This document shows, piece after piece, positions 1 through 64,000 of a DNA stretch of 64,000 nt; positions within the stretch are counted from its first letter, which is position 1, and each line of letters starts with the position of its first letter. The position numbers were made by a program, and so were the translations under genes. Source of the DNA: Taibaiella koreensis (GTDB lineage Bacteria > Bacteroidota > Bacteroidia > Chitinophagales > Chitinophagaceae); NCBI RefSeq assembly GCF_003545715.1, contig NZ_QVNU01000007.1:124001-188000 (forward strand). The letters run 5' to 3'. Below the pieces are notes generated by a model. It had not been told where the DNA came from. It did no database searches and saw nothing but the letters and a program-made list of their open reading frames with translations.

Positions 1-2146
1 CGTTCTGTGTGGTCCATTTCTGCTCGGCGCTGGTCACGTATTGGTCGATCACGATCTGTGCGCCGTTCATGAAGTCGCCGTACTGGGCTTCCCACAGCAC
101 GAGGTTGTTGGGATTGGCCATGCCGTAGCCGTATTCGAAGCCAAGCACCGCATATTCGCTCAGCAGGGAATTGTAGATGTAGAACCGGCCCTGGTCTTCG
201 GTAAAATGGTTCAGCCTGCTGTATTCCTTATTGGTATTTTCGTCCATGATGCAGGCGTGACGGTGGGAGAAGGTACCCCGTTTCACGTCTTCGCCGCTCA
301 GGCGCACGTCATGTCCTTTCACCAGCAAGCTGGCGTAAGCAAGCAATTCGCCGGTAGCCCAGTCGATCTTGTTTTCCGTTTCCAGCAGCTTACCCTTATC
401 GGTCAGTAGCTTTTCTACCTTACGCAACGGCTTGAAGTTCTCTGGGAAGGCCATCAGCTTGGCAAACAGCTCCCGTACTTCTGCTTCGGAAATACCGGTA
501 TCAGGCGATTTTACAAAATCCTCGTTTTTGGATTTGCGCAGCTCCTGCCATTTCTTTTCCGGCTCCTGGTAAGTATAAGGGATCGGTTTTTGCTTGATCT
601 CGTCGAGGCGTGCCTGCAGCTCATTCCAAAACTTCTGCTCCATTTCCTTGGCCATTTCCTTGGCTTCGGGCTCGCCGTTGTCCAGCAGGTACTGGGTATA
701 TACTTCGCGCGGATTGGGATGCTTTTCGATTAATGCATACAAGCCTGGTTGGGTAAACTTAGGCTCATCGCCTTCGTTGTGGCCATACTTGCGGTAGCAC
801 ACCATATCGATAAAAATATCTTCGTTGAATTCCTGGCGGTAGTTGATCGCAAAAATAGCCGCCTTAACCACGGCTTCAGGATCGTCGCCATTGACATGCA
901 ATACTGGCGCATGCACCATAGCAGCCAGGCTGGTACAGTAGTCGGCCGAGCGGGCATCGTCGAAGTCGGTAGTAAAGCCGATCTGGTTATTGATCACGAA
1001 GTGAACAGTGCCGCCTACTTCGTAGCCTTTCAGCTTGCTCATCTGCAGCAGCTCATAAATAACGCCCTGTCCGGCAACGGCTGCATCGCCATGGATCAGG
1101 ATAGGCAATATCTTATCGTAGTCGCTGCCATACAAGGCATCGGCTTTGGCACGGGAGAAGCCGGCCACTATGGGATCGACTACTTCCAGATGTGAAGGAT
1201 TGGGCAACAGTTGCACGTTCACCGTCTTGGCCGAAGGCGTTTGTATATTGCTGCGGAAACCCAGGTGATACTTCACATCACCACTGCCCATGGTCATATC
1301 CGTGGGCATATTGCCTTCAAATTCGGAGAAGATCTGGTCGTAGGTCTTCCGCATGATATTGGTGAGCACATTGAGGCGGCCACGATGCGCCATGCCGATC
1401 ACCACTTCCTGTACGCCGCCATCGGCAGCAGTATTGATCATAGCGTCAAGCGCCGGTATCATGCTTTCGCCGCCTTCGAGGCCAAATCGCTTCTGGCCGA
1501 TGAATTTGGTGTTGAGGAATTTTTCAAAAATGACGCCGTAGTTCAGCTTTTCCAGTATCCGTTTTTGCTCAGGCAGCGTGAATTTCTGCTGCATCAGCTC
1601 TTCGAAGCGGTTCTGCACCCATATATGTGCCTCCATACGGTTCATATAGGTGTACTGGATGCCGATATTGCCGGCATATATCTTCCTCAGCTTGGCATAA
1701 ATATCTTTCAGCTTAGCCTTACCCAGTCCAATGAAATCACCGGCATAGAATTCGGTTTCCATATCAGCATCGCCAAGGCCAAACTCGTCAAGCTCGAGAT
1801 GCGGCTGGCGGTCAACACGGGGACGAATAGGATTGGTAGTGGCAATCAGGTGGGCTCTTTTGCGATAAGCGCGGATCAGTTCAAACACCCCAAATTCCTT
1901 GCGCAGATCGGCTGGCGCGGCTATGGTCGATCCGAAGGCAACATTGGCAGCGGTAGCCTCGCTCCCGGCGCTGCTTACCGTGGCCTTGGCATGGCCGTTC
2001 CCATTCGCTTTGGTAATCGCAAAATCGAAACCTTCGAAGAACTTCTTCAGCTCGGGATCAACGGTCTGGGGATTTTGGAGATAGTCGTTGTAGATCGACT
2101 CGATATAAGCCGGATGGGAATTGGTAATGTACGAAAAGTCTTCCAT
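1..2146 (-). CDS. sucA: 2-oxoglutarate dehydrogenase E1 component (partial, N-terminal 715 residues)
   Basis: This is the thiamine-diphosphate-dependent E1 subunit, which decarboxylates 2-oxoglutarate and passes a succinyl group to the E2 lipoyl domain in the TCA cycle. Reading from the ATG at 2146, the protein opens with MEDFSYITNSHPAYIESIY, the usual E1 N-terminal helix that binds E2. It continues with the E1 motifs GMAHRGRLNVL, HGDAAVAGQGVIYE and VINNQIGFTT (thiamine-diphosphate and substrate region), then EYAVLGFEYGYG and LWEAQYGDF of the pyrimidine domain. The gene runs off the left edge, so about 200 C-terminal residues of the usual ~930 are missing. A perfect TAnnTTTG box lies about 90 bases upstream. 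The E2 gene (sucB) would be expected beyond the window edge, but this cannot be seen. Confidence 0.96.
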   Translation of the reverse strand, partial: MEDFSYITNSHPAYIESIYNDYLQNPQTVDPELKKFFEGFDFAITKANGNGHAKATVSSAGSEATAANVAFGSTIAAPADLRKEFGVFELIRAYRKRAHLIATTNPIRPRVDRQPHLELDEFGLGDADMETEFYAGDFIGLGKAKLKDIYAKLRKIYAGNIGIQYTYMNRMEAHIWVQNRFEELMQQKFTLPEQKRILEKLNYGVIFEKFLNTKFIGQKRFGLEGGESMIPALDAMINTAADGGVQEVVIGMAHRGRLNVLTNIMRKTYDQIFSEFEGNMPTDMTMGSGDVKYHLGFRSNIQTPSAKTVNVQLLPNPSHLEVVDPIVAGFSRAKADALYGSDYDKILPILIHGDAAVAGQGVIYELLQMSKLKGYEVGGTVHFVINNQIGFTTDFDDARSADYCTSLAAMVHAPVLHVNGDDPEAVVKAAIFAINYRQEFNEDIFIDMVCYRKYGHNEGDEPKFTQPGLYALIEKHPNPREVYTQYLLDNGEPEAKEMAKEMEQKFWNELQARLDEIKQKPIPYTYQEPEKKWQELRKSKNEDFVKSPDTGISEAEVRELFAKLMAFPENFKPLRKVEKLLTDKGKLLETENKIDWATGELLAYASLLVKGHDVRLSGEDVKRGTFSHRHACIMDENTNKEYSRLNHFTEDQGRFYIYNSLLSEYAVLGFEYGYGMANPNNLVLWEAQYGDFMNGAQIVIDQYVTSAEQKWTTQN

Positions 2147-2495
2147 TTCGTTTAAAAAGAGAACTTATTATGATTAATGAATGCAATGAATATCATTCTT
2201 TCCAGGCAAAAACGGTTATTCCTGCCATAAAAGCCACCAAAGTTACTACAATTGGTAGCATATACCCAACCAAAAATTAATTTTGGAGTTATAGCATCTT
2301 TTTCTGAATCTATTAAGAAATCGTCGTAGGGGTAAGCGAAAAATGGCTTGTCTTGCTAGCGAATAAGTTGCCGGGATGCTAATGTTGGCCTGCTTTTGCT
2401 GCTTTGGCATGGTTTTTGGTCTTCCAAGAGCAGGCAGAGCAACCAGTAACGTAAAATGTATTGTTAAACCTGCAAACAACTAAAACAACACGATT
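2147..2495. other. Gene-free divergent spacer between sucA and the outer-membrane protein gene
   Basis: This stretch of about 350 bases separates two divergently transcribed genes and holds the sucA promoter candidate. I found no perfect TAnnTTTG box for the rightward gene. A 77-codon minus-strand reading frame (2246-2479) has no recognisable protein character and is not called. Confidence 0.5.
2238..2245 (-). promoter_or_regulatory. Putative -7 box of sucA promoter
   Basis: Read on the minus strand this is TAACTTTG, a perfect match to the Bacteroidota -7 consensus TAnnTTTG. It lies 91 bases from the sucA start. A weak GTTG at 2266-2269 sits 20 bases further upstream as a possible -33 element. 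The match is seen; promoter function is inferred. Confidence 0.45.
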
Positions 2496-3137
2496 ATGAA
2501 AAAAGGAATCATTCTCGCCGCTATGGCCGTAGCAGCCACACAATTTGCGCATGCGCAGTTAAGCATTAACCCCGAAGCGGGTATTAATATCGCCAATATG
2601 AGTCAGAAAGTGGCCGGCAATAAGATCACTAACGACTCCAGGATAGGCTTCAAAGTAGGCGCCATGGTAGATATAGGCGTGGTAAAAGGGTTTTATATTC
2701 AACCTGGTGTGCTTTATTCCGTAAAGGGATTCCAAAACTCGGAAACGGTATTGGGAACAACCATAAAGAGCAAAACCTCGCTCAACTACCTGGAAGTACC
2801 CCTGAATTTTGCTTACCGTTACGACTTTGATAAGGCCGGTGCCGTATTTGCTGCAGTAGGCCCTTATATCGGTATCGGTCTGAACGGGAAAGACAAGGTC
2901 GAAGGTGGTCCACTTGCCGGTGAAACCGATATCAAATTCGGAGGCGATGCCGACCAGCTGAAAAAGATCGATTATGGTGCCAATTTCAGTGTCGGCTATA
3001 TTTCTCCCATCGGGATCTATGTACGGGCACAATACGGCATGGGCCTGGCCAACCTGTCCAATGTGGACAACGTCAAAATTAAAAACAAGGTATGGGGCTT
3101 CTCTCTTGGCTATACCTTCCAGCTGAACGAAAGATAA
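2496..3137 (+). CDS. Outer-membrane beta-barrel protein (PorT / OMP_b-brl_2 type)
   Basis: A 213-residue protein with a clear signal peptide (MKKGIILAAMAVAATQFAHA, cleavage before QLSI). The rest alternates short amphipathic strands with turns, for example GFKVGAMVDIGVVKGFYIQP, LNYLEVPLNFAYRY and GANFSVGYISPIGIYVRAQY. It ends in WGFSLGYTFQLNER. That is the pattern of the small eight-stranded Bacteroidota barrels usually annotated as porin family proteins. The next gene (3264) is a close paralogue with the same strand order, so this is a tandem duplication. No ligand or role can be assigned. The ATG start is fixed by the signal peptide. Confidence 0.85.
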   Translation: MKKGIILAAMAVAATQFAHAQLSINPEAGINIANMSQKVAGNKITNDSRIGFKVGAMVDIGVVKGFYIQPGVLYSVKGFQNSETVLGTTIKSKTSLNYLEVPLNFAYRYDFDKAGAVFAAVGPYIGIGLNGKDKVEGGPLAGETDIKFGGDADQLKKIDYGANFSVGYISPIGIYVRAQYGMGLANLSNVDNVKIKNKVWGFSLGYTFQLNER

Positions 3138-3160
3138 TTTCCTTCCGTTATGTGTAACAA

Positions 3161-3192
3161 CGAAGACCGCGTCGCAGCGGTCTTCGTTTTTT
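3161..3192 (+). terminator. Rho-independent terminator after the first barrel gene
   Basis: A perfect 10-bp stem, CGAAGACCGC / GCGGTCTTCG, with a 6-base loop is followed by TTTTTTATT. It lies 23 bases after the stop codon and separates the two paralogous barrel genes into independent units. Confidence 0.9.
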
Positions 3193-3263
3193 ATTGCAGT
3201 CCGGTCCGTTGCCATTTTTTGACTTACTTTCGCGGCCATATACCACTAACCAATTTTGCCTAT

Positions 3264-3923
3264 ATGAAGAAACTGATGCTCACGCTTGCAGCGGCTGTAG
3301 CCTTGAGTCAGGCACATGCCCAAATCACCATTGCACCCGAAGCCGGCCTTAACCTGGCCAATGCTTCCATTTCCAGCCCGGTAGGTAGCCCCGGTACCAG
3401 CATGCGACCCGGTCTGAAGGCCGGCGCCGTAGTAGAAATACCCGTGATCAAGGGTTTTTTTATTCAACCGGGTATTTTTTATGCTATGAAAGGTCTCAAA
3501 AGCGAGGCCTCGGGTAGCGTGATCGGTTTTCCGGTAGCAATCAAGCAAAAAATAGCGCTGAATTATATCGAGGTGCCCCTAAACCTGGGTTATCGTTATT
3601 ATGCGGGCAATGCCGGCAGCCTTTTTGTCACGGCAGGACCTTACCTGGGTTATGCGCTTTCGGGTAAAAGTAAAGTTGAAGGCAATGTAGCTGGTTCGGG
3701 TGTCGACAGAGAGGAGGACATTGATTTTGGCTCTAAAGACACCGAAATGAAGGCGCTGGACTTCGGTCTTAATTTCAGCGCCGGCTACCAGCTGCCTATC
3801 GGCTTGTATGCCCGCATCCAGTACGGCTTTGGCCTTACTAACCTGTATAATGCCTCCGGTACCAGCTATAAGAATAATGTTCTGTCCATTACTCTGGGCT
3901 ACGCTTTTACGCTTGGGAAATAA
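3264..3923 (+). CDS. Outer-membrane beta-barrel protein, paralogue of the upstream gene
   Basis: A 219-residue protein. I start it at the ATG at 3264 because that gives a clean signal peptide (MKKLMLTLAAAVALSQAHAQ); the frame stays open upstream, but across the preceding terminator. It shares the layout of the 2496 gene: IAPEAGLNLANA, then AGAVVEIPVIKGFFIQPGIF, a loop, LNYIEVPLNLGYRYY, and a terminal strand LSITLGYAFTLGK. Its external loops differ from its neighbour, and one carries an acidic stretch (DREEDIDFGSKDTE). A TACTTTCG element (one mismatch to TAnnTTTG) at about 3225-3232 could be its own promoter. Function unknown beyond the barrel family. Confidence 0.85.
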   Translation: MKKLMLTLAAAVALSQAHAQITIAPEAGLNLANASISSPVGSPGTSMRPGLKAGAVVEIPVIKGFFIQPGIFYAMKGLKSEASGSVIGFPVAIKQKIALNYIEVPLNLGYRYYAGNAGSLFVTAGPYLGYALSGKSKVEGNVAGSGVDREEDIDFGSKDTEMKALDFGLNFSAGYQLPIGLYARIQYGFGLTNLYNASGTSYKNNVLSITLGYAFTLGK

Positions 3924-3947
3924 TCCCGGGTATACCGAAAACATGTT

Positions 3948-3983
3948 AAAGCGCTGTCCTTATCCCATGGGCAGCGCTTTTCC
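3948..3983 (+). terminator. Terminator after the second barrel gene
   Basis: The stem AAAGCGCTG / CAGCGCTTT (9 bp, 15-base loop) is followed by a short pyrimidine run, TCCC. The uridine tract is weak, so efficiency is uncertain. Confidence 0.65.
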
Positions 3984-4036
3984 CTTGCCCTGTACCGAAA
4001 TATTTTCCTACTTTTCGCGTTGTATTTGCGGCGCAT

Positions 4037-7000
4037 TTGTACTTAAAGTCTATATATCGGATCCTGGCTGTGTTTCTCATCTTTTGCCTGCCCTGCACAT
4101 TACGGGCCCAGGTGCGGGATACCATGGCGCTGCGTTCCAACTGGCGCAGTAAAACAGTAATACTCGTATCACGGGATACGCTGCATATCGACAGCTTTTC
4201 GATAGATCGCAGCAGCTTTCGCATTGAGGGCGTTCCCGATTCTGCATTTATACTCTATCCCGAACATGCTTTCTTGGTGTGGAAACATAAACCGGCGGGA
4301 AATTCGCTGAGGTTGCGCTACCGTACGCTGCCCTTCCTGTTTACCAGCAAAAGGACCCATAAAAATGCGGGCATCATTGAAACCAATGTTCCCTTCTCGC
4401 CCTTTAGCTATTCACTGAGCGATACGGCGATGAATGGCTTCGTCGACTTCAACAGCATCGAATATAATGGTACTTATGGACGTAGCCTCACTATAGGCAA
4501 TAGTCAGGATGTGTCGCTCAATTCCAGCTTTAACCTGCAGCTCAACGGCTACATCCTCGATAGTGTCCGCATTGAAGCTGCAATAACGGATAATAACATA
4601 CCAGTCCAGCCCGACGGCAATACCCAGCAACTACAGGAATTTGACAGGCTCTATATCACCTTTGAAAAAGGAAAACACAAGCTTACCGCCGGCGACTACA
4701 ACCTGGAACGTCCCAATAGCTATTTTATCAATTTTACCAAAAGAGTGCAGGGACTTATGTACCAGGCAGAGCTGCCCTCCAACAGCAAGGTGAAAAATAA
4801 AGTGGGTATCAGCGGCTCTATTGCCAAAGGGCAATTTGCACGCAATATTTTTCAAGGTATCGAAGGTAACCAGGGACCTTACAAGCTTACGGGAAACAAT
4901 GGCGAACAGTTCTTCATTGTGCTGGCCGGTACCGAAAAGGTCTATATCGACGGTATACTGATGGAGCGGGGAGAGGACCGTGACTATGTGATCAATTACA
5001 ATACCGGCGAGATCACCTTCATGCCACGGCAGCTCATTACCAAAGACAAAAGGATACAGTTTGAATTTGAATACCAGGACCGGAATTATCTCAATACATT
5101 GATTTATGCCTATGATGAACTGCAGGTGGGGAAAAAATGGAACTTCCGATTAAATGCCTATTCCAACCAGGACGCCAAGAACCAGCCCTACACTCAGAAC
5201 CTCACCGGGGAGCAGAAGCGATTTCTCGAAGGGATCGGCGACGATATAGACCAGGCTTTTTTCCGGGTGATCAATACCGATACATTTGCCGCTAATAAGA
5301 TCCTTTATAAAATGGTGGATACCGTAGTGAATGGTATCACATTTGACAGTGTATTCGTATACTCTACCAATAAGGATAGCGCGCGGTATTCGCTGGGGTT
5401 TTCGTACGTGGGGGAAAACAAAGGCAATTATATTATTGCGGGGACCAACACCAATGGCCGTTCCTATAGCTGGATCGCACCGGCAAACGGACAGCCTCAG
5501 GGCAATTATGAGCCGGTGGTGCTGCTGATCACGCCCAAAAAACAGCAATTGTTTACGCTGGGTTCTACTTACCAGATCGATTCGTTCAAGCGGATCAGCG
5601 TGGAGCTGGGGGCCAGCAACTATGCGCCCAACCTGTTCTCCTCGCGTGATAAAGATGAGCATTGGGGATTTTCAGGACGGGGTATCTACGATGAGGTGCG
5701 GTTTATGGGTAAAAAAGACAGCCTGGGTCGTAAACCTGTGAGCTGGAAGAACCAGCTGAGCTACGAATTTGTCCAGAGCCGTTTCCGCGCTATCGCACCC
5801 TACCGGAATGTGGAATTCTCGAGGGACTGGAACATCCCGCTGGATGCCGAGCCTGAGGATGAGCATCTCATAGGATACAATACTGAATTGAAGAAGAATG
5901 CGCTGGGGGGTATCCTGTATAACCTAACCTGGTATCAGCGTGGGACCGATTACAAAGCTAATCGCAATGTTATTACCCTCAATTATGATCGCAAGCAGGT
6001 GAGGGGTAATATCACCATCAACCTGATGCAATCGAGCAGCCCACTGCAGAAGACGTTATACTTCAGACCGTCGGGTTACCTGGAGCGTACCTTTAATAGC
6101 CTCGGCGGCATTACCCTGGGGGCGCGCTACCAGAAGGAGCATGACGAGATACGCTATACGCCCACAGATACCTTAATGCCTTCTGCTTTTGCTTTTGATA
6201 TATTCAATGTTTACCTGAGGAGTAAAGAAGAACGCAAAACCCGGCTGGAGCTCAATTATACCCTTCGAAAGGATAAAGCAGTAGTGAATAACGGATTTGC
6301 CGAGCAGAATGAGGGCCATACAGTGGATGCGAAGCTGGGGCTGTACCATTGGGCCAATCACCAGATCACCTTTACCGGCGCCTATCGTAAGCTGTTTATT
6401 CGTATCCCGTCGCCCACCGCCCAGGAGCAGGGCGAAAATGTGCTGGGCCGTGTCGAATACAATGGCAATATCGGCAAAGGCTTCCTGGTGCCTTCCCTTT
6501 TGTACGAAGTGGGTTCCGGCCAGGAGCAGAAACGTATCTATACTTATGTGGAAGTGCCGGCCGGACAGGGTGTCTATATGTGGAACGATTACAACAAAGA
6601 TGGTGTACAGCAAACCAATGAATTTGAGCTGGCGCTTTATCCCGATCAGAAAAAATACATACGGCTAATCACGCCTACCAACGAATATGCCAAGGTGAAC
6701 TATGTGCTGCTGAATCATTCGCTGCAGCTAAACCCCGAGAATATATGGGCGGGTAAGGATAAAAAGAAAGGCTGGCAACGCCTGATCAGCCGCTTTTCGG
6801 ATCAGCTATCGGTGCAGATCAACAACCGGGTGCTGGCGTCGGCGGGTTTTTCCGCTTTCAATCCTTTTGCCGGAAACGTACAGGACACCAATATCATTGC
6901 CAACCTCACTTCCATCAGCAATACATTCTTCTACAACCGAAGCAGTGCCGTATGGGGAGGCGAATACACGACGACCTACAACGCCGGCAAAACCCTGCTG

Positions 7001-7549
7001 ACCTATGGCTTGGAAGGCAACAACCTGTTACGGCACGCTGCAAAGCTGCGGTGGACTTTTTTACGATCGCTTACCGGTAACCTTGCCGCACAAACGGGTG
7101 AGAAGAGCTACCGGTCTTCACTGGACGATGGCCGCAGCTACCTGGTACCACAAAATAGTATTGAGCCTTCGCTTACCTGGATCATGAAGTCGAGCTTCAG
7201 GCTTACCGGGGGCTACAAGTACGACGAACGCCGCAACCGGCCGGTCTATGGCGGCGAACAGGCCCTGATACAATCGGCTAACCTCGACGCCCGCCTGACG
7301 AGCAAGACCCTGGGAACGTTACAGGCGAGGGGCACCTATGCCAATATCAGCTATACCGGCGCACCCAATACCTCTTTATCGTTTGTGATGCTCGATGCCC
7401 TGCAGAATGGCAGCAATTGGCTTTGGTATCTGAATTGGGAGCGCAGGTTAAGCAAGGGGATCGAGCTGTCGCTGGAATATGAAGGGCGTAAACCCGGAGA
7501 CAACCCGGTAGTGCATACCGGGCGAATGAGCATAAGGGCAATCCTGTAA
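4037..7549 (+). CDS. Large putative outer-membrane beta-barrel protein, function unknown
   Basis: A 1170-residue protein. The only plausible start is a TTG at 4037: it gives a good signal peptide (MYLKSIYRILAVFLIFCLPC... ending at LRAQ), while the first in-frame ATG lies beyond the cleavage site. Residues about 25-330 look like a folded N-terminal part; the mid-section has TAGDYNLERPNSYFINF and GTEKVYIDGILMERGEDRDY. From about residue 350 onward the sequence is a long run of alternating-hydrophobicity strands rich in Tyr, Asn and Arg, ending in GRMSIRAIL, as expected of a large barrel. There is no TonB-dependent plug motif and no T9SS tail. It stands alone between two terminator-bounded units. 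I do not recognise a named family. Confidence 0.8.
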   Translation: MYLKSIYRILAVFLIFCLPCTLRAQVRDTMALRSNWRSKTVILVSRDTLHIDSFSIDRSSFRIEGVPDSAFILYPEHAFLVWKHKPAGNSLRLRYRTLPFLFTSKRTHKNAGIIETNVPFSPFSYSLSDTAMNGFVDFNSIEYNGTYGRSLTIGNSQDVSLNSSFNLQLNGYILDSVRIEAAITDNNIPVQPDGNTQQLQEFDRLYITFEKGKHKLTAGDYNLERPNSYFINFTKRVQGLMYQAELPSNSKVKNKVGISGSIAKGQFARNIFQGIEGNQGPYKLTGNNGEQFFIVLAGTEKVYIDGILMERGEDRDYVINYNTGEITFMPRQLITKDKRIQFEFEYQDRNYLNTLIYAYDELQVGKKWNFRLNAYSNQDAKNQPYTQNLTGEQKRFLEGIGDDIDQAFFRVINTDTFAANKILYKMVDTVVNGITFDSVFVYSTNKDSARYSLGFSYVGENKGNYIIAGTNTNGRSYSWIAPANGQPQGNYEPVVLLITPKKQQLFTLGSTYQIDSFKRISVELGASNYAPNLFSSRDKDEHWGFSGRGIYDEVRFMGKKDSLGRKPVSWKNQLSYEFVQSRFRAIAPYRNVEFSRDWNIPLDAEPEDEHLIGYNTELKKNALGGILYNLTWYQRGTDYKANRNVITLNYDRKQVRGNITINLMQSSSPLQKTLYFRPSGYLERTFNSLGGITLGARYQKEHDEIRYTPTDTLMPSAFAFDIFNVYLRSKEERKTRLELNYTLRKDKAVVNNGFAEQNEGHTVDAKLGLYHWANHQITFTGAYRKLFIRIPSPTAQEQGENVLGRVEYNGNIGKGFLVPSLLYEVGSGQEQKRIYTYVEVPAGQGVYMWNDYNKDGVQQTNEFELALYPDQKKYIRLITPTNEYAKVNYVLLNHSLQLNPENIWAGKDKKKGWQRLISRFSDQLSVQINNRVLASAGFSAFNPFAGNVQDTNIIANLTSISNTFFYNRSSAVWGGEYTTTYNAGKTLLTYGLEGNNLLRHAAKLRWTFLRSLTGNLAAQTGEKSYRSSLDDGRSYLVPQNSIEPSLTWIMKSSFRLTGGYKYDERRNRPVYGGEQALIQSANLDARLTSKTLGTLQARGTYANISYTGAPNTSLSFVMLDALQNGSNWLWYLNWERRLSKGIELSLEYEGRKPGDNPVVHTGRMSIRAIL

Positions 7550-7738
7550 ACAAGTAATTCCGTTATCCGGGTCAGGAACGGTTAAAAATCATGGTGATGG
7601 GTCTACAGTTGCGGTCAAAACAGTACACCTTCCCAACAGGGAGCGGTTATTGGTAGCATAAAAGACGGAACAGGGCCTGCAAAAGGTTGGCGCCCGCCGA
7701 AAAAAATAAATAGCGCTTTCTGGCGGCTGCTTTTTTTC

Positions 7739-7746
7739 TATTTTTG
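7739..7746 (+). promoter_or_regulatory. Putative -7 box for the dihydroorotase-like operon
   Basis: TATTTTTG is a perfect TAnnTTTG match ending 8 bases before the ATG at 7755. TTTC at 7717-7720, 18 bases upstream, could be the -33 element with one mismatch. The transcript would be almost leaderless. Confidence 0.6.
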
Positions 7747-7754
7747 CGCTTCAT

Positions 7755-8999
7755 ATGTCTCTTTTAATTAGAAATGTTTATATATCCGACCCGCTCTCGG
7801 AGCATAACGGCCGGAAGACTGATATCCTGATCCGTAACGGATCTATTGTTTCCATAGGAGAAGGGCTTGAAGAAAAAGCAGATACGGTGCTGGAAGGCGC
7901 ACAACTGCATGCCAGCCCGGGATGGGTAGATGTGCTGGCCGACTATTGCGATCCCGGCTATGAGCACAGGGAGTCGGTCGATAGCGGCTTGAGGGCTGCT
8001 GCTGCCGGCGGTTTTACCGATGTGATGGTAGTACCCAATACCCAGCCGGCGATCGCAACCAAATCCGTATTGGAATATGTGCAAGGCAAAGGCGCCGGTC
8101 ACGCGACAAAGCTCCATGTTATAGGGGCAATATCGCGTAACCTGGAGGGTAAAGATCTGGCCGAAATGATGGATATGCATCATTCCGGGGCAGTGGCTTT
8201 CAGCGACGGCTGGCAGGCATTGCAGCATGCCGGCCTTATGCTTAAGGCGATGGAATATGTAAAGGCATTTGACGGGATACTGGTTCAGCTGCCGATTTAT
8301 GCTTCTCTGGCCCAGGGCGGATTGATGAACGAGGGCGAGACCTCTTTGCGGCTGGGGATGAGTGGTATCCCCAACATTGCAGAGAGCCTGCTGGTGCAGC
8401 GGGATATTGAACTGTTGCGTTACACAGGCTCCCGTATCCATTTTTCCGGTATCAGCACGCCGGAATCCCTATCGCTCATCCGGGCCGCTAAGCAGGAGGG
8501 GCTGGATGTAACCTGCTCGGTAACGCCTTACCATCTTTATTTTACCGAAGAGGCCTTGCAGCAATATGACAGTGTATACAAGGTTGAGCCGCCGCTGAGG
8601 ACGGAGGCAGACCGCCTGGCCCTGGTAGCGGCCTTGTCTGATGGTACTATAGATTGTATCGCCACACACCATCGCCCACAGGATTGGGATGGCAAGGTAA
8701 AGGAATTTGAATATGCGCAGCCGGGAATGATAGGCCAGGAAACCTGCTTTGCCATGTTGCGTGCTGCCGCCCCCGATCTGCCGGTGTCGCGCTGGGTGGA
8801 GTTGCTTTCTGTCAATCCCCGGAAAATATTCGGACTGCCCCAGGCTACTATCGCAGAAGGTGCGGCGGCTACGCTAACGCTTTTTGATCCTGAAGCGACC
8901 TGGGTTTATGAGGTTGCCGGTAAACATTCCCTGGGCATTAATTCGCCCTGGATCGGAAAGACATTAACCGGAAAAATTTACAGCATAGAAAAGGCATAA
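7755..8999 (+). CDS. Dihydroorotase-like amidohydrolase, active-site residues lost
   Basis: A 414-residue protein that aligns along its length with type I dihydroorotases of pyrimidine synthesis (GGLMNEGE, GMSGIPNIAE, KVEPPLRTEADR, KEFEYAQPGMIGQE). Nearly every metal ligand is replaced. The D-x-H-x-H-x-R motif reads D59-V-L-A-D-Y-C. The first later histidine site reads LVQLPI, the HxSH segment reads HFSGIST, and ATDHAPH reads ATHHRPQ. It should therefore not hydrolyse dihydroorotate. From family knowledge, such pseudo-dihydroorotases can be structural partners of aspartate transcarbamoylase; that role here is inference. It is followed after 2 bases by the DUF4199 gene, so the two share an operon. 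Confidence 0.85.
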   Translation: MSLLIRNVYISDPLSEHNGRKTDILIRNGSIVSIGEGLEEKADTVLEGAQLHASPGWVDVLADYCDPGYEHRESVDSGLRAAAAGGFTDVMVVPNTQPAIATKSVLEYVQGKGAGHATKLHVIGAISRNLEGKDLAEMMDMHHSGAVAFSDGWQALQHAGLMLKAMEYVKAFDGILVQLPIYASLAQGGLMNEGETSLRLGMSGIPNIAESLLVQRDIELLRYTGSRIHFSGISTPESLSLIRAAKQEGLDVTCSVTPYHLYFTEEALQQYDSVYKVEPPLRTEADRLALVAALSDGTIDCIATHHRPQDWDGKVKEFEYAQPGMIGQETCFAMLRAAAPDLPVSRWVELLSVNPRKIFGLPQATIAEGAAATLTLFDPEATWVYEVAGKHSLGINSPWIGKTLTGKIYSIEKA

Positions 9000-9001
9000 G
9001 C

Positions 9002-9529
9002 ATGGACCAATCCTCAAAATCGAAAACAGGTCTGGTTTTCGGCCTGTTGACCGGCATTGTTTACATGCTGATCATTGCCGCAAGGTATCTTTTCTTTGGT
9101 CATACAACTACGGAGTTTACCATGAGCTCTGTAATAGGATACCTGATCATTGTGGTCTTGTTTGGCGCAGCAGGTATGTATCGCAGGAAGCAGTTGGGCG
9201 GTGTTGCCGAGCTGAGAGATATCTTCGGGACGTTATTTATTGTCATTCTGATCACCGAGCTTTGTTTTACGGTATTTAACTATATCTATCTGTGGTATAT
9301 CGATCCGGGTTTCCTGGACCGGTTTGCGCAGTCTACCCTGAATCAGATGCGAGGCGCCCATGTTCCGGAAGCTAAGCTGAAGGAATTTGAATTGACCATG
9401 GCTGCGCAAAAAGACACCAATTTTGGCGCTATATTGTTCGGCTTTGCGCGGTCGGTTGTTTTCGACAGCCTTGTTGGACTTATCATTGCTTATGCGTTAA
9501 AAAGGAAAGACGGTACGCGTGCCGTTTGA
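9002..9529 (+). CDS. DUF4199 family membrane protein
   Basis: A 175-residue integral membrane protein with four predicted hydrophobic segments (about residues 10-30, 40-58, 72-98 and 145-165) and a polar loop between the third and fourth (FLDRFAQSTLNQMRGAHV). The pattern matches the DUF4199 family, which is largely confined to Bacteroidota and has no known function. The gene starts 2 bases after the dihydroorotase-like stop, and its own stop lies 17 bases before the glycosyltransferase ATG. The trio is therefore very probably one transcript. Confidence 0.85.
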   Translation: MDQSSKSKTGLVFGLLTGIVYMLIIAARYLFFGHTTTEFTMSSVIGYLIIVVLFGAAGMYRRKQLGGVAELRDIFGTLFIVILITELCFTVFNYIYLWYIDPGFLDRFAQSTLNQMRGAHVPEAKLKEFELTMAAQKDTNFGAILFGFARSVVFDSLVGLIIAYALKRKDGTRAV

Positions 9530-9546
9530 TTATAAAAAAAGTCCTG

Positions 9547-10581
9547 ATGGACGAAAAGAGAATTGCCTTGAATCCTGAACATATGCCTGTAACCGATGCG
9601 CTGACGGCGCCCGCTGCCGGGAGCCACCGCCCCGACACGCCTTGCCTGTCGGTGGTTATTCCATTATTGAACGAAGAGGAGTCTTTGCCCGAGCTTACGG
9701 AATGGATCGTGAGGGTGACCCGGGAGCATCAGCTAAGCTATGAGGTCATCTTCGTCGACGATGGCAGTACCGACGGCAGCTGGAACGTGATTAGAGCGCT
9801 GGCCAGTACCAATCCCAATATTAAGGGCATTAAATTTCAACGTAACTATGGCAAGAGCGCTGCCTTAAATGAAGCTTTCAAAGCAGCAAAAGGAAGTGTA
9901 GTGATTACAATGGATGCGGATCTGCAGGATAGCCCTGACGAGATACCGGAGCTGTATCGTATGATTATCGAAGATGGATATGATCTGGTGAGCGGCTGGA
10001 AAAAGAAACGCTACGACAATACTTTTACTAAGAACTTGCCCTCTAAGCTTTACAACTCAGTGACCCGCCGCATGAGCGGCATTAAGCTGCACGATATGAA
10101 CTGCGGCCTGAAGGCCTATCGGAAAAACGTGATCAAGAGTATAGAAGTGTATAGCGAGATGCACCGGTATATTCCTGTGCTGGCCAAGTGGGCCGGTTAC
10201 CGGAAGATTGGTGAAAAGGTAGTAGAGCATCGCGCCCGCAAATTTGGCGTATCTAAATTTGGGATGATACGGTTCGTAAATGGCCCACTGGATTTGGCCA
10301 GCATCATGTTTGTAGGCCGTTATGGGAAGAAGCCCATGCAGTTTTTTGGTCTCATGGGCTTGCTGCTTTTTTTCATTGGCTTTACATCAGCTGGATACAT
10401 GATCATTGCACGGCTGATCTTTGATAATTATTGGCTTACCAGTAGACCCCCTTTTTTCATCGCGTTGATCAGTATCGTGCTGGGAACGATGTTCTTTCTT
10501 GTTGGATTCCTTGGAGAGCTTATTGTAAGAAATGCCCCGGAACGCAACCACTACCTCATTGAAGAAAAGCTGAAGGTATAA
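9547..10581 (+). CDS. GT2 family glycosyltransferase (DPM/GtrB-like) with two C-terminal membrane helices
   Basis: A 344-residue family 2 glycosyltransferase. The nucleotide-binding fold is seen in LSVVIPLLNEEESLPEL and VIFVDDGSTDGSW, followed by FQRNYGKSAALNEAF and the DxD region TMDADLQDSPDEI. The segment HDMNCGLKAYRKNV and the C-terminal hydrophobic pair (about residues 255-280 and 290-318) match polyprenyl-phosphate sugar transferases such as GtrB/ArnC. These load a sugar from a nucleotide donor onto a lipid carrier at the inner membrane. I chose the ATG at 9547; a TTG at 9526 overlapping the previous stop and an ATG at 9583 are alternatives. Acceptor and sugar are unknown. Confidence 0.88.
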   Translation: MDEKRIALNPEHMPVTDALTAPAAGSHRPDTPCLSVVIPLLNEEESLPELTEWIVRVTREHQLSYEVIFVDDGSTDGSWNVIRALASTNPNIKGIKFQRNYGKSAALNEAFKAAKGSVVITMDADLQDSPDEIPELYRMIIEDGYDLVSGWKKKRYDNTFTKNLPSKLYNSVTRRMSGIKLHDMNCGLKAYRKNVIKSIEVYSEMHRYIPVLAKWAGYRKIGEKVVEHRARKFGVSKFGMIRFVNGPLDLASIMFVGRYGKKPMQFFGLMGLLLFFIGFTSAGYMIIARLIFDNYWLTSRPPFFIALISIVLGTMFFLVGFLGELIVRNAPERNHYLIEEKLKV

Positions 10582-10650
10582 GCGAACAGAAGGCGGCAAA
10601 ATAGCTGTCTTCTGCTTTCTATGAATTACCTTCGTATGGAATTTAGCCAC

Positions 10651-12135
10651 ATGCTCAGACAGACCCAGCAACAAAAACTAGCGCAGAAACTTTCTCCTCA
10701 GCAGATCCAATTGATGAAGCTATTACAGGTTCCTACGGCTAACCTGGAAGAGCGTATCAAGGATGAGCTGGAGAGTAATCCTGCACTGGATGTGGGCTCC
10801 GACAATGAGCATGATCCCTACGGACTTAACGAGCAGGAAAATGGCCAGGAGACAAAAGGTGATGATGAGCATGACTCCGAAAGCAGCGAAGAATTTGAAA
10901 GCATTGATGTAAGCGATTATCTCCGCGATGAAAATGATGTGCAGGGCGACTATCACCTTAACGAGGGGCATGAAGACGACGACGAGCCCAAGTCTATGCC
11001 GATAAGAGTTGAAACAACGTTTACCGATTATCTCAATAACCAACTGGGCATGCTGGAGCTCGACGAGCGCCGGCAGGAGATCGCCGAACAGATCATAGGC
11101 AGCATCGACGACGACGGCTATTTGCGGCGTGATGCGATGTCTATTGCCGACGATCTTGCTTTCAACCGGAATATTGCCACCGATGAAGACGAGGTAAGCG
11201 GCCTTGTTAAGCTGATCCAGGATTTCGATCCGCCGGGTATTGCTGCCCAGGATCTTAGAGAATGTCTTCTGTTGCAGCTTCAACGATTGAAGGAACAGAC
11301 CGCTGCCGTAAAAACGGCTACGGTAGTGCTTTCCGATTTCTTTGATGAATTTACGCGTAAGCATTATGAGAAGATCAAACAACGGCTTAAGATCAACGAG
11401 GAACAATTCAGAGATGCTATCAGTGTTGTCCTGAAGCTGACACCCAAGCCCGGAAGCGCTTTCTCGTCTTCTGATAAAGTGGGCGGCTATATCATTCCCG
11501 ATTTTTTTGTCTTCAATAATAATGGAACGCTTGAGCTCACGCTGAATGCCCGGAATGCGCCAGAGCTGCGCATTTCAGAGGGTTACCGGGAAATGCTGAA
11601 GACCTACGACGCCGGGCAAAAAAAGAACAAAAGTCAAAGAGAGGCCTTGGTCTTCATCAAGCAAAAGATCGATGCGGCAAAATGGTTCATCGATGCCATC
11701 AAGCAAAGACAACACACCCTGCTGGTAACCATGAATGCGATCATGGAATATCAAAAGGAATTCTTCCTTTCGGGCGACGAAGGATCGTTACGGCCCATGA
11801 TTCTTAAAGATATCGCCGATCAGATCAATATGGACATCTCGACGGTATCGCGTGTGGCGAACAGTAAATATGTCCAGACGGAATATGGGACTTTCGTGCT
11901 GAAGTTCTTTTTCTCTGAAGCGATCGTGAATGATAGCGGCGAAGAGGTATCGACCCGCGAGGTAAAACGCATACTGTCTGAACTGATCGAAGAAGAGGAC
12001 AAGCAGAAACCTATTTCAGATGAACGCCTGATGGAGCTGCTGGCCGAAAAAGGCTACAACGTGGCCCGTCGTACGGTAGCCAAATACAGGGAGCAACTGG
12101 ATATTCCTGTAGCCCGGCTGCGCAAACAAGCCTAG
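10651..12135 (+). CDS. rpoN: RNA polymerase sigma-54 factor
   Basis: A 494-residue sigma-54. It has the Q- and L-rich activator-interacting region I (QQQKLAQKLSPQQIQLMKLL), an acidic region II (residues about 55-120), the core-binding domain, a helix-turn-helix (DISTVSRVANSKY), and the diagnostic RpoN box ARRTVAKYRE near the C-terminus. It directs transcription from -24/-12 promoters with enhancer-binding ATPases; none is encoded in this window. I start at 10651 (MLRQTQQQ) because family members begin there and a TACCTTCG box at 10626-10633 lies just upstream. ATGs at 10621 and 10636 would overlap or abut that box. Confidence 0.95.
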   Translation: MLRQTQQQKLAQKLSPQQIQLMKLLQVPTANLEERIKDELESNPALDVGSDNEHDPYGLNEQENGQETKGDDEHDSESSEEFESIDVSDYLRDENDVQGDYHLNEGHEDDDEPKSMPIRVETTFTDYLNNQLGMLELDERRQEIAEQIIGSIDDDGYLRRDAMSIADDLAFNRNIATDEDEVSGLVKLIQDFDPPGIAAQDLRECLLLQLQRLKEQTAAVKTATVVLSDFFDEFTRKHYEKIKQRLKINEEQFRDAISVVLKLTPKPGSAFSSSDKVGGYIIPDFFVFNNNGTLELTLNARNAPELRISEGYREMLKTYDAGQKKNKSQREALVFIKQKIDAAKWFIDAIKQRQHTLLVTMNAIMEYQKEFFLSGDEGSLRPMILKDIADQINMDISTVSRVANSKYVQTEYGTFVLKFFFSEAIVNDSGEEVSTREVKRILSELIEEEDKQKPISDERLMELLAEKGYNVARRTVAKYREQLDIPVARLRKQA

Positions 12136-12210
12136 CGGCAAAGTGGAAAGCTACTTCTTTCGCATAACCTGTCTTCCTTTATGATGTCGGTGTAACCTTA
12201 TTTAAGTAGG

Positions 12211-13197
12211 CTATAGTTGTTGTATGATCCTGTCGACAGCCGAATAAGGGCTTAGCCTGCCGTTGCGTATCTCCTGTTCCAGCAGCTGCACTTCCTCTTT
12301 AAGTCCTGGCTTTGAATACAATATTTGTTGCAGCTGCTCGCCCAGCAGCCGCCGGAAGGCAAACCGGTTCTGCTCACTTCGATTCTGTTCCAGGTAACCG
12401 TTGGCCTGCTGATGCGCCATATATCGTTCGATCATCGCCTGTACCTCCGCGATGCCGGTTTGGTCATATGCCGAACATACTTTTACTTCCGGTATCCAGC
12501 CGGAAGGGTGGGGTGGAAGAAAATGCAGGGCTCGGGCATACTCGCTGCGCGCTGCTTTGGCTTTTTCTTTATTCTCTCCATCGGCTTTGGTGATTACCAG
12601 GCCATCGGCCATCTCCATAATGCCTCTTTTGATCCCTTGCAGCTCGTCGCCGGCGCCAGCCAGCATCAGCAGCAGGAAGAAGTCGGTGATATGGCTTACT
12701 TCAGTCTCACTTTGTCCTACACCTACCGTTTCAATAATGATGGTATCAAAGCCGGCTGCTTCACATAGCAGGGTCGCCTCCCGGGTTTTGTAAGTAAGGC
12801 CGCCGAGACTGCCGCTGGCTGCCGAAGGTCGTATAAAAGCATGCGGATGCACCGAAAGCTGCCCCATGCGCGTCTTGTCGCCCAGGATGCTGCCCTTGCT
12901 GATACTGCTGGAAGGGTCGATGGCCAGCACGGCTACCTTTTTCCCGCTTTCGATCAGCTGCATGCCAAACGCTTCGATAAAGGTGCTTTTTCCTACTCCG
13001 GGCACACCGGTAATGCCTATCCGTACCGATTTGCCGGTATCGGGCAAAATGGCATCGATCAATCGTGCTGCTTGTCGCTGGTGATCGGGCCGGCGCGACT
13101 CAATGAGGGTAATGGCACGGCTGAGCAGAGCGATATTGCCCTGCTGCAGGCCTTCCCGGTATTGTTCTATGCTGATAGTAGAAGCCAAATGGAGCAA
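12211..13197 (-). CDS. meaB: Methylmalonyl-CoA mutase-associated GTPase MeaB (ArgK family)
   Basis: A 328-residue G3E-family GTPase that protects and reactivates methylmalonyl-CoA mutase and gates cobalamin loading. The P-loop GVPGVGKSTFIEAFG (about residue 64), the DPSSSISKGSILGDKTRM switch segment, the ETVGVGQSETEV segment and the specificity motif TKAD are all present. Its client mutase is encoded 2-6 kb upstream on the same strand, with a thioesterase, a hypothetical protein and a RAYT between. The thioesterase gene ends 32 bases upstream, so the two may be cotranscribed. It converges with rpoN. Confidence 0.95.
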   Translation of the reverse strand: MLHLASTISIEQYREGLQQGNIALLSRAITLIESRRPDHQRQAARLIDAILPDTGKSVRIGITGVPGVGKSTFIEAFGMQLIESGKKVAVLAIDPSSSISKGSILGDKTRMGQLSVHPHAFIRPSAASGSLGGLTYKTREATLLCEAAGFDTIIIETVGVGQSETEVSHITDFFLLLMLAGAGDELQGIKRGIMEMADGLVITKADGENKEKAKAARSEYARALHFLPPHPSGWIPEVKVCSAYDQTGIAEVQAMIERYMAHQQANGYLEQNRSEQNRFAFRRLLGEQLQQILYSKPGLKEEVQLLEQEIRNGRLSPYSAVDRIIQQL

Positions 13198-13229
13198 TTG
13201 AAAAAGTAAAGGCCAATGATGGGCGTATA

Positions 13230-13622
13230 TCAGTCTTCCCTTAGCCGTTCGTCGGTATAAGTAATCTCGGTCCTGCCGTGTGGTGTGGGTGCACCGTCTT
13301 CATCCACGCTTACAAAAACCATTTTATCAATAGTAAGGATCATCTTTTGCGTGATCTTGTTCCGTACCTGGCAGGTCAGCGTAAGCGAGGTGCGGCCAAA
13401 CTGTATTGCCTTAATGCCCAGCTCTACGATATCGCCTTGCCGGGCAGAGCTGATAAAGTTGATCTCCGACATGAATTTGGTCACGCAACGGTTGGTGCCC
13501 AATTGTACGATGGTGTATATAGCCGCTTCCTCGTCGAGCCAGCGCAACAGGCTGCCACCGAACAAAGTATTATTCGCGTTCAGGTCTTCGGGCTTGATCA
13601 GCTTACGGGTATAGAAGTTCAT
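13230..13622 (-). CDS. Acyl-CoA thioesterase (YciA-like hotdog fold)
   Basis: A 130-residue single hotdog domain. The segment DLNANNTLFGGSLLRWLDEE carries the Asn/Asp and central helix typical of acyl-CoA thioesterases. It is followed by the strand FMSEINFISSARQGDIVELG and then KMVFVSVDEDG. These enzymes hydrolyse acyl-CoA to free acid and CoA. Position directly upstream of meaB and near the mutase suggests a role around propionyl- or methylmalonyl-CoA, but substrate range cannot be read from sequence. Length is normal for the family. Confidence 0.88.
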   Translation of the reverse strand: MNFYTRKLIKPEDLNANNTLFGGSLLRWLDEEAAIYTIVQLGTNRCVTKFMSEINFISSARQGDIVELGIKAIQFGRTSLTLTCQVRNKITQKMILTIDKMVFVSVDEDGAPTPHGRTEITYTDERLRED

Positions 13623-13662
13623 AGCTATCTGTTTTAAGCTAAATTGGTACTTTTTTGTCAGC

Positions 13663-14367
13663 TCAATTCTGTTTGCTGTATATCGTGTCTTTATAAAATA
13701 TTCTTGGTTCTTCTGAAACGTATGTTACTTCGTCATTTACCGGTATCAGCCGGTCAGGCCTGATGAGTAAGACCTCAAGTCCCCTTTGTGCAATGTCTTT
13801 ATTTATATAGTCAAAGATCAAAGGTGGGATATGGAGGTGATAGGTAAGCTCAATGCCTGTTTTAAAATCAGATTGCAGGTCCGCTTCAATTCCCATAAGC
13901 TTTAAGCTCGTTATACTGATCTTTTGCACTTCAAGATTAGTTGCTGTCAAAGCGTTAAGCGTGCTGTCGTAGCTAAAACCGTAGCGCCTCCCCTTATCTC
14001 TGAAAAAATGCGCCTTAAAGCGCCGGCTTATATTTTGACCGTTCTGGTCTATAAATCTAAGTACAATCTGGTTACTACCAATTTTACGTAGAGAATCTAT
14101 TGTTACTATACGCAACGAAGTGTCAATAAGGCCATGTTCCAGAAGAAGCGAGTCGGCCCTTATTTTATAACGTCCGTAATGTGTATGCCCCGGGCCCTCG
14201 CAGCCTTGATTGCTGCTGAACAAGCTATCGTTCATAAAGTGTAGTACCGTGGAGCACAGGCCTCCCATCTGGCAATAGGTGTAGAACGTGCCGGATAGCT
14301 TTCGCTGTCCGGATGTTTTGTTATAGCCGGCTATCCATAACAGCGTAAGAAGCAGAAAATATTTCAC
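13663..14367 (-). CDS. Secreted hypothetical protein
   Basis: A 234-residue protein with a short N-terminal signal peptide (MKYFLLLTLLWIAGYNKTSG). The mature part contains four cysteines clustered near the N-terminus (YCQMGGLCS and NQGCEGPGHTHYGRY). The remainder is mainly beta in character and is lower in GC than its neighbours. I recognise no domain. It ends 40 bases before the thioesterase start on the same strand and begins just after the RAYT stop, so it may be the first gene of a unit leading to meaB. Confidence 0.7.
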   Translation of the reverse strand: MKYFLLLTLLWIAGYNKTSGQRKLSGTFYTYCQMGGLCSTVLHFMNDSLFSSNQGCEGPGHTHYGRYKIRADSLLLEHGLIDTSLRIVTIDSLRKIGSNQIVLRFIDQNGQNISRRFKAHFFRDKGRRYGFSYDSTLNALTATNLEVQKISITSLKLMGIEADLQSDFKTGIELTYHLHIPPLIFDYINKDIAQRGLEVLLIRPDRLIPVNDEVTYVSEEPRIFYKDTIYSKQN

Positions 14368-14386
14368 AGCTTAGCAGGATTAGTCA

Positions 14387-14848
14387 TTAAACAAGGTCCT
14401 TGAAAATATACCGTTCATCATATTCGATCCCGAATTTCTCGAGTAAGCTCTTGTATTCGTCTTTGAAACTCACTTTCTGGTGATGTTCCTTTTGCTGGTC
14501 TATATAATCAATAACATTAACGATGTGCGATTGGGAATAGCTAAATGCACCGTAACCTTCCTGCCAGTTGAAGCCTGTTGCTGTAAATTGATTCGCATTG
14601 ATCCATTCGGAAGAGTCGCTCTTGACAATGCGCATCAGATCGGAAATCGATTGGGATGGATTCAGACCTACAAACAAATGGAGATGGTCTGGCATATTAT
14701 TTATAGCGAGCATTTTGTGTTTATGATTTTGTACAATACCAGTGATATAGCGGCGTAATTGTTCTTCCCATACGTTGTGGATCATCGCTCTCCTGTATTT
14801 CACCGCAAAAACAAATTGGACGTACAACTGGGTATAGGTATTGGACAT
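14387..14848 (-). CDS. REP-associated tyrosine transposase (RAYT, TnpA_REP / Y1_Tnp domain)
   Basis: A 153-residue single-domain HUH transposase. The metal-binding HUH motif is seen as MPDHLHLFVG (His 55 and His 57), and the C-terminal helix NVIDYIDQQKEHH carries the probable nucleophile Tyr115. The ATG at 14848 (MSNTYTQLYVQFVFAVKYR) matches family N-termini; the frame extends 10 codons upstream without homology. The family nicks and joins single-stranded DNA at REP hairpins. Here the REP array starts 33 bases upstream of the start codon, as expected of a RAYT with its own substrates. The gene is intact. No second IS end or accessory TnpB is present. Confidence 0.92.
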   Translation of the reverse strand: MSNTYTQLYVQFVFAVKYRRAMIHNVWEEQLRRYITGIVQNHKHKMLAINNMPDHLHLFVGLNPSQSISDLMRIVKSDSSEWINANQFTATGFNWQEGYGAFSYSQSHIVNVIDYIDQQKEHHQKVSFKDEYKSLLEKFGIEYDERYIFKDLV

Positions 14849-14880
14849 TATCCTGATAATTTTGGATGATATAAACATTT

Positions 14881-15094
14881 TTGCTCCTACGGAGCAAGAC
14901 CATAGCTGCTTTGTTTATTCTACAGACATTTTGCTCCTACGGAGCAAGACCATAGCTGCTTTGTTTATTCTACAGACATTTTGCTCCTACGGAGCAAGAC
15001 CATGGTTGCTTTGTTTGTTCTACATACATTTTGCTCCTACGGAGCGAGATCATTGCTATTGTTTTTCTACAGCCGTTTTGCTCCTACGGAGCAA
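14881..15094 (+). repeat. REP array: five tandem copies of a ~50-bp unit carrying TTGCTCCTACGGAGCAA
   Basis: Palindromes sit at 14881-14897, 14931-14947, 14981-14997, 15031-15047 (one mismatch, GGAGCGA) and 15078-15094. Spacing is 50, 50, 50 and 47 bases. Units 1 and 2 are identical over 50 bases; units 3-5 diverge progressively to the right. Each palindrome can form a GCTCC/GGAGC hairpin with a TAC-type tip. The array lies directly 5' of the RAYT gene and is best read as its substrate. A 95-codon frame crossing it (14841-15128) is a by-product of the repeat. Confidence 0.92.
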
Positions 15095-15118
15095 GATTGT
15101 TGTCATTGTTGTTGTTCC

Positions 15119-15182
15119 GGCCCCGTAGGGGCCTAAACGTCTGTAGATATATTTGAATGCATTCAACATGGCCCCGTAGGGG
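15119..15182 (-). repeat. Two oppositely oriented REP-like palindromes (GGCCCCGTAGGGGCC type)
   Basis: One copy, GGCCCCGTAGGGGCC, is at 15119-15133. A second, GGCCCCGTAGGGG followed by T, is at 15170-15182. On the minus strand both read CCCCTACGGGG, which shares the CCTACGG core of the neighbouring array. They are therefore REPs in inverted orientation, like a BIME. They lie 17-80 bases beyond the end of the mutase operon and could also act as its transcription end. Confidence 0.8.
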
Positions 15183-15199
15183 TCAAATGGCTGTACCCA

Positions 15200-17353
15200 T
15201 TAACCTTTTATCGTCTCGATCAATTTCTTCAACACCTCGATGGCGCTCCTGGCTATGATCGTCCCAGGGCCAAAAACAAAGGACACGCCGGCTTTAAACA
15301 GGAAGTCATAATCCTGCTGCGGGATAACGCCGCCTGCTACGACCATAATATCATCGCGGCCATATTTTTTCAGCTCCCCGATCACCTGTGGCACCAATGT
15401 CTTGTGTCCGGCAGCCAGGCTTGACACACCCAGGATATGGACATCATTTTCCACGGCCTGTTTTGCCGCTTCCGCCGGTGTCTGGAACAAAGGCCCGATG
15501 TCTACGTCAAAACCAAGGTCGGCGAAGCTGGTGGCGATCACCTTAGCGCCGCGATCGTGCCCATCCTGGCCCATTTTCGCGATCATGATCCTCGGCCGGC
15601 GGCCTTCGAGCTCAGCAAAAGCATCAGCCAGCTTACGGGCTTCTTCAAAATGTTTGTCCATAGCAATCTCTTTGGAATATACCCCGGCGATGGACCGTAT
15701 GCGGGCCTGGTAGCGGCCGAATACTTTTTCCAGCGCAAAAGAAATCTCTCCCAGGGTTGCCCTCAGCCTGGCCGCATCGATGGCTAGCGCCAGCAGATTT
15801 CCTTCCCCGCTCGTTGCAGCGGCGGTAAGCGCTTCGAGCGCCTGTTGTACGGCGCCGTTGTCCCGGCTTTCTTTCAACTGACGCAAACGGGCCAGCTGCT
15901 GTTCCCTTACCCTGGCATTATCGACATCCAATATCTCGATATTGCTGGGCTCATCGGTAAGATAATTGTTTACACCTACGATCACATCCTTACCGCTGTC
16001 GATCCTTGCCTGCTTCCGGGCCGCTGCTTCCTCGATGCGCATTTTGGGTACGCCCGTTTCGATCGCTTTTGCCATGCCGCCCAGGCGCTCCACTTCTTCG
16101 ATCAAGGTCCATGCTTTCTCTGCAATGTCTTTGGTCAGGGATTCTACATAATAGGAGCCGCCCCAGGGATCGACGGTACGGCAGATATCTGTTTCTTGTT
16201 GCAAAATGATCTGTGTATTGCGGGCTATGCGTGCGCTGAAGTCCGTAGGCAGGGCAATTGCTTCGTCCAGGGCATTGGTGTGAAGGCTCTGCGTATGTCC
16301 CATAGCGGCAGCCAGGGCTTCTATTGCGGTGCGGGTCACGTTGTTGAAAGGATCTTGTTCTGTAAGGCTCCAGCCGCTGGTTTGGCAGTGTGTGCGTAGG
16401 GCCATGCTCTTCTCCTTTTGCGGGTTGAACTGCTTGACCAGCTTGGCCCAGAGCATGCGTGCCGCCCGCATTTTGGCAATCTCCATAAAGTGGTTCATGC
16501 CTATAGCCCAGAAGAACGACAGCCGGGGTGCAAAGTCGTCGATAAGCAGGCCGGCTTTGATCCCTGTTCTGATATATTCGAGGCCATCGGCCAAGGTATA
16601 AGCCAGCTCGATATCGGCCGTGGCGCCGGCCTCCTGCATATGGTAGCCGCTGATCGATATGGAATTAAACTTGGGCATATGCTTCGAGGTAAACTCGAAA
16701 ATGTCGGCGATGATCTTCATCGAAGCTTCCGGTGGATAAACATAGGTATTGCGTACCATGAATTCCTTAAGAATATCGTTCTGTATGGTGCCGCTAAGCT
16801 TGTCCATGCTCACGCCCTGCTCTTCTGCTGCCACTATATAGAAGGCCAGCACCGGCAGCACTGCACCGTTCATGGTCATCGATACGCTCATTTCATCGAG
16901 AGGGATCTGGTCGAAGAGTATCTTCATGTCCAGGATCGAATCAATAGCGACACCGGCCTTGCCCACATCGCCTACCACCCGTTCGTGATCGCTGTCGTAG
17001 CCGCGGTGCGTAGCCAGGTCAAAGGCTACCGACAAGCCTTTCTGGCCGGCTGCCAGGTTGCGCCTGTAAAAGGCATTGCTTTCCTCGGCTGTGCTGAACC
17101 CAGCATACTGCCTTATGGTCCAGGGATTCTTAACATACATACTGCTATAGGGGCCACGCAGGAAGGGTGCAATGCCCGCAGCGAACCCCAGGTGTGCGGC
17201 GTCTTCAATGTCTTTGGCGTTATAGCGGGGCTTAACGGCAATGCCTTCGGCGGTATGCCAAACCTCCGGTTCCGCTTGCAAGCCCTGGTCCGGACTCTTG
17301 TCATTGACGGGAGCGCCATTTGTATAGGCTATCCCGGAAAAATCTTTACGCAT
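15200..17353 (-). CDS. mutB: Methylmalonyl-CoA mutase large (catalytic, B12-binding) subunit
   Basis: A 717-residue adenosylcobalamin enzyme that interconverts (R)-methylmalonyl-CoA and succinyl-CoA. The TIM-barrel part shows [57 protein letters not shown] and [19 protein letters not shown]. The C-terminal B12 domain has the cobalt-ligating [11 protein letters not shown] motif and [14 protein letters not shown]. Length matches the family. The gene is the last of three on this strand (mutA, GNAT, mutB), starting 17 bases after the GNAT stop. With meaB it completes the propionate-to-succinyl-CoA branch, although no epimerase or propionyl-CoA carboxylase is in the window. Confidence 0.97.
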
Positions 17354-17370
17354 GTATCTTTCTTCAAAAA

Positions 17371-17907
17371 TTAAAGTACAAATTCTTCACGCAGCAAACC
17401 AAAGACCCGGGAGTCCTCGATCACGCCGTTTTTACGGTAATGTCCCCGCAAAAGCCCTTCCGGCTTAAATCCCAGGCTGGCCACCAGCTTTTGCGATGGC
17501 ACGTTATCTGGTGCGATAAAGGCTTCGATCCGGTTGAGGTCCATAACCTCAAAGCCATAACGGACTACCGGTAATATCGCTTCTTTCATATAACCTTTGT
17601 TCTTGTCCTCTTCCCTGCGTATACCGTAGCCGATCTCAGCCCGGGCATGCAGTATATACCAGGTATGAAAACCGCAGTCGCCAATGATCAGACCACTGGC
17701 TTTTTCAATCAGATGAAAGTAAACAAAATCAGTACGGAAGGTGGTCAGGCCGCCGTTATATTTGGCTTTATCTTCCAGGTATTGCACCTCCGTGTCGAAG
17801 CCCAGATAGGTCATGGCCTCGGCAGGAGAGCGATGCTCATATAGCTCGCGGTAATCGGCTATTGTCGATTTTCTCAGCAGGAGTCTTGCGGTTTCTATCG
17901 TTTCCAT
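17371..17907 (-). CDS. GNAT family N-acetyltransferase (RimJ/RimL-like)
   Basis: A 178-residue GNAT protein. It shows the family order: [20 protein letters not shown] at the N-terminus, [12 protein letters not shown], then [19 protein letters not shown] (the acetyl-CoA pyrophosphate loop is imperfect), and [20 protein letters not shown] in motif B. RimJ/RimL-type enzymes acetylate protein N-termini or small amines. It lies between the two mutase subunits with gaps of only 15 and 17 bases, so it must be cotranscribed with them. Whether it acts on the mutase is unknown. Confidence 0.87.
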
Positions 17908-17922
17908 GTTTGCCTTGCCCGG

Positions 17923-19257
17923 TTAAAGAATATGCTCCGAAAGGATCAGCGGCTTCAGACCCTTGCCGCCGGTAGCCGTCGGGGATACGGGCCGGGGCAT
18001 ATCATTTGGGTTGGGAAATTTGTTCACACCAATCAATACATTTGTACCTTCCCGGTAAGACCGGATCAGGGCTTCACACTGCTCTGCGATCTTTGTTCCC
18101 ACCGATCCCGTTTCGAAAGCCGCGATCAGCCCGCCCTGCGCTTCAATCTCTTTGAATTGCTCCCAGGCCTGGGCCGCGATTTCATCAGTAAGCGTTTCCA
18201 GGTAATAGGAGCCGGCCGCAATGTCGGCAACCTTGTCAAGGTAGCTTTCCTCTTTAAAGATCAGCTGCTGGTTGCGGCTCATCCTAAGACCCAGCGTCCC
18301 GGCGCTGCCCTTTGTTTCATCGAAAGAATGGATGTATAAGCTATTGCAGCCGCCCAATACGGCAGCCATACCGGCAATGCTGTCCCGCAGCAGATTGCTG
18401 TGACTGTCAAATGGCGACCGGTATATGTTGCTGGTTTCGGCATGCAGGTGCACCTGCGGCGAGACATTATATTGGCCGAGAAGCAAGCCCAACAGCTTGC
18501 GGAAAGCCCGCAGCTTGGCGATCTGTTCAAAGAAAGCGGTATCTGTGGCCAGTACTATATGTATCCTATCTAAATTACCCAGGTCTTGCTGTGCATCCAG
18601 CCGGTCCAGGTATTCATTTACCTGGGCCAGGGCACAGGCCAGCTCGTAAGTCGTATTGGCGCCGGCGTTTTGATACAGCGTGGCATCCACGCACAGTGTT
18701 TGCTTATACGGTAAGGTTCGCCGCAATTGGTTAAAGGCCAGCATATCTTCTTCCCGGCCCTTGTACCAGGCGCCTTCCCGGAGATAATGATGCAATACAT
18801 CAAATGAAATGAAGCAGTCGGGCGTATTGCCTGTCCAGCCTTGCCGGTCCAGGTAGGCTTGCAGCGCAGTGGCGAAAGGAAGGGACTCCTGGTTCAGGTA
18901 GAAGCAGGTATAGATATAGGGTAAGCCTATCTCGTGAAGCAGTACTGCCGCGTCCACATTCTTTTCCAGCACGAAGCAGATACCAGAGGCGCCTTTATTC
19001 AATTCATCAAGCGCTTGCCGGTTGGCCGTTACCGCATCGGTTACCATTACCCGCGCGCAAATGCTCCACCCCGGCAGGGTATTCAGCGCCTGCGGTACGG
19101 AGGTGAGGTCTTCCCCGGTATAAAAAGGGTGAATGGTAAGGCCGTTGCGATCGGTCCGTGACAATTGATCGAAAGTAATGCCTTTGAGATCCTTTTCCAG
19201 TCTGGTTTTCCATTCAGCTGCTGTAGCGGGATGGAATTCCTTGAATAATGTTTCCAT
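17923..19257 (-). CDS. mutA: Methylmalonyl-CoA mutase small subunit
   Basis: A 444-residue homologue of the mutase barrel domain that lacks the B12-binding C-terminal domain and the DxHxxG motif. It shows LFKEFHPATAAEWKTRLEKD, TIHPFYTGEDL, SNIYRSPFDSHSNLLRDSI, AGSYYLETLTDEIAAQAWEQF and VLIGVNKFPNPND. The small subunit is structural and pairs with mutB in a heterodimer. I placed the start at the ATG at 19257 (METLFKEF), which fits the family; the open frame upstream has no homology. A perfect TATATTTG box at 19300-19307 precedes it, making it the first gene of the mutA-GNAT-mutB operon. Confidence 0.93.
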   Translation of the reverse strand: METLFKEFHPATAAEWKTRLEKDLKGITFDQLSRTDRNGLTIHPFYTGEDLTSVPQALNTLPGWSICARVMVTDAVTANRQALDELNKGASGICFVLEKNVDAAVLLHEIGLPYIYTCFYLNQESLPFATALQAYLDRQGWTGNTPDCFISFDVLHHYLREGAWYKGREEDMLAFNQLRRTLPYKQTLCVDATLYQNAGANTTYELACALAQVNEYLDRLDAQQDLGNLDRIHIVLATDTAFFEQIAKLRAFRKLLGLLLGQYNVSPQVHLHAETSNIYRSPFDSHSNLLRDSIAGMAAVLGGCNSLYIHSFDETKGSAGTLGLRMSRNQQLIFKEESYLDKVADIAAGSYYLETLTDEIAAQAWEQFKEIEAQGGLIAAFETGSVGTKIAEQCEALIRSYREGTNVLIGVNKFPNPNDMPRPVSPTATGGKGLKPLILSEHIL

Positions 19258-19299
19258 TGAATACTTGTGTCGTTGACGGCCCTGGGCCGAATGTGCGCA

Positions 19300-19307
19300 C
19301 AAATATA
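19300..19307 (-). promoter_or_regulatory. Putative -7 box of the mutase operon
   Basis: On the minus strand this reads TATATTTG, a perfect TAnnTTTG, 43 bases from the mutA start. No -33 match and no cobalamin-riboswitch-like box were seen in the leader. Confidence 0.55.
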
Positions 19308-19403
19308 CGATCTGGCAGTCTATTGACGCTCCGCGCGGCCAAAAGACCGGGCCCGGGTGGCGTTTTAAGAACATAAGGCTTACGCCGCAAAGCCTAACTG
19401 TGA

Positions 19404-19823
19404 TCAGAAATTGTTGTAGGCATTATCGGGCTTGCGGGACGATTCGATCTTGTCGACCACATACTGGCCCCTTTCCTTATTGTCGTTATTGTAGTTATCG
19501 CCCCGCCAGGGTAAGGATTTCCGGTAGCGCTTATAGTGTACCTCGATCTGCATGCCGGAGAGCTTTTCCAGCGAATCGGCAAGGCCCTGATCGGAGACCG
19601 AAAAATGAAATTCGTTGGTGTTAAGCCCCCCGGTACGGGCCGGGCGCAGGCCAGGCTGCAGGATCACGCCTTCATGCGTCTTGAATACACTCCCTTTAAT
19701 GGAAAAGCTGTACAGGATGCCTTCTTTGCGGCCTTCTTCATATACATTATAATAGTTCCAGTATACGTAGCCTGCAATGATCAGCAGCAGGAACAGTACA
19801 GCAAACAGGATGATCTTGCGCAT
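19404..19823 (-). CDS. Small membrane-anchored hypothetical protein
   Basis: A 139-residue protein with one N-terminal membrane segment (ILFAVLFLLLIIAGYVYW) followed by a soluble domain (EGRKEGILYSFSIKGSVFKT, EGVILQPGL, FHFSVSDQGLADSLEKLSG, IEVHYKRYRKSLPWRG). The pattern of a helix, a GxLxxFSxKGxxFKTxEG segment and a beta domain is common in Bacteroidota, sometimes mislabelled as 6-phosphogluconate dehydrogenase; no enzymatic motif is visible. It ends 146 bases before mutA on the same strand and is probably a separate unit. Confidence 0.78.
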   Translation of the reverse strand: MRKIILFAVLFLLLIIAGYVYWNYYNVYEEGRKEGILYSFSIKGSVFKTHEGVILQPGLRPARTGGLNTNEFHFSVSDQGLADSLEKLSGMQIEVHYKRYRKSLPWRGDNYNNDNKERGQYVVDKIESSRKPDNAYNNF

Positions 19824-20231
19824 AAGCCTATCGTTTTAAATAGTTACAGGATAATGAATGCTTCATGTCCGTTTCGCCGTTTTCGGGCCACCAGGTAGCT
19901 TTCCGGCCTTCCTTCTCTTGCGCCATAAAGCTAAGATTAAAAAATAAACCGGGCTATGGATGACATATGTTTTTTTATTGTTGCCGTCCTGCTGCTTTTC
20001 ACAGAGGCGGGAATCAAGACTTGCCAGGACAGATAGACAAGCTTTACTGCTCATGGCATTGTGAATATAGGAAACAAATAAATCTGTACAAAAGCCGTTG
20101 TCGTTTAAGGGTATTGGATAAAAGCATGTGTCTTAGCAAAAGCCGGTTCAAAGGCAGGAACAGGTAATCGATCGCAGCAGCGATTGTTTTTGTTGTGGCT
20201 AAACATAACAGATTGTAAAGACAGGGATACT
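19824..20231. other. Gene-free divergent spacer
   Basis: About 400 bases between a leftward and a rightward gene. Short frames here (for example 19967-20167) have no protein-like composition or homology that I recognise. A weak hairpin ATCGC-AGCA-GCGAT followed by TGTTTTTG lies at 20171-20192. No perfect TAnnTTTG box was found for the rightward gene. Confidence 0.45.
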
Positions 20232-21005
20232 ATGAATAAATATATCGGATCTTACCGGTGGAAGCAGGTACGGAGTGCTATTGGCTTTGCCGGCATCAGA
20301 CTGTTCAACATGCCCTTCAAAGGTTGGGCCAAAGTAAGCGGGAGCACCTACCAGGTTGTGATACCCGCCAGCACTTATGCGCCCTGGCTCAAGGACAAGT
20401 CTTTTTCCCGTATGTTCCGGAAAGTGAAACCCAATTCACTGATCAATCAATACCAGGCATGGGAGCTGTGGCTACTGGCCGGAAACATGGAAATGATCCC
20501 CGGCGATATCCTGGAAGTAGGTGTATGGCGGGGCAGCACCAGCATTATTATGGGTACACGGCTTCGGATCATTGGTTCTTCGAAGAAGATCTATGCCTGC
20601 GATACTTTTGAAGGCGTTGTGAAAGCCTCTGGTCCCCAGGACAACTTTTACAAAGGCGGGGAGCACAAAGATACTTCTATGGGAATGGTATCCGGCCTTA
20701 TCCGGGATGCCGGCCTGGACAATATCTGCCTGCTTCGCGGCATTTTCCCGGATGATACCGGCGACGAAATCGCCGGAAAGCAGTTTGCCCTATGTCATAT
20801 CGATGTAGATGCTTATCAGTCTGCGCGGTCTGTGCTGGAGTGGGTTTGGCCCCGTTTGCAGGTAGGCGGAATGGTTGTCTTCAGCGATTACGGCTTTCCC
20901 ATTACTCGGGGTATTACGCACCTCGTTAACGAATATTACCAGGCGCCTGACCGTACCATTGTCCATAACCTGAACGGGAATGGCATTATGATCAAGATCA
21001 AATAG
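20232..21005 (+). CDS. TylF/MycF-type class I methyltransferase
   Basis: A 257-residue SAM-dependent O-methyltransferase of the macrocin (TylF) family. The SAM-binding segment GDILEVGVWRGSTSIIMG and the next strand IYACDTFEGV are clear. They are followed by FALCHIDVDAYQSARSVLEW, which carries the metal-binding Asp residues of the family, and by GGMVVFSDYGFPIT. Family members methylate sugar hydroxyls on natural products or surface glycans. Here the neighbour is a convergent membrane glycosyltransferase (14-base gap), so a glycan substrate is plausible but unproven. I start at the ATG at 20232; 16 upstream codons in frame lack homology. Confidence 0.88.
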   Translation: MNKYIGSYRWKQVRSAIGFAGIRLFNMPFKGWAKVSGSTYQVVIPASTYAPWLKDKSFSRMFRKVKPNSLINQYQAWELWLLAGNMEMIPGDILEVGVWRGSTSIIMGTRLRIIGSSKKIYACDTFEGVVKASGPQDNFYKGGEHKDTSMGMVSGLIRDAGLDNICLLRGIFPDDTGDEIAGKQFALCHIDVDAYQSARSVLEWVWPRLQVGGMVVFSDYGFPITRGITHLVNEYYQAPDRTIVHNLNGNGIMIKIK

Positions 21006-21019
21006 CGGAATGCTATTGC

Positions 21020-22168
21020 TTACTTCACTCTTCTTCCTTTCCACTGGTAGCTGCCAAACTTGCCAAGAAAGCCTGCCAGTATAATATAAAGAATATGCAA
21101 TGGCTGGAGCAGGGGAAACCATAACAGCTCTTTCCTTTTGCCGTAGAATGCCGCTACCGGCGCCAGGAACAGCAGCTCTACCACAGTTTTGACCAGCAGC
21201 AGGCCCAGCAGCCAAAGCCAATAACGCCAGTGAACAAAACCTGCGACGGCCAGCGCGATAAAGCTGCAATTAAAAAAGTAGACCAGCGCCAGGATCAGCG
21301 TCAGCTTTTTATCATCGTATTTGTCGGCCTTCGACGACCAGCGGATACGCTGGTTCAGAAAGCTGTGCCAGTCGGGCTGTGCCGGAGTGCTCATCACTGC
21401 TTCAGGTGCTTTGAGATAGCCGATCCCTTGAGGAAACTGCTGTTGGATCTTGTACATCAGCATCATGTCGTCGCCCGAGGCAATATGGTCTATCCCCCTG
21501 TAACCGTCTACTGCTATGTAGGCCGATTTACGGAAAGCGAGGTTGGCGCCGTTGCACATATTGCCCAGCCTCAGCACTGCAGATGCAGCCGTAATACCCT
21601 GCATGGTCATGAAGTCGAGCGACTGAAAGTAATAGAGCATAGTGCGCCGGTCTGCCGGCACAAAAGACACGGGCGCTACCACAAATTGCAGCTGCTCATT
21701 TTGCATAGCATTGCCAAGGGCTTTCAACCAGCCTTGCGGCGCCAGACAATCTGCATCGGTGGTTACGATCCATTCACCGCGGGCTTCATGGATAGCTATC
21801 TCAAGGGCCTTTTTCTTATAGGCGTTGAGGCGTTCGGTTTCAGACAAGTATTGTTTGAGCTGCAGTACGCGACCCTTTCCACCGGTAAGCAGCGATTCGG
21901 CGATCGACTCGGTACCATCGGTTGAGAAGTCGTCGATCACCAGCAGCTCCAGCATACCGGCAGGGTAGGGCTGCGCCAGTATGGATTGAAGACAAGAGCC
22001 TATATGGGCTGCTTCGTTGCGGGCAGGAATAATAATAGAAATCCGGGGCAATGTACCGGTAGCTACCGCGTCGTGAACAGACCGTACACGGCGCCAGCCA
22101 CGGGCATATACCATCATCAGCAGGGCATAAGCGAGGAAGAGCGATAAGGATATGATGATTAATGTCAT
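21020..22168 (-). CDS. Membrane-bound GT2 glycosyltransferase
   Basis: A 382-residue processive-type family 2 glycosyltransferase. One N-terminal membrane helix (LIIISLSLFLAYALLMMVYA) is followed by the catalytic domain: ISIIIPARNEAAHIGSCLQS, LLVIDDFSTDGTESIAE, the DxD motif TTDADCLAP, the acceptor region GDDMMLMYKIQ, and the processive-type signature QRIRW. About three C-terminal membrane helices follow. The start is set at 22168, just before the first helix; an upstream ATG at 22231 would add 21 residues. Substrate unknown. It diverges from sucC. Confidence 0.87.
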   Translation of the reverse strand: MTLIIISLSLFLAYALLMMVYARGWRRVRSVHDAVATGTLPRISIIIPARNEAAHIGSCLQSILAQPYPAGMLELLVIDDFSTDGTESIAESLLTGGKGRVLQLKQYLSETERLNAYKKKALEIAIHEARGEWIVTTDADCLAPQGWLKALGNAMQNEQLQFVVAPVSFVPADRRTMLYYFQSLDFMTMQGITAASAVLRLGNMCNGANLAFRKSAYIAVDGYRGIDHIASGDDMMLMYKIQQQFPQGIGYLKAPEAVMSTPAQPDWHSFLNQRIRWSSKADKYDDKKLTLILALVYFFNCSFIALAVAGFVHWRYWLWLLGLLLVKTVVELLFLAPVAAFYGKRKELLWFPLLQPLHILYIILAGFLGKFGSYQWKGRRVK

Positions 22169-22275
22169 TAGAATTGCCGGAGGCCGTATGGTTGTCTGCC
22201 AGACAGGGGTTTTAGCGGCGAAAAAACTCAACTTTTTTTGAATTAAACACTATCTTCGCCAAAATTTTTTCAAAA

Positions 22276-23496
22276 ATGAATCTTCACGAATATCAGGCAA
22301 AAGAACTTTTAAAGCAATATAATGTTCCCACGCAGGAAGGTATCGCTGTACACAACGTAGACGAAGCGATTAATGCTTATAAGCAGATCGCCGTGGATAC
22401 CGGCAGCAAGTTTGCCGTAGTTAAGGCACAGATACATGCCGGCGGCCGTGGTAAAGGTACGATGAAGGAAGTGCCTTCCCAGCATGGTGTACAGGTTGTG
22501 AAAAGTGCTGATGATGTGGAAACCGTAGCCAAGAATATCCTGGGCAACACTCTGGTGACCATCCAAACCGGTGAAGCGGGCAAAAAGGTGAGCAAGATCC
22601 TGATCGCACAGGACATGTACTACGACGGGCCCAGCGAACGTAAAGAATTTTATTTATCCATCCTGCTCGATCGCGCCAAAAAGCAAAACGTGATCATGTA
22701 CAGCACCGAGGGTGGTATGGACATTGAAGAAGTAGCACATAGCACTCCCGAGAAAATATACAAAGAATGGGTTAAGCCGGGCTATAGCCTGCAGGGCTTC
22801 CAGGCGCGTAACATCGCCTTTAACCTGGGACTGAGCGGAGAAGCGCACAAGAACATGGTGAAGTTTGTGACCAACCTGTACAACGCTTACATCGGTCTCG
22901 ATTGCGCGATGCTGGAGATCAATCCCCTGTTTAAATCTGCCGACGACAAGATCATTGCCGTGGATTGTAAGATGGGCCTGGATGAAAATGCGCTGATCCG
23001 TCACAAGAACCTGGTTGACCTGCGCGATAAATCTGAAGAAGATCCTACAGAAGTAGAAGCCGGTGAGCACAACCTTAACTATGTGAAGCTTGATGGTAAC
23101 GTAGGTTGTATGGTAAACGGCGCCGGCCTGGCCATGGCTACCATGGACATGATCAAGCTGGCCGGCGGTGAGCCTGCCAACTTCCTGGACGTAGGCGGTA
23201 CAGCCAATGCGCAAACCGTAGAAGCTGGTTTCCGTATCATTATGAAGGACCCTAATGTGAAGGCGATCCTGATCAATATCTTTGGTGGTATTGTGCGTTG
23301 CGACCGTGTAGCGGCCGGCGTTATCGAAGCTTATAAGAACATGGGTACGATCACTATTCCTATCATTGTGCGGCTACAAGGCACCAATGCCGAAGAAGCC
23401 AAGAAGTTGATCGAAGAAAGCGGACTGCAGGTACAATCTGCCATCCTGCTGAGCGAGGCGGCCGACCTGGTACAAAAAGCAGTAAGCGCCAATTAG
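22276..23496 (+). CDS. sucC: Succinyl-CoA synthetase (ADP-forming) beta subunit
   Basis: A 406-residue ATP-grasp subunit that couples succinyl-CoA cleavage to nucleotide phosphorylation in the TCA cycle. It begins MNLHEYQAKELLKQYNVP and has KAQIHAGGRGKGTMKEV (nucleotide binding), LEINPLF, ANFLDVGGTANAQTVEAGF and LINIFGGIVRCDRVAAGV (CoA-ligase domain). It is slightly longer than the usual 385-390 residues. The alpha subunit (sucD) is not adjacent: the gene ends in a terminator and is followed by an unrelated transcription unit. Its promoter carries TATCTTCG (one mismatch to consensus) just upstream. Confidence 0.97.
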   Translation: MNLHEYQAKELLKQYNVPTQEGIAVHNVDEAINAYKQIAVDTGSKFAVVKAQIHAGGRGKGTMKEVPSQHGVQVVKSADDVETVAKNILGNTLVTIQTGEAGKKVSKILIAQDMYYDGPSERKEFYLSILLDRAKKQNVIMYSTEGGMDIEEVAHSTPEKIYKEWVKPGYSLQGFQARNIAFNLGLSGEAHKNMVKFVTNLYNAYIGLDCAMLEINPLFKSADDKIIAVDCKMGLDENALIRHKNLVDLRDKSEEDPTEVEAGEHNLNYVKLDGNVGCMVNGAGLAMATMDMIKLAGGEPANFLDVGGTANAQTVEAGFRIIMKDPNVKAILINIFGGIVRCDRVAAGVIEAYKNMGTITIPIIVRLQGTNAEEAKKLIEESGLQVQSAILLSEAADLVQKAVSAN

Positions 23497-23517
23497 AAAT
23501 AATTGAATTTTTATATG

Positions 23518-23547
23518 AAAAAGCAGTGCTATATGCGCTGCTTTTTT
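23518..23547 (+). terminator. Terminator after sucC
   Basis: The stem AAAAAGCAG / CTGCTTTTT (9 bp, 11-base loop) continues into a T run, 21 bases after the sucC stop. Confidence 0.85.
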
Positions 23548-23673
23548 ATGTAAAAATACCCCCTTTGGGGGGAGGAAAATGCTATAATGTGAAAGAAAAA
23601 ACCAGGTTTTTACCTGCTGATTACCAAATGTTTGCCTTGTCTGAATTCTGACGAAACTTTTACAACAAATTAA

Positions 23674-23704
23674 TTTGATTACATACTGAAGTTCATTATT
23701 TTTG
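23674..23704 (+). promoter_or_regulatory. Consensus Bacteroidota promoter (TTTG-N19-TAnnTTTG)
   Basis: TTTG at 23674-23677 and TATTTTTG at 23697-23704 are separated by exactly 19 bases, a full match to the known Bacteroidota primary-sigma promoter. It lies 37 bases before the GTG start of the PUR-domain gene and is the best promoter match in the window. Confidence 0.85.
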
Positions 23705-23741
23705 CCACTCTAAAATTTACTAACTATTAAAAATTTGAACT

Positions 23742-24170
23742 GTGGCGTACGACAACAACAAATCATTTGATGACAAACGGAATACTGAAAGCATTTTCAG
23801 TAAGCGGATCAAAGCCGGCAAAAGAAGGACTTACTTCTTTGACGTTCGCGAGACCCGTGGTAGTGACTATTTCATCACCATTACTGAGAGTAAGAAGCGC
23901 TTTAATGATGATGGGTACGACCGGCACAAAATGTTCATTTACAAAGAAGACTTCAATAAATTCCTGGTGGCGCTCACAGAGACCGTCGACTATGTGAAAA
24001 CCGAGCTGATGCCCGATTTTGATTTCGATGCCTTCAATCATGAAGATAGCGAAGAAGGTCGTGAGTATAGCAGCGAGGTGGCAACCATAGCCGTGGAAGC
24101 TGCTGCTCCTGTAGCCGATGTCGCGCCGGTAGAGAGCGATGATTCCGGTATGGATGCCTGGAAGATCTGA
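23742..24170 (+). CDS. DUF3276 / PUR family DNA- and RNA-binding protein
   Basis: A 142-residue protein with the PUR-type beta-alpha repeat core: IFSKRIKAGKRRTYFFDVRE, then YFITITESKKRF, and HKMFIYKEDFNKFLVALTET. This is the single PUR domain shared by Bacteroidota DUF3276 proteins and Borrelia BpuR, which bind nucleic acid and regulate expression. The last ~45 residues are acidic then Ala/Val-rich and probably disordered. The start is a GTG at 23742; no in-frame ATG precedes the domain. Bounded by its own consensus promoter and a strong terminator, it is a single-gene unit. Confidence 0.9.
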   Translation: MAYDNNKSFDDKRNTESIFSKRIKAGKRRTYFFDVRETRGSDYFITITESKKRFNDDGYDRHKMFIYKEDFNKFLVALTETVDYVKTELMPDFDFDAFNHEDSEEGREYSSEVATIAVEAAAPVADVAPVESDDSGMDAWKI

Positions 24171-24192
24171 TGACAACTTTACATAAAAGAAT

Positions 24193-24223
24193 AAAGCGCT
24201 CTCTTCCCGTGAGCGCTTTTTTT
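24193..24223 (+). terminator. Terminator after the PUR-domain gene
   Basis: A perfect stem AAAGCGCTC / GAGCGCTTT (9 bp, 9-base loop) followed by TTTT, starting 22 bases after the stop. Confidence 0.88.
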
Positions 24224-24310
24224 ATGGCTTAGCTTTTCTTTTACAAGTCAGTCAATTGTAAAAAAAATACGGATCGTAAAAATTTTTTATTTTTTATTTT
24301 GGATTATCCT

Positions 24311-24318
24311 TACCTTTG
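24311..24318 (+). promoter_or_regulatory. Distal -7 box upstream of the PhaE-like gene
   Basis: TACCTTTG matches TAnnTTTG exactly. It would give a leader of about 180 bases. No TTTG at the ideal spacing was seen; the upstream flank is a long A/T tract. Confidence 0.55.
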
Positions 24319-24434
24319 CGCCCTGAAAAGAAAACGATAGATTATTCAGCTTGATTTTGAAGGCGTTGTTACAGGTGTTTTTTCTTTAATGATTTAGTGA
24401 TATAATGGTAACAGACCATTAAGGATTACAAATC

Positions 24435-24460
24435 TAATTTTGCCTTGTATTAAAGGCAAA
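24435..24460 (+). promoter_or_regulatory. Proximal -7 box overlapped by a perfect palindrome (putative operator)
   Basis: TAATTTTG at 24435-24442 is a perfect -7 match. It overlaps the inverted repeat TTTGCCTT (24439-24446), 6-base spacer, AAGGCAAA (24453-24460). A dimeric repressor bound there would block this promoter; in RNA the same arms form a hairpin near the 5' end. Location is 40 bases before the ATG. Confidence 0.55.
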
Positions 24461-24499
24461 TCATCAAATCAGGTTTCTCAAAAACTTAAATACATTAAC

Positions 24500-26032
24500 A
24501 TGGCTACAAACGGCAAAAATTTTGTGGAATCCGTACTGGAAGCACAAAAGAATCTGGTAGACAACATGGTTGAAAACACCAAAAAAGTTACCAATGGCAA
24601 CAACTTTATCAATGAGGCCATCGATAAAGGAACGGAGTCCTATAAAAAATGGATCGAGCAGCAGAAGAATGCCTTCAGCGGTGTAACTGAAAAAGCAGAA
24701 GAAGCAAAAGAAACAGCAAAGGAAAATATCAATAAGGCTAACGAATTCAACCAGAACTGGCTGAACAACCAGATCAACTGGGCTAAGCAGGCCTGGGAAA
24801 TGAACCAGAACTTCATTAAGAACAACCTGCCCAACGCCGACACCTTCAAGGCCAATGCCAATCCCGCCGACATGTTCAACAACATGACCAACGGTTGGAA
24901 CAATATGTCCAATAACTGGAACAATATGTTTAGCTGGATGAAGCAGGCCAATCAAGCCAGCCAGTTCCAGAACCAATGGAGCAATATGATGCAGCAATTT
25001 GCTCCCGGCAATGCCGCAGAAGCGTTTAAGAAGGCTACGGAGAGCTTCTCCAGCCTGTTCAACCAATATAATGAGGTGCTGAACAATTCTTTTGCCGATA
25101 TGCAGAAGAACATGCAGAATGCTACTACTCAGGATGTATACAGCAATATGGTGAATGTTGCCGGCAGCTTCGGTAAATTTGCCGAGATCTGGGCGCCCTT
25201 CTGGAAATCCCTGCAGGAAAACAATTTCAACGGTGAGCAATTCAAAAAGGCATTCAATGCTGAAGCCTATAAAGAAATGCTGGACAAGTTCTTTGGCTTT
25301 ATGCCCGACAACGGCCGCGAATATATGCAGCAGGCTACCGAATGGTGGAACAACGGCATGAAAGGTTTTGCCGAAATGGGCAAAGGTGGCTATAACAATG
25401 GCCGTGAGTTCATGAATAACATGAATCCTTTTGGCCAGGTAAACGTGTTTGAGCAAATGCTGAACGGTTACCAGACACTGCAGCAGAATTTCCAGCACGC
25501 TGTATCTCCTATCGCCAAGATGGTTACACCCAGCCAGTTCACCAAGAATACCGCAGAATGGGCCGAGATCGCCGACCGCATGGCTATCTTCAACATCAAG
25601 AATGCAGAAATGCAATATATGGTGTACCAGCAGGGCAATAAAGTAATGGACAAGCTGGTTGAGAACATGACCCATAAAGTTGAGAACGGTACCGAGATCA
25701 ACAGCATGACTGCCCTGTACCAGGAGTGGCTCAACATTAGCGATAAGGTATATGTAGAGCTTTTTGAAAGCGACGATTACAGCAAACTGATGGCTGAAGT
25801 GAGCGCGCTCCAGCTGAAGCTGCGTAAAGAAGTAGACCTGCAGGCTGAGAAAATGCTGGGTGGTTATCCGGTAGCTACGCGTAGCGAAATGGACGAGCTG
25901 TACAAGGTGATCTACGATCTGAAAAAAGAAGTGCGTCAGCTGGAAAAGATGCTGGATATCGATTCGGAAGAGACTGTAGTCGCTGAAGAAGTAAAGGCTG
26001 CTCCCCGTAAATCTGCTGCTAAAAAAGCATAA
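24500..26032 (+). CDS. PhaE-like / phasin-like polyhydroxyalkanoate granule protein
   Basis: A 510-residue, mostly helical protein rich in Asn, Gln, Lys and Trp. The first ~150 residues resemble a phasin (NFVESVLEAQKNLVDNMVEN, TESYKKWIEQQKNAFSGV). The C-terminal region carries the class III PHA synthase subunit PhaE signature: YQEWLNISDKVYVELFESDD, a Leu/Lys helix, then PVATRSEMDELYKVIYDLKK. The tail KAAPRKSAAKKA is short and basic, as in DNA-associating phasins such as PhaF. PhaE is the accessory subunit of PhaC on storage granules; no phaC is nearby. The family link is recognised from motifs; granule function is inference. Start at 24500, since upstream codons lack homology. Confidence 0.75.
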   Translation: MATNGKNFVESVLEAQKNLVDNMVENTKKVTNGNNFINEAIDKGTESYKKWIEQQKNAFSGVTEKAEEAKETAKENINKANEFNQNWLNNQINWAKQAWEMNQNFIKNNLPNADTFKANANPADMFNNMTNGWNNMSNNWNNMFSWMKQANQASQFQNQWSNMMQQFAPGNAAEAFKKATESFSSLFNQYNEVLNNSFADMQKNMQNATTQDVYSNMVNVAGSFGKFAEIWAPFWKSLQENNFNGEQFKKAFNAEAYKEMLDKFFGFMPDNGREYMQQATEWWNNGMKGFAEMGKGGYNNGREFMNNMNPFGQVNVFEQMLNGYQTLQQNFQHAVSPIAKMVTPSQFTKNTAEWAEIADRMAIFNIKNAEMQYMVYQQGNKVMDKLVENMTHKVENGTEINSMTALYQEWLNISDKVYVELFESDDYSKLMAEVSALQLKLRKEVDLQAEKMLGGYPVATRSEMDELYKVIYDLKKEVRQLEKMLDIDSEETVVAEEVKAAPRKSAAKKA

Positions 26033-26058
26033 ATAAAAACATAAATTGTATCCAAAGT

Positions 26059-26087
26059 CCCCGGCCCATCCAGGCCGGGGCTTTTTT
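26059..26087 (+). terminator. Terminator after the PhaE-like gene
   Basis: GC-rich stem CCCCGGCC / GGCCGGGG (8 bp, 6-base loop) followed by C and TTTTTT, 27 bases after the stop. Confidence 0.9.
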
Positions 26088-26420
26088 ATTGTACCTGTTT
26101 TGGACAGGTTATCGCATTATGCGAGTTCTATGTGTGCCAGTATGCACCAGTTCTTTTACCTTCCTGAAACCCGGTAGGCGATCCTGAAAAAATAAAATGT
26201 AATAACTTGTTTTATATTTTTAATCAGCTCTTTAAACAAAGAGCTGATTTTTTTGTGATTTCCTTTAAGTTAAATAAATATACGTGCTGCCAATCATTTG
26301 TTAAGTTTAAGACAAGAATAAATGCATAAATCAGGAATACCGGTCAGGATAGCCGGCTTTTTGATAATAAGGGGTAAGCCGAAAACCTGTTCAGAGTAGG
26401 CAGCAGTAAAAAACGTATGC
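26088..26420 (+). other. Gene-free stretch with an unassigned terminator; possible small RNA
   Basis: About 330 bases lie between the terminator of the PhaE-like gene and the next ATG. No ORF of protein character was found. A second, very strong terminator sits at 26222-26254, so something may be transcribed from about 26090-26220. No perfect TAnnTTTG box was seen in that interval. Confidence 0.4.
26222..26254 (+). terminator. Orphan Rho-independent terminator
   Basis: Perfect 12-bp stem AATCAGCTCTTT / AAAGAGCTGATT with a 4-base loop AAAC and a TTTTT tail. On the other strand no T run follows, so it acts rightward. The nearest upstream gene already has its own terminator 135 bases earlier. 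Confidence 0.85.
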
Positions 26421-28871
26421 ATGAAGAATAACTTTACAAAGTATGCCTGCTTGCTGGCATTAGGCCTGCTGGGTGCGGGCTCCGGTGCTTTTGCCCAGGC
26501 GCCGGCCAATGATGACTGTTCGGGAGCGCTTGGTCTCGCTATAGGCACTACCTGCACACCGGTAAACGCGACAACGACCGATGCTACGGGCTCGACAGGT
26601 ATGCCGGATCCCGATTGCGGAGCCGCCGGCACAGGCTGGGACGATGATGTGTGGTTTACCTTTACCCCGCAGGCAGGACAAGCCTCAGTCAACATTGCCT
26701 TTACTTCTGTGAGTGGTAATGATGATATGGCGGCGCAGATCTATACCTCAGATGATAACAGCTGCGCAGGAATTTTCTCGCGCTTTGCCTGCAGCGATGA
26801 TGACGGGCCAGGTCTCATGCCCGGATTCAGCTACCTGGCGGTGTCGCCGGGCACTACTTATTATATGAGGGTGTATACCTTCGATTCTTCCGAAGCCGGC
26901 GATTTTACTGTTTGTGTGGCCATACCACCTACTCCGCCCGCCAATGACGAATGCTCCTCTGCTATCGCGGTTACACCCAGCACTACTTATTTCTGCGCAG
27001 CACCCTTCGTTGGTACTGGCCTCAATGCGACCATGTCGACCGATGTCCCCTCGTGTGGTAGCACACCTACCAGCGACGTATGGTATAGTTTCATAGCTTC
27101 GGATACGAGCCAGAATATTTCCTTCACCGGTATCACACCATCCGATGCTGCCGCGACCACCTTTTCCTATGGCGCTGCTGTATACGGCGGGACCTGCGGC
27201 GCTCTGATACCGCTTGATTGCGGCACCGGTGATGGCGGAAGCGATATCCAGATGAACCTTACTGGCCTTACCAGCGGTGGGACGTATTACCTGCAGGTAT
27301 TCGGAGACGATTCTTATGATGATAATTCAGATCCTGTGATCACCGGTATCGATTTCAGTCTTTGCATTGCCATACCGCCGCCGGCGACTGTAACCAACGA
27401 CCTGCCTGCCGATGCCATTACCGTTGTGGTGGACCAGCCCTGCACGGCTCCTTATTTCAATAATGGCGCGACTGCCGCAACAGGAGAGCCCGGCGCGGCT
27501 TGTTCGGGGGTAGCAGAGAATTATGGAACGGTATGGTTCAAATTTGCCGCTCCGGCCGCCGGCGCTGTCCGGATCACTACCGACTTCAGCGGCTATACCC
27601 TTACCGATACCCGTGTTGCGCTTTTCTCGGTAGGCAGCGCCACTAATTTTGCAACGTTTGAGTCCCTCGCCTGTGACGAAGACAACGGCATAATAGGCAG
27701 CGGCTTTAATTCGATCCTATACGCTACCGGCCTTACCGCCAATACGGAATATTATATCGTAGTAGATCAATACGGTTCGGGTACTACTCAAGGTACTTTC
27801 TGCCTGGAAGTCAGTACACTTACCGATGCCATGTTGCCTGTAGCGGCCTCTTGCAATACAGGGCAGGATATTTCGGGCTACGACGGGTACGCCGGCTGGA
27901 TGTCGCTGGTGGACGAAGAGGGCAAGCTGATCGCCAATGTAAGACCCGCGGCTACATCCGGGGTAGATCAATATAACCTGGAGCCCTCGCTTAGCATTCA
28001 CCAGGGCGCGCCCCGGCAAGATGCCAATGGGCTTGTCTATCTCGATCGTAACAGTTTTTATGATGGATCTATGGAAGATGCCGGCGGCATCGATCTGCCC
28101 ACTGCCGATATGGACCTGCAGCTGTTCTTTACGCAAACGGAGCTTGGCGCATTGGGTTCATCGCTTTCCAATCTGAATGTAACCCATATTCCCGGATCTT
28201 CCTGCTCGGAAGATGCTGCCGGCGATGGCAGCCAAACGGCTTTGCTGGCTTCGGGAAGCGGCACATCGGGAAATGTGAGCTGGATCGATATCACTACGCC
28301 GGGCTTCTCCAATTTCTTCCTCATGAACGGTACCACGCCTCTGCCCATAGACCTGAGGTCTATTGTCGCCGTCAATACCGGCAGCAGCAACCGTGTCGAC
28401 TGGAGCACGGCAAAAGAAGATAAGGGTGAGTATTTCGAGCTGGAGCGTAGCACCGACAGCAAACGCTTCGCCTTCCTGGCAAGGATAAACGGCAAAGGCG
28501 CTGCTTCGGAATATAGCTATACCGACCGGTCACCGCTGGGCGGAACCAATTATTACCGGCTGAAGATGATTAATAATGATGGTAAGATCAGTTATTCCAA
28601 AGTGGTTCAGGCCATCATGAACGGTAAGGGTGCATTCCGCTTTGTGGCTTCGCCCAATCCCGTGCAGCATACCGTGACCGTGAGCCTGAAAGGTGACCGC
28701 GCCGGCAATGCAACACTTGTTTTAAGCGATGTTACGGGCAAGGCGCTCCGTACCTACACGGTAAGTGGCAAAGAGATCGGCATTGATATGAGCGGCTTGT
28801 CGCAAGGGATTTACCTGCTGCGTTATACCGACGACAGCCATAAAGAAACGATGAAGATCAGCAAGCAGTAA
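26421..28871 (+). CDS. T9SS type A cargo with three tandem beta-sandwich domains
   Basis: An 816-residue secreted protein. A signal peptide (ends GSGAFAQ) is followed by three related domains, at about residues 28-168, 172-318 and 328-468. Each starts with an (A/T)NDxC/L-type segment (PANDDCSGAL, PANDECSSAI, VTNDLPADAI), contains V/WF-type strands (DDVWFTFTPQ, SDVWYSFIAS, GTVWFKFAAP) and ends TxCVAIPP or similar. A fourth region (about 470-640) is unlike them. Residues about 640-735 look like a fibronectin-like strand set. The last ~80 residues (SPNPVQHTVTVSLKG ... GIYLLRYTDD) are the T9SS type A sorting signal, which directs export across the outer membrane and usually surface anchoring. No catalytic motif was found; adhesion is a guess. 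Confidence 0.88.
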   Translation: MKNNFTKYACLLALGLLGAGSGAFAQAPANDDCSGALGLAIGTTCTPVNATTTDATGSTGMPDPDCGAAGTGWDDDVWFTFTPQAGQASVNIAFTSVSGNDDMAAQIYTSDDNSCAGIFSRFACSDDDGPGLMPGFSYLAVSPGTTYYMRVYTFDSSEAGDFTVCVAIPPTPPANDECSSAIAVTPSTTYFCAAPFVGTGLNATMSTDVPSCGSTPTSDVWYSFIASDTSQNISFTGITPSDAAATTFSYGAAVYGGTCGALIPLDCGTGDGGSDIQMNLTGLTSGGTYYLQVFGDDSYDDNSDPVITGIDFSLCIAIPPPATVTNDLPADAITVVVDQPCTAPYFNNGATAATGEPGAACSGVAENYGTVWFKFAAPAAGAVRITTDFSGYTLTDTRVALFSVGSATNFATFESLACDEDNGIIGSGFNSILYATGLTANTEYYIVVDQYGSGTTQGTFCLEVSTLTDAMLPVAASCNTGQDISGYDGYAGWMSLVDEEGKLIANVRPAATSGVDQYNLEPSLSIHQGAPRQDANGLVYLDRNSFYDGSMEDAGGIDLPTADMDLQLFFTQTELGALGSSLSNLNVTHIPGSSCSEDAAGDGSQTALLASGSGTSGNVSWIDITTPGFSNFFLMNGTTPLPIDLRSIVAVNTGSSNRVDWSTAKEDKGEYFELERSTDSKRFAFLARINGKGAASEYSYTDRSPLGGTNYYRLKMINNDGKISYSKVVQAIMNGKGAFRFVASPNPVQHTVTVSLKGDRAGNATLVLSDVTGKALRTYTVSGKEIGIDMSGLSQGIYLLRYTDDSHKETMKISKQ

Positions 28872-28897
28872 GCGAGGTCTCTGTCTTCTTTTTATCG

Positions 28898-28928
28898 GGG
28901 CTATTCCGGAAGGGATAGCCCTTCTTTT
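28898..28928 (+). terminator. Probable terminator after the T9SS cargo gene
   Basis: Stem GGGCTAT / ATAGCCC (7 bp, 10-base loop) followed by TTCTTTT, 26 bases after the stop. Confidence 0.65.
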
Positions 28929-29011
28929 GCCCGGGGAAGCCAGTAAGCTCTAAAGACGCGCACCGGTTTAAGAGGCACAATTTACGCTGAAAGGGTAGGA
29001 GGGGCTAATGC

Positions 29012-29047
29012 AAAAGAGACGATGTCCTTGCAGGCATCGTCTCTTTT
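29012..29047. terminator. Bidirectional terminator between the T9SS cargo gene and rplQ
   Basis: A perfect 13-bp stem AAAAGAGACGATG / CATCGTCTCTTTT with a 10-base loop. Rightward the stem runs into a T-rich tail (TTTTTATT). Leftward it serves the ribosomal operon, whose last gene rplQ stops 21 bases away. Confidence 0.85.
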
Positions 29048-29067
29048 TATTGGTAATGTAGAAAAAA

Positions 29068-29634
29068 TTATTCTTCTGTTTTACCTTCTTCCTGTTGCGG
29101 CGCTTCAGGGGTTTCTTTTGCAGGCGCTTCGATGGTCTCTTCAGCAACCGGCTTTACCTCTTCTGCTACTTCGGCAGTGGGAGCGGCAGATTCAGCAGGC
29201 TTAGTCGTCTTACCGCCACCGCGGCTACGACGGGTCTTCTTGGCTGTACCGGCTTTGGCTTCTTTCACGTATACTGTGTTGAAGTCAACCAGCTCGATCA
29301 TTGCCATTTCGGAAGCATCGCCCATACGGGGAGCCAGCTTGATAATGCGGGTATAACCGCCGGGACGGCTGGCTACCTTGTCGCTTACAGCGCTGAACAG
29401 TTCCTTGATCGCTTCTTTATCCTGCAGCTTGGCAAAAACAAGACGACGGTTATTCACGTTGTCGGTCTTGGATTTGGTAATCATAGGCTCTACATAAGTA
29501 CGCAACGCCTTGGCTTTGGCCAGGGTAGTGGTAATACGCTTGTGCTCGATCAGCTGGCAGGCCAGATTGGACATTAAGGCTCTCCTGTGTGCCGTAGTAC
29601 GGCCGAGGTTGTTGATTTTGTCTCCGTGACGCAT
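29068..29634 (-). CDS. rplQ: 50S ribosomal protein L17 with long C-terminal extension
   Basis: A 188-residue L17. The core is conserved from [20 protein letters not shown] through [20 protein letters not shown] to [20 protein letters not shown] and IELVDF. After about residue 125 there is a Lys/Arg patch ([14 protein letters not shown]) and then about 50 residues rich in Glu, Pro and Ala; bacterial L17 commonly ends near 120-130. Extended tails of this kind occur in Bacteroidota. The start at 29634 is the family start; 12 upstream in-frame codons are ignored. A terminator-like hairpin separates it from rpoA. Confidence 0.96.
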
Positions 29635-29717
29635 GACATTTGTTGTTTTAATACCGCTGTACCGTGTCAAGGGCTACACCGGCTGGCTTTAACGAAAAGC
29701 CTGTTAGTAATAAAAAT

Positions 29718-29751
29718 AAAAAAACCTTCCTGCCTTAAAGGGGCAGGAAGG
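29718..29751 (-). terminator. Intrinsic terminator/attenuator between rpoA and rplQ
   Basis: Read leftward: the stem CCTTCCTGCC / GGCAGGAAGG (10 bp, 7-base loop, 29725-29751) starts 11 bases after the rpoA stop and is followed by seven T residues and then ATTTTTA. It has every feature of a Rho-independent terminator, although it lies inside the operon. Confidence 0.85.
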
Positions 29752-29761
29752 GGGATTGCAA

Positions 29762-30757
29762 TTAGTCTTCGCTCATCTTAACACGGCTGATGTCCATACC
29801 GAAGTGCAGACCACGCTCTTGCAGCACCTGGTCGATCTCGGTAAGGGATTTCTGGCCGAAGTTGCGGAACTTCATCAGCTCGTCCTGGGTGTACTGTACC
29901 AGTTCGCTCAGGGAGTTGATCTTAGCCGCTTTAAGGCAGTTGAAGGCACGTACGGAAAGCTCGAGGTCTTCCAGCGGTGTGTTCAGCACCTTACGCAGCT
30001 GCAGCATACCTTCGTCTACGGTCTCTTCCTTTTCTTCGCGTTTTATATCCAGCGAGATGTTTTCATCGGTGATGATCATCAGGTGCTGGATCAGGATCCG
30101 GGAAGCTTCTTTTACGGCTTCTTCGGGATGAATGGTACCATCTGTCACCACTTCCATGATCAGCTTTTCGTAGTCGGTACGTTGCTCCACACGGGTATTC
30201 TCAATGGTATACCTTACATTCTTAATAGGCGTGTAGATAGAGTCGATCGCGATGAAGTTAACCGGCGCATCTTTAGGCTGGTTCTCTTCCGACGGCACAT
30301 AGCCACGGCCTTTTCCGATATGCAATTCAATTTCCAGCGTAGCGGCTGAATCCAGGTTGCAGATCACAAGCTCCGGATTCATCACTTCAAAGTTGGGAGT
30401 AGCGTCGCCGATCATGCCGGCGGTGAACTGCTCTTTTCCTTTGATCACAAGTTCCACTCTGTCATGGTTGAGGTCACCATCGCCATTCTTCTTCAAACGA
30501 ACTTGCTTTAAGTTCAGGATAATCTCGGTCACATCTTCGATCACGCCTTTGATAGTAGCAAATTCGTGGTCCGCGCCGGTAATCTTGATACCGGTGATCG
30601 CATAGCCCTCAAGGGAGCTCAGCAATACCCTGCGCAATGCGTTACCGATGGTAACACCATAGCCCGGTTCCAAGGGACGAAACTCGAATTGTGCTTCAAA
30701 GTCGGTTGCTTTTTGCAACACAATTTTATCCGGTTTTTGAAAATTCAATATTGCCAT
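29762..30757 (-). CDS. rpoA: DNA-directed RNA polymerase alpha subunit
   Basis: A 331-residue alpha subunit. The N-terminal dimerisation domain shows PLEPGYGVTIGNALRRVLLS and SLEGYAITGIKI. The C-terminal domain shows LELSVRAFNCLKAAKINSL, QYTQDELMKFRNFGQKSL and EIDQVLQERGLHFGM, which contact promoter DNA and activators. Length and motif order are normal. It sits in the usual rpsM-rpsK-rpsD-rpoA-rplQ order. Confidence 0.98.
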   Translation of the reverse strand: MAILNFQKPDKIVLQKATDFEAQFEFRPLEPGYGVTIGNALRRVLLSSLEGYAITGIKITGADHEFATIKGVIEDVTEIILNLKQVRLKKNGDGDLNHDRVELVIKGKEQFTAGMIGDATPNFEVMNPELVICNLDSAATLEIELHIGKGRGYVPSEENQPKDAPVNFIAIDSIYTPIKNVRYTIENTRVEQRTDYEKLIMEVVTDGTIHPEEAVKEASRILIQHLMIITDENISLDIKREEKEETVDEGMLQLRKVLNTPLEDLELSVRAFNCLKAAKINSLSELVQYTQDELMKFRNFGQKSLTEIDQVLQERGLHFGMDISRVKMSED

Positions 30758-30839
30758 TTGGAAATTTTGAAGTTTAAATTAGTTTTTTTTGTAAATGTAT
30801 CAACAAAACCCGAAAGGCCCAATGGGCCATAGGGTTGGA

Positions 30840-31445
30840 TTACTTGGAGTACAACTCAACGATCAGTTGCTCTTTGATGTTCTCCGGAACGCTTTCCCTT
30901 TCAGGATAGGCCATGAAAACACCTTTCACTTCCTTTTCGTTGAAATCCAGCCAGTTGATAGCAGGGCTCTTACCGCGTACATTACCGGTTACAGCAGCGT
31001 TGGCTTTAGACTTGGGCTTCAGCTCAATCACGTCGCCGGGTTTCAGCGTGTAAGAAGGGATATTGACGGTATGACCGTTAACCAGGACGTGCTTATGCGA
31101 TACCAGCTGGCGGGCGGCGTTGCGTGTAGGCGCAATACCCAGGCGGTATACAGTGTTGTCCAGGCGTGCTTCCAGCAATTTGATCAGGTTTTCGCCGGTA
31201 GCGCCTTTCTGACGGGCGGCTTCAACATAAGTATTGCTAAACTGGCGCTCAAGCACCAGGTAAGTATATTTCGCTTTTTGCTTTTCTTTCAGCTGAATAG
31301 CGTATTCGCTTGCTTGCTTGCGCTTACGGTTTGCGCCGTGCATACCGGGAGGATTGCTGTTCTTTCCCAGATTTTTACCAGAACCCAGAATAGGCTCGCC
31401 GAAGATGCGGCAGATTTTGTTTTTTGGACCAGTGTAACGTGCCAT
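30840..31445 (-). CDS. rpsD: 30S ribosomal protein S4
   Basis: A 201-residue S4, a primary 16S rRNA binder and, in other bacteria, repressor of its own operon. It begins MARYTGPKNKICRIFGEPI and has the S4 RNA-binding fold: LEARLDNTVYRLGIAPTRNA, ARQLVSHKHVLVNGHTVNIP and LKPGDVIELKP. Length is normal. The 180-base gap to rpsK upstream contains strong secondary structure, which may be a regulatory leader. Confidence 0.98.
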   Translation of the reverse strand: MARYTGPKNKICRIFGEPILGSGKNLGKNSNPPGMHGANRKRKQASEYAIQLKEKQKAKYTYLVLERQFSNTYVEAARQKGATGENLIKLLEARLDNTVYRLGIAPTRNAARQLVSHKHVLVNGHTVNIPSYTLKPGDVIELKPKSKANAAVTGNVRGKSPAINWLDFNEKEVKGVFMAYPERESVPENIKEQLIVELYSK

Positions 31446-31573
31446 GTTGTACTTTGTAAAATTGATTCGATTTTTGATTTAGAATAACCCGTCCGTCTCA
31501 TTAAAAATCGAAAACCGGATACGGAGGGCTTTGTGTCTTATATTTTTAATGCCGGCTATGCCTGGCATAAACC

Positions 31574-31609
31574 GGAAATGGGAAATTACCGAGGCAATTT
31601 CCGATTTCC
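31574..31609 (-). promoter_or_regulatory. Structured spacer between rpsK and rpsD (possible r-protein leader)
   Basis: A 13-bp stem with one mismatch pairs 31574-31587 (GGAAATGGGAAATT) with 31596-31609 (AATTTCCGATTTCC) around an 8-base loop. Next to it lies a smaller inverted repeat, TATGCC-T-GGCATA, around 31557-31569. There is no T run on the minus strand, so it is not an intrinsic terminator. Confidence 0.45.
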
Positions 31610-31625
31610 AGCTTATATATGGAGC

Positions 31626-32030
31626 TTAAACTCTTCTCTTCTTGGGAGGACGGCAACCGTTGTGCGGCATAGGCGTGATATCTTTGATCGTCACAACCTC
31701 GATACCGCTGTTGGATACGGAACGGATGGCACCTTCACGGCCCGAACCGGGTCCTTTAACGTATACATCCGCTTTTTTCATACCAGCGTCCAGGGCTACT
31801 TTAGCAGCATCTGCTGCTGCCTGCTGGGCGGCATATGGGGTGTTCTTTTTGGAACCACGGAATCCCATTTTACCGGCAGAAGACCAGGAGATCACCTGTC
31901 CCTGCTTGTTGGTAAAGCTGATAATGATGTTGTTGAAGGTAGCGCTTATGTGTACATCACCATGGGTGTCCACTTTCGCTACACGTTTTTTGGCGGCTAC
32001 TTTTGCTGAGCCTGCTTTTGCTTTTGCCAT
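31626..32030 (-). CDS. rpsK: 30S ribosomal protein S11
   Basis: A 134-residue S11 of the small-subunit platform. It shows [65 protein letters not shown] and the C-terminus [17 protein letters not shown]. All are canonical. It follows rpsM after about 150 bases of spacer without an ORF. Confidence 0.98.
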
Positions 32031-32183
32031 TTTTTCGTAAAAAAAGGTAGTCTGTTAATAAATGACTTAGTGATCCGGCATTCAGGCCCTGAGGGCTGCG
32101 CGCCATCGCGCTAAGCTGCGCTGTTCCCTAACCCGCAAAGAAGTAAAAAAGAGGCTCCGGCGAACAGGCAAGATAAATCCGGT

Positions 32184-32564
32184 TTACTTCTTTGGTGCTT
32201 TTTTCTTACCAGCAACAGTTTTGCGCTTGCCCTTACGGGTACGGCTGTTGGTACGGGTACGCTGACCGCGAAGGGGAAGACCCTTACGGTGACGGAGACC
32301 ACGGTAGCATGCAATATCCATCAGGCGTTTGATGTTCATCTGCACTTCAGAGCGCAGCTGACCCTCAACTTTGAATTCGCCATTGATGATATTACGGATA
32401 GCAGCCTGGTCGTCGTCGTCCCACTCGCTTACTTTCTTGTCCAGGTCGATGTTCGACTTTTCCAAGATGTAGCGGGCGGTGCTACGTCCGATACCAAAGA
32501 TGTACGTGAGACCAATTTCGCCACGCTTGTTTTTGGGAAGATCAATACCAGCTATACGAGCCAT
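32184..32564 (-). CDS. rpsM: 30S ribosomal protein S13
   Basis: A 126-residue S13 of the subunit head. It begins [20 protein letters not shown] and has [14 protein letters not shown], the helix-hairpin segment and the basic tail [19 protein letters not shown] followed by lysine-rich KKAPKK. Canonical length. It lies immediately downstream of rpmJ in the usual order. Confidence 0.98.
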
Positions 32565-32602
32565 GTTGTGTATTTACTATTTACGATTTAGAAACGATTG
32601 GA

Positions 32603-32719
32603 TTAACCCTGGCGTTGCTTGAAGCGGGGGTTCTTTTTGTTGATTACGAATAAAACGCCTTTGCGACGAACGATCTTACAATCGGCGCTACGCTTTTTAA
32701 TGGCTGCACGAACTTTCAT
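32603..32719 (-). CDS. rpmJ: 50S ribosomal protein L36
   Basis: A 38-residue protein with the L36 sequence [19 protein letters not shown] and C-terminal [19 protein letters not shown]. The zinc-ribbon cysteines are mostly replaced: only one Cys (C14) remains where the C+ form has three Cys and one His, so this is the zinc-independent type. It lies between infA (33-base gap) and rpsM (38-base gap) on the same strand. Confidence 0.96.
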
Positions 32720-32752
32720 ACTGTGTTATAATTTGATAGTTAAAATGGGTTG

Positions 32753-32971
32753 CTACTTGTATCTGTATATTATTCTGCCGCGGGAAAGGTCGTAAGGACT
32801 CATTTCCACGCCCACTTTATCGCCCGGTAGGATACGGATGTAGTGCATACGCATTTTTCCGGAGATGGTAGCCAATATTTCGTGGCCATTTTCCAAGCGG
32901 ACACGAAACATAGCATTGGACAACGCTTCAACTATATTTCCGTCTTGTTTGATCAGGGACTGTTTCGCCAT
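32753..32971 (-). CDS. infA: Translation initiation factor IF-1
   Basis: A 72-residue S1/OB-fold protein. [40 protein letters not shown] and [19 protein letters not shown] match IF-1 throughout. It is the first gene of the cluster; secY and map, which often precede it, are not there. A good promoter lies directly upstream. Confidence 0.98.
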
Positions 32972-32988
32972 ATTTTACAAAAGGACTG

Positions 32989-33017
32989 CAAAAGTAGGAA
33001 AAATTTTCCAATGCAAA
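32989..33017 (-). promoter_or_regulatory. Promoter of the infA-rplQ ribosomal operon
   Basis: On the minus strand TTTG (33014-33017), 17-base spacer, TACTTTTG (32989-32996, perfect -7). It ends 17 bases before the infA ATG. Spacing is within the 17-23 range known for Bacteroidota. Confidence 0.7.
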
Positions 33018-33112
33018 AAAAGTTTTTCCTCAATGAGGAATACTCTGCGGGAAAATGCCTACATTGATTCGTATTGTATATTTAATGATTCGTTAAAATG
33101 CTTTTTGGCTTG

Positions 33113-33120
33113 CAAAGGTA
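33113..33120 (-). promoter_or_regulatory. Possible second, distal -7 box for infA
   Basis: TACCTTTG on the minus strand, a perfect -7 match 141 bases upstream of infA, without a clear -33 partner. It lies in the 314-base divergent spacer (32972-33285) between infA and the TPR gene, which otherwise holds no ORF. Confidence 0.4.
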
Positions 33121-33285
33121 CGCAAAAGCACTCACTTTGATTTCATGCGTTTGCCTCAGTTATACTGTTTCGCTTGCAGGCTGCCGTATGTAGAAGGATG
33201 TTGTAAGTGGCTAACTATAAATTCTTAACAGTCATTTTTAAAGAAATACTGTATTTTTACGCCTTCATATAAAAGAATAGCTAAC

Positions 33286-34587
33286 ATGAGCAAAAAGATA
33301 TTATTCCTTGCTACCGGAATAATGGCCGCGTCCCTCACTTATGCCCAGAAGGACAAGTTCAAAGAGGCCCAGAAGGAGCTGAAGACCGCGCTTGAAAAAA
33401 ATAAGGAGAAGCCTGCCGAAGCGGCAGACGCTTTCCGCAAGGCGAAAGACGCTATCGATGCCGCTTCTGCCAACGAGGCTACCAAAGGCAATGCCCAGGT
33501 ATGGATGACCCGCGCCGGTGTTTACATTGGTATGCAGGACAATGAGCAGCTGAGGGAAACCATGCCTTACCGCGAGGGAATAGAGTCGCTGAAAAAGGCT
33601 TTTGAGCTGGATAAAAAACTCGTCAACGAGCCAGATGCGATTAACCTGACGGCCAATGGCGGCTTTTTTGCTTATAATGATGGTATCAGCACTTACAACA
33701 ATAATAAGTATAAAGAGGCCTACGATATTTTCCAGAAAGGCCTGGATATCCTCGGTCCCGACAAGGACAAGCGTTTTGTACTGGTGCCGGTAATGGATAC
33801 CGTGCGTGCGCAATCCAAAATGTTCCAGGGTTATACAGCGTTTTATGATAAACACTACGATGTCGCCATTAACGATCTGCTGGCTATAAAAGGCAGTCCC
33901 TATCTCGAAAAAGAAGCCAATATTTACCTGGTGCTCGCACAGGCATATGAGCAAAAAGGGGAAAAGGACAAGCAACTGGCTACCTTGCAGGAAGGTAAAA
34001 AGAAATTCCCCGGCGATAAGAACCTGGAGAACTCCGAGCTGAACTATTACCTTACCTCGGGTAAGCAGGGCGAAATGGTCGGTAAGCTCGAAGAGTCTGC
34101 GGCCAAAGACCCCACCAATCCCGAGCTGCAGCTGAACCTGGGTATTGTGTATGCCGAAATGGCCAGACCGACCAATGGTGCTGCTCCGGCTGCCAATGCC
34201 GCCGACTACCGCGCCAAAGCCGAGGCTGCTTATAAAAAGGCAGTAGAGCTGGCTCCCGACAATGGCTCTTACAACTACCAGATGGGCGCCTTCTACTTCA
34301 ATCAGGCTGCCGATATCAATACCGAGATGAACAACCTGGGCACCAGCAAGGAAGATCAGAAAAAGTACAACACGCTTCTGGCGCAGCGCGATGCTTTATT
34401 CAAGCAATCCCTGCCCAACCTGGAGAAAAGCAAGGATATCTTCAGCGCAAAAAAAGCGAAGCTTAAATCCGACGAGCAGCGTTTCTATCACAATGCGCTG
34501 GGTGCTTTGAAAGAAATTTACAACCGTAACGATCAGGCAGATAAAGTGGCCGAGATCAGGAAACTGCAAAGCGAAGCAGGCTTCTAG
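33286..34587 (+). CDS. Tetratricopeptide-repeat protein, exported
   Basis: A 433-residue protein with a signal peptide (MSKKILFLATGIMAASLTYAQ) and helical repeats typical of TPRs. Visible units include YKEAYDIFQKGLDILGP, YDVAINDLLAIKGSPYLEKE, NIYLVLAQAYEQKGEKDKQL, PELQLNLGIVYAEMARP and AEAAYKKAVELAPDNGSYNY. TPR solenoids mediate protein-protein contacts; the signal peptide places this one in the periplasm. The last ~30 residues (RFYHNALGALKEIYNRNDQ) form a final pair of helices. It is a single-gene unit, ending in a terminator. Partner unknown. Confidence 0.88.
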   Translation: MSKKILFLATGIMAASLTYAQKDKFKEAQKELKTALEKNKEKPAEAADAFRKAKDAIDAASANEATKGNAQVWMTRAGVYIGMQDNEQLRETMPYREGIESLKKAFELDKKLVNEPDAINLTANGGFFAYNDGISTYNNNKYKEAYDIFQKGLDILGPDKDKRFVLVPVMDTVRAQSKMFQGYTAFYDKHYDVAINDLLAIKGSPYLEKEANIYLVLAQAYEQKGEKDKQLATLQEGKKKFPGDKNLENSELNYYLTSGKQGEMVGKLEESAAKDPTNPELQLNLGIVYAEMARPTNGAAPAANAADYRAKAEAAYKKAVELAPDNGSYNYQMGAFYFNQAADINTEMNNLGTSKEDQKKYNTLLAQRDALFKQSLPNLEKSKDIFSAKKAKLKSDEQRFYHNALGALKEIYNRNDQADKVAEIRKLQSEAGF

Positions 34588-34605
34588 GAGCTATACGGCA
34601 TTTGT

Positions 34606-35688
34606 TCAGGGGCAGACATTCAGGTCTGCCTCTTTTTTTTGCGCATGCTCACGAAAGTACACCCATCGGGTGACGTCGCTATAGGTATTGATACCTTCGG
34701 TCTGTCCATGGAACCGCAGGTACTCGTCGTAAAGCGAAGTGCTGATACGGCGGAACTTGCTGCGATAACGCCTGTTCATGGCGCGAAGGGTATCCATATC
34801 GTTCCGGCTCTGCTGGTTGAGGTGGGCAAAGATCTGGCGGGCGGCAATGGAATCCCTGACCTGCAGGTCGGAATACGCATACAGGAACAGGTTGAAATAG
34901 GCAGAATAACGGAAGGCAGGTATACTGCTTTCTGCACCCAGCACATAAGCCAGCAGGTTGGCGTCGTCTTCGGCGGCAATGCCCGCCTGATGGGCCATTT
35001 CGTGGCTCACCACAAAAGGATGCATAAACAGTGGGATAAACCGGTTGAACTGCCCTTCGCCTGAAAGGGGGTTGTAATAGCCCTGGATGCCCAGATAATT
35101 GAGCATGTACCCCAGCGAGGTGGGCTTCACTTTAAGGCGGGGCAGCCTGTCGCCGAAGCGTTGGTGGTAGAGGTTATTGGCCAATACATTGGTGCGCTCC
35201 AGGTTGCTGTAGACAATCGGTTGCTGCTGTTCTGCATTCATGCCCTTCACCAGCTGCTCGTTAAGGTCGATGAGCGCAGGGGTATCCCATTGCAGCATCT
35301 CCAGGTCCCAACTGGCAGAAAGCGGCTTGCGGGCGTAGTTGCCGCCCCAAAATAGCAGAAATATGAAATAGATGAAGAGCGGGAGCATGACCAGGCGTAG
35401 CGATTCGGTGAGCAGATCGCCCTTATTCTTCCGGAAGGTGAACAAAAAATAAAGCGTCCGTATCAGTACCAGTAGCAGCAACAATGCAAGCAGCAGGTAC
35501 AGGATATCGCCCAGGCTCACCGAAATGCCGTTAAGCAGATTGCTGCGGCCTTTTTGCAAGGGCAGGAAAATATCCCGTATATAAAAGCCAAGAAAAGATT
35601 CGCTGTTGCTCAGCGTATATTGAAAGATAAGGATCAGTACAAGCAGGACCACTATAGCACCGATACGCAGGTAGTTTCTTCGTTTCAT
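34606..35688 (-). CDS. DUF3810 family membrane protein with zinc-protease-like motif
   Basis: A 360-residue protein with three N-terminal membrane segments (about residues 8-25, 58-85 and 98-118) and a soluble C-terminal domain. That domain contains SHEMAHQAG, an HExxH motif (His-Glu-x-x-His), and downstream EDDANLLAYV and YSAYFNLFLYAYSD. The layout matches DUF3810, a Bacteroidota family resembling membrane-anchored metallopeptidases; activity is not demonstrated. The ATG at 35688 is chosen over an upstream GTG. The last codons overlap the terminator of the convergent TPR gene. Confidence 0.85.
   Translation of the reverse strand: MKRRNYLRIGAIVVLLVLILIFQYTLSNSESFLGFYIRDIFLPLQKGRSNLLNGISVSLGDILYLLLALLLLLVLIRTLYFLFTFRKNKGDLLTESLRLVMLPLFIYFIFLLFWGGNYARKPLSASWDLEMLQWDTPALIDLNEQLVKGMNAEQQQPIVYSNLERTNVLANNLYHQRFGDRLPRLKVKPTSLGYMLNYLGIQGYYNPLSGEGQFNRFIPLFMHPFVVSHEMAHQAGIAAEDDANLLAYVLGAESSIPAFRYSAYFNLFLYAYSDLQVRDSIAARQIFAHLNQQSRNDMDTLRAMNRRYRSKFRRISTSLYDEYLRFHGQTEGINTYSDVTRWVYFREHAQKKEADLNVCP
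34611..34640 (+). terminator. Terminator of the TPR gene, inside the end of the convergent gene
   Basis: Stem GGCAGAC / GTCTGCC (7 bp, 6-base loop) followed by TC and eight T residues. It starts 24 bases after the TPR stop and lies within the last codons of the opposite-strand DUF3810 gene. Confidence 0.85.
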
Positions 35689-35788
35689 AGCAAACACCCT
35701 GTGGTAAGCAGGGGAGAAATGTTAGGCAGATGGTAAAGCCGCGCAGGATGATGATGCCAGCCTGTAAATTAGTTAACTTTACTTAATT

Positions 35789-36319
35789 ATGACGAGCCGG
35801 GGTTTTAAAATCTTTGTTTCTTGTTTGTTATTAATTGGTACGGCGCCGGCGGCCCGGGCACAGTTTACACAAGTGAGCCTGGGTGTGAACGGGCTTACCT
35901 GCTCGCAGTGCAGCCGCAGCGTGGAAATGCAGTTGCGGAAGTTACCCTTTGTAGCCGATGTTACCATGGACCTGGGACGTACCGAGGGCCTTATCCGCTT
36001 TCGCGACAAGCAGCCGGTGCGCATCAATGCGATCGCCCGGGCCGTGAAAGATGCAGGCTTCTCTTTACGATACCTGGAGGCGGACCTCGATCCAGCTATG
36101 GTACAGTTGTCGGGCAAGGGCTGCTTCCAGCTCAATGGCGATGCCTACTACGTATCGGGGCCTGAGACCCTGGTTGCGGGCAAAGTATTACGATTGCAGT
36201 TTGTGGGAAAGGACTACGGCGGCAAAGGTGCGCAGAAAGGCCATCGATTGCCGGAGGCTGGCTCCTGCCGGGGAAAGCAGGTATATTATACCGTCGCCAA
36301 TGCCCCTAAACCCCAATAG
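35789..36319 (+). CDS. Exported HMA-domain (heavy-metal-associated) protein
   Basis: A 176-residue protein with a signal peptide (MTSRGFKIFVSCLLLIGTAP, ending ARAQ). It carries one HMA ferredoxin-like domain at about residues 27-95: VNGLTCSQCSRSVEMQLRKL has the CxxC metal site (Cys-Ser-Gln-Cys), followed by VADVTMDLGRTEGLIRF and IARAVKDAGFSLRYLE. HMA domains bind Cu(I) or similar soft metals. The remaining ~80 residues form a second small domain without clear homology (CFQLNGDAYYVSG). The next gene, 62 bases downstream, encodes an outer-membrane barrel, suggesting a joint envelope metal function (inference). Confidence 0.85.
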   Translation: MTSRGFKIFVSCLLLIGTAPAARAQFTQVSLGVNGLTCSQCSRSVEMQLRKLPFVADVTMDLGRTEGLIRFRDKQPVRINAIARAVKDAGFSLRYLEADLDPAMVQLSGKGCFQLNGDAYYVSGPETLVAGKVLRLQFVGKDYGGKGAQKGHRLPEAGSCRGKQVYYTVANAPKPQ

Positions 36320-36351
36320 CAGCCGGTAGCTGTGGTGCAGCCGGCTTTTGC

Positions 36352-36359
36352 TACCTTTG
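36352..36359 (+). promoter_or_regulatory. Putative -7 box upstream of the barrel gene
   Basis: TACCTTTG, perfect TAnnTTTG, ending 22 bases before the GTG start at 36382. It suggests the barrel gene can be transcribed separately from the HMA gene. Confidence 0.5.
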
Positions 36360-36381
36360 TGCTGAAATCTTTGTTGCTGCC

Positions 36382-37335
36382 GTGAAATCCTTCCTGACCA
36401 TATCGCTGGTGTTGTGTGCTCTTACCGGGCGGGCGCAGGAATTATTCCCGCTCAGCGAGCCGGCCAGCAATATCCCCAAAGGCGCCCTGGGCGTCCGTCT
36501 TTACTCCGAAGCGTACAACGAGGTCGGTCAGTTGCGCATGATGAGCTCTCTGCGGCTCATGTATGGCCTTACACCACGTTTATCGGTATACCTTACCGGC
36601 ATTGCTTCCAATCACCACGGCAGAAAGATGCCCATCGAGTTTCCTTTCCACAATACACCGGAAAGAGGTGCGCATTATCCTTATAAATTCAACGGCGTGC
36701 ATCTTTATGCCAAATACCGCTTTCTCTCGCTGGACGCAGAGCGCAGGCACTTCCGTATGGCTGCCTATGGCGAAGGCACCTATGTGAATACGACCCACCA
36801 TGAAACCGAGCCGGATCTTGAAATGGGCGATAACAAAGGCCTGGGCGTCGGCCTCATCACCACTTATCTCAAGGGCCGGTTTGCCGTTTCGCTCACCGCC
36901 GGTGGCATTCTTCCTGCGGTATACGAAGGCGGTTCTCCCGATCCTATAGAGTCCCTGCCCGATGTGCCGGTAAGGGTACAATACGGCAAGGCGCTCACCT
37001 ACAGCCTGTCCTTCGGCTACCTGCTGCTGCCCCGGAAATATGCCAATTACGACCAGGTGAATGTTAATCTTTACCTGGAGTTTCACGGCAAGGCATTCCA
37101 GACAGCCAAAGTAGATATATTCGCCGGCCAGGCCAATGAATATTTCCTCGATCCCTCGCGTTATCCTACCGCCTTACAGAAAGGCTATTACGTCGATGTA
37201 AGTCCCGGGGTGCAGGTCATTCTCAAATCCAATCTCCGTATCGACCTTTCCGCTACCTTCAGTTCCATGGGTATCTCTTACGCGCGCCTGTATCCGGTGT
37301 TCCAGGTGGGTATACAGCGCTATTTCTTCTGGTAG
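36382..37335 (+). CDS. Putative outer-membrane beta-barrel protein
   Basis: A 317-residue protein starting with GTG (no ATG available before the signal peptide, MKSFLTISLVLCALTGRAQ). The mature sequence alternates strands and turns: GALGVRLYSEAYNEVGQLRM, LMYGLTPRLSVYLTGIASNH, HLYAKYRFLS, GVGLITTYLKGRFAVSLTAG and VNVNLYLEFHGKAF. It ends in an aromatic residue (FQVGIQRYFFW), as outer-membrane barrels usually do. Several His residues in the second loop (SNHHGRK) and in NTTHHETEPD could bind metal, consistent with the HMA gene before it. Its stop codon directly abuts the stop of the convergent dehydrogenase gene. Confidence 0.75.
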   Translation: MKSFLTISLVLCALTGRAQELFPLSEPASNIPKGALGVRLYSEAYNEVGQLRMMSSLRLMYGLTPRLSVYLTGIASNHHGRKMPIEFPFHNTPERGAHYPYKFNGVHLYAKYRFLSLDAERRHFRMAAYGEGTYVNTTHHETEPDLEMGDNKGLGVGLITTYLKGRFAVSLTAGGILPAVYEGGSPDPIESLPDVPVRVQYGKALTYSLSFGYLLLPRKYANYDQVNVNLYLEFHGKAFQTAKVDIFAGQANEYFLDPSRYPTALQKGYYVDVSPGVQVILKSNLRIDLSATFSSMGISYARLYPVFQVGIQRYFFW

Positions 37336-39033
37336 CTATTCCAGGATGATCTTTTGCTGTGTCGTGTTGCCGGCTCCTTGCAGGTGTACGATGTACATGC
37401 CGCGGGCCAATGCACCAAGGGAAAAGCGTTGTGGTCCCTGCAGGCCGGCCAGGTTTTGTTGCCATACGGTAACGCCGTTCATTGCTGTAAGGCGCATATG
37501 GCTCATGTCCTGTGGCAGCGAGAGGTACAGCCAGCCGTCCTTGATCAGCGTAGGATAGACAAGGGCTGCCGAGGTGCCTGAAGCGTTTAAGGTAAGGATA
37601 TCGGAGTACCGGTAACGGCCGTCCTGGTCAATCATTTTCAGCCGGTAAAACAATTTGCCTTCGGCCGGTACAAAATGATCGAAACCATAAGTTGAGGGCA
37701 TATTGTGGGCGGCTACTGTTGCTGTGAAGCGGTACTGCTGTCCGTCCTGGCTATATTCGATTTCAAATCGGTCCAGCGACTGCTCCATGGCGGTTTCCCA
37801 GCTAAGCCTGGCCGTATTGTTGCGGTAGGTGCCTGTAAAGGAGCGCAGGCTCAGCGGCAGCACGGCCGACAGAACGACTTTATAGATCGTATTGTTGTTG
37901 AGGGAGACGGCATACAGCGTCCCGTCCTCTGCCTCACCGAAGGCGACAATGCCGCCAGGGAAAGCAGAGGCGTCCTGTTGGTAGGTGCTCCAGCCGCCGC
38001 TGCCATTGGGCCTTATGGTCCATTGATTGCCCGATACATAGTCGGCGCAAATATAAGTGCCGGCCAGGGCGGGATATTCGGTGCCACGGTATACATGACC
38101 GCCGGTGATCGAGGAGCCGCCTGTAACGCTATTGTGCCCGTAGACAAAGATAGGTGCGGTATAGGCTGTCGCAGCCTGGCAGCCAGCCGTCTTGTAAGCG
38201 GTATTGCCTTCGTAGCAGCGCCAGCCCAGGTTGTGGCCGCCGGTCGATGCTGCCGGCAGAAAATCAACTTCCTCATAAGCATCCTGGCCTACATCGGCGA
38301 TCCACATATCGCCGGTGCCGCGGTCAAAGCTCCACCGGAAAGGGTTACGCAGTCCCAGGTTCCATATTTCGTCGCTTATATTGGGATCACTCGTATACGG
38401 ATTACCCGGCGGAATGGTGTAGAACGGAGCGGTAGCCGTGGTGGTAACATTCAACCGTAGCATTTTTCCCAATAGCACATTGCCGTTCTGAGCATTATTG
38501 GGCACATCGCCGCCACCGCCGCCATCGCCCGTACCCAGGTAAAGGTAGCCGTCGGTCCCGAAGAGCAGGCGGCCGCCATTGTGGTTGCTATTAGTAGGGT
38601 GGGGAATGGTCAACACGACTTGTTTGGAAGCGGCATCAACGCTGTCGGCATTGGCGCTCACCTGGTACCGGGCCAGCTGCAGGTCAAGATTGGGCAGGGT
38701 ATAGTACACAAACAGGTAGCCGTTGGTCGCGTAAGAAGGGTGAAAGGCCAGGCTGAGCAGGCCGCCTTCTCCTGCGGTACCGATGCCGGTCACCGTAAGG
38801 AAATCGCGGACATAACCCAATGCAGCATTATGCACCCGTATCGTACCGCCGCGCTGGACCACGAACAGTCGGTTACTGCCATCGCCGGCATTTACGATGT
38901 CCATGGGCGTGGTCAGCCCGGTAATGGCGGAGGTATATTGCAGCACGGGCTGCTGGGCATGTGTGGTGGGCAATAAGCTGCAGAAAAGGAGGGATGCGGG
39001 CAGGCAATACTGTTGTAGATGTTTGGCTAACAT
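37336..39033 (-). CDS. PQQ-dependent sugar dehydrogenase-like protein with T9SS type A signal
   Basis: A 565-residue secreted protein. The signal peptide ends TTHAQQ. Residues about 30-395 form the six-bladed propeller of the soluble aldose/sorbosone dehydrogenase family (PQQ type): GEGGLLSLAFHPSYATNGYL, SNHNGGRLLFGTDGYLYLG, NLGLRNPFRWSFDRGTGDMW, DVGQDAYEEVDFL and TGGHVYRGTEYPALAG. A fibronectin-like segment follows (NNTARLSWETAMEQSLDRFE). The last ~75 residues (VYPTLIKDGWLYLSL ... GMYIVHLQGAG) are a T9SS type A sorting domain. It should therefore be surface-exposed and oxidise sugars using PQQ; whether the strain makes PQQ cannot be seen. Confidence 0.9.
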   Translation of the reverse strand: MLAKHLQQYCLPASLLFCSLLPTTHAQQPVLQYTSAITGLTTPMDIVNAGDGSNRLFVVQRGGTIRVHNAALGYVRDFLTVTGIGTAGEGGLLSLAFHPSYATNGYLFVYYTLPNLDLQLARYQVSANADSVDAASKQVVLTIPHPTNSNHNGGRLLFGTDGYLYLGTGDGGGGGDVPNNAQNGNVLLGKMLRLNVTTTATAPFYTIPPGNPYTSDPNISDEIWNLGLRNPFRWSFDRGTGDMWIADVGQDAYEEVDFLPAASTGGHNLGWRCYEGNTAYKTAGCQAATAYTAPIFVYGHNSVTGGSSITGGHVYRGTEYPALAGTYICADYVSGNQWTIRPNGSGGWSTYQQDASAFPGGIVAFGEAEDGTLYAVSLNNNTIYKVVLSAVLPLSLRSFTGTYRNNTARLSWETAMEQSLDRFEIEYSQDGQQYRFTATVAAHNMPSTYGFDHFVPAEGKLFYRLKMIDQDGRYRYSDILTLNASGTSAALVYPTLIKDGWLYLSLPQDMSHMRLTAMNGVTVWQQNLAGLQGPQRFSLGALARGMYIVHLQGAGNTTQQKIILE

Positions 39034-39311
39034 AGAAAATAGTGTTTGGTTACAAAGAGAAAAGGTTCAGAAAGGGGGTCTCCGGAGCGGGCAGTTACAG
39101 GGCGATCTTAGCACAGTTCATAATTGCGAAAGCGTAATGCTTCTGTAAAGTAACAGGGTACCAGCCGCAGAAGATGATAAGGAAATATTAAAAGTGAATA
39201 GAATGGCATAAGTTGGCGAAAATGACGTTTTAACGGCCCGCCTCATCCGCAAAATGAATATTTATGTGTTAATTTCGCATAAACTCCTTGCTGCTTGCAG
39301 CTTTATCATCT

Positions 39312-42300
39312 ATGCGTTTCACCTCTTTGTTTGTTCGTAGGATTTGTGCAGGGTTACTTTTTTGTTGTTCCGCTTTTACAGTGCCGGCGCAGTCTTATAA
39401 AAGCCTGCTTTGGGAAATTACCGGCAACGGGCTCAAAAAGCCATCTTACCTTTTCGGTACGATGCATATCAGCAATAAAATGGTGTTTCACCTGAGCGAT
39501 AGCTTTTATGCTGCTATCCGCAGCGCCGATGTGGTAGCTATAGAGCTCAACCCCGAGCAATGGCAAAGCGAGATGCCCCGGATGAACAAGCAGGGAGAAC
39601 TGTACAAATACTACAACGCTACTTACTATACCGATTACCTGAAGGAACAGTCCTTTACCGAAGACAATTTCCTGGAGCCCCTGTTGGCCTCCCTCAGGTT
39701 TGAACCGGCCATTAACGATGCACTGCTGTACCGTAATGAGAGCCGTATGGACAATTTCCAGGAAGATACCTACCTGGACCTCTACATTTATCAGACCGGG
39801 AAGAAGCTGGGAAAGCAAACTGCGGGCGTGGAGACCTTCATGGGCTCACAGCGTATGCTGATGGAGGCTATGATAGATGCCGCAGCCGAGACGAAACCAC
39901 AGAGGAGCAATGAGGACGCCGACGCTTATGAACTGGGGCAAAGCCTGCAGGATGCCTATCGTAGGGGCGATCTCGATATGCTTGATTCACTGAACAAGGT
40001 TACCGAATACACGCAGAGTTTTACTGAGAAGTTCCTGTACCGTCGCAACGAGATGCAGGCCGCTTCCATGGACAGCATTATGAAGCAAAAAAGTCTTTTT
40101 GTAGGCGTGGGTGCAGCGCATCTGCCGGGTAGGAGAGGCGTAATTGAGCTCTTGCGGAAAAAAGGCTATACCCTGAGGCCGCTGCCTATGCTGGACAGAG
40201 ACGCTTCACAAAAGCGTTATATCGATTCGCTTACGGTGCCGGTACAATTTGTACGGCAATATGCCGCCGACAGCATGTACAGCGTATCGGTACCGGGAAG
40301 GCTGAATGATATCGAAAGCAGGGGCAATATGTCGTTGAAGCATTACGCCGATATGGGCAACGGCTCCTATTACCTGGTGACACGCATCAAGACCAATATG
40401 CTTTTCAATAGCTATAGTCCGCAGCGTATGCTGAAAATGGTCGACAGCCTGCTGTATGAGAATGTACCGGGCACCATATTGTCGAGCAAGTCCATTACCA
40501 ATAGTGGTTATCCCGGTATTGATATTATTAACCGTACCCGCAAAGGCGACCTGCAGCACTACCAGCTGATGATCACCCCTTCCGAACTTTTCGTTTTCAA
40601 AATGGGCGGCAAAGGCAATTATGTGGATGGCAAGGAAGCCGGGGAGTTCTTCGGTTCGATCAGCCTGAGAACGGCCGCCGGCGGATGGCAGACCTTTACG
40701 CCGGCCTCAGGCGGCTTTAGCGTCGATATGCCGGAAACGCCCCGCACCTTTTTCAACGCCGATGGCAGCGATCGTCTTCCCGAATGGAAATATGAAGCGA
40801 CAGACCCCGCTACCGGGGAAAAATACGGCGTCATCCGGAAGAGCATTTATAGCTTCGATTTCATCGAGCCCGATACCTTCGATCTTATGCTGATGGCCGA
40901 GAGCTTCGGCAGCAGCGATCAATGGGAAGAAGGCCCGAAAGCGGGCCGGATGGCCAAGCATGGCGGACGCGCCGTGAGAGACCTGGCTTTCAGGGCCAAG
41001 GACGGCGATTATATAGAAGCCAGGGTGGTGCTGTTCGGACCACAATACTACTTGCTGGTGCACCGGAGTCAGCATAAGAGTAGTAAAGCCGGGGCTTTTT
41101 TCAATTCTTTCCGCTTTGTTCCCTTCCGTTATCCCGGGCCACAGGTTTTTAGCGATACCACTCTTCGCTTTTCTGTAAACAGTTGCGTAAGGCCTGTAAT
41201 CGATCCCGATATTGCCGACATGATGTCCTACGTAAAGCAGAAGGAGCCTTTGCTCAGGAAAGAAGTGACCTATAACAATGAGCCTGAGAATCATTACGCC
41301 AATTTTGTTTCAGAGGAGACGGGAGAAGTGATCGTGGTCAATCATTATGAGTTCCCATCGTATTTCTATATTAAGGACAGCGCTGCTTTCTGGAACAACC
41401 AGTTTTCCCCCGACAGCAGCCTTATGTTACGCCATAAGCAGCAACTTAGCCGGGGCCAGGGTGTGCAGGCCTGGTTGCTCGAATGGGCCGATACCGGAAG
41501 TACCCGGCTCATCCGCAAGCTGATCCTCCAGAAGGATATGGATATGGTGACCGCAACGACTATGCGGGACAGCACGCTTCCCCTAAGCAGCTTTCTCGAT
41601 AGCTTCTACGGTACGCTGGCCTTGGGCAGCAATGGTACGCCGGGTAGCCTGTATCATGGCAAACAGGAGCAGTATTTTCAAGACTATTACAGCAGCGATA
41701 CCTTACGCAGTAAAAAGGCCAGGGCAGCGTTGTCTTCGGTATACTTCGGCAAGGAGGGCTATCCGCAGCTGCTGGCGGCTCTGGCAAAGCTCAATCACCG
41801 GGAAAAGGATTATTATGATATGAAGACCGGCATCATCGCAGAAATAGGTGCGATTGGCGACAGCACCATAAAGCCGGCAATTACCACCCAACTGAAGCAG
41901 ATTTACCTGGCAGCGGGTGATACGACACTTTTCCAGAACAGCGTGCTGAAGGCCCTGGCCGCCCTGGCTACGCCGGCGGCAACCGATTCATTCAGGAACC
42001 TGATACTGCAGGATCCACCGGCCTTTGACGAATCTTATGAGTATGCGGGACTATTTGGCGTTTATAGTGATAGCCTGAAGCTGGCCGCGAGGCTTTTTCC
42101 CGGGATCATGAGTCTTACAGCAGTTGAGGATTTTAAGGCGCCGGTAAGAGAGCTGCTGGTGTCGTTGCTCGACAGCGGCTATGTACAGCCCTCCGACTAT
42201 GACGACTTTGCCGGTAACATTTACTTCGATGCCAAGATCGCGCTGAAAAAACTGCAGTATTCCTCCGAGAGTATGCAGGGCAAGGGAGACGATGATGTAG

Positions 42301-43004
42301 CCGAGACTTATAGCCGGGAGCGGGTATATGGTACAGAAGGCCGGTCGGACGCCTATGGCGCTACGGATATGCTCACCTATGTGAAGCTGCTGGCGCCCTT
42401 TTATCGCAAAAATCCCAATCTGCCCAAATTCTTCGATAAGCTACTACAGCTGGGCAACCGGCAGATAAGGCTCAATACCGCCCTGGCCTTGCTCCGGCAG
42501 GGACAGCCTGTTGCCGATAGTATATGGACCGCCCTGGCAGAAGAAAAAGGCTATCGCAACTATCTGTGGTCACAGCTCAAAGCGGCCGGGCAGGAACAAT
42601 TCTTCCCGCAAAAGTACCGTCGTCCCGAAGCCGTGGCAGCTGGCCTGCTATATGCTTCCTACGGCAGTATGCTGGACAGCCTGCAACCGCTGGATCACGC
42701 ACCCATAGTACAAAAAGAGAAAGCGATCACCAGCTATTTTTATAAATATAAGCAAAAACGTTCCGACGACTGGAAGCTGGCGATCAGCAGTGTGCGACAG
42801 TCTAAGGGTAAGCCTGTTGAAGGTTATGCATACCTGATGCAACTGTCGGATAAGAAGCTGGCGGCGACGGCGCCGGCGATCGACCGGCAGATTGAAGCGC
42901 AGTTCAGAAAACTGACAATTAGCAGGAGCAACTCAGGCAATCATTTTTATAACAGCAGTCAGTATAATAGCAATTACGGAGCGTCGCCACCGGTTGCCGA
43001 CTAA
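39312..43004 (+). CDS. TraB/GumN family protein with very long C-terminal extension
   Basis: A 1230-residue exported protein (signal peptide ending FTVPAQ). Residues about 15-285 are a TraB/GumN domain: WEITGNGLKKPSYLFGTMHI and IELNPEQW near the start, FVGVGAAHLPGRRGVIELL at the end. These carry the paired GTxH and GAAHLxG motifs of the TIKI/TraB metalloprotease-like fold. The rest, about 940 residues, is not part of typical ~300-residue GumN proteins. It begins with a beta-rich region (280-640) and ends in helical repeats (650-1200). The ATG at 39312 gives the signal peptide; a TTG at 39288 is an alternative. It is transcribed alone. Function unknown. Confidence 0.82.
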   Translation: MRFTSLFVRRICAGLLFCCSAFTVPAQSYKSLLWEITGNGLKKPSYLFGTMHISNKMVFHLSDSFYAAIRSADVVAIELNPEQWQSEMPRMNKQGELYKYYNATYYTDYLKEQSFTEDNFLEPLLASLRFEPAINDALLYRNESRMDNFQEDTYLDLYIYQTGKKLGKQTAGVETFMGSQRMLMEAMIDAAAETKPQRSNEDADAYELGQSLQDAYRRGDLDMLDSLNKVTEYTQSFTEKFLYRRNEMQAASMDSIMKQKSLFVGVGAAHLPGRRGVIELLRKKGYTLRPLPMLDRDASQKRYIDSLTVPVQFVRQYAADSMYSVSVPGRLNDIESRGNMSLKHYADMGNGSYYLVTRIKTNMLFNSYSPQRMLKMVDSLLYENVPGTILSSKSITNSGYPGIDIINRTRKGDLQHYQLMITPSELFVFKMGGKGNYVDGKEAGEFFGSISLRTAAGGWQTFTPASGGFSVDMPETPRTFFNADGSDRLPEWKYEATDPATGEKYGVIRKSIYSFDFIEPDTFDLMLMAESFGSSDQWEEGPKAGRMAKHGGRAVRDLAFRAKDGDYIEARVVLFGPQYYLLVHRSQHKSSKAGAFFNSFRFVPFRYPGPQVFSDTTLRFSVNSCVRPVIDPDIADMMSYVKQKEPLLRKEVTYNNEPENHYANFVSEETGEVIVVNHYEFPSYFYIKDSAAFWNNQFSPDSSLMLRHKQQLSRGQGVQAWLLEWADTGSTRLIRKLILQKDMDMVTATTMRDSTLPLSSFLDSFYGTLALGSNGTPGSLYHGKQEQYFQDYYSSDTLRSKKARAALSSVYFGKEGYPQLLAALAKLNHREKDYYDMKTGIIAEIGAIGDSTIKPAITTQLKQIYLAAGDTTLFQNSVLKALAALATPAATDSFRNLILQDPPAFDESYEYAGLFGVYSDSLKLAARLFPGIMSLTAVEDFKAPVRELLVSLLDSGYVQPSDYDDFAGNIYFDAKIALKKLQYSSESMQGKGDDDVAETYSRERVYGTEGRSDAYGATDMLTYVKLLAPFYRKNPNLPKFFDKLLQLGNRQIRLNTALALLRQGQPVADSIWTALAEEKGYRNYLWSQLKAAGQEQFFPQKYRRPEAVAAGLLYASYGSMLDSLQPLDHAPIVQKEKAITSYFYKYKQKRSDDWKLAISSVRQSKGKPVEGYAYLMQLSDKKLAATAPAIDRQIEAQFRKLTISRSNSGNHFYNSSQYNSNYGASPPVAD

Positions 43005-43094
43005 GCGCGTGGAAGTCGCCGCCAGCTGCCGTTTTTCCCACAATTAGTGATATACGATTTAAAAAAATAGTTAGTATTTCTTGTTTTTGGGTAT

Positions 43095-43102
43095 TAACTT
43101 TG
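43095..43102 (+). promoter_or_regulatory. Putative -7 box of the sdh operon
   Basis: TAACTTTG, perfect TAnnTTTG, with TTAG at 43071-43074 (one mismatch to TTTG) 20 bases upstream. The leader to the sdhC ATG would be about 45 bases. Confidence 0.6.
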
Positions 43103-43154
43103 CACCCGAAAAAATGACAAAAAAATTACAATTCAATTTTTCTCCACTTACATT

Positions 43155-43823
43155 ATGAATTGGAAACACGCTTTTACTTCGTCGATCGGTAAAAAACTTG
43201 TTATGGGCTTTACCGGTCTGTTCCTCATTTCCTTTTTGGTGGTGCATTGTTATGTCAATGCGTTGATCTTTTTCAACGATGGTGGTGTGAAATTTACCGA
43301 GGCCGCCCACTTTATGGGCACCAATCCGGTCATCCGCATTATGGAGATCGGCCTCACAGTGGGTATCTTTGCCCACATTATCCAGGGCTTGCTGCTGACC
43401 TTCGAGAACCGCGCCAAGCGCCCGGTCGGTTACGCTAAGACGCCTGGTAACAAGAGCAGCAAATGGTATAGCCGCTCTATGGGCCTACTGGGTACCCTCA
43501 TCCTCCTGTTCTTTGTCCTGCACTGGTATCATTTCTGGATACCCAACCGCGCTTCGCAATTTATGGGCAACGGTGAGATCGATGCTTATGCCAAAATGAA
43601 GCTCGTATTCAGCCAAGCCTGGGTCGTGATCGTCTATATCCTGGGCTGTGTATCGCTGTCCTTCCACCTGATGCACGGCTTCTGGAGCGCTTTCCAGACC
43701 GTAGGCCTCAGCACCCGGAAATATAAAAGCATTATTAATGGTATGGGTATGGCGTTTGCTATTATTGTTCCGCTCATCTTTATCCTCATGCCGCTGTCCT
43801 TCTACCTGGGTTGGCTGGCTTAA
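43155..43823 (+). CDS. sdhC: Succinate dehydrogenase cytochrome b558 subunit
   Basis: A 222-residue membrane anchor with five hydrophobic helices, the single-anchor b558 type. It begins MNWKHAFTSSIGKKLVMGFT, a signature of this family. Histidines likely to bind the two haems lie in LISFLVVHCYVNAL, GIFAHIIQGLLL, FFVLHWYHFWIP and SLSFHLMHGFWSAFQ. It anchors SdhA/SdhB to the inner membrane and transfers electrons to menaquinone. First gene of the sdh operon, 81 bases before sdhA. Confidence 0.96.
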   Translation: MNWKHAFTSSIGKKLVMGFTGLFLISFLVVHCYVNALIFFNDGGVKFTEAAHFMGTNPVIRIMEIGLTVGIFAHIIQGLLLTFENRAKRPVGYAKTPGNKSSKWYSRSMGLLGTLILLFFVLHWYHFWIPNRASQFMGNGEIDAYAKMKLVFSQAWVVIVYILGCVSLSFHLMHGFWSAFQTVGLSTRKYKSIINGMGMAFAIIVPLIFILMPLSFYLGWLA

Positions 43824-43904
43824 GCCACAAATAGTCGACGGAGCAAGGGTTTCCGTCCCCGAATAGCATTATAGTTCTGAATTAAAAAATATACCGTAGC
43901 AACA

Positions 43905-45881
43905 ATGCCACTTAATTCAAAAATACCTGCGGGCGAAATGGCCCAAAAATGGATCAACTATAAGAATACCTGCAAGCTCGTGAACCCTGCCAATAAGCGC
44001 AGCATCGAGGTGATCGTGATCGGTACCGGCCTGGCCGGCGCCTCAGCGGCTGCTTCGCTGGGGGAGATGGGCTACAAGGTGAAAGCATTCTGCTTCCAGG
44101 ATTCGGCCCGCCGTGCGCACTCTATCGCGGCACAGGGTGGTATTAACGCAGCTAAAAACTACCAGAACGACGGCGACTCTACGTTCCGTCTTTTTTACGA
44201 TACGATCAAAGGTGGCGACTATCGTGCCCGTGAGGCCAACGTCTACCGCCTGGCCGAAGTAAGCGCCAACATTATCGACCAATGCGTGGCGCAGGGTGTG
44301 CCTTTCGCCCGTGAGTACGGTGGCCTGCTCAGCAACCGCTCTTTCGGCGGTACGCAGGTACAACGTACCTTTTACGCCGCAGGCCAGACCGGCCAGCAAT
44401 TGCTCATAGGCGCTTACCAGGCCCTGGAGCGCCAGATCGCCCTGGGCAATGTAACGATGTACGACCGTCACGAAATGCTTGATGTGGTTGTGATAGAGGG
44501 CAAGGCCCGCGGCGTTATCGCCCGCGACCTGGTATCCGGTAAGCTGGAGCGCCATTTCGGTCATGCCGTCCTGCTGTGCAGCGGTGGCTACGGCAACGTA
44601 TTCTACCTGTCTACAAACGCTATGGGTAGCAATGTGACTGCCGCCTGGAAAGCGCATAAGAAAGGCGCTTATTTCGGAAATCCCTGCTTTACACAAATTC
44701 ACCCCACCTGTATACCGGTATCGGGCGATCACCAGAGCAAGCTCACCCTGATGTCGGAATCGCTGCGTAATGATGGCCGTATCTGGGTGCCCAAGAAGCA
44801 GAACGATACCCGCAAGGCAACCGATATTCCCGAAGAAGAAAGAGACTATTACCTCGAGAGAAGGTATCCCGCATTCGGTAACCTGGTACCCCGCGACGTG
44901 GCCAGCCGTGCAGCCAAAGAGCGCTGCGATGCCGGCTATGGCGTAGGTTCCAGCCGTCAGGCCGTATACCTCGACTATGCAGCTGCGATCGAGCGCTATG
45001 GCAAGATCGAATGCAACAAACAAGGCAATCATAATCCGCCGATGGACCTGGTGATCAAGCTGGGTAAGGAAGTGGTCAAAGAAAAATACGGTAACCTTTT
45101 CGACATGTACGAAAAGATCACCGGTGAGAATCCCTATGAGACCCCGATGCGTATTTATCCTGCGGTACACTATACCATGGGCGGCATATGGGTCGACTAC
45201 GAGTTGATGACCAGCGTTCCTGGCCTGTATGCCCTGGGCGAGGCCAATTTCAGCGATCACGGCGCCAACCGCCTCGGTGCTTCGGCCCTGATGCAGGGAC
45301 TGGCCGATGGCTATTTCGTTATCCCTTACACCATAGGCAACTACCTGGCCGATGAGATCAGGACGAAGGCTATACCTACCGATCACCCCGAATTCGTGAA
45401 GGCTGAAAAAGAAGTCGCCGACCGTATCGAAAAGCTGATGAGCATTAAAGGTACCGAGTCGGTAGAGAGCATGCACAAGCGCTTGGGTAAGATCATGTGG
45501 GACAAATGTGGTATGGCCCGTAACGCAACGGGACTGAAAGAAGCCATTACCGAGATCAGGGCCCTGCGCGAAGAGTTCTGGAAGAATGTAAGGATACCGG
45601 GAAGCGCCGACAGCATGAATACCGAGCTGGATAAAGCCAATCGTGTGGCTGACTTCATGGAGCTGGGCGAGCTGATGTGTATGGATGCCCTCGAAAGGGA
45701 AGAAAGCTGCGGCGGTCACTTCCGTGAGGAGTCGCAGACCGAAGACGGCGAAGCCAAGCGTAACGATGAGCAATTCATGTATGTAGCTGCCTGGGAATTC
45801 AAAGGCAACAACCAATGGGAGCTGCATAAAGAAGCTTTGGACTACGAGATCATGCACCCGACACAACGTTCTTATAAATAG
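43905..45881 (+). CDS. sdhA: Succinate dehydrogenase / fumarate reductase flavoprotein subunit
   Basis: A 658-residue flavoprotein oxidising succinate to fumarate. The FAD dinucleotide fold is [20 protein letters not shown]. The covalent-FAD histidine segment is [18 protein letters not shown], and the catalytic region includes [17 protein letters not shown] and [14 protein letters not shown]. The capping and helical domains follow ([15 protein letters not shown]). Length matches the b558-type enzymes of Bacteroidota. An unrelated gene, not sdhB, starts 15 bases downstream. Confidence 0.98.
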
Positions 45882-45896
45882 GATCAAACCGCCCAA

Positions 45897-46790
45897 ATGA
45901 TCAGATCCCGGATAGTGCTGCTTTTGACCCTGCTCTTGCTGCCCCTGAGCAACATGATGGCACAGCAGCTGGAGGGTCAGTTGCTGGATAGCGAGGATAA
46001 ACAACCAGTGGCTTATGCCAATATTGGTCTGCCGGGAACGGAATTGGGCACCAATTCAGATGATCAGGGCTATTTCCGCATTGATGCTAGTGGTAATACC
46101 GACAAGGCGGTGTTGATTACATTAATCGGTTACGAAGATTATTCCGTAAAAGTCTCCGTCCTGGAAGCTGAATTAAAGAGCAACGGTAATAAGCTTTATC
46201 TTAAGAAGAAGGCGAATGAGCTCTCTGAAGTTGTGGTACGACCGGCAAAGCTGACCGTCGCCGAGTTGGGTAACGATGTGGCTTGTGCGGGAAAAGAAAA
46301 GGATGGTCTCCCTTTTCCGTTCATCTATGAAAAGAAGAAAAAGGGTGTTGTGGTGAAAGTAGATACCTTGACGGAGATCGGCACGCTGATGAAAGTGAAA
46401 AAGCGGAAGACCTTTATCGACAGCATACAGGTCAATGTGGGTAGCTGTACACATGCTGAGATCCTGTACCGGCTGAACATATATGAAGAGCTAAATGACG
46501 AGTTTAAGAATATACTGACGGAGCCGATCTACATCCGGTTGAAAAAAGAGCAGGTGGGTCATGTGATCCGGGTGAACCTCACTGATAAGAATATTGTGGT
46601 CAACCACAACTTTATTGTGAGTCTTGAAAAGGTGAAAGACCTGGGACCAGGTAAATTTACCGTGTGTGGAAAGATGTTTGGAGCGGCGATGTATATGCGT
46701 ATCGCGTCGCTGCACGACCGGTTTATCAAGCTGCCGATTATCGGTATGGGGATCAAATCCTATGTCACGTTCAGCGAGGAGGAAAAATAA
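45897..46790 (+). CDS. CarboxypepD_reg-like surface/periplasmic protein inserted between sdhA and sdhB
   Basis: A 297-residue protein with a signal peptide (IVLLLTLLLLPLSNMMAQQ). A CarboxypepD_reg-like domain follows (about residues 24-105): LEGQLLDSEDKQPVAYANIG, LGTNSDDQGYFRIDASG and LITLIGYEDYSVKVSV. The remaining ~190 residues are beta-rich with charged strands and have no named family that I recognise (ELSEVVVRPAKLTVAELG is the usual post-domain linker). Such proteins are common in the Bacteroidota envelope. It lies 15 bases after sdhA and 60 before sdhB on the same strand, so it must be cotranscribed with the respiratory complex; a functional link is unknown. Confidence 0.85.
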   Translation: MIRSRIVLLLTLLLLPLSNMMAQQLEGQLLDSEDKQPVAYANIGLPGTELGTNSDDQGYFRIDASGNTDKAVLITLIGYEDYSVKVSVLEAELKSNGNKLYLKKKANELSEVVVRPAKLTVAELGNDVACAGKEKDGLPFPFIYEKKKKGVVVKVDTLTEIGTLMKVKKRKTFIDSIQVNVGSCTHAEILYRLNIYEELNDEFKNILTEPIYIRLKKEQVGHVIRVNLTDKNIVVNHNFIVSLEKVKDLGPGKFTVCGKMFGAAMYMRIASLHDRFIKLPIIGMGIKSYVTFSEEEK

Positions 46791-46850
46791 GCAAAAGGAA
46801 AACCTGCGGCTGTGGCCGTTGTTATAATAAGATCAATTTAATTTTCAGCG

Positions 46851-47612
46851 ATGGAACATTACAATATGAACCTGACCCTTAAAGTATGGCGTCAGCAGAA
46901 TGCACAGGCTCAAGGTGGTTTTGAAACGTACCAGGTGAAGGATATTTCCTCCGAAATGTCTTTCCTAGAGATGTTTGATGTGTTGAACGAGCAGCTGATC
47001 AACGAGGGCAAGGAGCCGATCACTTTCGATCACGATTGCCGCGAAGGTATCTGCGGCGCCTGCTCTATGCACATCAACGGCCAGCCGCACGGCCCCTGGC
47101 AACAGACTACGACCTGCCAGCTGCATATGCGCGCTTACAAGGATGGGGATACTATCGTAGTGGAACCCTGGCGCGCCAAGGCTTTCCCCGTGATCAAAGA
47201 CCTGATGGTCGACCGTCGTGCATTCGATCGTATTATCCAATCCGGTGGTTATATCTCGGTTGATACCGGCAATGCCCAGGATGCCAATAACCTGCCCATC
47301 GACAAACATAAAGCAGATGAATCTTTTGCTGCTGCGGCCTGCATCGGCTGTGGCGCCTGTGTGGCTGCCTGTAAGAATTCTTCGGCTATGCTGTTCCTTT
47401 CCGCCAAAGTAGCGCACCTGGCCTTATTGCCGCAGGGTGAGGTAGAACGCAAGACCCGCGTGGTAAATATGGTGGACCAAATGGATAAAGAAGGCTTTGG
47501 TAGCTGTACCAATACGCAGGCTTGTGAGGCGGAATGTCCCAAGGGCATCTCTGTGCAGAACATCCGCCGCCTGAACGCCGAATACATCCGTTCTGTGTTC
47601 AGCGGAGATTAA
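46851..47612 (+). CDS. sdhB: Succinate dehydrogenase iron-sulfur subunit
   Basis: A 253-residue subunit carrying three Fe-S clusters. The [2Fe-2S] site is [18 protein letters not shown] with a following TTTCQLHM. The second motif is [18 protein letters not shown], and the third [16 protein letters not shown]. It conveys electrons from the flavin to the cytochrome subunit. The ATG at 46851 is used; an ATG 15 bases later is nearly equally good. It ends the operon and is followed by a strong terminator. Confidence 0.97.
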
Positions 47613-47657
47613 AGCGCTCTTCGCTGTAATACCAGTTGTATAAAATATTTCTGTAAA

Positions 47658-47690
47658 AGGCCGTCCGGACAAACCCGGACGGTCTTTTTT
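47658..47690 (+). terminator. Terminator of the sdh operon
   Basis: Stem CCGTCCGG / CCGGACGG extended by GG-TC pairs (about 11 bp, 6-base loop), followed by TTTTTT, 46 bases after sdhB. Confidence 0.9.
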
Positions 47691-47855
47691 GATGCCGTAC
47701 CCTGCCATACGTCGCCGGATGGCCGTCTCTTATCCCGGAGATCTCCGGACTTTAAACTGTTGAACAGGTTCTTGCTTTCATTATTCAAGCCCGCTTTCTA
47801 AATAAAAATAGCAAAATTTCCCCTATATTTATGGGCCCTATCCTAAACCATAACC

Positions 47856-49775
47856 ATGAAAAGAATACTACTCATCCTGGGCATTTGCTGCCTTTTACAA
47901 CACGCCTTTGCTCAAAAACAGGGAAACATCTGGTATTTTGGCCAAAGGGCCGGGCTTGATTTTAATACAACACCGCCTACGCCGCTTACCGGTATGTTGA
48001 CCACTGCTGAAGGTTGTGCCAGCATTGCCGATCCCGCTACCGGGCAGCCTTTGTTCTATACCGATGGGATCACGGTTTGGGACCGTACCAATACGCCTAT
48101 GCCCGGCAGCCTCACTACGCCCTTGAACGGAGACCCCTCCAGCACGCAGAGTGGTGTGATCGTACCGGTACCCGGAAGTAGCTCTATTTACTATATCGTA
48201 ACCACACCCGCCGAAGCCGGCTTTTACTCGCTCACCGCGGCCATGTGCTATAGTGTGGTTGACCTTAGCCTGAACGGAGGCAACGGTGATCTCGTTTCGG
48301 TCAACAATATCTTAATGGATTCTTCCACCGAGAAGATTGCTGTAACAGGCAATTGCGACGGTACAGGCTACTGGGTGCTTGGGCATCGCTGGAACTGCGA
48401 TAGCTTCTATGCCTTTAAGCTGACCAGCGCAGGTTTTGATCCGCCTGTAAAAAGTAGATCAGGTTCGGTACCGGCCCTGGGCGCCTCCGCTCAGACCTCC
48501 GAGAGCATCGGCTACATGAAGTTCTCAGCCAATGGCAGGCGGCTTGGTATGGCTACCTATTCACCTCAAAACTCGGTAGAACTATTCGATTTTGATGGTA
48601 CCACGGGTATCGTCAGCAACCCTGTTATCGATGTCTTTCCCGCGGGAGGAGGCTTCCTTTCCGATGGCGCTTATGGCTGCTCTTTTTCACCTGACAACAG
48701 CAAGTTCTATGTCAGCGTTTACTCGACACCGCAGAATAAGATCTATCAGTATGATGTAGAAGCGGGCAGTGGCGCCGCGATTATTGCCAGCAGGATACTT
48801 GTCGCAACCAGCGTTATACCCCTTTGGGCGCTTCAAAACGGACCGGATGGGAAAATGTATATAGCAGTTGGCGGCAGGGATGCCCTGGATGTGATTGAGC
48901 ATCCGAACGCCGCGGGGCTGGCCTGCAGCTATACACAAGGAGCCATTACGCTGGCGGCTGGCACCGTGTCTTCACTTGGTCTGCCCTGCATGGTAGAAAG
49001 CTTTCTTTCACCCATAGAGAACCCCTCATTTACCTTGCCGTCCGACAGCGTGATCTGTCTGGGAGATACGCTTGATGCGCCGCAGCGGGAGCATAGCACG
49101 TTCAGCATAACGCCGGCAAGCAGCGTTATCGTCAGTGCCGACAGTAGCCTTGTACGGTTTGCGCCCAGGGTTACCACAACCTATACCATATTGAAACGCA
49201 ATATTTGCAAAGGATACGACACGCTCCGGTTTACGGTGCATATCGCGCCAGGTCCTGTCGCCGATTTTGTCTTTGCACCGGCTGAACCTACGCTCTACGA
49301 CAAGCAACTGCGGTTGGTGAACCGGAGCAGCGGAGCCGTAACTTATGCCTGGTACGACCAGGAATGGACCTGGCTTTCTGCCGAAACCGACTATGCTTAT
49401 CCGATACACAAAGAGGAAGAGCCCTGCTTTACCCTGGTGGCTAAGGATCGCTTTCAGTGCGCCGATACGGCGACTAAGTGCGTTGGGATCAAAGATGTCC
49501 ACTATGTCATCTTCACGCCCAATTCTTTCAGCCCCAATGGCGATGGCAGGAACGATGTTTTCAGGATCAGTGGCGTCAATATCCAGCTGGAAAGCCTGGC
49601 TATATTCAATCGTTACGGGGAAAGAGTGTTCCTGAGCAATGATATCGACAAGGGCTGGGATGGTAACTTCAACGGAAAGGGCTGCGATGCGGGTACGTAT
49701 TTTTATCTCATCCGCTACAAGATCCCCACCGGAGAAACATTAAAGAAAAAGGGCGACGTCATCCTGATCCGTTAA
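47856..49775 (+). CDS. T9SS type B cargo (gliding-motility-associated C-terminal domain)
   Basis: A 639-residue secreted protein. The signal peptide ends QHAFAQ. Residues about 20-380 look like a WD40/YVTN-type beta-propeller: NIWYFGQRAGLDFNT, LFYTDGITVWDRTNTPMPG, YMKFSANGRRLGMATYSPQN, GCSFSPDNSKFYVSVYS and NGPDGKMYIAVGG. Two immunoglobulin- or PKD-like segments follow (about 385-545). The last ~90 residues are the type B sorting domain: IFTPNSFSPNGDGRNDVF, LAIFNRYGERVF, GWDGNFNGKGCDAGTYFYLI and the KKKGDVILIR end. The family is exported by T9SS through the outer membrane; ligand unknown. It is monocistronic. Confidence 0.9.
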   Translation: MKRILLILGICCLLQHAFAQKQGNIWYFGQRAGLDFNTTPPTPLTGMLTTAEGCASIADPATGQPLFYTDGITVWDRTNTPMPGSLTTPLNGDPSSTQSGVIVPVPGSSSIYYIVTTPAEAGFYSLTAAMCYSVVDLSLNGGNGDLVSVNNILMDSSTEKIAVTGNCDGTGYWVLGHRWNCDSFYAFKLTSAGFDPPVKSRSGSVPALGASAQTSESIGYMKFSANGRRLGMATYSPQNSVELFDFDGTTGIVSNPVIDVFPAGGGFLSDGAYGCSFSPDNSKFYVSVYSTPQNKIYQYDVEAGSGAAIIASRILVATSVIPLWALQNGPDGKMYIAVGGRDALDVIEHPNAAGLACSYTQGAITLAAGTVSSLGLPCMVESFLSPIENPSFTLPSDSVICLGDTLDAPQREHSTFSITPASSVIVSADSSLVRFAPRVTTTYTILKRNICKGYDTLRFTVHIAPGPVADFVFAPAEPTLYDKQLRLVNRSSGAVTYAWYDQEWTWLSAETDYAYPIHKEEEPCFTLVAKDRFQCADTATKCVGIKDVHYVIFTPNSFSPNGDGRNDVFRISGVNIQLESLAIFNRYGERVFLSNDIDKGWDGNFNGKGCDAGTYFYLIRYKIPTGETLKKKGDVILIR

Positions 49776-49953
49776 AGCCCCCATCGATATGTCGCCTGTG
49801 TACGGGTAAAAGAAGCAACAAAAAAGGAAAAAATGACGTTTGACCGGCTGGAGGCGCCGGTTTGAGCCCCGCCACTGGTTTGGATTGGGTGCATTTTTGC
49901 ATTCACAAAAAAATAGCAACGTTCCTTTTATCTAGTTTGTATCTTAGCCCCGT

Positions 49954-50646
49954 ATGTTAGCCGCCCCCCGTTTCCTGCCGCTCCTGAGTATCCTTTTGGT
50001 CTGTTTCAGCAATACGGCGCTGGCCCTGGTCATGAAAGGAAAGGTCTACGATCTGAAGACCAATCAGCCCTTGCCCAATGTCAATATCGTCAATACATAT
50101 ACCGATGCAGGCATCACGACCGACAGCACCGGCAATTTTACATTGAATGTGGAAAAGGGACACCTGGTCGAGTTCCGGCGCATTGGCTATAAGATAGCCC
50201 GCATCAGGATCGAATCGGAGCAGCTGCCCTATTACAATGTAGCCATGCGGGAAGGCGCCTTCGACCTGGAAGAAGTGGAGATCAGGGGCAGCAACTTTCA
50301 TACCGACAGCCTGGAGAAAAGAGAGACTTACAAATGGGCGATCGAGCATTACAAGCTGGAAGGGCTCGACGTGATCCAACATCCTTTCGATGCGCTGAGC
50401 AAACGGAACCGGCAGATCTGGGCTTTCCAAAAACGTTTTGACTATTTCGAGAAAGAGAAGTACATCGATTTTGTATTCAATGCCAAGTTGATCACCAAAG
50501 TGACGGGCATTGCCGATACTACCGATATGGAGCTATATCGCCGGATGTACCGCCCGGGGTACGATCAGCTGAAGGCCTGGACCGAATATGAATTCCTGGA
50601 ATACATCAAGAGTACCGGAGCCATCTTTAAGAGAAGAAGACAATAA
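49954..50646 (+). CDS. CarboxypepD_reg-like domain protein
   Basis: A 230-residue exported protein (signal peptide ending TALAL). The CarboxypepD_reg-like domain covers about residues 27-105: MKGKVYDLKTNQPLPNVNIV, TDAGITTDSTGNFTLNVEKG and EFRRIGYKIARIRI, then FDLEEVEIRGSNFHTDSLEK. The following ~110 residues are helical and charged (YKWAIEHYKLEGLDVIQHPF) with an Arg-rich end. It resembles the domain order of the sdhA-sdhB insert only in the first domain. Function unknown. Confidence 0.83.
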   Translation: MLAAPRFLPLLSILLVCFSNTALALVMKGKVYDLKTNQPLPNVNIVNTYTDAGITTDSTGNFTLNVEKGHLVEFRRIGYKIARIRIESEQLPYYNVAMREGAFDLEEVEIRGSNFHTDSLEKRETYKWAIEHYKLEGLDVIQHPFDALSKRNRQIWAFQKRFDYFEKEKYIDFVFNAKLITKVTGIADTTDMELYRRMYRPGYDQLKAWTEYEFLEYIKSTGAIFKRRRQ

Positions 50647-50703
50647 GTTGTTAACGCGGCGTAACCTGCCGCCGGTTTTGAATAGAATTAACAGGGATGA
50701 TAG

Positions 50704-50732
50704 GGCGCACTGCAGATTTTCTACAGTGCGCC
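50704..50732 (+). promoter_or_regulatory. Perfect inverted repeat just upstream of the lanthipeptide promoter
   Basis: GGCGCACTG (50704-50712), 11 bases, CAGTGCGCC (50724-50732), then TGCC and TATTTTTG. It may be the terminator of the preceding gene, with the T run doubling as the next -7 box, or an operator covering the -33 region. Sequence alone cannot separate these. Confidence 0.5.
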
Positions 50733-50736
50733 TGCC

Positions 50737-50744
50737 TATTTTTG
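50737..50744 (+). promoter_or_regulatory. Putative -7 box of the lanthipeptide precursor gene
   Basis: TATTTTTG, perfect TAnnTTTG, 20 bases before the ATG. The region where a -33 element would lie is occupied by the inverted repeat. Confidence 0.6.
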
Positions 50745-50763
50745 GGAGCAAATAAAAAAACCG

Positions 50764-50991
50764 ATGAAAAAGAAAAACTTGAGCACCAGGCTTACACTGA
50801 ACAAAAAAAGAATTACTACTCTGGGCGAGAACAACCAGCTTGACGTAAAAGGCGGCGCGATCAGCGTGAATATTTGCCAGCTTTCCCGGAAAGCGGCCTG
50901 CGAGCCTTCATGGGATTCGCTTTGCAACGCCTGCATTTCCCATTTATCCGGTTGCGACCGTTGTCCTACCTGGACCACTTGTGAAATGTAA
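50764..50991 (+). CDS. Class I lanthipeptide-type precursor (GG leader), orphan
   Basis: A 75-residue peptide. The leader MKKKNLSTRLTLNKKRITTL matches the Bacteroidota natural-product precursor leader (KKKxLSxxLxLNKKxIxxL) and ends in a double-glycine site, DVKGG. The 44-residue core after GG contains seven cysteines (NIC, AAC, SLC, NAC, SGC, DRC, TTC) and nine Ser/Thr, the composition needed for thioether rings. The gene has its own -7 box and a strong terminator. No LanB, LanC, protease-transporter or radical-SAM gene is in the window, so modification would need enzymes from elsewhere. Family call is from motifs; product and activity are inference. Confidence 0.85.
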   Translation: MKKKNLSTRLTLNKKRITTLGENNQLDVKGGAISVNICQLSRKAACEPSWDSLCNACISHLSGCDRCPTWTTCEM

Positions 50992-51033
50992 CCACGGCAC
51001 AGTTGCCGGAAGTGTGCTTGCCTGCACGCGCAT

Positions 51034-51067
51034 AAAAAGAGGCTATCCGGTTGGATAGCCTCTTTTT
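51034..51067. terminator. Bidirectional terminator between the lanthipeptide and SurA-like genes
   Basis: Perfect 15-bp stem AAAAAGAGGCTATCC / GGATAGCCTCTTTTT with a 4-base loop GGTT. It gives T tails in both directions and serves both convergent genes. Confidence 0.92.
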
Positions 51068-51091
51068 CATCTTATTTTCAGCGCTACTGGT

Positions 51092-52453
51092 CTATTTGTT
51101 GGCGCTTGCCGCAGCCGCCTTTACCCAGCCCTTTAGCTCGGTGCAATCCTGGTATTCCGGCGCGATCTTGATATAGTAAGTATTGACCCTTTGCATGATC
51201 CATTCATTGATATAGGTCGATTGCTTCTTGGCCAGCGCAGCGTGCTGAATATCGGCATAGTCGTCCTTCATATTGAGAATATGCGGATCGGTACGGCTTT
51301 TGAGGAAAAGGATCCGGGTAGCACGTGAGCCATAGGGATCGGTAAATATCTGGGGCTGCGAATATTCGCCCACTTTAAGCTCGCCCACCACCTTGGCCAT
51401 TTGTGGGTCCATGCCTTCTATCGCCAGCACGTTGCTGCCCGTATTCTGGTTGTAGATCATACCACCCGTCATTTTGGACTGATCGTCGGTGCTGAACCTT
51501 CCAACCGCTTCAGAAAAGGTGATCTTGCCGCTGACCAGGCCGGCGCGAACGCTGTCCAGCTTTTTAATGCCTTGCTGCAGATCTACATTGGTCACCTCGG
51601 GTATGATAATGATATGCTTTACCTTGGCTTCTTCACCCATACGGCGCACCATCTGGATAATATGGTAGCCAAACTTGGACTTGATCACCGGCGATATCTC
51701 CCCGGGTTGCAGGCGATAAGCCGCCGATGCAAATTGCGGATCGACTTCCTTACGCGTAATATCCATTTCGCCGCCGTTGTCTTTGGTGCCGTCCATACTA
51801 TACAGGCCGGCCATGGTGCCGAAGTCTTTGCCATTTTCGACAATTTCCTTGCGGATACCTTCCAGCTTTTCCTTGGCCAGTGCATCGATCTCCGGAGCTA
51901 CCTTAGGCTTGATCACGATCTGTCCCATCTCTACCGTAGCGGGGTAGGGCGGCAGGCTGTCGGGCGGCAGACCTTTGAAAAAAGCGTCGATCTCCTGGGG
52001 CGTTACCTTTACCTTATCCATGATCTGTCCCTGCATCTTATCGGCAACAGACTTATCTTTGAAAAAGGTCCGGAACTCTTCTTTCAGCTGGTAAATGGTA
52101 CGGCCGCCATTGGCTTCCTCAAAGGCTTCTTTACTGCCGTATTGCTGCATCATAGCGCGTATACGGTTGTCCAGGATGTTGTCCACTTCCTCGTCGGTAA
52201 CGACCACACTATCGCGGCCGGCCTGCTCAACGAGGACCTGCTGCGCCAGCAGGTTGTACAGCATGCCGCATTTGGCGCTTTCCTGCAGGGCGGCATTATT
52301 CTGCTTTTCCTGGTTGAACATTTCGTTGAGGTCAGACTGAAGGATGATCTTGTTGCCTACCTGGCCTACGATCTTATTGGCTACCTGGACCTGGGCCATT
52401 GCCGGTATGGCTGCCGCGGCCATCAGAAAAACTAATATTTTAATTCGGAACAT
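51092..52453 (-). CDS. Periplasmic peptidylprolyl isomerase / SurA-like chaperone
   Basis: A 453-residue SurA-type protein. The signal peptide ends AAIPAMAQ. The N-terminal chaperone domain shows ANKIVGQVGNKIILQSDLN and LYNLLAQQVLVEQAGRDSV. The first parvulin-like domain is near 170-280 (SPVIKSKFGYHIIQMVRRM). The second begins at VKHIIIIPEVTN and includes FSEAVGRFSTDDQSK. SurA helps outer-membrane proteins fold, which fits the many barrels encoded here. The ATG at 52453 is chosen; three upstream codons starting with TTG are ignored. Confidence 0.92.
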   Translation of the reverse strand: MFRIKILVFLMAAAAIPAMAQVQVANKIVGQVGNKIILQSDLNEMFNQEKQNNAALQESAKCGMLYNLLAQQVLVEQAGRDSVVVTDEEVDNILDNRIRAMMQQYGSKEAFEEANGGRTIYQLKEEFRTFFKDKSVADKMQGQIMDKVKVTPQEIDAFFKGLPPDSLPPYPATVEMGQIVIKPKVAPEIDALAKEKLEGIRKEIVENGKDFGTMAGLYSMDGTKDNGGEMDITRKEVDPQFASAAYRLQPGEISPVIKSKFGYHIIQMVRRMGEEAKVKHIIIIPEVTNVDLQQGIKKLDSVRAGLVSGKITFSEAVGRFSTDDQSKMTGGMIYNQNTGSNVLAIEGMDPQMAKVVGELKVGEYSQPQIFTDPYGSRATRILFLKSRTDPHILNMKDDYADIQHAALAKKQSTYINEWIMQRVNTYYIKIAPEYQDCTELKGWVKAAAASANK

Positions 52454-52635
52454 AGCCTGCAAAGATAAGCGATTGCTTCGTTGATTTTTGGTTAAACAGG
52501 AATTTTACCCTCAATTAAACTCATTTTTGATGGAATTAGTATGAATGGTCTCGTTATTCTTCAATGCCTGCCAAATCTTCTTTTTAAAATAACAGGTATG
52601 TTTTACCTTTAAGCCCTAAAATTAAACATGATCTT

Positions 52636-53334
52636 ATGGGATTCAATAAAGTGGTAGCCAACGCCGACGAGGCGATAAAAGACATCCGGGACGGCGCAGT
52701 CATTATGCTGGGCGGATTCGGACTGTGCGGCATACCCGAGAACAGCATTACCGCTTTGATCAAAAAAGGCGTAAAGGACCTGACCTGTATATCCAACAAT
52801 GCCGGTGTCGACGATTTTGGTATCGGTCTCATGCTGCAAACCCGGCAGGTAAAAAAAATGATCGCTTCCTATGTGGGCGAAAATGCTGAATTTGAGCGGC
52901 AGCTGCTCAGTGGCGAGCTGGAAGTGGAGCTGGTGCCGCAGGGTACCCTGGTTACCCGTTGCATGGCGGCGGCATATGGCTTCCCCGCAATCTTCACGCC
53001 TGCCGGTGTGGGTACGGAAGTAGCCGAAGGGAAAGAAGTACGCCGCTTCAAGGACAAGGATTACCTGGTGGAGGAAGCCTTTGAAGCCGAATATTCTATC
53101 GTCAAAGCCTGGAAAGGGGATACTGCGGGTAATCTCATCTTTAACAAGACCGCCCGTAACTTCAACAGTGTAATGGCTATGGCCGGCAAGATCTCTATTG
53201 TTGAGGTAGAGGAGCTGGTGCCTGCAGGCCAGCTGGATCCCAACTTTATCCATGTGCCCGGTATCTATGTACACCGCATTTTCCAGGGCAACAATTACGA
53301 AAAGCGTATTGAGCAAAAAACAGTCAGGAAATAA
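52636..53334 (+). CDS. scoA: 3-oxoacid CoA-transferase subunit A (SCOT alpha), without adjacent subunit B
   Basis: A 232-residue CoA-transferase alpha subunit. [19 protein letters not shown] carries the family GGFGLCGxP signature, followed by [39 protein letters not shown] and [15 protein letters not shown]. The heterodimer moves CoA from succinyl-CoA to acetoacetate. The catalytic glutamate lies in subunit B, which is normally the next gene. Here the next gene is dapD on the same strand, so scoB must be elsewhere or absent. Confidence 0.93.
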
Positions 53335-53355
53335 GCATTCATTTTTCATAACGAT

Positions 53356-53454
53356 AGCTGTCCGGGAAATGCGGGGAAGGTCGGATAAAAGGCAAAGGGA
53401 TGTCAATATCCCTGCCGGAACCGTCGCTCCTGCCTTTGCGGACAGCTCTTTTTT
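53356..53454 (+). promoter_or_regulatory. Structured leader/terminator-like element before dapD
   Basis: An outer 9-bp stem AGCTGTCCG (53356-53364) / CGGACAGCT (53439-53447) is followed by C and TTTTTT (53449-53454). It encloses 74 bases that hold an inner hairpin: GGCA-aa-GGGAT (53391-53401), 6-base loop, ATCCC-TGCC (53408-53416). The T run ends 27 bases before the dapD ATG. It may be an unusual terminator of scoA or a regulatory leader of dapD; I do not recognise a known riboswitch class. Confidence 0.5.
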
Positions 53455-53481
53455 ACATACCATCAAAAGAGATTAACGACA

Positions 53482-54297
53482 ATGGATTCCTATCAGCAAT
53501 TGATCGGGGAAGCGTATGCCAACCGGAGCTTATTGAATGAAGCCGCCTACCAGGATGCCGTAAGGGCAGTGGTGGAAGAGGTGGACAAAGGCCGCTTGCG
53601 CGTGGCGCAGCCTGATGGCGATGGCTGGCAGGTACAGCAATGGGTAAAGCAGGCGATACTGCTGTATTTTGGTATTCAGAAAATGAAGACCTGGGAGCTG
53701 CCGCCTTTCGAGTTCTATGACAAAATGGAATTGAAGAAAAATTATGCCGAGCTGGGTGTGCGGGCTGTGCCCCATGCCGTAGCCCGCTATGGCGCCTATA
53801 TCGCCCGCAACGTGGTGCTGATGCCTTCATACGTCAACATCGGCGCTTATGTGGACGAAGGCACCATGGTCGATACCTGGGCCACTGTAGGCAGCTGTGC
53901 GCAGATAGGAAAAGACGTGCACCTGAGCGGCGGCGTAGGTATAGGCGGTGTATTGGAACCCCTGCAGGCCGCGCCCGTCGTTATTGAGGACGGATGCTTT
54001 ATCGGTTCCCGTTGTATCGTTGTGGAAGGGGTAAGGGTGGAAAAAGAAGCCGTGCTGGGCGCCAATGTTGTACTGACCCAATCGACCAGGATCATCGACG
54101 TGAGTGGTAATGAGCCGGTGGAATATAAAGGCATAGTACCCTCCCGCAGCGTGGTGATACCCGGAAGCTATACCAAAAAATTCCCGGCAGGCGAATACGG
54201 CGTGAGCTGTGCGCTCATTATTGGTCAACGCAAAGAAAGCACCGACCTGAAGACCAGCCTGAACGATGCCCTGAGGGATTTCAACGTATCGATATAA
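53482..54297 (+). CDS. dapD: Tetrahydrodipicolinate N-succinyltransferase
   Basis: A 271-residue left-handed beta-helix enzyme of the succinylase branch of diaminopimelate/lysine synthesis. It transfers succinyl from succinyl-CoA to tetrahydrodipicolinate. The N-terminal helical part (DAVRAVVEEVDKGRLRVAQP) is followed by hexapeptide repeats: VLMPSYVNIGAYVDEGTMVD, GSCAQIGKDVHLSGGVGIGG, IEDGCFIGSRCIVVEGVRVE and EYKGIVPSRSVVIPGSYTKK. Length is normal. It follows scoA on the same strand, but a structured T-run element lies between them. Confidence 0.97.
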   Translation: MDSYQQLIGEAYANRSLLNEAAYQDAVRAVVEEVDKGRLRVAQPDGDGWQVQQWVKQAILLYFGIQKMKTWELPPFEFYDKMELKKNYAELGVRAVPHAVARYGAYIARNVVLMPSYVNIGAYVDEGTMVDTWATVGSCAQIGKDVHLSGGVGIGGVLEPLQAAPVVIEDGCFIGSRCIVVEGVRVEKEAVLGANVVLTQSTRIIDVSGNEPVEYKGIVPSRSVVIPGSYTKKFPAGEYGVSCALIIGQRKESTDLKTSLNDALRDFNVSI

Positions 54298-54340
54298 AAT
54301 GATAGTAGTGTCCGCAAACATGGACGCTACCTGGAAAAAA

Positions 54341-54375
54341 AATGACGTTCCGGAAAAATGGAACGTCATTTTTTT
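54341..54375 (+). terminator. Terminator after dapD
   Basis: Stem AATGACGTTCC / GGAACGTCATT (11 bp, 8-base loop), extended by A-T pairs and followed by TTTTT. It separates dapD from the GldM-like pair. Confidence 0.9.
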
Positions 54376-54400
54376 GTATCTTAAAGTCAGAATTGATCCC

Positions 54401-55033
54401 ATGAAGAAATATTGGTGTGCTGCCCTGCTCCTGCTTTTTACCTTGCCTGCCGAGGCACAGGTAGCGGTGAGCATGGACAAGGTGCATGTGGCTTACGAGC
54501 TGGTAGACAATCATATAATTGCAGCTGTAGAAGGCTGTCCCTGTAAAGACATTCAGGTAGTCACAGACTTTGGAACGATAAAGGAAGGCGAAGAGCCCTG
54601 CGCGTTTATCTTCAACGCTCCTGGGTCAGGTAGGGCTACTTTTACCGTAAGCAGAATAAAGGGTAAGGACTACCGGGAGCTCGGCAAGACTATCTACAGA
54701 GTGAAGCCGCTGCCCTTGCCTCTGGTTACAGTAGGCGGCGTGCAGCATGGCGATATGCAGGTGGCAAAGTTCCGGGCGCAGCATGGAATGATCGCCGCAA
54801 TGCAAGATGGATGGGATTTCCGTTTGGAAGTTGTTTCCTTCAGAATGTCGGTAAGCCGCAATGGCGAGATTATTTTTAACGAGGAAAATGTGGGTCCCGC
54901 TTTTAACGATGTGCTCAAACCCTTTCTGATCAAGGTGCAGCCCGGTGATATAGTGCTCTTCTCCGGCATTCGTTGCCGCAAGTCCAGTGATCATACAATA
55001 TCGATAGACCCTTTTGAGATCAGGTTAAAATGA
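54401..55033 (+). CDS. Exported GldM C-terminal-domain-like protein 1
   Basis: A 210-residue protein with signal peptide (MKKYWCAALLLLFTLPAEAQ). The mature part has two beta domains. The first (about 25-110) includes VHVAYELVDNHIIAAVEGCP, like the GldM D3 segment. The second opens PLPLVTVGGVQHGDMQVAKF and ends LKPFLIKVQPGDIVLFSGIR, matching the GldM D4 pattern (IPDPxxxVGGxxGG then a helix and KxGDxVxFxxI). True GldM is a ~510-residue motor protein of T9SS/gliding with an N-terminal membrane helix; that helix and D1/D2 are absent here. Stop overlaps the next start by 4 bases (ATGA), so the pair is translationally coupled. GldM relationship from motifs; role inferred. Confidence 0.72.
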   Translation: MKKYWCAALLLLFTLPAEAQVAVSMDKVHVAYELVDNHIIAAVEGCPCKDIQVVTDFGTIKEGEEPCAFIFNAPGSGRATFTVSRIKGKDYRELGKTIYRVKPLPLPLVTVGGVQHGDMQVAKFRAQHGMIAAMQDGWDFRLEVVSFRMSVSRNGEIIFNEENVGPAFNDVLKPFLIKVQPGDIVLFSGIRCRKSSDHTISIDPFEIRLK

Positions 55034-55671
55034 AAATCATAAAGCTACTTTCCTTTGGTATAGCCTTGCTTTTGCCGGGTATAACGACAGCGCAGCAGTT
55101 TACCGTAGGGGCCCCGGTGATGAATTTGGCTTATATCGGTGTGCCCAATCCTATTACGGTGGTATCGGGTAGCTGTGGCTGCGATGCGCTGCAGGTCAGC
55201 GTTAGTGAGGGTACGCTGGAAAAGACAGGTAATTGCCAGTACGACTTCCGGCCATCGCGACAAGGAACTGTACAGCTTACGGTGGCCGAAAAGAAAGGCG
55301 GAAAAACAAAAGTGATCCATACAAGCCGTATCAGGGTCAAATCCATTCCTGAGCCCCATGCCAGTGTCGGTGGCCGGAAAGGCGGGGAATACCCCATTGA
55401 TGAGTTTAAGGTGCAAAGCGGCGTGTCTGCTGTTGCAGAAGGTTTTGAAATGGATCTTCCTGTTGCCGTTGTCGCCTTCGATCTCAAAATAAACAGAAGT
55501 AAAGTCCAATTGGCCGAAGAACATGGACAGGGTGCGTATTTCAGTGCATCTTGCAAGGCTTCTATTAATAAGTTATTGCCGGGAGATACCCTAAAGATTG
55601 AAAATGTAAAAATCATTTCTGCCGATGGCCGGGTACAGCTGATACAAGGTGTTGTATATACTATGAAGTAA
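55030..55671 (+). CDS. Exported GldM C-terminal-domain-like protein 2
   Basis: A 213-residue paralogue of the preceding gene. It has signal peptide LLSFGIALLLPGITTAQQF, then MNLAYIGVPNPITVVSGSCG, which closely follows the GldM D3 motif (LYxGVxNPIxV). It continues with IRVKSIPEPHASVGGRKGGE, the D3-D4 linker, and NKLLPGDTLKIENVKIISAD at the end of D4. Both proteins have an added CxC (GCPCKD in the first, SCGCDA here), which I do not recall from canonical GldM. It is coupled to the upstream gene by the overlapping ATGA. They may bind T9SS partners or be secreted decoys; this is speculation. Confidence 0.78.
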   Translation: MKIIKLLSFGIALLLPGITTAQQFTVGAPVMNLAYIGVPNPITVVSGSCGCDALQVSVSEGTLEKTGNCQYDFRPSRQGTVQLTVAEKKGGKTKVIHTSRIRVKSIPEPHASVGGRKGGEYPIDEFKVQSGVSAVAEGFEMDLPVAVVAFDLKINRSKVQLAEEHGQGAYFSASCKASINKLLPGDTLKIENVKIISADGRVQLIQGVVYTMK

Positions 55672-55700
55672 CTAATGACGGCCCGCAACCTTTTTCAACC

Positions 55701-55708
55701 TACTTTTG
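55701..55708 (+). promoter_or_regulatory. Putative -7 box of the mscS-like gene
   Basis: TACTTTTG, perfect TAnnTTTG, 29 bases before the TTG start at 55738. Confidence 0.5.
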
Positions 55709-55737
55709 TTCCTGTTCCTCAATAAACGAAAGCGCAT

Positions 55738-56922
55738 TTGAATTTAGATTTTCTGCAACAAGTATACTGGGGCAATACGGTGGAGCTTTACCTCCGTTTT
55801 GCGGTCATACTCCTGCTGGCCTTGCTGCTGAAGCGGTACATCTCTTCAATTTTTACCCGCCTGTTCTACACCGTATTCCGGAAATTCTCTTCCGATTATT
55901 TCGGACAGCAGTTCCGGGAGCTCCTGCTGCGGCCTGTCGAAGGACTTATTGTTACCATATTCTTTTATATCGCTTTTTATCAGCTCAGCATATCGCTCGA
56001 CAAGGTGATCCTGTTCCGGCGCATGAAGCCTATAAAAGAAGCCGGGAAAGAGGTGGCCACCACGCTGGTCACTATTATGGATATTATCGATCATCTGTTC
56101 TTCCTGTTCCTGCTGTTCTATTTCGTGCTGCTCATCTCCCGCCTGCTGGACTTTATCTTCATGGTGCTGGTAAGCAAAGCAAAGGACCGCGACGACAGGG
56201 AGCGACAGCAGGTACTGCCTTTGCTGAAAGATGTGCTGAAGGTGATCGTATGGGCTTTCGGCGTGCTTTCGGTGCTCGGCGCCGTATTTCATGTCAACGT
56301 AGCAGCCCTGGTTGCCGGTCTGGGCGTAGGCGGTATCGCTATCGCCTTTGCTGCGAAAGAAAGCCTGGAGAACCTGCTGGCCTCGTTCATGGTGATGATC
56401 GATAAGCCCTTTACCATAGGCGACTGGGTAAAGATCGACGGTGTGGAAGGCAATATCGAAAAGGTGGGCTTCCGCAGCACGCGTATCCGCACCTTTGATA
56501 AATCGGTGATCTCGATCCCCAACCGGCAGCTGATCGATAATAGCCTGGAAAATTTTTCGGAACGGGGTATGCGGCGGGTGGTATTCAGCGTGGGCGCCGT
56601 GTACGGCTTGTCGGTGACTACCCTCGAAACAACCATGCAGGAGATCCGCAACGTGGTACTGAAAACAGAAGGTACCACAGGGAATCCCTCGGTACAGCTC
56701 GAAAGCCTGGGTGCTTCATCGGTAAATCTGCAGGTCATTTATTTTGTCGCGGTAAACAGTACGGTCGACTTCGGAAAGGTGCGGGAGCGGGTATACCTGG
56801 GTGTGTACGAGACCATGTACCGGTATGCCAAAGGGTTCGCTTATCCCACACAATTTGAGATCAGCGGACCGGAGGTAAATGAAGTCTTTCCACAAACGCC
56901 ACAACCGCCTGAAATGCAGTAG
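55738..56922 (+). CDS. MscS-family small-conductance mechanosensitive channel
   Basis: A 394-residue channel. An in-frame stop at 55723-55725 leaves TTG at 55738 as the only good start. Predicted membrane segments lie at about residues 15-35, 68-85, 115-135 and 165-195. The last contains the Gly/Ala-rich pore helix VAALVAGLGVGGIAIAFAAK and the family signature ASFMVMIDKPFTIGDWVKID. The cytoplasmic beta domain follows (EKVGFRSTRIRTFDKSVISI, PNRQLIDNSLENFSERGMRR). It releases solutes under hypo-osmotic shock. It carries more N-terminal helices than E. coli MscS (286 residues), as many Bacteroidota homologues do. Confidence 0.93.
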   Translation: MNLDFLQQVYWGNTVELYLRFAVILLLALLLKRYISSIFTRLFYTVFRKFSSDYFGQQFRELLLRPVEGLIVTIFFYIAFYQLSISLDKVILFRRMKPIKEAGKEVATTLVTIMDIIDHLFFLFLLFYFVLLISRLLDFIFMVLVSKAKDRDDRERQQVLPLLKDVLKVIVWAFGVLSVLGAVFHVNVAALVAGLGVGGIAIAFAAKESLENLLASFMVMIDKPFTIGDWVKIDGVEGNIEKVGFRSTRIRTFDKSVISIPNRQLIDNSLENFSERGMRRVVFSVGAVYGLSVTTLETTMQEIRNVVLKTEGTTGNPSVQLESLGASSVNLQVIYFVAVNSTVDFGKVRERVYLGVYETMYRYAKGFAYPTQFEISGPEVNEVFPQTPQPPEMQ

Positions 56923-57018
56923 AATAGGGGCTTTCAGCCTTTGTGTTGGTTAACAATTTCGTAATGTTATTTTTCTTTTAACTTACTCTAATATTGCACT
57001 CGAATTTAAACGCACTAT

Positions 57019-57705
57019 ATGGAATCCAATTTCGGAAAAATTCTCGTAGTTGATGATGAGCAAGACATTGTAGAGTTTATCAACTACAACCTGAAACAGG
57101 CCGGCTATGAGACCGCGACGGCGTATAATGGAGACGAAGCGATACGGAAAGCCGATGTATTTAATCCCGACCTGATCCTGCTGGATATCATGATGCCCGA
57201 AAAAGATGGTCTGCAAACCATTCAGCAGCTGCGTCGCAACCCCAATCTCGACAGCACCATTATTATTTTCCTCACCGCGTTGAGCGATGAAAAGTCGGAG
57301 ATCGAAGGATTAAAGCTGGGTGCGGATGACTATATCGCCAAGCCGATAAAGCCTGAGCTGCTGCTGACCCGCCTGCGTACCGCTATGCGCCGCCTTAAGA
57401 AGGACGAAGAACAGGGCAATAAGATCGTATTTGGCGATCTGGAGATTAACAAGTACAAATTTACCGTTAGCTATAAAGGAGAAGAGATCATCCTGGCCAA
57501 AAAAGAATTTGAGTTGCTGAACCTGCTGGCATCCAAGCCGGGCCGTGTGTTCCTGCGCAATGAAATACTGCAGAAAGTATGGGGAACAGAAGTGATCGTG
57601 GGCGACCGTACTATCGATGTGCATATTCGTAAGATCCGCCAGAAGCTGGGTATCGACGTCATCACTACCGTGAAGGGCGTAGGCTACAAATTTGAAATGG
57701 AATAA
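57019..57705 (+). CDS. OmpR/PhoB-family response regulator, no adjacent kinase
   Basis: A 228-residue response regulator. The receiver domain begins ILVVDDEQDIVEFINYNLKQ, with phosphoacceptor Asp56 in LILLDIMMPEKDG, the conserved Thr in FLTALSD and Lys in YIAKPIKPELLL. The winged-helix output domain shows LAKKEFELLNLLASKPGRVF, WGTEVIVGDRTIDVHIRKIR and VKGVGYKFEME. A histidine kinase gene would normally follow, but the next gene encodes a lytic transglycosylase behind a terminator. TAATATTG (one mismatch to -7) lies just upstream. Confidence 0.95.
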   Translation: MESNFGKILVVDDEQDIVEFINYNLKQAGYETATAYNGDEAIRKADVFNPDLILLDIMMPEKDGLQTIQQLRRNPNLDSTIIIFLTALSDEKSEIEGLKLGADDYIAKPIKPELLLTRLRTAMRRLKKDEEQGNKIVFGDLEINKYKFTVSYKGEEIILAKKEFELLNLLASKPGRVFLRNEILQKVWGTEVIVGDRTIDVHIRKIRQKLGIDVITTVKGVGYKFEME

Positions 57706-57725
57706 CCTCGTTTGCCATCTGATCG

Positions 57726-57763
57726 CAAAGAGCCTCCTGCCGCTGCAGAAGGCTCTTTGTCTT
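57726..57763 (+). terminator. Terminator after the response regulator
   Basis: Stem CAAAGAGCCT / AGGCTCTTTG (10 bp, 14-base loop) followed by TCTTT. T tract moderate. Confidence 0.75.
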
Positions 57764-57886
57764 TATATACTTTCCCATAGGCCCGGATTGCATTACCATC
57801 CGGATGCCGGGCAAAAAAAGAGTAACGATTGCCCTGCGGCTGCTTTTAAATCCTTAAATTGCATACACACATAACTGTGACAGCAG

Positions 57887-58807
57887 ATGAATAAGCAAGT
57901 TGTAAAAGCTCTGGGATTGGGAATTATACTGGGCGCCACTTTTGTTGCCGGCCTCGCTTTCAACAAAGGAGATAAGGATAGCCCCGTAGAAGTAATGGAA
58001 GATGGCAGGCTTCAATATAAATGGTATTCCACTCCTTTACCCAAAAGCATGAGCTTTGCAGGCGAAAAAGTGCCGCTTGACCGTTGGGAAATAAGGGAGC
58101 GTCTCGATCGCGAACTGCTGATGAACTACTACATGCACGGCTCCACGCTTTATATTCTGAAACAAACCACCAGGGCCTTTCCATTGATCGAAAAGCGACT
58201 GAAGGAAAACGGCCTTTCCGACGATTTTAAATACCTCTGCGTGGCCGAAAGCTCGCTGCAGAACCCTACCTCTCCCGCCGGCGCCGTAGGTTACTGGCAG
58301 TTCATGCGGGAAACCGGCGCCCGCTATGGACTGGAGATCAACGATGAGATAGACGAGCGCTACAACCTCGAAAAGTCGACCGATGCCGCCTGTCGCTACC
58401 TTAAAGAAGCCTATGCCAAGTTTGGCAGCTGGACGGCTGCGGCTGCATCCTACAACTGCGGCATGGGAGGCTTTAGCAACCAAAGCTCCTTCCAGATGTC
58501 GGCCAACTATTACGATCTGTTGCTTCCCGAAGAGACCAACCGCTATGTCTTCAGGATACTGGCGTTGAAGCACCTGCTGGGCAATGCCAACCAGTTCGGC
58601 TATATTGTACCACCCGGGGAAGGCTATCAGCCGGTACCTACACGCAGCATGACCCTTACAGAGTCGGTTCCCAATCTGGCCCAGTTTGCCATAGACCAGG
58701 GTACCAATTATAAAATGCTGAAGCTGCTCAATCCCTGGCTGCGCGACCGCAAGCTCACAATCAAGGCAGGTAAGAGCTATACGATCCAGCTGCCGCAGGG
58801 CAACTAA
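57887..58807 (+). CDS. Lytic murein transglycosylase (SLT domain) with LysM-like tail
   Basis: A 306-residue protein with an N-terminal membrane/signal segment (LGLGIILGATFVAGLAFNKG). The SLT goose-lysozyme-like domain holds the catalytic glutamate E121 in LCVAESSLQNP, then SPAGAVGYWQFMRETGARYG and SWTAAAASYNCGMGGF. These are the classical ES, GLMQ-like and AYN motifs. The C-terminal ~55 residues (LTESVPNLAQFAIDQGTNYK, TIKAGKSYTIQLPQ) resemble a LysM peptidoglycan-binding module. It cleaves glycan strands to 1,6-anhydro-muropeptides; MltD-like by architecture. Confidence 0.92.
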   Translation: MNKQVVKALGLGIILGATFVAGLAFNKGDKDSPVEVMEDGRLQYKWYSTPLPKSMSFAGEKVPLDRWEIRERLDRELLMNYYMHGSTLYILKQTTRAFPLIEKRLKENGLSDDFKYLCVAESSLQNPTSPAGAVGYWQFMRETGARYGLEINDEIDERYNLEKSTDAACRYLKEAYAKFGSWTAAAASYNCGMGGFSNQSSFQMSANYYDLLLPEETNRYVFRILALKHLLGNANQFGYIVPPGEGYQPVPTRSMTLTESVPNLAQFAIDQGTNYKMLKLLNPWLRDRKLTIKAGKSYTIQLPQGN

Positions 58808-58815
58808 GCAGATGA

Positions 58816-58850
58816 TTTGCGGCGCTTTCGCACTAAAAGCAATACTTTTG
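58816..58850 (+). promoter_or_regulatory. Putative promoter of the DUF5683-ruvX pair
   Basis: TTTG at 58816-58819, 23-base spacer, TACTTTTG (perfect -7) at 58843-58850, 22 bases before the ATG. Confidence 0.65.
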
Positions 58851-58872
58851 CAGCCCGAGCGTTGTTGATCCT

Positions 58873-59466
58873 ATGAGCAAAATCTTTTGTCTTTTTATCC
58901 CCTTGCTGTTTGTCTTTGCCGGAGCCCGGGCCTGGCAGGCGACCGATACGCTGAATCCTTTCAGGGGCGATACCGTAATAACGCCCGCACAGTTGCCACC
59001 GGTACCGGTAGCTGTAGCGGATACCATGCCTTTCGTAACACCAAAGAAAATTGCCCTTTTTTCGGCCATAGTTCCAGGCCTGGGGCAGTATTACAACAAG
59101 CAGTACTGGAAGATACCGGTTATTTATGCGCTTGTAGGCACGGCGATTTACTTTGTGAACGATAACCTGAAAAACTATAACGCTTTTCGCAGGGAGCTCG
59201 CCGGTCGCAGAAGCAATCCTAATTTTGTACGGCAATTCCCGCAGTACACCGACGAGGGGACACTCCAGTCGGCGCAGGATTATTACCGGCGCAATCTCGA
59301 TCTTACCGTCCTCCTCACGGGTGTGGGCTATACGCTCCAGGTGATCGATGCGGTTGTCTTTGCGCACCTTAAAGGCTTTGACATTTCCGAGGATATCAGC
59401 ATCCGTTACCGCCCTGTGGTCATGCCCAGCGGCGCGCTGGGCTTTGGTCTGGTAATGAACTTCTGA
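58873..59466 (+). CDS. DUF5683 domain membrane protein
   Basis: A 197-residue protein. A signal peptide or anchor (FCLFIPLLFVFAGARAW) is followed by a Pro-rich linker (TPAQLPPVPVAV). The DUF5683 core is KIALFSAIVPGLGQYYNKQY, WKIPVIYALVGTAIYFVNDN, then a charged loop, YYRRNLDLTVLLTGVGYTLQ and VIDAVVFAHLKGFDI. The PGxGQxYN motif and the VIDAxV motif are the family hallmarks. Function is unknown; in other Bacteroidota it is often near cell-division or chromosome-partition genes. ruvX follows after 29 bases. Confidence 0.9.
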   Translation: MSKIFCLFIPLLFVFAGARAWQATDTLNPFRGDTVITPAQLPPVPVAVADTMPFVTPKKIALFSAIVPGLGQYYNKQYWKIPVIYALVGTAIYFVNDNLKNYNAFRRELAGRRSNPNFVRQFPQYTDEGTLQSAQDYYRRNLDLTVLLTGVGYTLQVIDAVVFAHLKGFDISEDISIRYRPVVMPSGALGFGLVMNF

Positions 59467-59495
59467 TCTTTTCTTCTCTCTTATTTTCACTATAG

Positions 59496-59912
59496 ATGGC
59501 GCGTATACTGGCAATCGATTATGGCAAAAAAAGGACCGGCCTCGCCGTTACCGACCCTCTCAAGATCATCGCTTCGGGTTTGGCTACGGTCGATACGGAG
59601 CAGCTGATCTGGCAGCTCAAGCAATATTTTGCAAAGGAAACAGTGGAGCTGATCCTGCTGGGCCATCCCAGGAAGCTGGACGGCAGCGACAACGAGATCA
59701 CGCCCAAAGTAGAGAAGCTCTTCGGGCAACTGCAAAAGCTTTTCCCCGATATACCGGTAAAGCTGATAGACGAACGATTTACCTCCAAAATGGCCTTTCA
59801 GTCAATGATCGATAGCGGCCTGAAGAAACAGGATCGCCAAAATAAAGCCCTGATAGATGAGATCAGCGCCACGATATTGCTCCAGGGCTATCTCGACGGA
59901 CAGCAATCCTGA
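59496..59912 (+). CDS. ruvX: Putative pre-16S rRNA nuclease / Holliday junction resolvase-like (YqgF)
   Basis: A 138-residue RNase H-fold protein of the YqgF/RuvX family. MARILAIDYGKKRTGLAVTD contains the catalytic first Asp and DxGxKRxGxA motif. Then VELILLGHPRKLDGSDNEI and KLIDERFTSKMAFQSM follow, with the last acidic site in ALIDEISATILLQGYLD. In E. coli it processes the 5' end of 16S rRNA. Length is standard. It converges with purE. Confidence 0.95.
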   Translation: MARILAIDYGKKRTGLAVTDPLKIIASGLATVDTEQLIWQLKQYFAKETVELILLGHPRKLDGSDNEITPKVEKLFGQLQKLFPDIPVKLIDERFTSKMAFQSMIDSGLKKQDRQNKALIDEISATILLQGYLDGQQS

Positions 59913-59931
59913 GATGCTCAGGTCACGACAC

Positions 59932-59966
59932 AAAAAGAAAGCGGCGCCCGTATTGCAGGCGCCGCT
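59932..59966 (-). terminator. Terminator of purE (leftward)
   Basis: Stem AGCGGCGCC / GGCGCCGCT (9 bp, 9-base loop, 59940-59966). On the minus strand it is followed by TTCTTTTTG. It lies between the convergent ruvX and purE stops. Confidence 0.85.
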
Positions 59967-59997
59967 AAGCATATCTCCGGCTCGTATGTCCGAAGCC

Positions 59998-60453
59998 TTA
60001 TATTTTATATTCCTGAGCTTTGAATGCTTCCACTTTTTCAGCGATCTTTTCGTCGCTGAGGGCAAACATACGGGCACACAATACTGCGGCGTTACGGGCG
60101 CCTGCCTTACCCACGGCCAGCGTACCTACGGGCAAGCCTGCAGGCATCTGCACGATAGAATACAGGGCATCGATGCCACCGGGAAGACCACCATCCAGGG
60201 GTACACCCAGCACGGGTAATGAAGTATAGGCAGCGCAAACACCGGGCAGGGCAGCAGCCATGCCGGCCGCGGCGATTACTGCGCCAAAGCCGTTACTACG
60301 GGCATTGACCATCAGATCACGCACCTTATCGGGGTTGCGGTGTGCAGAGGCCACGATCATTTCGTTTTCAATGCCAAACCAGTTGAGCCAGTTCTGGCTT
60401 TCCTGCATTACGCTTTCGTCCGACTTGGAGCCCATGATAATCATTACTTTCAT
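59998..60453 (-). CDS. purE: 5-(carboxyamino)imidazole ribonucleotide mutase / AIR carboxylase
   Basis: A 151-residue purine-synthesis enzyme. MKVMIIMGSKSDESVMQES is the PurE N-terminus; SAHRNPDKV follows. GAVIAAAGMAAALPGV is the active-site loop, with PVLGVPLDGGLPGGIDALYS and QMPAGLPVGTLAVGKAGARN after it. The PLDGGLPGGIDAL and AAxT segments look more like class II PurE, which uses AIR and CO2 directly, than the PurK-dependent class I; I am unsure of this assignment. No purK is adjacent. Start at 60453; 32 upstream in-frame codons are non-homologous. Confidence 0.93.
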   Translation of the reverse strand: MKVMIIMGSKSDESVMQESQNWLNWFGIENEMIVASAHRNPDKVRDLMVNARSNGFGAVIAAAGMAAALPGVCAAYTSLPVLGVPLDGGLPGGIDALYSIVQMPAGLPVGTLAVGKAGARNAAVLCARMFALSDEKIAEKVEAFKAQEYKI

Positions 60454-60567
60454 AAACGTAGATTGATTTTTAGTATATAGAATGAAATTTCCCTGTTTGT
60501 CGCCGGTCTGCCCCGCAGGCCGGTTTTTTTGTGCAAAAATAATATCCATTTCCTGAAGCGTGAACTG

Positions 60568-60575
60568 TATTTTTG
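60568..60575 (+). promoter_or_regulatory. Putative -7 box of the SDR gene; nearly leaderless transcript
   Basis: TATTTTTG, perfect TAnnTTTG, ends only 6 bases before the ATG at 60582. This also argues against the alternative TTG start at 60573, which lies inside the box. Confidence 0.6.
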
Positions 60576-60581
60576 TATTTC

Positions 60582-61397
60582 ATGGATCTATTTTTGAAAG
60601 ACAAGGTAGTCGCCATCACCGGGGCATCCTCCGGCATCGGTAAAGCGCTTGCCGATATTGCCCTGGCTGGTGGGGCGAGCGTAGCCTTGTGCGCCCGTAA
60701 CCTGTCGCGACTGGAATCTGCTTTTCCCGACCGCTTTTCCGGCCGGCTGCTGCTTGTCCAGGCCGACGTGGCCATCGAAGAGGATTGCGGCCGTTTTGTT
60801 GCCGCTATTGTCAGCGCCTGGGGCAGGATCGATATACTGATCAATAATGCCGGCATGAGCATGCGCGCGCTGTTTGCCGATCTTGAGCTTAAAGTGCTTA
60901 AGGAGCTGATGGATGTCAACTTCTGGGGCACGGTATATATGACCAAGCACGCATTACCTTATCTGAAGGCAGCCAGGGGAACCATAGCCGGGATCTCCTC
61001 CATCGCCGGCTATAGAGGACTACCCGGTCGTACGGGTTATTCCTCTTCAAAGTTTGCCATGCAAGGCTTCCTTGAGGCACTGCGTACAGAGCTACTGCAT
61101 ACCGGTGTGCATGTGATGTGGGCGGCGCCTGGATTTACGGCTTCCAATATCCGGAATGTAGCGTTGGGTGCGCAAGGCGATGCCCAAAAAGAAACGCCAC
61201 TCGACGAGAAGCAGCTCATGAGTGCCGAGGCCTGCGCAAACCTTATCTGGAAAGGGGTGCAAAAACGAAAACGTACCATTGTTATGACAACGCAAGGCAA
61301 GGCTACGGTATGGTTGAATAAGCTTTTTCCCGGTATGATGGACAAAATGGTCTTCAATCATTTTGCCAAAGAGCCGGGCAGTCCGTTAAAGAAATAA
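60582..61397 (+). CDS. Short-chain dehydrogenase/reductase (SDR)
   Basis: A 271-residue classical SDR. The cofactor motif TGASSGIG is in VVAITGASSGIGKALAD. The NNAG motif is INNAGMSMRALF, and the catalytic Ser/Tyr/Lys are in GISSIAGYRGLPGRTGYSSS and K (YSSSKFAM). CARNLSRLE suggests NADP preference. The C-terminal part (KRKRTIVMTTQGKATVWLNK) continues into LFPGMMDKMVF, an amphipathic end seen in membrane-associated SDRs of the DhrB/DHRS7-like group. Substrate unknown. Confidence 0.92.
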   Translation: MDLFLKDKVVAITGASSGIGKALADIALAGGASVALCARNLSRLESAFPDRFSGRLLLVQADVAIEEDCGRFVAAIVSAWGRIDILINNAGMSMRALFADLELKVLKELMDVNFWGTVYMTKHALPYLKAARGTIAGISSIAGYRGLPGRTGYSSSKFAMQGFLEALRTELLHTGVHVMWAAPGFTASNIRNVALGAQGDAQKETPLDEKQLMSAEACANLIWKGVQKRKRTIVMTTQGKATVWLNKLFPGMMDKMVFNHFAKEPGSPLKK

Positions 61398-61452
61398 ACA
61401 GGCAATCACCTGCAGAAGACATTGGTGCAGTTTGTATCTCATCCGGTCTCTT

Positions 61453-61497
61453 GAGTTTGTCGAAAGGATAGCGATAGTGCAGTGCTTCGATAGGCTC
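61453..61497. repeat. Imperfect inverted REP-like pair (GAGCCTGTCGAAG family)
   Basis: GAGTTTGTCGAAAG (61453-61466) and CTTCGATAGGCTC (61485-61497) form an imperfect inverted pair. The sequence resembles the GAGCCTGTCGAAG palindromic repeats I know from Bacteroidota intergenic regions. The copy is degenerate and differs from the CCTACGG repeats at 15 kb. It lies in the 234-base spacer before the YkgJ-type gene. Confidence 0.45.
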
Positions 61498-61631
61498 GGC
61501 AGCCGTGGCCAGGATAAATGTGACCGATGTTTCCTGTATGAGGATAGTCAACGATAAACCTATGGGAGCAATAAAGTTTCCGCAGCCGGATGCCCCGGGA
61601 AAAATACCGCTTAATGCGGAACACATCTATT

Positions 61632-62132
61632 ATGGATCTGAAGCAGTTTAAGCGCAAGGCCGCGCGCAAACAGGAGGAACTCACCGGGTTCCTGAAGAAG
61701 CTGGATACTACCGTACCCCGGGGATTTTCACGGATAGTGGCGGAAGAAGACGCAGAAGTGTGGAAAACCACGGATTGCACAACCTGTGCCAACTGCTGCA
61801 AAACCATGACCCCGGTATTCACCAAGACCGATATCAAACGTATTGCCACCCACATGCGCATGACGCCCAAGGCCTTTGCCGACAAATGGCTGATCAAAGA
61901 GGACGATACCGGTAGCATCGTGAATAAAGAGCAACCTTGTCAGTTCCTTATCGATGATAAATGCAGTATCTATGAGGTGCGCCCCAGGGACTGTGCAGAA
62001 TTCCCGCACCACTACAAGCGCCCTTTCGACCTGTACAACGATACTTTTATTCAGAATGTTTCGCGTTGCCCTGCCACATTCAATCTCATTGAACGGCTGA
62101 AGAAACGAGTAGAGGCGGAATACGAATGGTAG
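61632..62132 (+). CDS. YkgJ family cysteine-cluster protein
   Basis: A 166-residue protein of the UPF0153/YkgJ family. The cysteine clusters are TTDCTTCANCCKTM (CxxCxxCC) and CQFLIDDKCSIYEVRPRDC, with a further Cys in SRCPATF. Together these are thought to bind a metal or Fe-S centre. The N-terminus DLKQFKRKAARKQEELTGF and the helix TDIKRIATHMRMTPKAF also match. Function is not established for the family. I start at the ATG at 61632, at the family N-terminus; 14 in-frame codons upstream are ignored. Confidence 0.88.
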   Translation: MDLKQFKRKAARKQEELTGFLKKLDTTVPRGFSRIVAEEDAEVWKTTDCTTCANCCKTMTPVFTKTDIKRIATHMRMTPKAFADKWLIKEDDTGSIVNKEQPCQFLIDDKCSIYEVRPRDCAEFPHHYKRPFDLYNDTFIQNVSRCPATFNLIERLKKRVEAEYEW

Positions 62133-62150
62133 GAGCGCTATATACGCTGT

Positions 62151-62837
62151 TTAGCCCAACTGTTCTTTATACTTTCGTCCCAGTGGAATAGGAATGTCAT
62201 TGAGCAGGGTGAGGTGATAATAGGTTCGTTTGGCGATCTTCTTCTTATGCACGATATAGGAGCGGTGTACCCGCGCAAACAGCTCCCGTGGGAAGAGCGC
62301 TTCGATATCGTTCAGGGGCATGGATACAAAAGCTTTCTTCCCTTCGTAAAATATGGTCGAGTAAGATCCGTTGGCCTTGATGTAATCAACCTTATCATAT
62401 TCGATCACGATCTGTCCCGTAGGCGTCTTGGCCTCAAATGAAGCAACAACCACTGTCGGTTCTGTGTCTTTAGCAGCAGCATTAAGAAATATCGCTTCTA
62501 TCTTTTTAATCGCTATCATAAAGCGATTGAAGGTGATCGGCTTCAGCAGGTAATCCACTGTGTTTACATAAGACAGCGCCGACAGGGCATGATGTTCGTG
62601 CGCTGTAGTAAAAATCGCTTTGTTGGGCACCAGCTCAATGAACTCAAGGCCGGAGAGCTCATCCATGCTGATGTCAAGGAACAGGAAATCCACTTCGTGG
62701 CTGCGCAGGTAGTTCAGGGCTTCGAAAGGATCTGTAGCATAGCCTTTCAGCGTCAGTATCGGGGTCTTTTCAATAAACCGGATCAGGTCGTCTATCGCTC
62801 TTGGTTCGTCATCCAGTATATAGCAGCTTATTTTCAT
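62151..62837 (-). CDS. LytTR-type response regulator
   Basis: A 228-residue regulator. The receiver domain begins KISCYILDDEPRAIDDLIRF, with Asp55 in FLFLDISMDELSG and the Lys in YLLKPITFNRFM. The C-terminal LytTR DNA-binding domain shows DKVDYIKANGSYSTIFYEGK and LFARVHRSYIVHKKKIAK, then PLGRKYKEQL. It binds direct repeats and typically controls adjacent or distant envelope genes. Its start overlaps the end of the sensor kinase gene by 29 bases, so the two are coupled. Confidence 0.95.
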   Translation of the reverse strand: MKISCYILDDEPRAIDDLIRFIEKTPILTLKGYATDPFEALNYLRSHEVDFLFLDISMDELSGLEFIELVPNKAIFTTAHEHHALSALSYVNTVDYLLKPITFNRFMIAIKKIEAIFLNAAAKDTEPTVVVASFEAKTPTGQIVIEYDKVDYIKANGSYSTIFYEGKKAFVSMPLNDIEALFPRELFARVHRSYIVHKKKIAKRTYYHLTLLNDIPIPLGRKYKEQLG

Positions 62838-63873
62838 TACAACCGATGTTTTTTATCTTTAGGGAAACGGTATAGTCGCTATCCTTATCTTCGATCTTCA
62901 GCTCATAGCGGCCGGCAAAAGCATCTTCAAGCTGTCGCCGGATATAGTTAAGACCAATGCCTCTTGAGTCGTCTTTAATGCGGCGGCTTTTCCAGTTATG
63001 CACATGAAACAGCAGATCGTTGTCCTCTGTTCTTAGTTCTATGGTAAGTGGCTTTTCCCTGCGGGTAAAGCTACCGTGCTTGAAAGCATTCTCCACAAAG
63101 GCGGCAAAGATATGCGGTACAATGCGAAGGTCCTCTTCAATCTCCTTATGGTACCGGATATTGGCATTGGGAAACCGTCGCTGATAGATCGTGATCAGGC
63201 TTTCTATGGCAGCCACTTCTTCGTCCAGGGCTATGGTTCCGTTACCATCGGGTCGCATCATCGAAGAGCGCATGAACAATATCATCGCTTCGATGCCTTT
63301 TGCCGTTTCGGGTAGCATGGGCGCTACCTCGACCCGGAAGGCGTTCATTGTATTGACAAAGAAATGTGGATTGATCTGTGCCCTCAGCGCAGCATTCTCG
63401 AGCTGCAGCCGGGCGCGCTCTGCCTCGGTGAACTCCTTTCTCCGGGCCTCTTTTTCTACACGTACCAACCGGCGCGCCAGCCAATAGCCCAGCGAGAACA
63501 GGGCGAAGGTAAACCAGTACCAGCTAAAGACCAGTACCAGCTTCACTATCGAGTATCCCGCGATAGAAGAGGATCGGTTGAGCAGCACAGGATCGATGCA
63601 AAAGGCAAAGAGATACCGGATGCCGAAGTTATACAGCACCGTTACAAGCATACCAATAACATACAGCAGGTACTTCCGTTTTTCGGCCAGCACCGGCAGC
63701 AGATAATAGGCATGTAAATAAAATACGGAAGCGGAGATGCAAAAAGAAACTACCGTTTCATAGAGTACGTTCTGCAAACCGACATCGTATCCATAAACGA
63801 GTATGGCAAAGGCAATGTACAATAGCCATACGCAGATATGCACCAGGACAATCTTGAGCTTTCCCGCTATCAC
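62809..63873 (-). CDS. LytS/YehU-like sensor histidine kinase
   Basis: A 354-residue kinase. Four membrane segments lie in the first ~145 residues (VLVHICVWLLYIAFAILVYG, VLYETVVSFCISASVFYLHA, YLLYVIGMLVTVLYNFGIRY, LVLVFSWYWFTFALFSLGYW). A coiled-coil linker (RARLQLENAALRAQ) follows. The phosphoacceptor His is in QINPHFFVNTMNAFR. The ATPase domain has N-box VENAFKHGSF and G-box residues SRGIGLNYIRRQLEDAF. It pairs with the overlapping LytTR regulator; signal unknown. Confidence 0.94.
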   Translation of the reverse strand: MIAGKLKIVLVHICVWLLYIAFAILVYGYDVGLQNVLYETVVSFCISASVFYLHAYYLLPVLAEKRKYLLYVIGMLVTVLYNFGIRYLFAFCIDPVLLNRSSSIAGYSIVKLVLVFSWYWFTFALFSLGYWLARRLVRVEKEARRKEFTEAERARLQLENAALRAQINPHFFVNTMNAFRVEVAPMLPETAKGIEAMILFMRSSMMRPDGNGTIALDEEVAAIESLITIYQRRFPNANIRYHKEIEEDLRIVPHIFAAFVENAFKHGSFTRREKPLTIELRTEDNDLLFHVHNWKSRRIKDDSRGIGLNYIRRQLEDAFAGRYELKIEDKDSDYTVSLKIKNIGCNENKLLYTG

Positions 63874-63934
63874 GCTGTAAATTTGGGGTAGTGATACAAG
63901 CCATGTTTATAAATTAAACGGCTTGCTGATAACC

Positions 63935-63942
63935 CAAATATA
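63935..63942 (-). promoter_or_regulatory. Putative -7 box of the LytTR kinase-regulator pair
   Basis: TATATTTG on the minus strand, perfect TAnnTTTG, 62 bases upstream of the kinase start. The rest of the right edge (63874-64000) shows no ORF. Confidence 0.55.
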
Positions 63943-64000
63943 CATTTATTATTATAAAAATAGCTTTTAGCGGTTAAAGTGTACAGCCATAGCTGCCTGG

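Follow-up and report, generated by a model that had tools for sequence, protein, structure and literature searches.

Two tandem genes, P1 and P2, were found between dapD and mscS, away from the gld genes, in the window, that is, the whole 64,000-nucleotide stretch of DNA analysed (Table 1). The original prediction had described them as an overlapping pair made only of a signal peptide and the GldM domains D3 and D4, without the membrane helix, D1 or D2 of GldM. This description was borne out: the stop codon of P1 and the start codon of P2 share an ATGA, the D3-D4 architecture was recovered by Pfam, PDB sequence searches and AF2 models, and GldM_1st (D1) and GldM_2nd (D2) gave no Pfam match in P1 or P2 at E-values up to 1. 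Beyond GldM D3 and D4, nothing exceeded a Pfam cut-off in either protein. The PDB sequence matches at E < 0.01 were GldM or PorM only (best E 3e-10 for P2 and 1.7e-4 for P1), and the GldM/PorM equivalog model TIGR03517 scored 67.7 bits for P2 and 33.0 for P1, both far under its curated cut-off of 180.

Table 1. Features of the P1/P2 locus (window coordinates)
Feature	Position	Strand	Evidence
Two RNA hairpins between dapD and P1	54305-54375	+	Fold of 54298-54400: MFE -37.5 kcal/mol, z -6.95
Second hairpin, 17-bp stem ending in T-run, resembles intrinsic terminator	54336-54375	+	
P1, predicted signal peptide + GldM D3 + D4, 210 aa	54401-55033	+	Pfam, PDB sequence search, AF2
P1 predicted signal peptide, residues 1-19, mature start taken as Q20	54401-54457	+	Sequence reading, alignment A1
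P1 D3 (GldM_3rd), residues 21-102	54461-54706	+	Pfam 22.4 bits, under cut-off 25.2; AF2 strands
P1 C46 and C48 codons (CxC); C48 is the co-occurring one	54536-54544	+	Alignment counts
P1 C67 codon, predicted disulfide partner of C48	54599-54601	+	Alignment counts
P1 D4 (GldM_4th), residues 108-209	54722-55027	+	Pfam 26.3 bits, cut-off 24.6
ATGA overlap, P1 stop / P2 start	55030-55033	+	Sequence
P2, predicted signal peptide + GldM D3 + D4, 213 aa	55030-55671	+	Pfam, PDB sequence search, AF2, Foldseek
P2 predicted signal peptide, residues 1-21, mature start taken as Q22	55030-55092	+	Sequence reading, alignment A1
P2 D3 (GldM_3rd), residues 25-104	55102-55341	+	Pfam 47.7 bits, cut-off 25.2
P2 C49 and C51 codons (CxC); C51 is the co-occurring one	55174-55182	+	Alignment counts
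P2 C69 codon, predicted disulfide partner of C51	55234-55236	+	Alignment counts
P2 D4 (GldM_4th), residues 107-202	55348-55635	+	Pfam 41.1 bits, cut-off 24.6
TACTTTTG before mscS, promoter-like element	55701-55708	+	Sequence

The AF2 models reached a pLDDT of 93.1 and a pTM of 0.75 for P1, and 90.4 and 0.70 for P2. When the P2 model was searched with Foldseek, PorM/GldM chains occupied ranks 1-7 (E 1.6e-15 to 3.9e-12), and rank 8 followed at E 8e-6. The proposed check by profile search and predicted fold therefore upheld the relationship to the GldM C-terminus. The genome's own GldM was 35% identical to P2 and 29% to P1, and P1 and P2 were 28% identical to each other. In alignment A1, glutamine occupied the presumed mature start in 16 of 16 rows. 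Judged from sequence and predicted fold, P1 and P2 are an exported pair of GldM tails without the motor. They resemble GldM/PorM, the motor shaft of the type IX secretion system (T9SS) and of gliding, in the fold and framework residues of D3 and D4; unlike it, they lack D1 and D2, begin with a signal peptide where GldM has its membrane helix, have a cysteine pair in D3 and lie outside gldKLMN.

Flanks and genome context

The mechanical ORF of P1 starts at 54299, and the signal peptide starts only at 54401. Because 54298-54400 is taken up by the two hairpins (0 of 200 shuffles folded equally well), and because the signal peptide begins at 54401, the start of P1 was put there. These hairpins were absent from the list of a consensus scan. 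The element TACTTTTG fits TAnnTTTG, which we take to be the Bacteroidota -7 consensus, and the same pattern, read by eye, likewise precedes mscS in genome G001 of the same genus and in T. lutea; it is thus a putative promoter. With the T-run hairpin before P1 and TACTTTTG before mscS, the pair looks like a transcription unit of its own. A CoA-transferase family gene (PF01144) lies at 52636-53334, followed by dapD, and its second subunit gene was not seen adjoining.

Three GldM_4th copies were found in the genome, namely P1, P2 and one true GldM. The true gldK-L-M-N row lies on contig C17 and the window on C21; its GldN scored 231.4 bits with PF19841, its GldK scored 150.2 bits with PF03781, and gldL was named by place and by eye. 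Truncation of GldM by an assembly error was rejected, given the signal peptide of each ORF and the intact GldM elsewhere. A phage or plasmid origin was likewise rejected: tblastn with P2 gave no phage match and one plasmid match, a Parabacteroides GldM, and the best PHROGs E-value was 0.026. PADLOC models returned no family for P1 or P2, and a defence gene was rejected.

The order dapD, tail(s), mscS was seen again in three genomes of genus g31 and in T. lutea, which retains two tails at this place, the first of them frameshifted. The window and T. lutea have diverged fast, with identities of 86% for dapD, 66% for mscS, 54% for GldM and 32% for P2. In G001, whose dapD and mscS are 96% and 92% identical to those of the window, the pair is absent and a short gap separates the two genes. 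This gap resembles the start of P1 and ends, like P2, in the codons VYTMK-stop, and it was therefore read as a deletion scar. The two genes are also adjacent without the pair in G094, where mscS is 36% identical to that of the window. A functional tie to dapD or mscS was rejected in favour of a shared position only, considering the terminator-like hairpin, the promoter-like element belonging to mscS and the absence of the pair in G001 and G094.

Distribution, phylogeny and constraint of free tails

Of the 147 genomes of the family, 145 had PF12080, mostly as a single copy. The search of relatives that had been proposed for such proteins was run: 298 genomes of the order were searched with free tails as the query, genomes with several matches were selected, and their loci were read, with ORFs called by a simple script. 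Among 188 aligned matches, 21 were partial and 78 were first called free; two of the latter (L020 and L098) were removed because they are probably GldM cut off by a contig end. The resulting 76 free tails came from 60 genomes, 53 of them from the order set and 7 from the family sample, so that at least 53 of the 298 order genomes carry one. The set is not exhaustive, since loci were chosen by frame size from loose first match lists and several short matches were left out; a 77th tail (L072, genome G042) fell outside the ORF filter and enters no count. Further tandem pairs were found at L116, L123 and L141. By a simple rule applied to the first 78, the signal was of the soluble type ending before Q in 53, lipoprotein-like in 13 (some by chance pattern) and neither in 12.

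Outside the order, the phylum sample yielded five free-size frames in four genomes, one genome having a tandem pair; three of these loci were read, and the frame of G427 matched in D3 only. GldM_1st was detected in 67 of the 69 genomes marked as carriers. The other two are 68% and 83% complete, and the tail of the latter is probably a contig-cut GldM. In the phylum sample, a tail match occurred in 81 genomes, all within the 94 with GldM_1st, and in 0 of the 301 without it, a count by eye in which the profile also finds GldM and kinship confounds.

In the D3-D4 tree, 51 free rows including P1 and P2 formed the all-free side of a branch (SH-aLRT 95), and the remaining free tails grouped with fusions to Peptidase_M56 or among GldM. 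The tree came from a quick search, and many of its branches are long and its deep forks weak; going by the starred branches, the label "free" must have changed at least four times. From their place in the all-free branch, P1 and P2 are old paralogues apart from GldM. A recent duplication producing P1 and P2 was rejected on their low mutual identity and on the tree, in which P2 and the second copy of T. lutea were sisters (SH-aLRT 98) and P1 stood elsewhere in the branch.

Free-tail dN/dS was 0.08-0.24 in two other lineages, the only ones with usable divergence, compared with 0.01-0.11 for neighbouring genes; by this measure, purifying selection acts on the tails of those lineages. In the comparison of the window with T. 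lutea, which has a saturated dS, dN was 0.79 for P2 and 0.40 for GldM, with ratios of 0.15 and 0.18; there the tails evolve about twice as fast as GldM and are still constrained. The ratios of the two other lineages speak against P1 and P2 being functionless remnants of a gldM duplication, as do their intact ORFs and signal peptides and the occurrence of free tails in at least 60 genomes. The frameshift in T. lutea and the absence of the pair from G001 would fit such decay, which we nevertheless regard as most improbable.

Residues nearly invariant in GldM were often lost in the all-free branch: P197 was found in 66/68 GldM vs. 16/51 branch rows, F140 in 66/68 vs. 9/51, and Q128 in 61/68 vs. 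21/51, counted over the 51 rows of the tree with extended tails included. The loss of these residues, the loss of the pair in G001 and the lack of gld neighbours at most loci make it less likely that the role is essential or identical to that of GldM. The same loss, together with the lack of D1 and D2, weighs against a dominant-negative competitor that displaces GldM from the ring and slows or uncouples the motor, a role to which homology to the ring-contacting part of GldM and co-occurrence with GldM would point. Conservation cannot decide on this competitor, because the modelled GldM-ring surface is described, in the part of PMC12635249 consulted, as not substantially conserved; on the whole, we consider it unlikely.

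Cysteines and fusions to receptors

The original prediction had noted an added CxC pair near the start of D3. As the relevant pair, CxC was not borne out: this region has three cysteines, of which the second (model column 50) and the third (column 68) co-occur. Both were present in 13 of 76 free tails and in 0 of 68 GldM; the second never occurred alone, the third accompanying it in 13 of 13 tails, and the third alone was seen in two tails, L164 and L171, the latter having another cysteine three columns off. A second pair, in D4 (columns 144 and 196), was complete in 15 of 76 free tails, with the first cysteine alone in five and the second alone in two, and in 1 of 68 GldM. No free tail had both pairs. 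This paired occurrence supports intradomain disulfides, and in P1 and P2 it suggests a D3 disulfide between the second and third cysteines.

Among the 78 tails counted before the two removals, just three had all of these D3 cysteines, namely P1, P2 and the second copy of T. lutea. The Cys-Xaa-Cys spacing is shared with the twin-cysteine proteins SprF/PorG, which are otherwise different proteins; in P1 and P2, unlike SprF/PorG, the second cysteine co-occurs with a third of the same domain. In the consulted part of PMC12635249, SprF has an invariant Cys-Xaa-Cys, of which Cys326 is bonded to Cys343 of GldK. By analogy, the first CxC cysteine of P1 and P2 might bond GldK or join P1 to P2 as a tether. 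We consider this very unlikely, however, as the second cysteine is probably used inside D3. In addition, the same part of PMC12635249 has GldK Cys343 facing the outer membrane and the PorM tip modelled at the periplasmic face, and both contacts at once look unlikely.

Six proteins (L136 and L179-L183) carried Peptidase_M56 of the BlaR1 type fused to D3 and D4, all above the Pfam cut-offs, and others (L080, L082, L175, L184-L187) carried M56 with one tail domain, sometimes weak. BlaI-like genes occurred in 10 of 13 M56-tail loci, in nine of them directly beside the M56 gene and in L179 one gene further off. At L136 (4030-6889), a BlaI-like gene, the fusion and a free tail stand in a row, and the two tails fall together in the tree (SH-aLRT 94). 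Moreover, free tails at L173 and L192 directly follow anti-sigma-like and sigma-factor-like genes (named by eye). These observations favour the main rival to a ring-bound role, in which the GldM tail is a general periplasmic binding or sensing module and P1 and P2 are free ligand-binding or decoy envelope reporters with no T9SS ring. However, the M56 fusions and the free tails nearest to them fall outside the branch of P1 and P2. In all six clean fusions the D4 cysteine pair is present and the D3 pair absent, the reverse of P1 and P2. While some BlaR1/MecR1-type receptors end in a GldM tail, P1 and P2 lack the peptidase domain, and a Pfam scan of six neighbouring genes found neither an M56 nor a BlaI-like gene. 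A sensing role for P1 and P2 is therefore, in our judgement, a minority possibility. The suggestion of a different use of the fold thus found support in another branch than that of P1 and P2.

GldM tails, or segments resembling them, were also observed in other settings. The C-termini of two Ser/Thr protein kinases (L188, 1787-3697; L189, 1812-3812) resembled the free-tail profile; Pfam GldM_4th scored 20.5 bits, below cut-off, in L188 and gave no match in L189. At L132, L133, L164 and L167, all of one genus, an M28-like peptidase, a GldM tail and dxr kept a constant order, followed at three of these loci by an rseP-like gene (genes named by eye). Tails with C-terminal extensions were seen at L152, L174 and L190, the last with a MORN_2 match barely over the cut-off (29.8 vs. 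29.6 bits).

Links to GldN and a possible role

Three tandem genes at L081 (genome G089, 4928-8649) each encode a GldM tail followed by a GldN domain, the first tail being D4 only. The GldN domains of L081_4928, L081_6172 and L081_7462 scored 51.6, 61.0 and 42.9 bits with PF19841 (cut-off 23), and the GldN of the genome with P1 and P2 matched the C-terminal halves of these proteins. The tail parts matched the free-tail profile A1, built without these three proteins, at E 1.2e-9, 4.8e-39 and 9.6e-32; Pfam GldM models remained below cut-off (best 16.4 bits). The two D3-D4 fusions fell in the same branch as P1 and P2 and had the D3 cysteines. Tail and GldN are thus one polypeptide in L081, whereas P1 and P2 have no GldN domain.

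At L079 (genome G126, 4423-7314), a small lipoprotein-like gene, a free tail, a GldK-like gene and a GldN-like gene stand in a row, the last three on one strand with gaps of 15 and 9 bp and without a GldL-like gene. The GldK-like protein scored 33.9 bits with PF03781 (cut-off 23.3) and E 1.5e-11 with the GldK profile, and the GldN-like protein scored 111.9 bits with PF19841. The tail was just under the Pfam D4 cut-off (23.8 vs. 24.6 bits) and matched P1 at 5e-7 and P2 at 3e-6 in phmmer. At L145 (G364), a GldN-like gene on the opposite strand (29.9 bits) adjoins a free tail that groups with P1 (SH-aLRT 90). Across 86 loci (882 ORFs; 73 loci with a counted free tail), no GldN-like gene was found beyond L079 and L145, L081 being additional; a GldK-like gene was found only in L079, and a GldL-like gene in none. 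An apparent excess of GldN in carriers (family f18, at least two copies: 13/21 vs. 17/65, p 0.004) was lost on size stratification (permutation p 0.18) and rejected.

According to the part of PMC12421860 consulted, PorM D4 contacts PorN by crosslinking, one D4 of the dimer is modelled free, and a 33-fold PorKN ring faces 18 PorM pillars. Given the PorM D4-PorN contact and the fusion of tail and GldN in a relative, a soluble tail is most simply a motorless partner of GldN. We accordingly rate binding to GldN of the T9SS/gliding ring as the likeliest role of P1 and P2, with about even confidence. The target would be the GldN of gldKLMN, the sole GldN match in the genome. The claim that the proteins could bind the GldKN ring thus received indirect support, from the fusions and the GldK-like and GldN-like neighbours in relatives. 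Several observations weigh against this role: the place of P1 and P2 between dapD and mscS, the rarity of GldN-like genes at free-tail loci, the Pfam GldM scores under cut-off in the L081 fusions and the L079 tail, the residues lost relative to GldM, the absence of the pair from G001, and the GldN excess that vanished on stratification.

As to mechanism, we infer that the signal peptide would be cleaved off each protein and that each mature tail would fold in the periplasm as two Ig-like domains, a disulfide (C48-C67 in P1, C51-C69 in P2) holding D3 in shape. The tail would then dock via D4 on GldN of the GldKN ring or track. Because GldN copies exceed motors and only one D4 per GldM dimer seems to dock, free tails could fill the spare sites, where they would cap, brake or link the track without pushing. 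More broadly, and only tentatively, there may be a whole family of such soluble, motorless GldM tails in Bacteroidota. Standing alone, joined to GldN or accompanied by GldK-like and GldN-like proteins, its members would make or alter rings or tracks that lack their own motor, forming a layer that serves the T9SS/gliding track as a clutch, cap or anchor; the tail would separately have become the outer domain of BlaR1-type receptors.

The original statement that no function had been described agreed with our findings: no description of free GldM tails or tail fusions was recognised in the literature searched, subscription papers being mostly outside its reach. The question addressed is how the GldKN ring receives force from the motor and what role its motor-free sites have. 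A natural soluble GldM tail, fused to GldN in one relative, would be a small reagent for the GldM-GldN contact and for motor occupancy, and its existence shows that a piece of a rotary secretion motor has been put to new uses, both as a stand-alone protein and as a domain of receptors. Among true GldM, three proteins of 609-818 aa (L176, L177 and L178) carried an insert between D2 and D3, with a coiled-coil-type family match in two.
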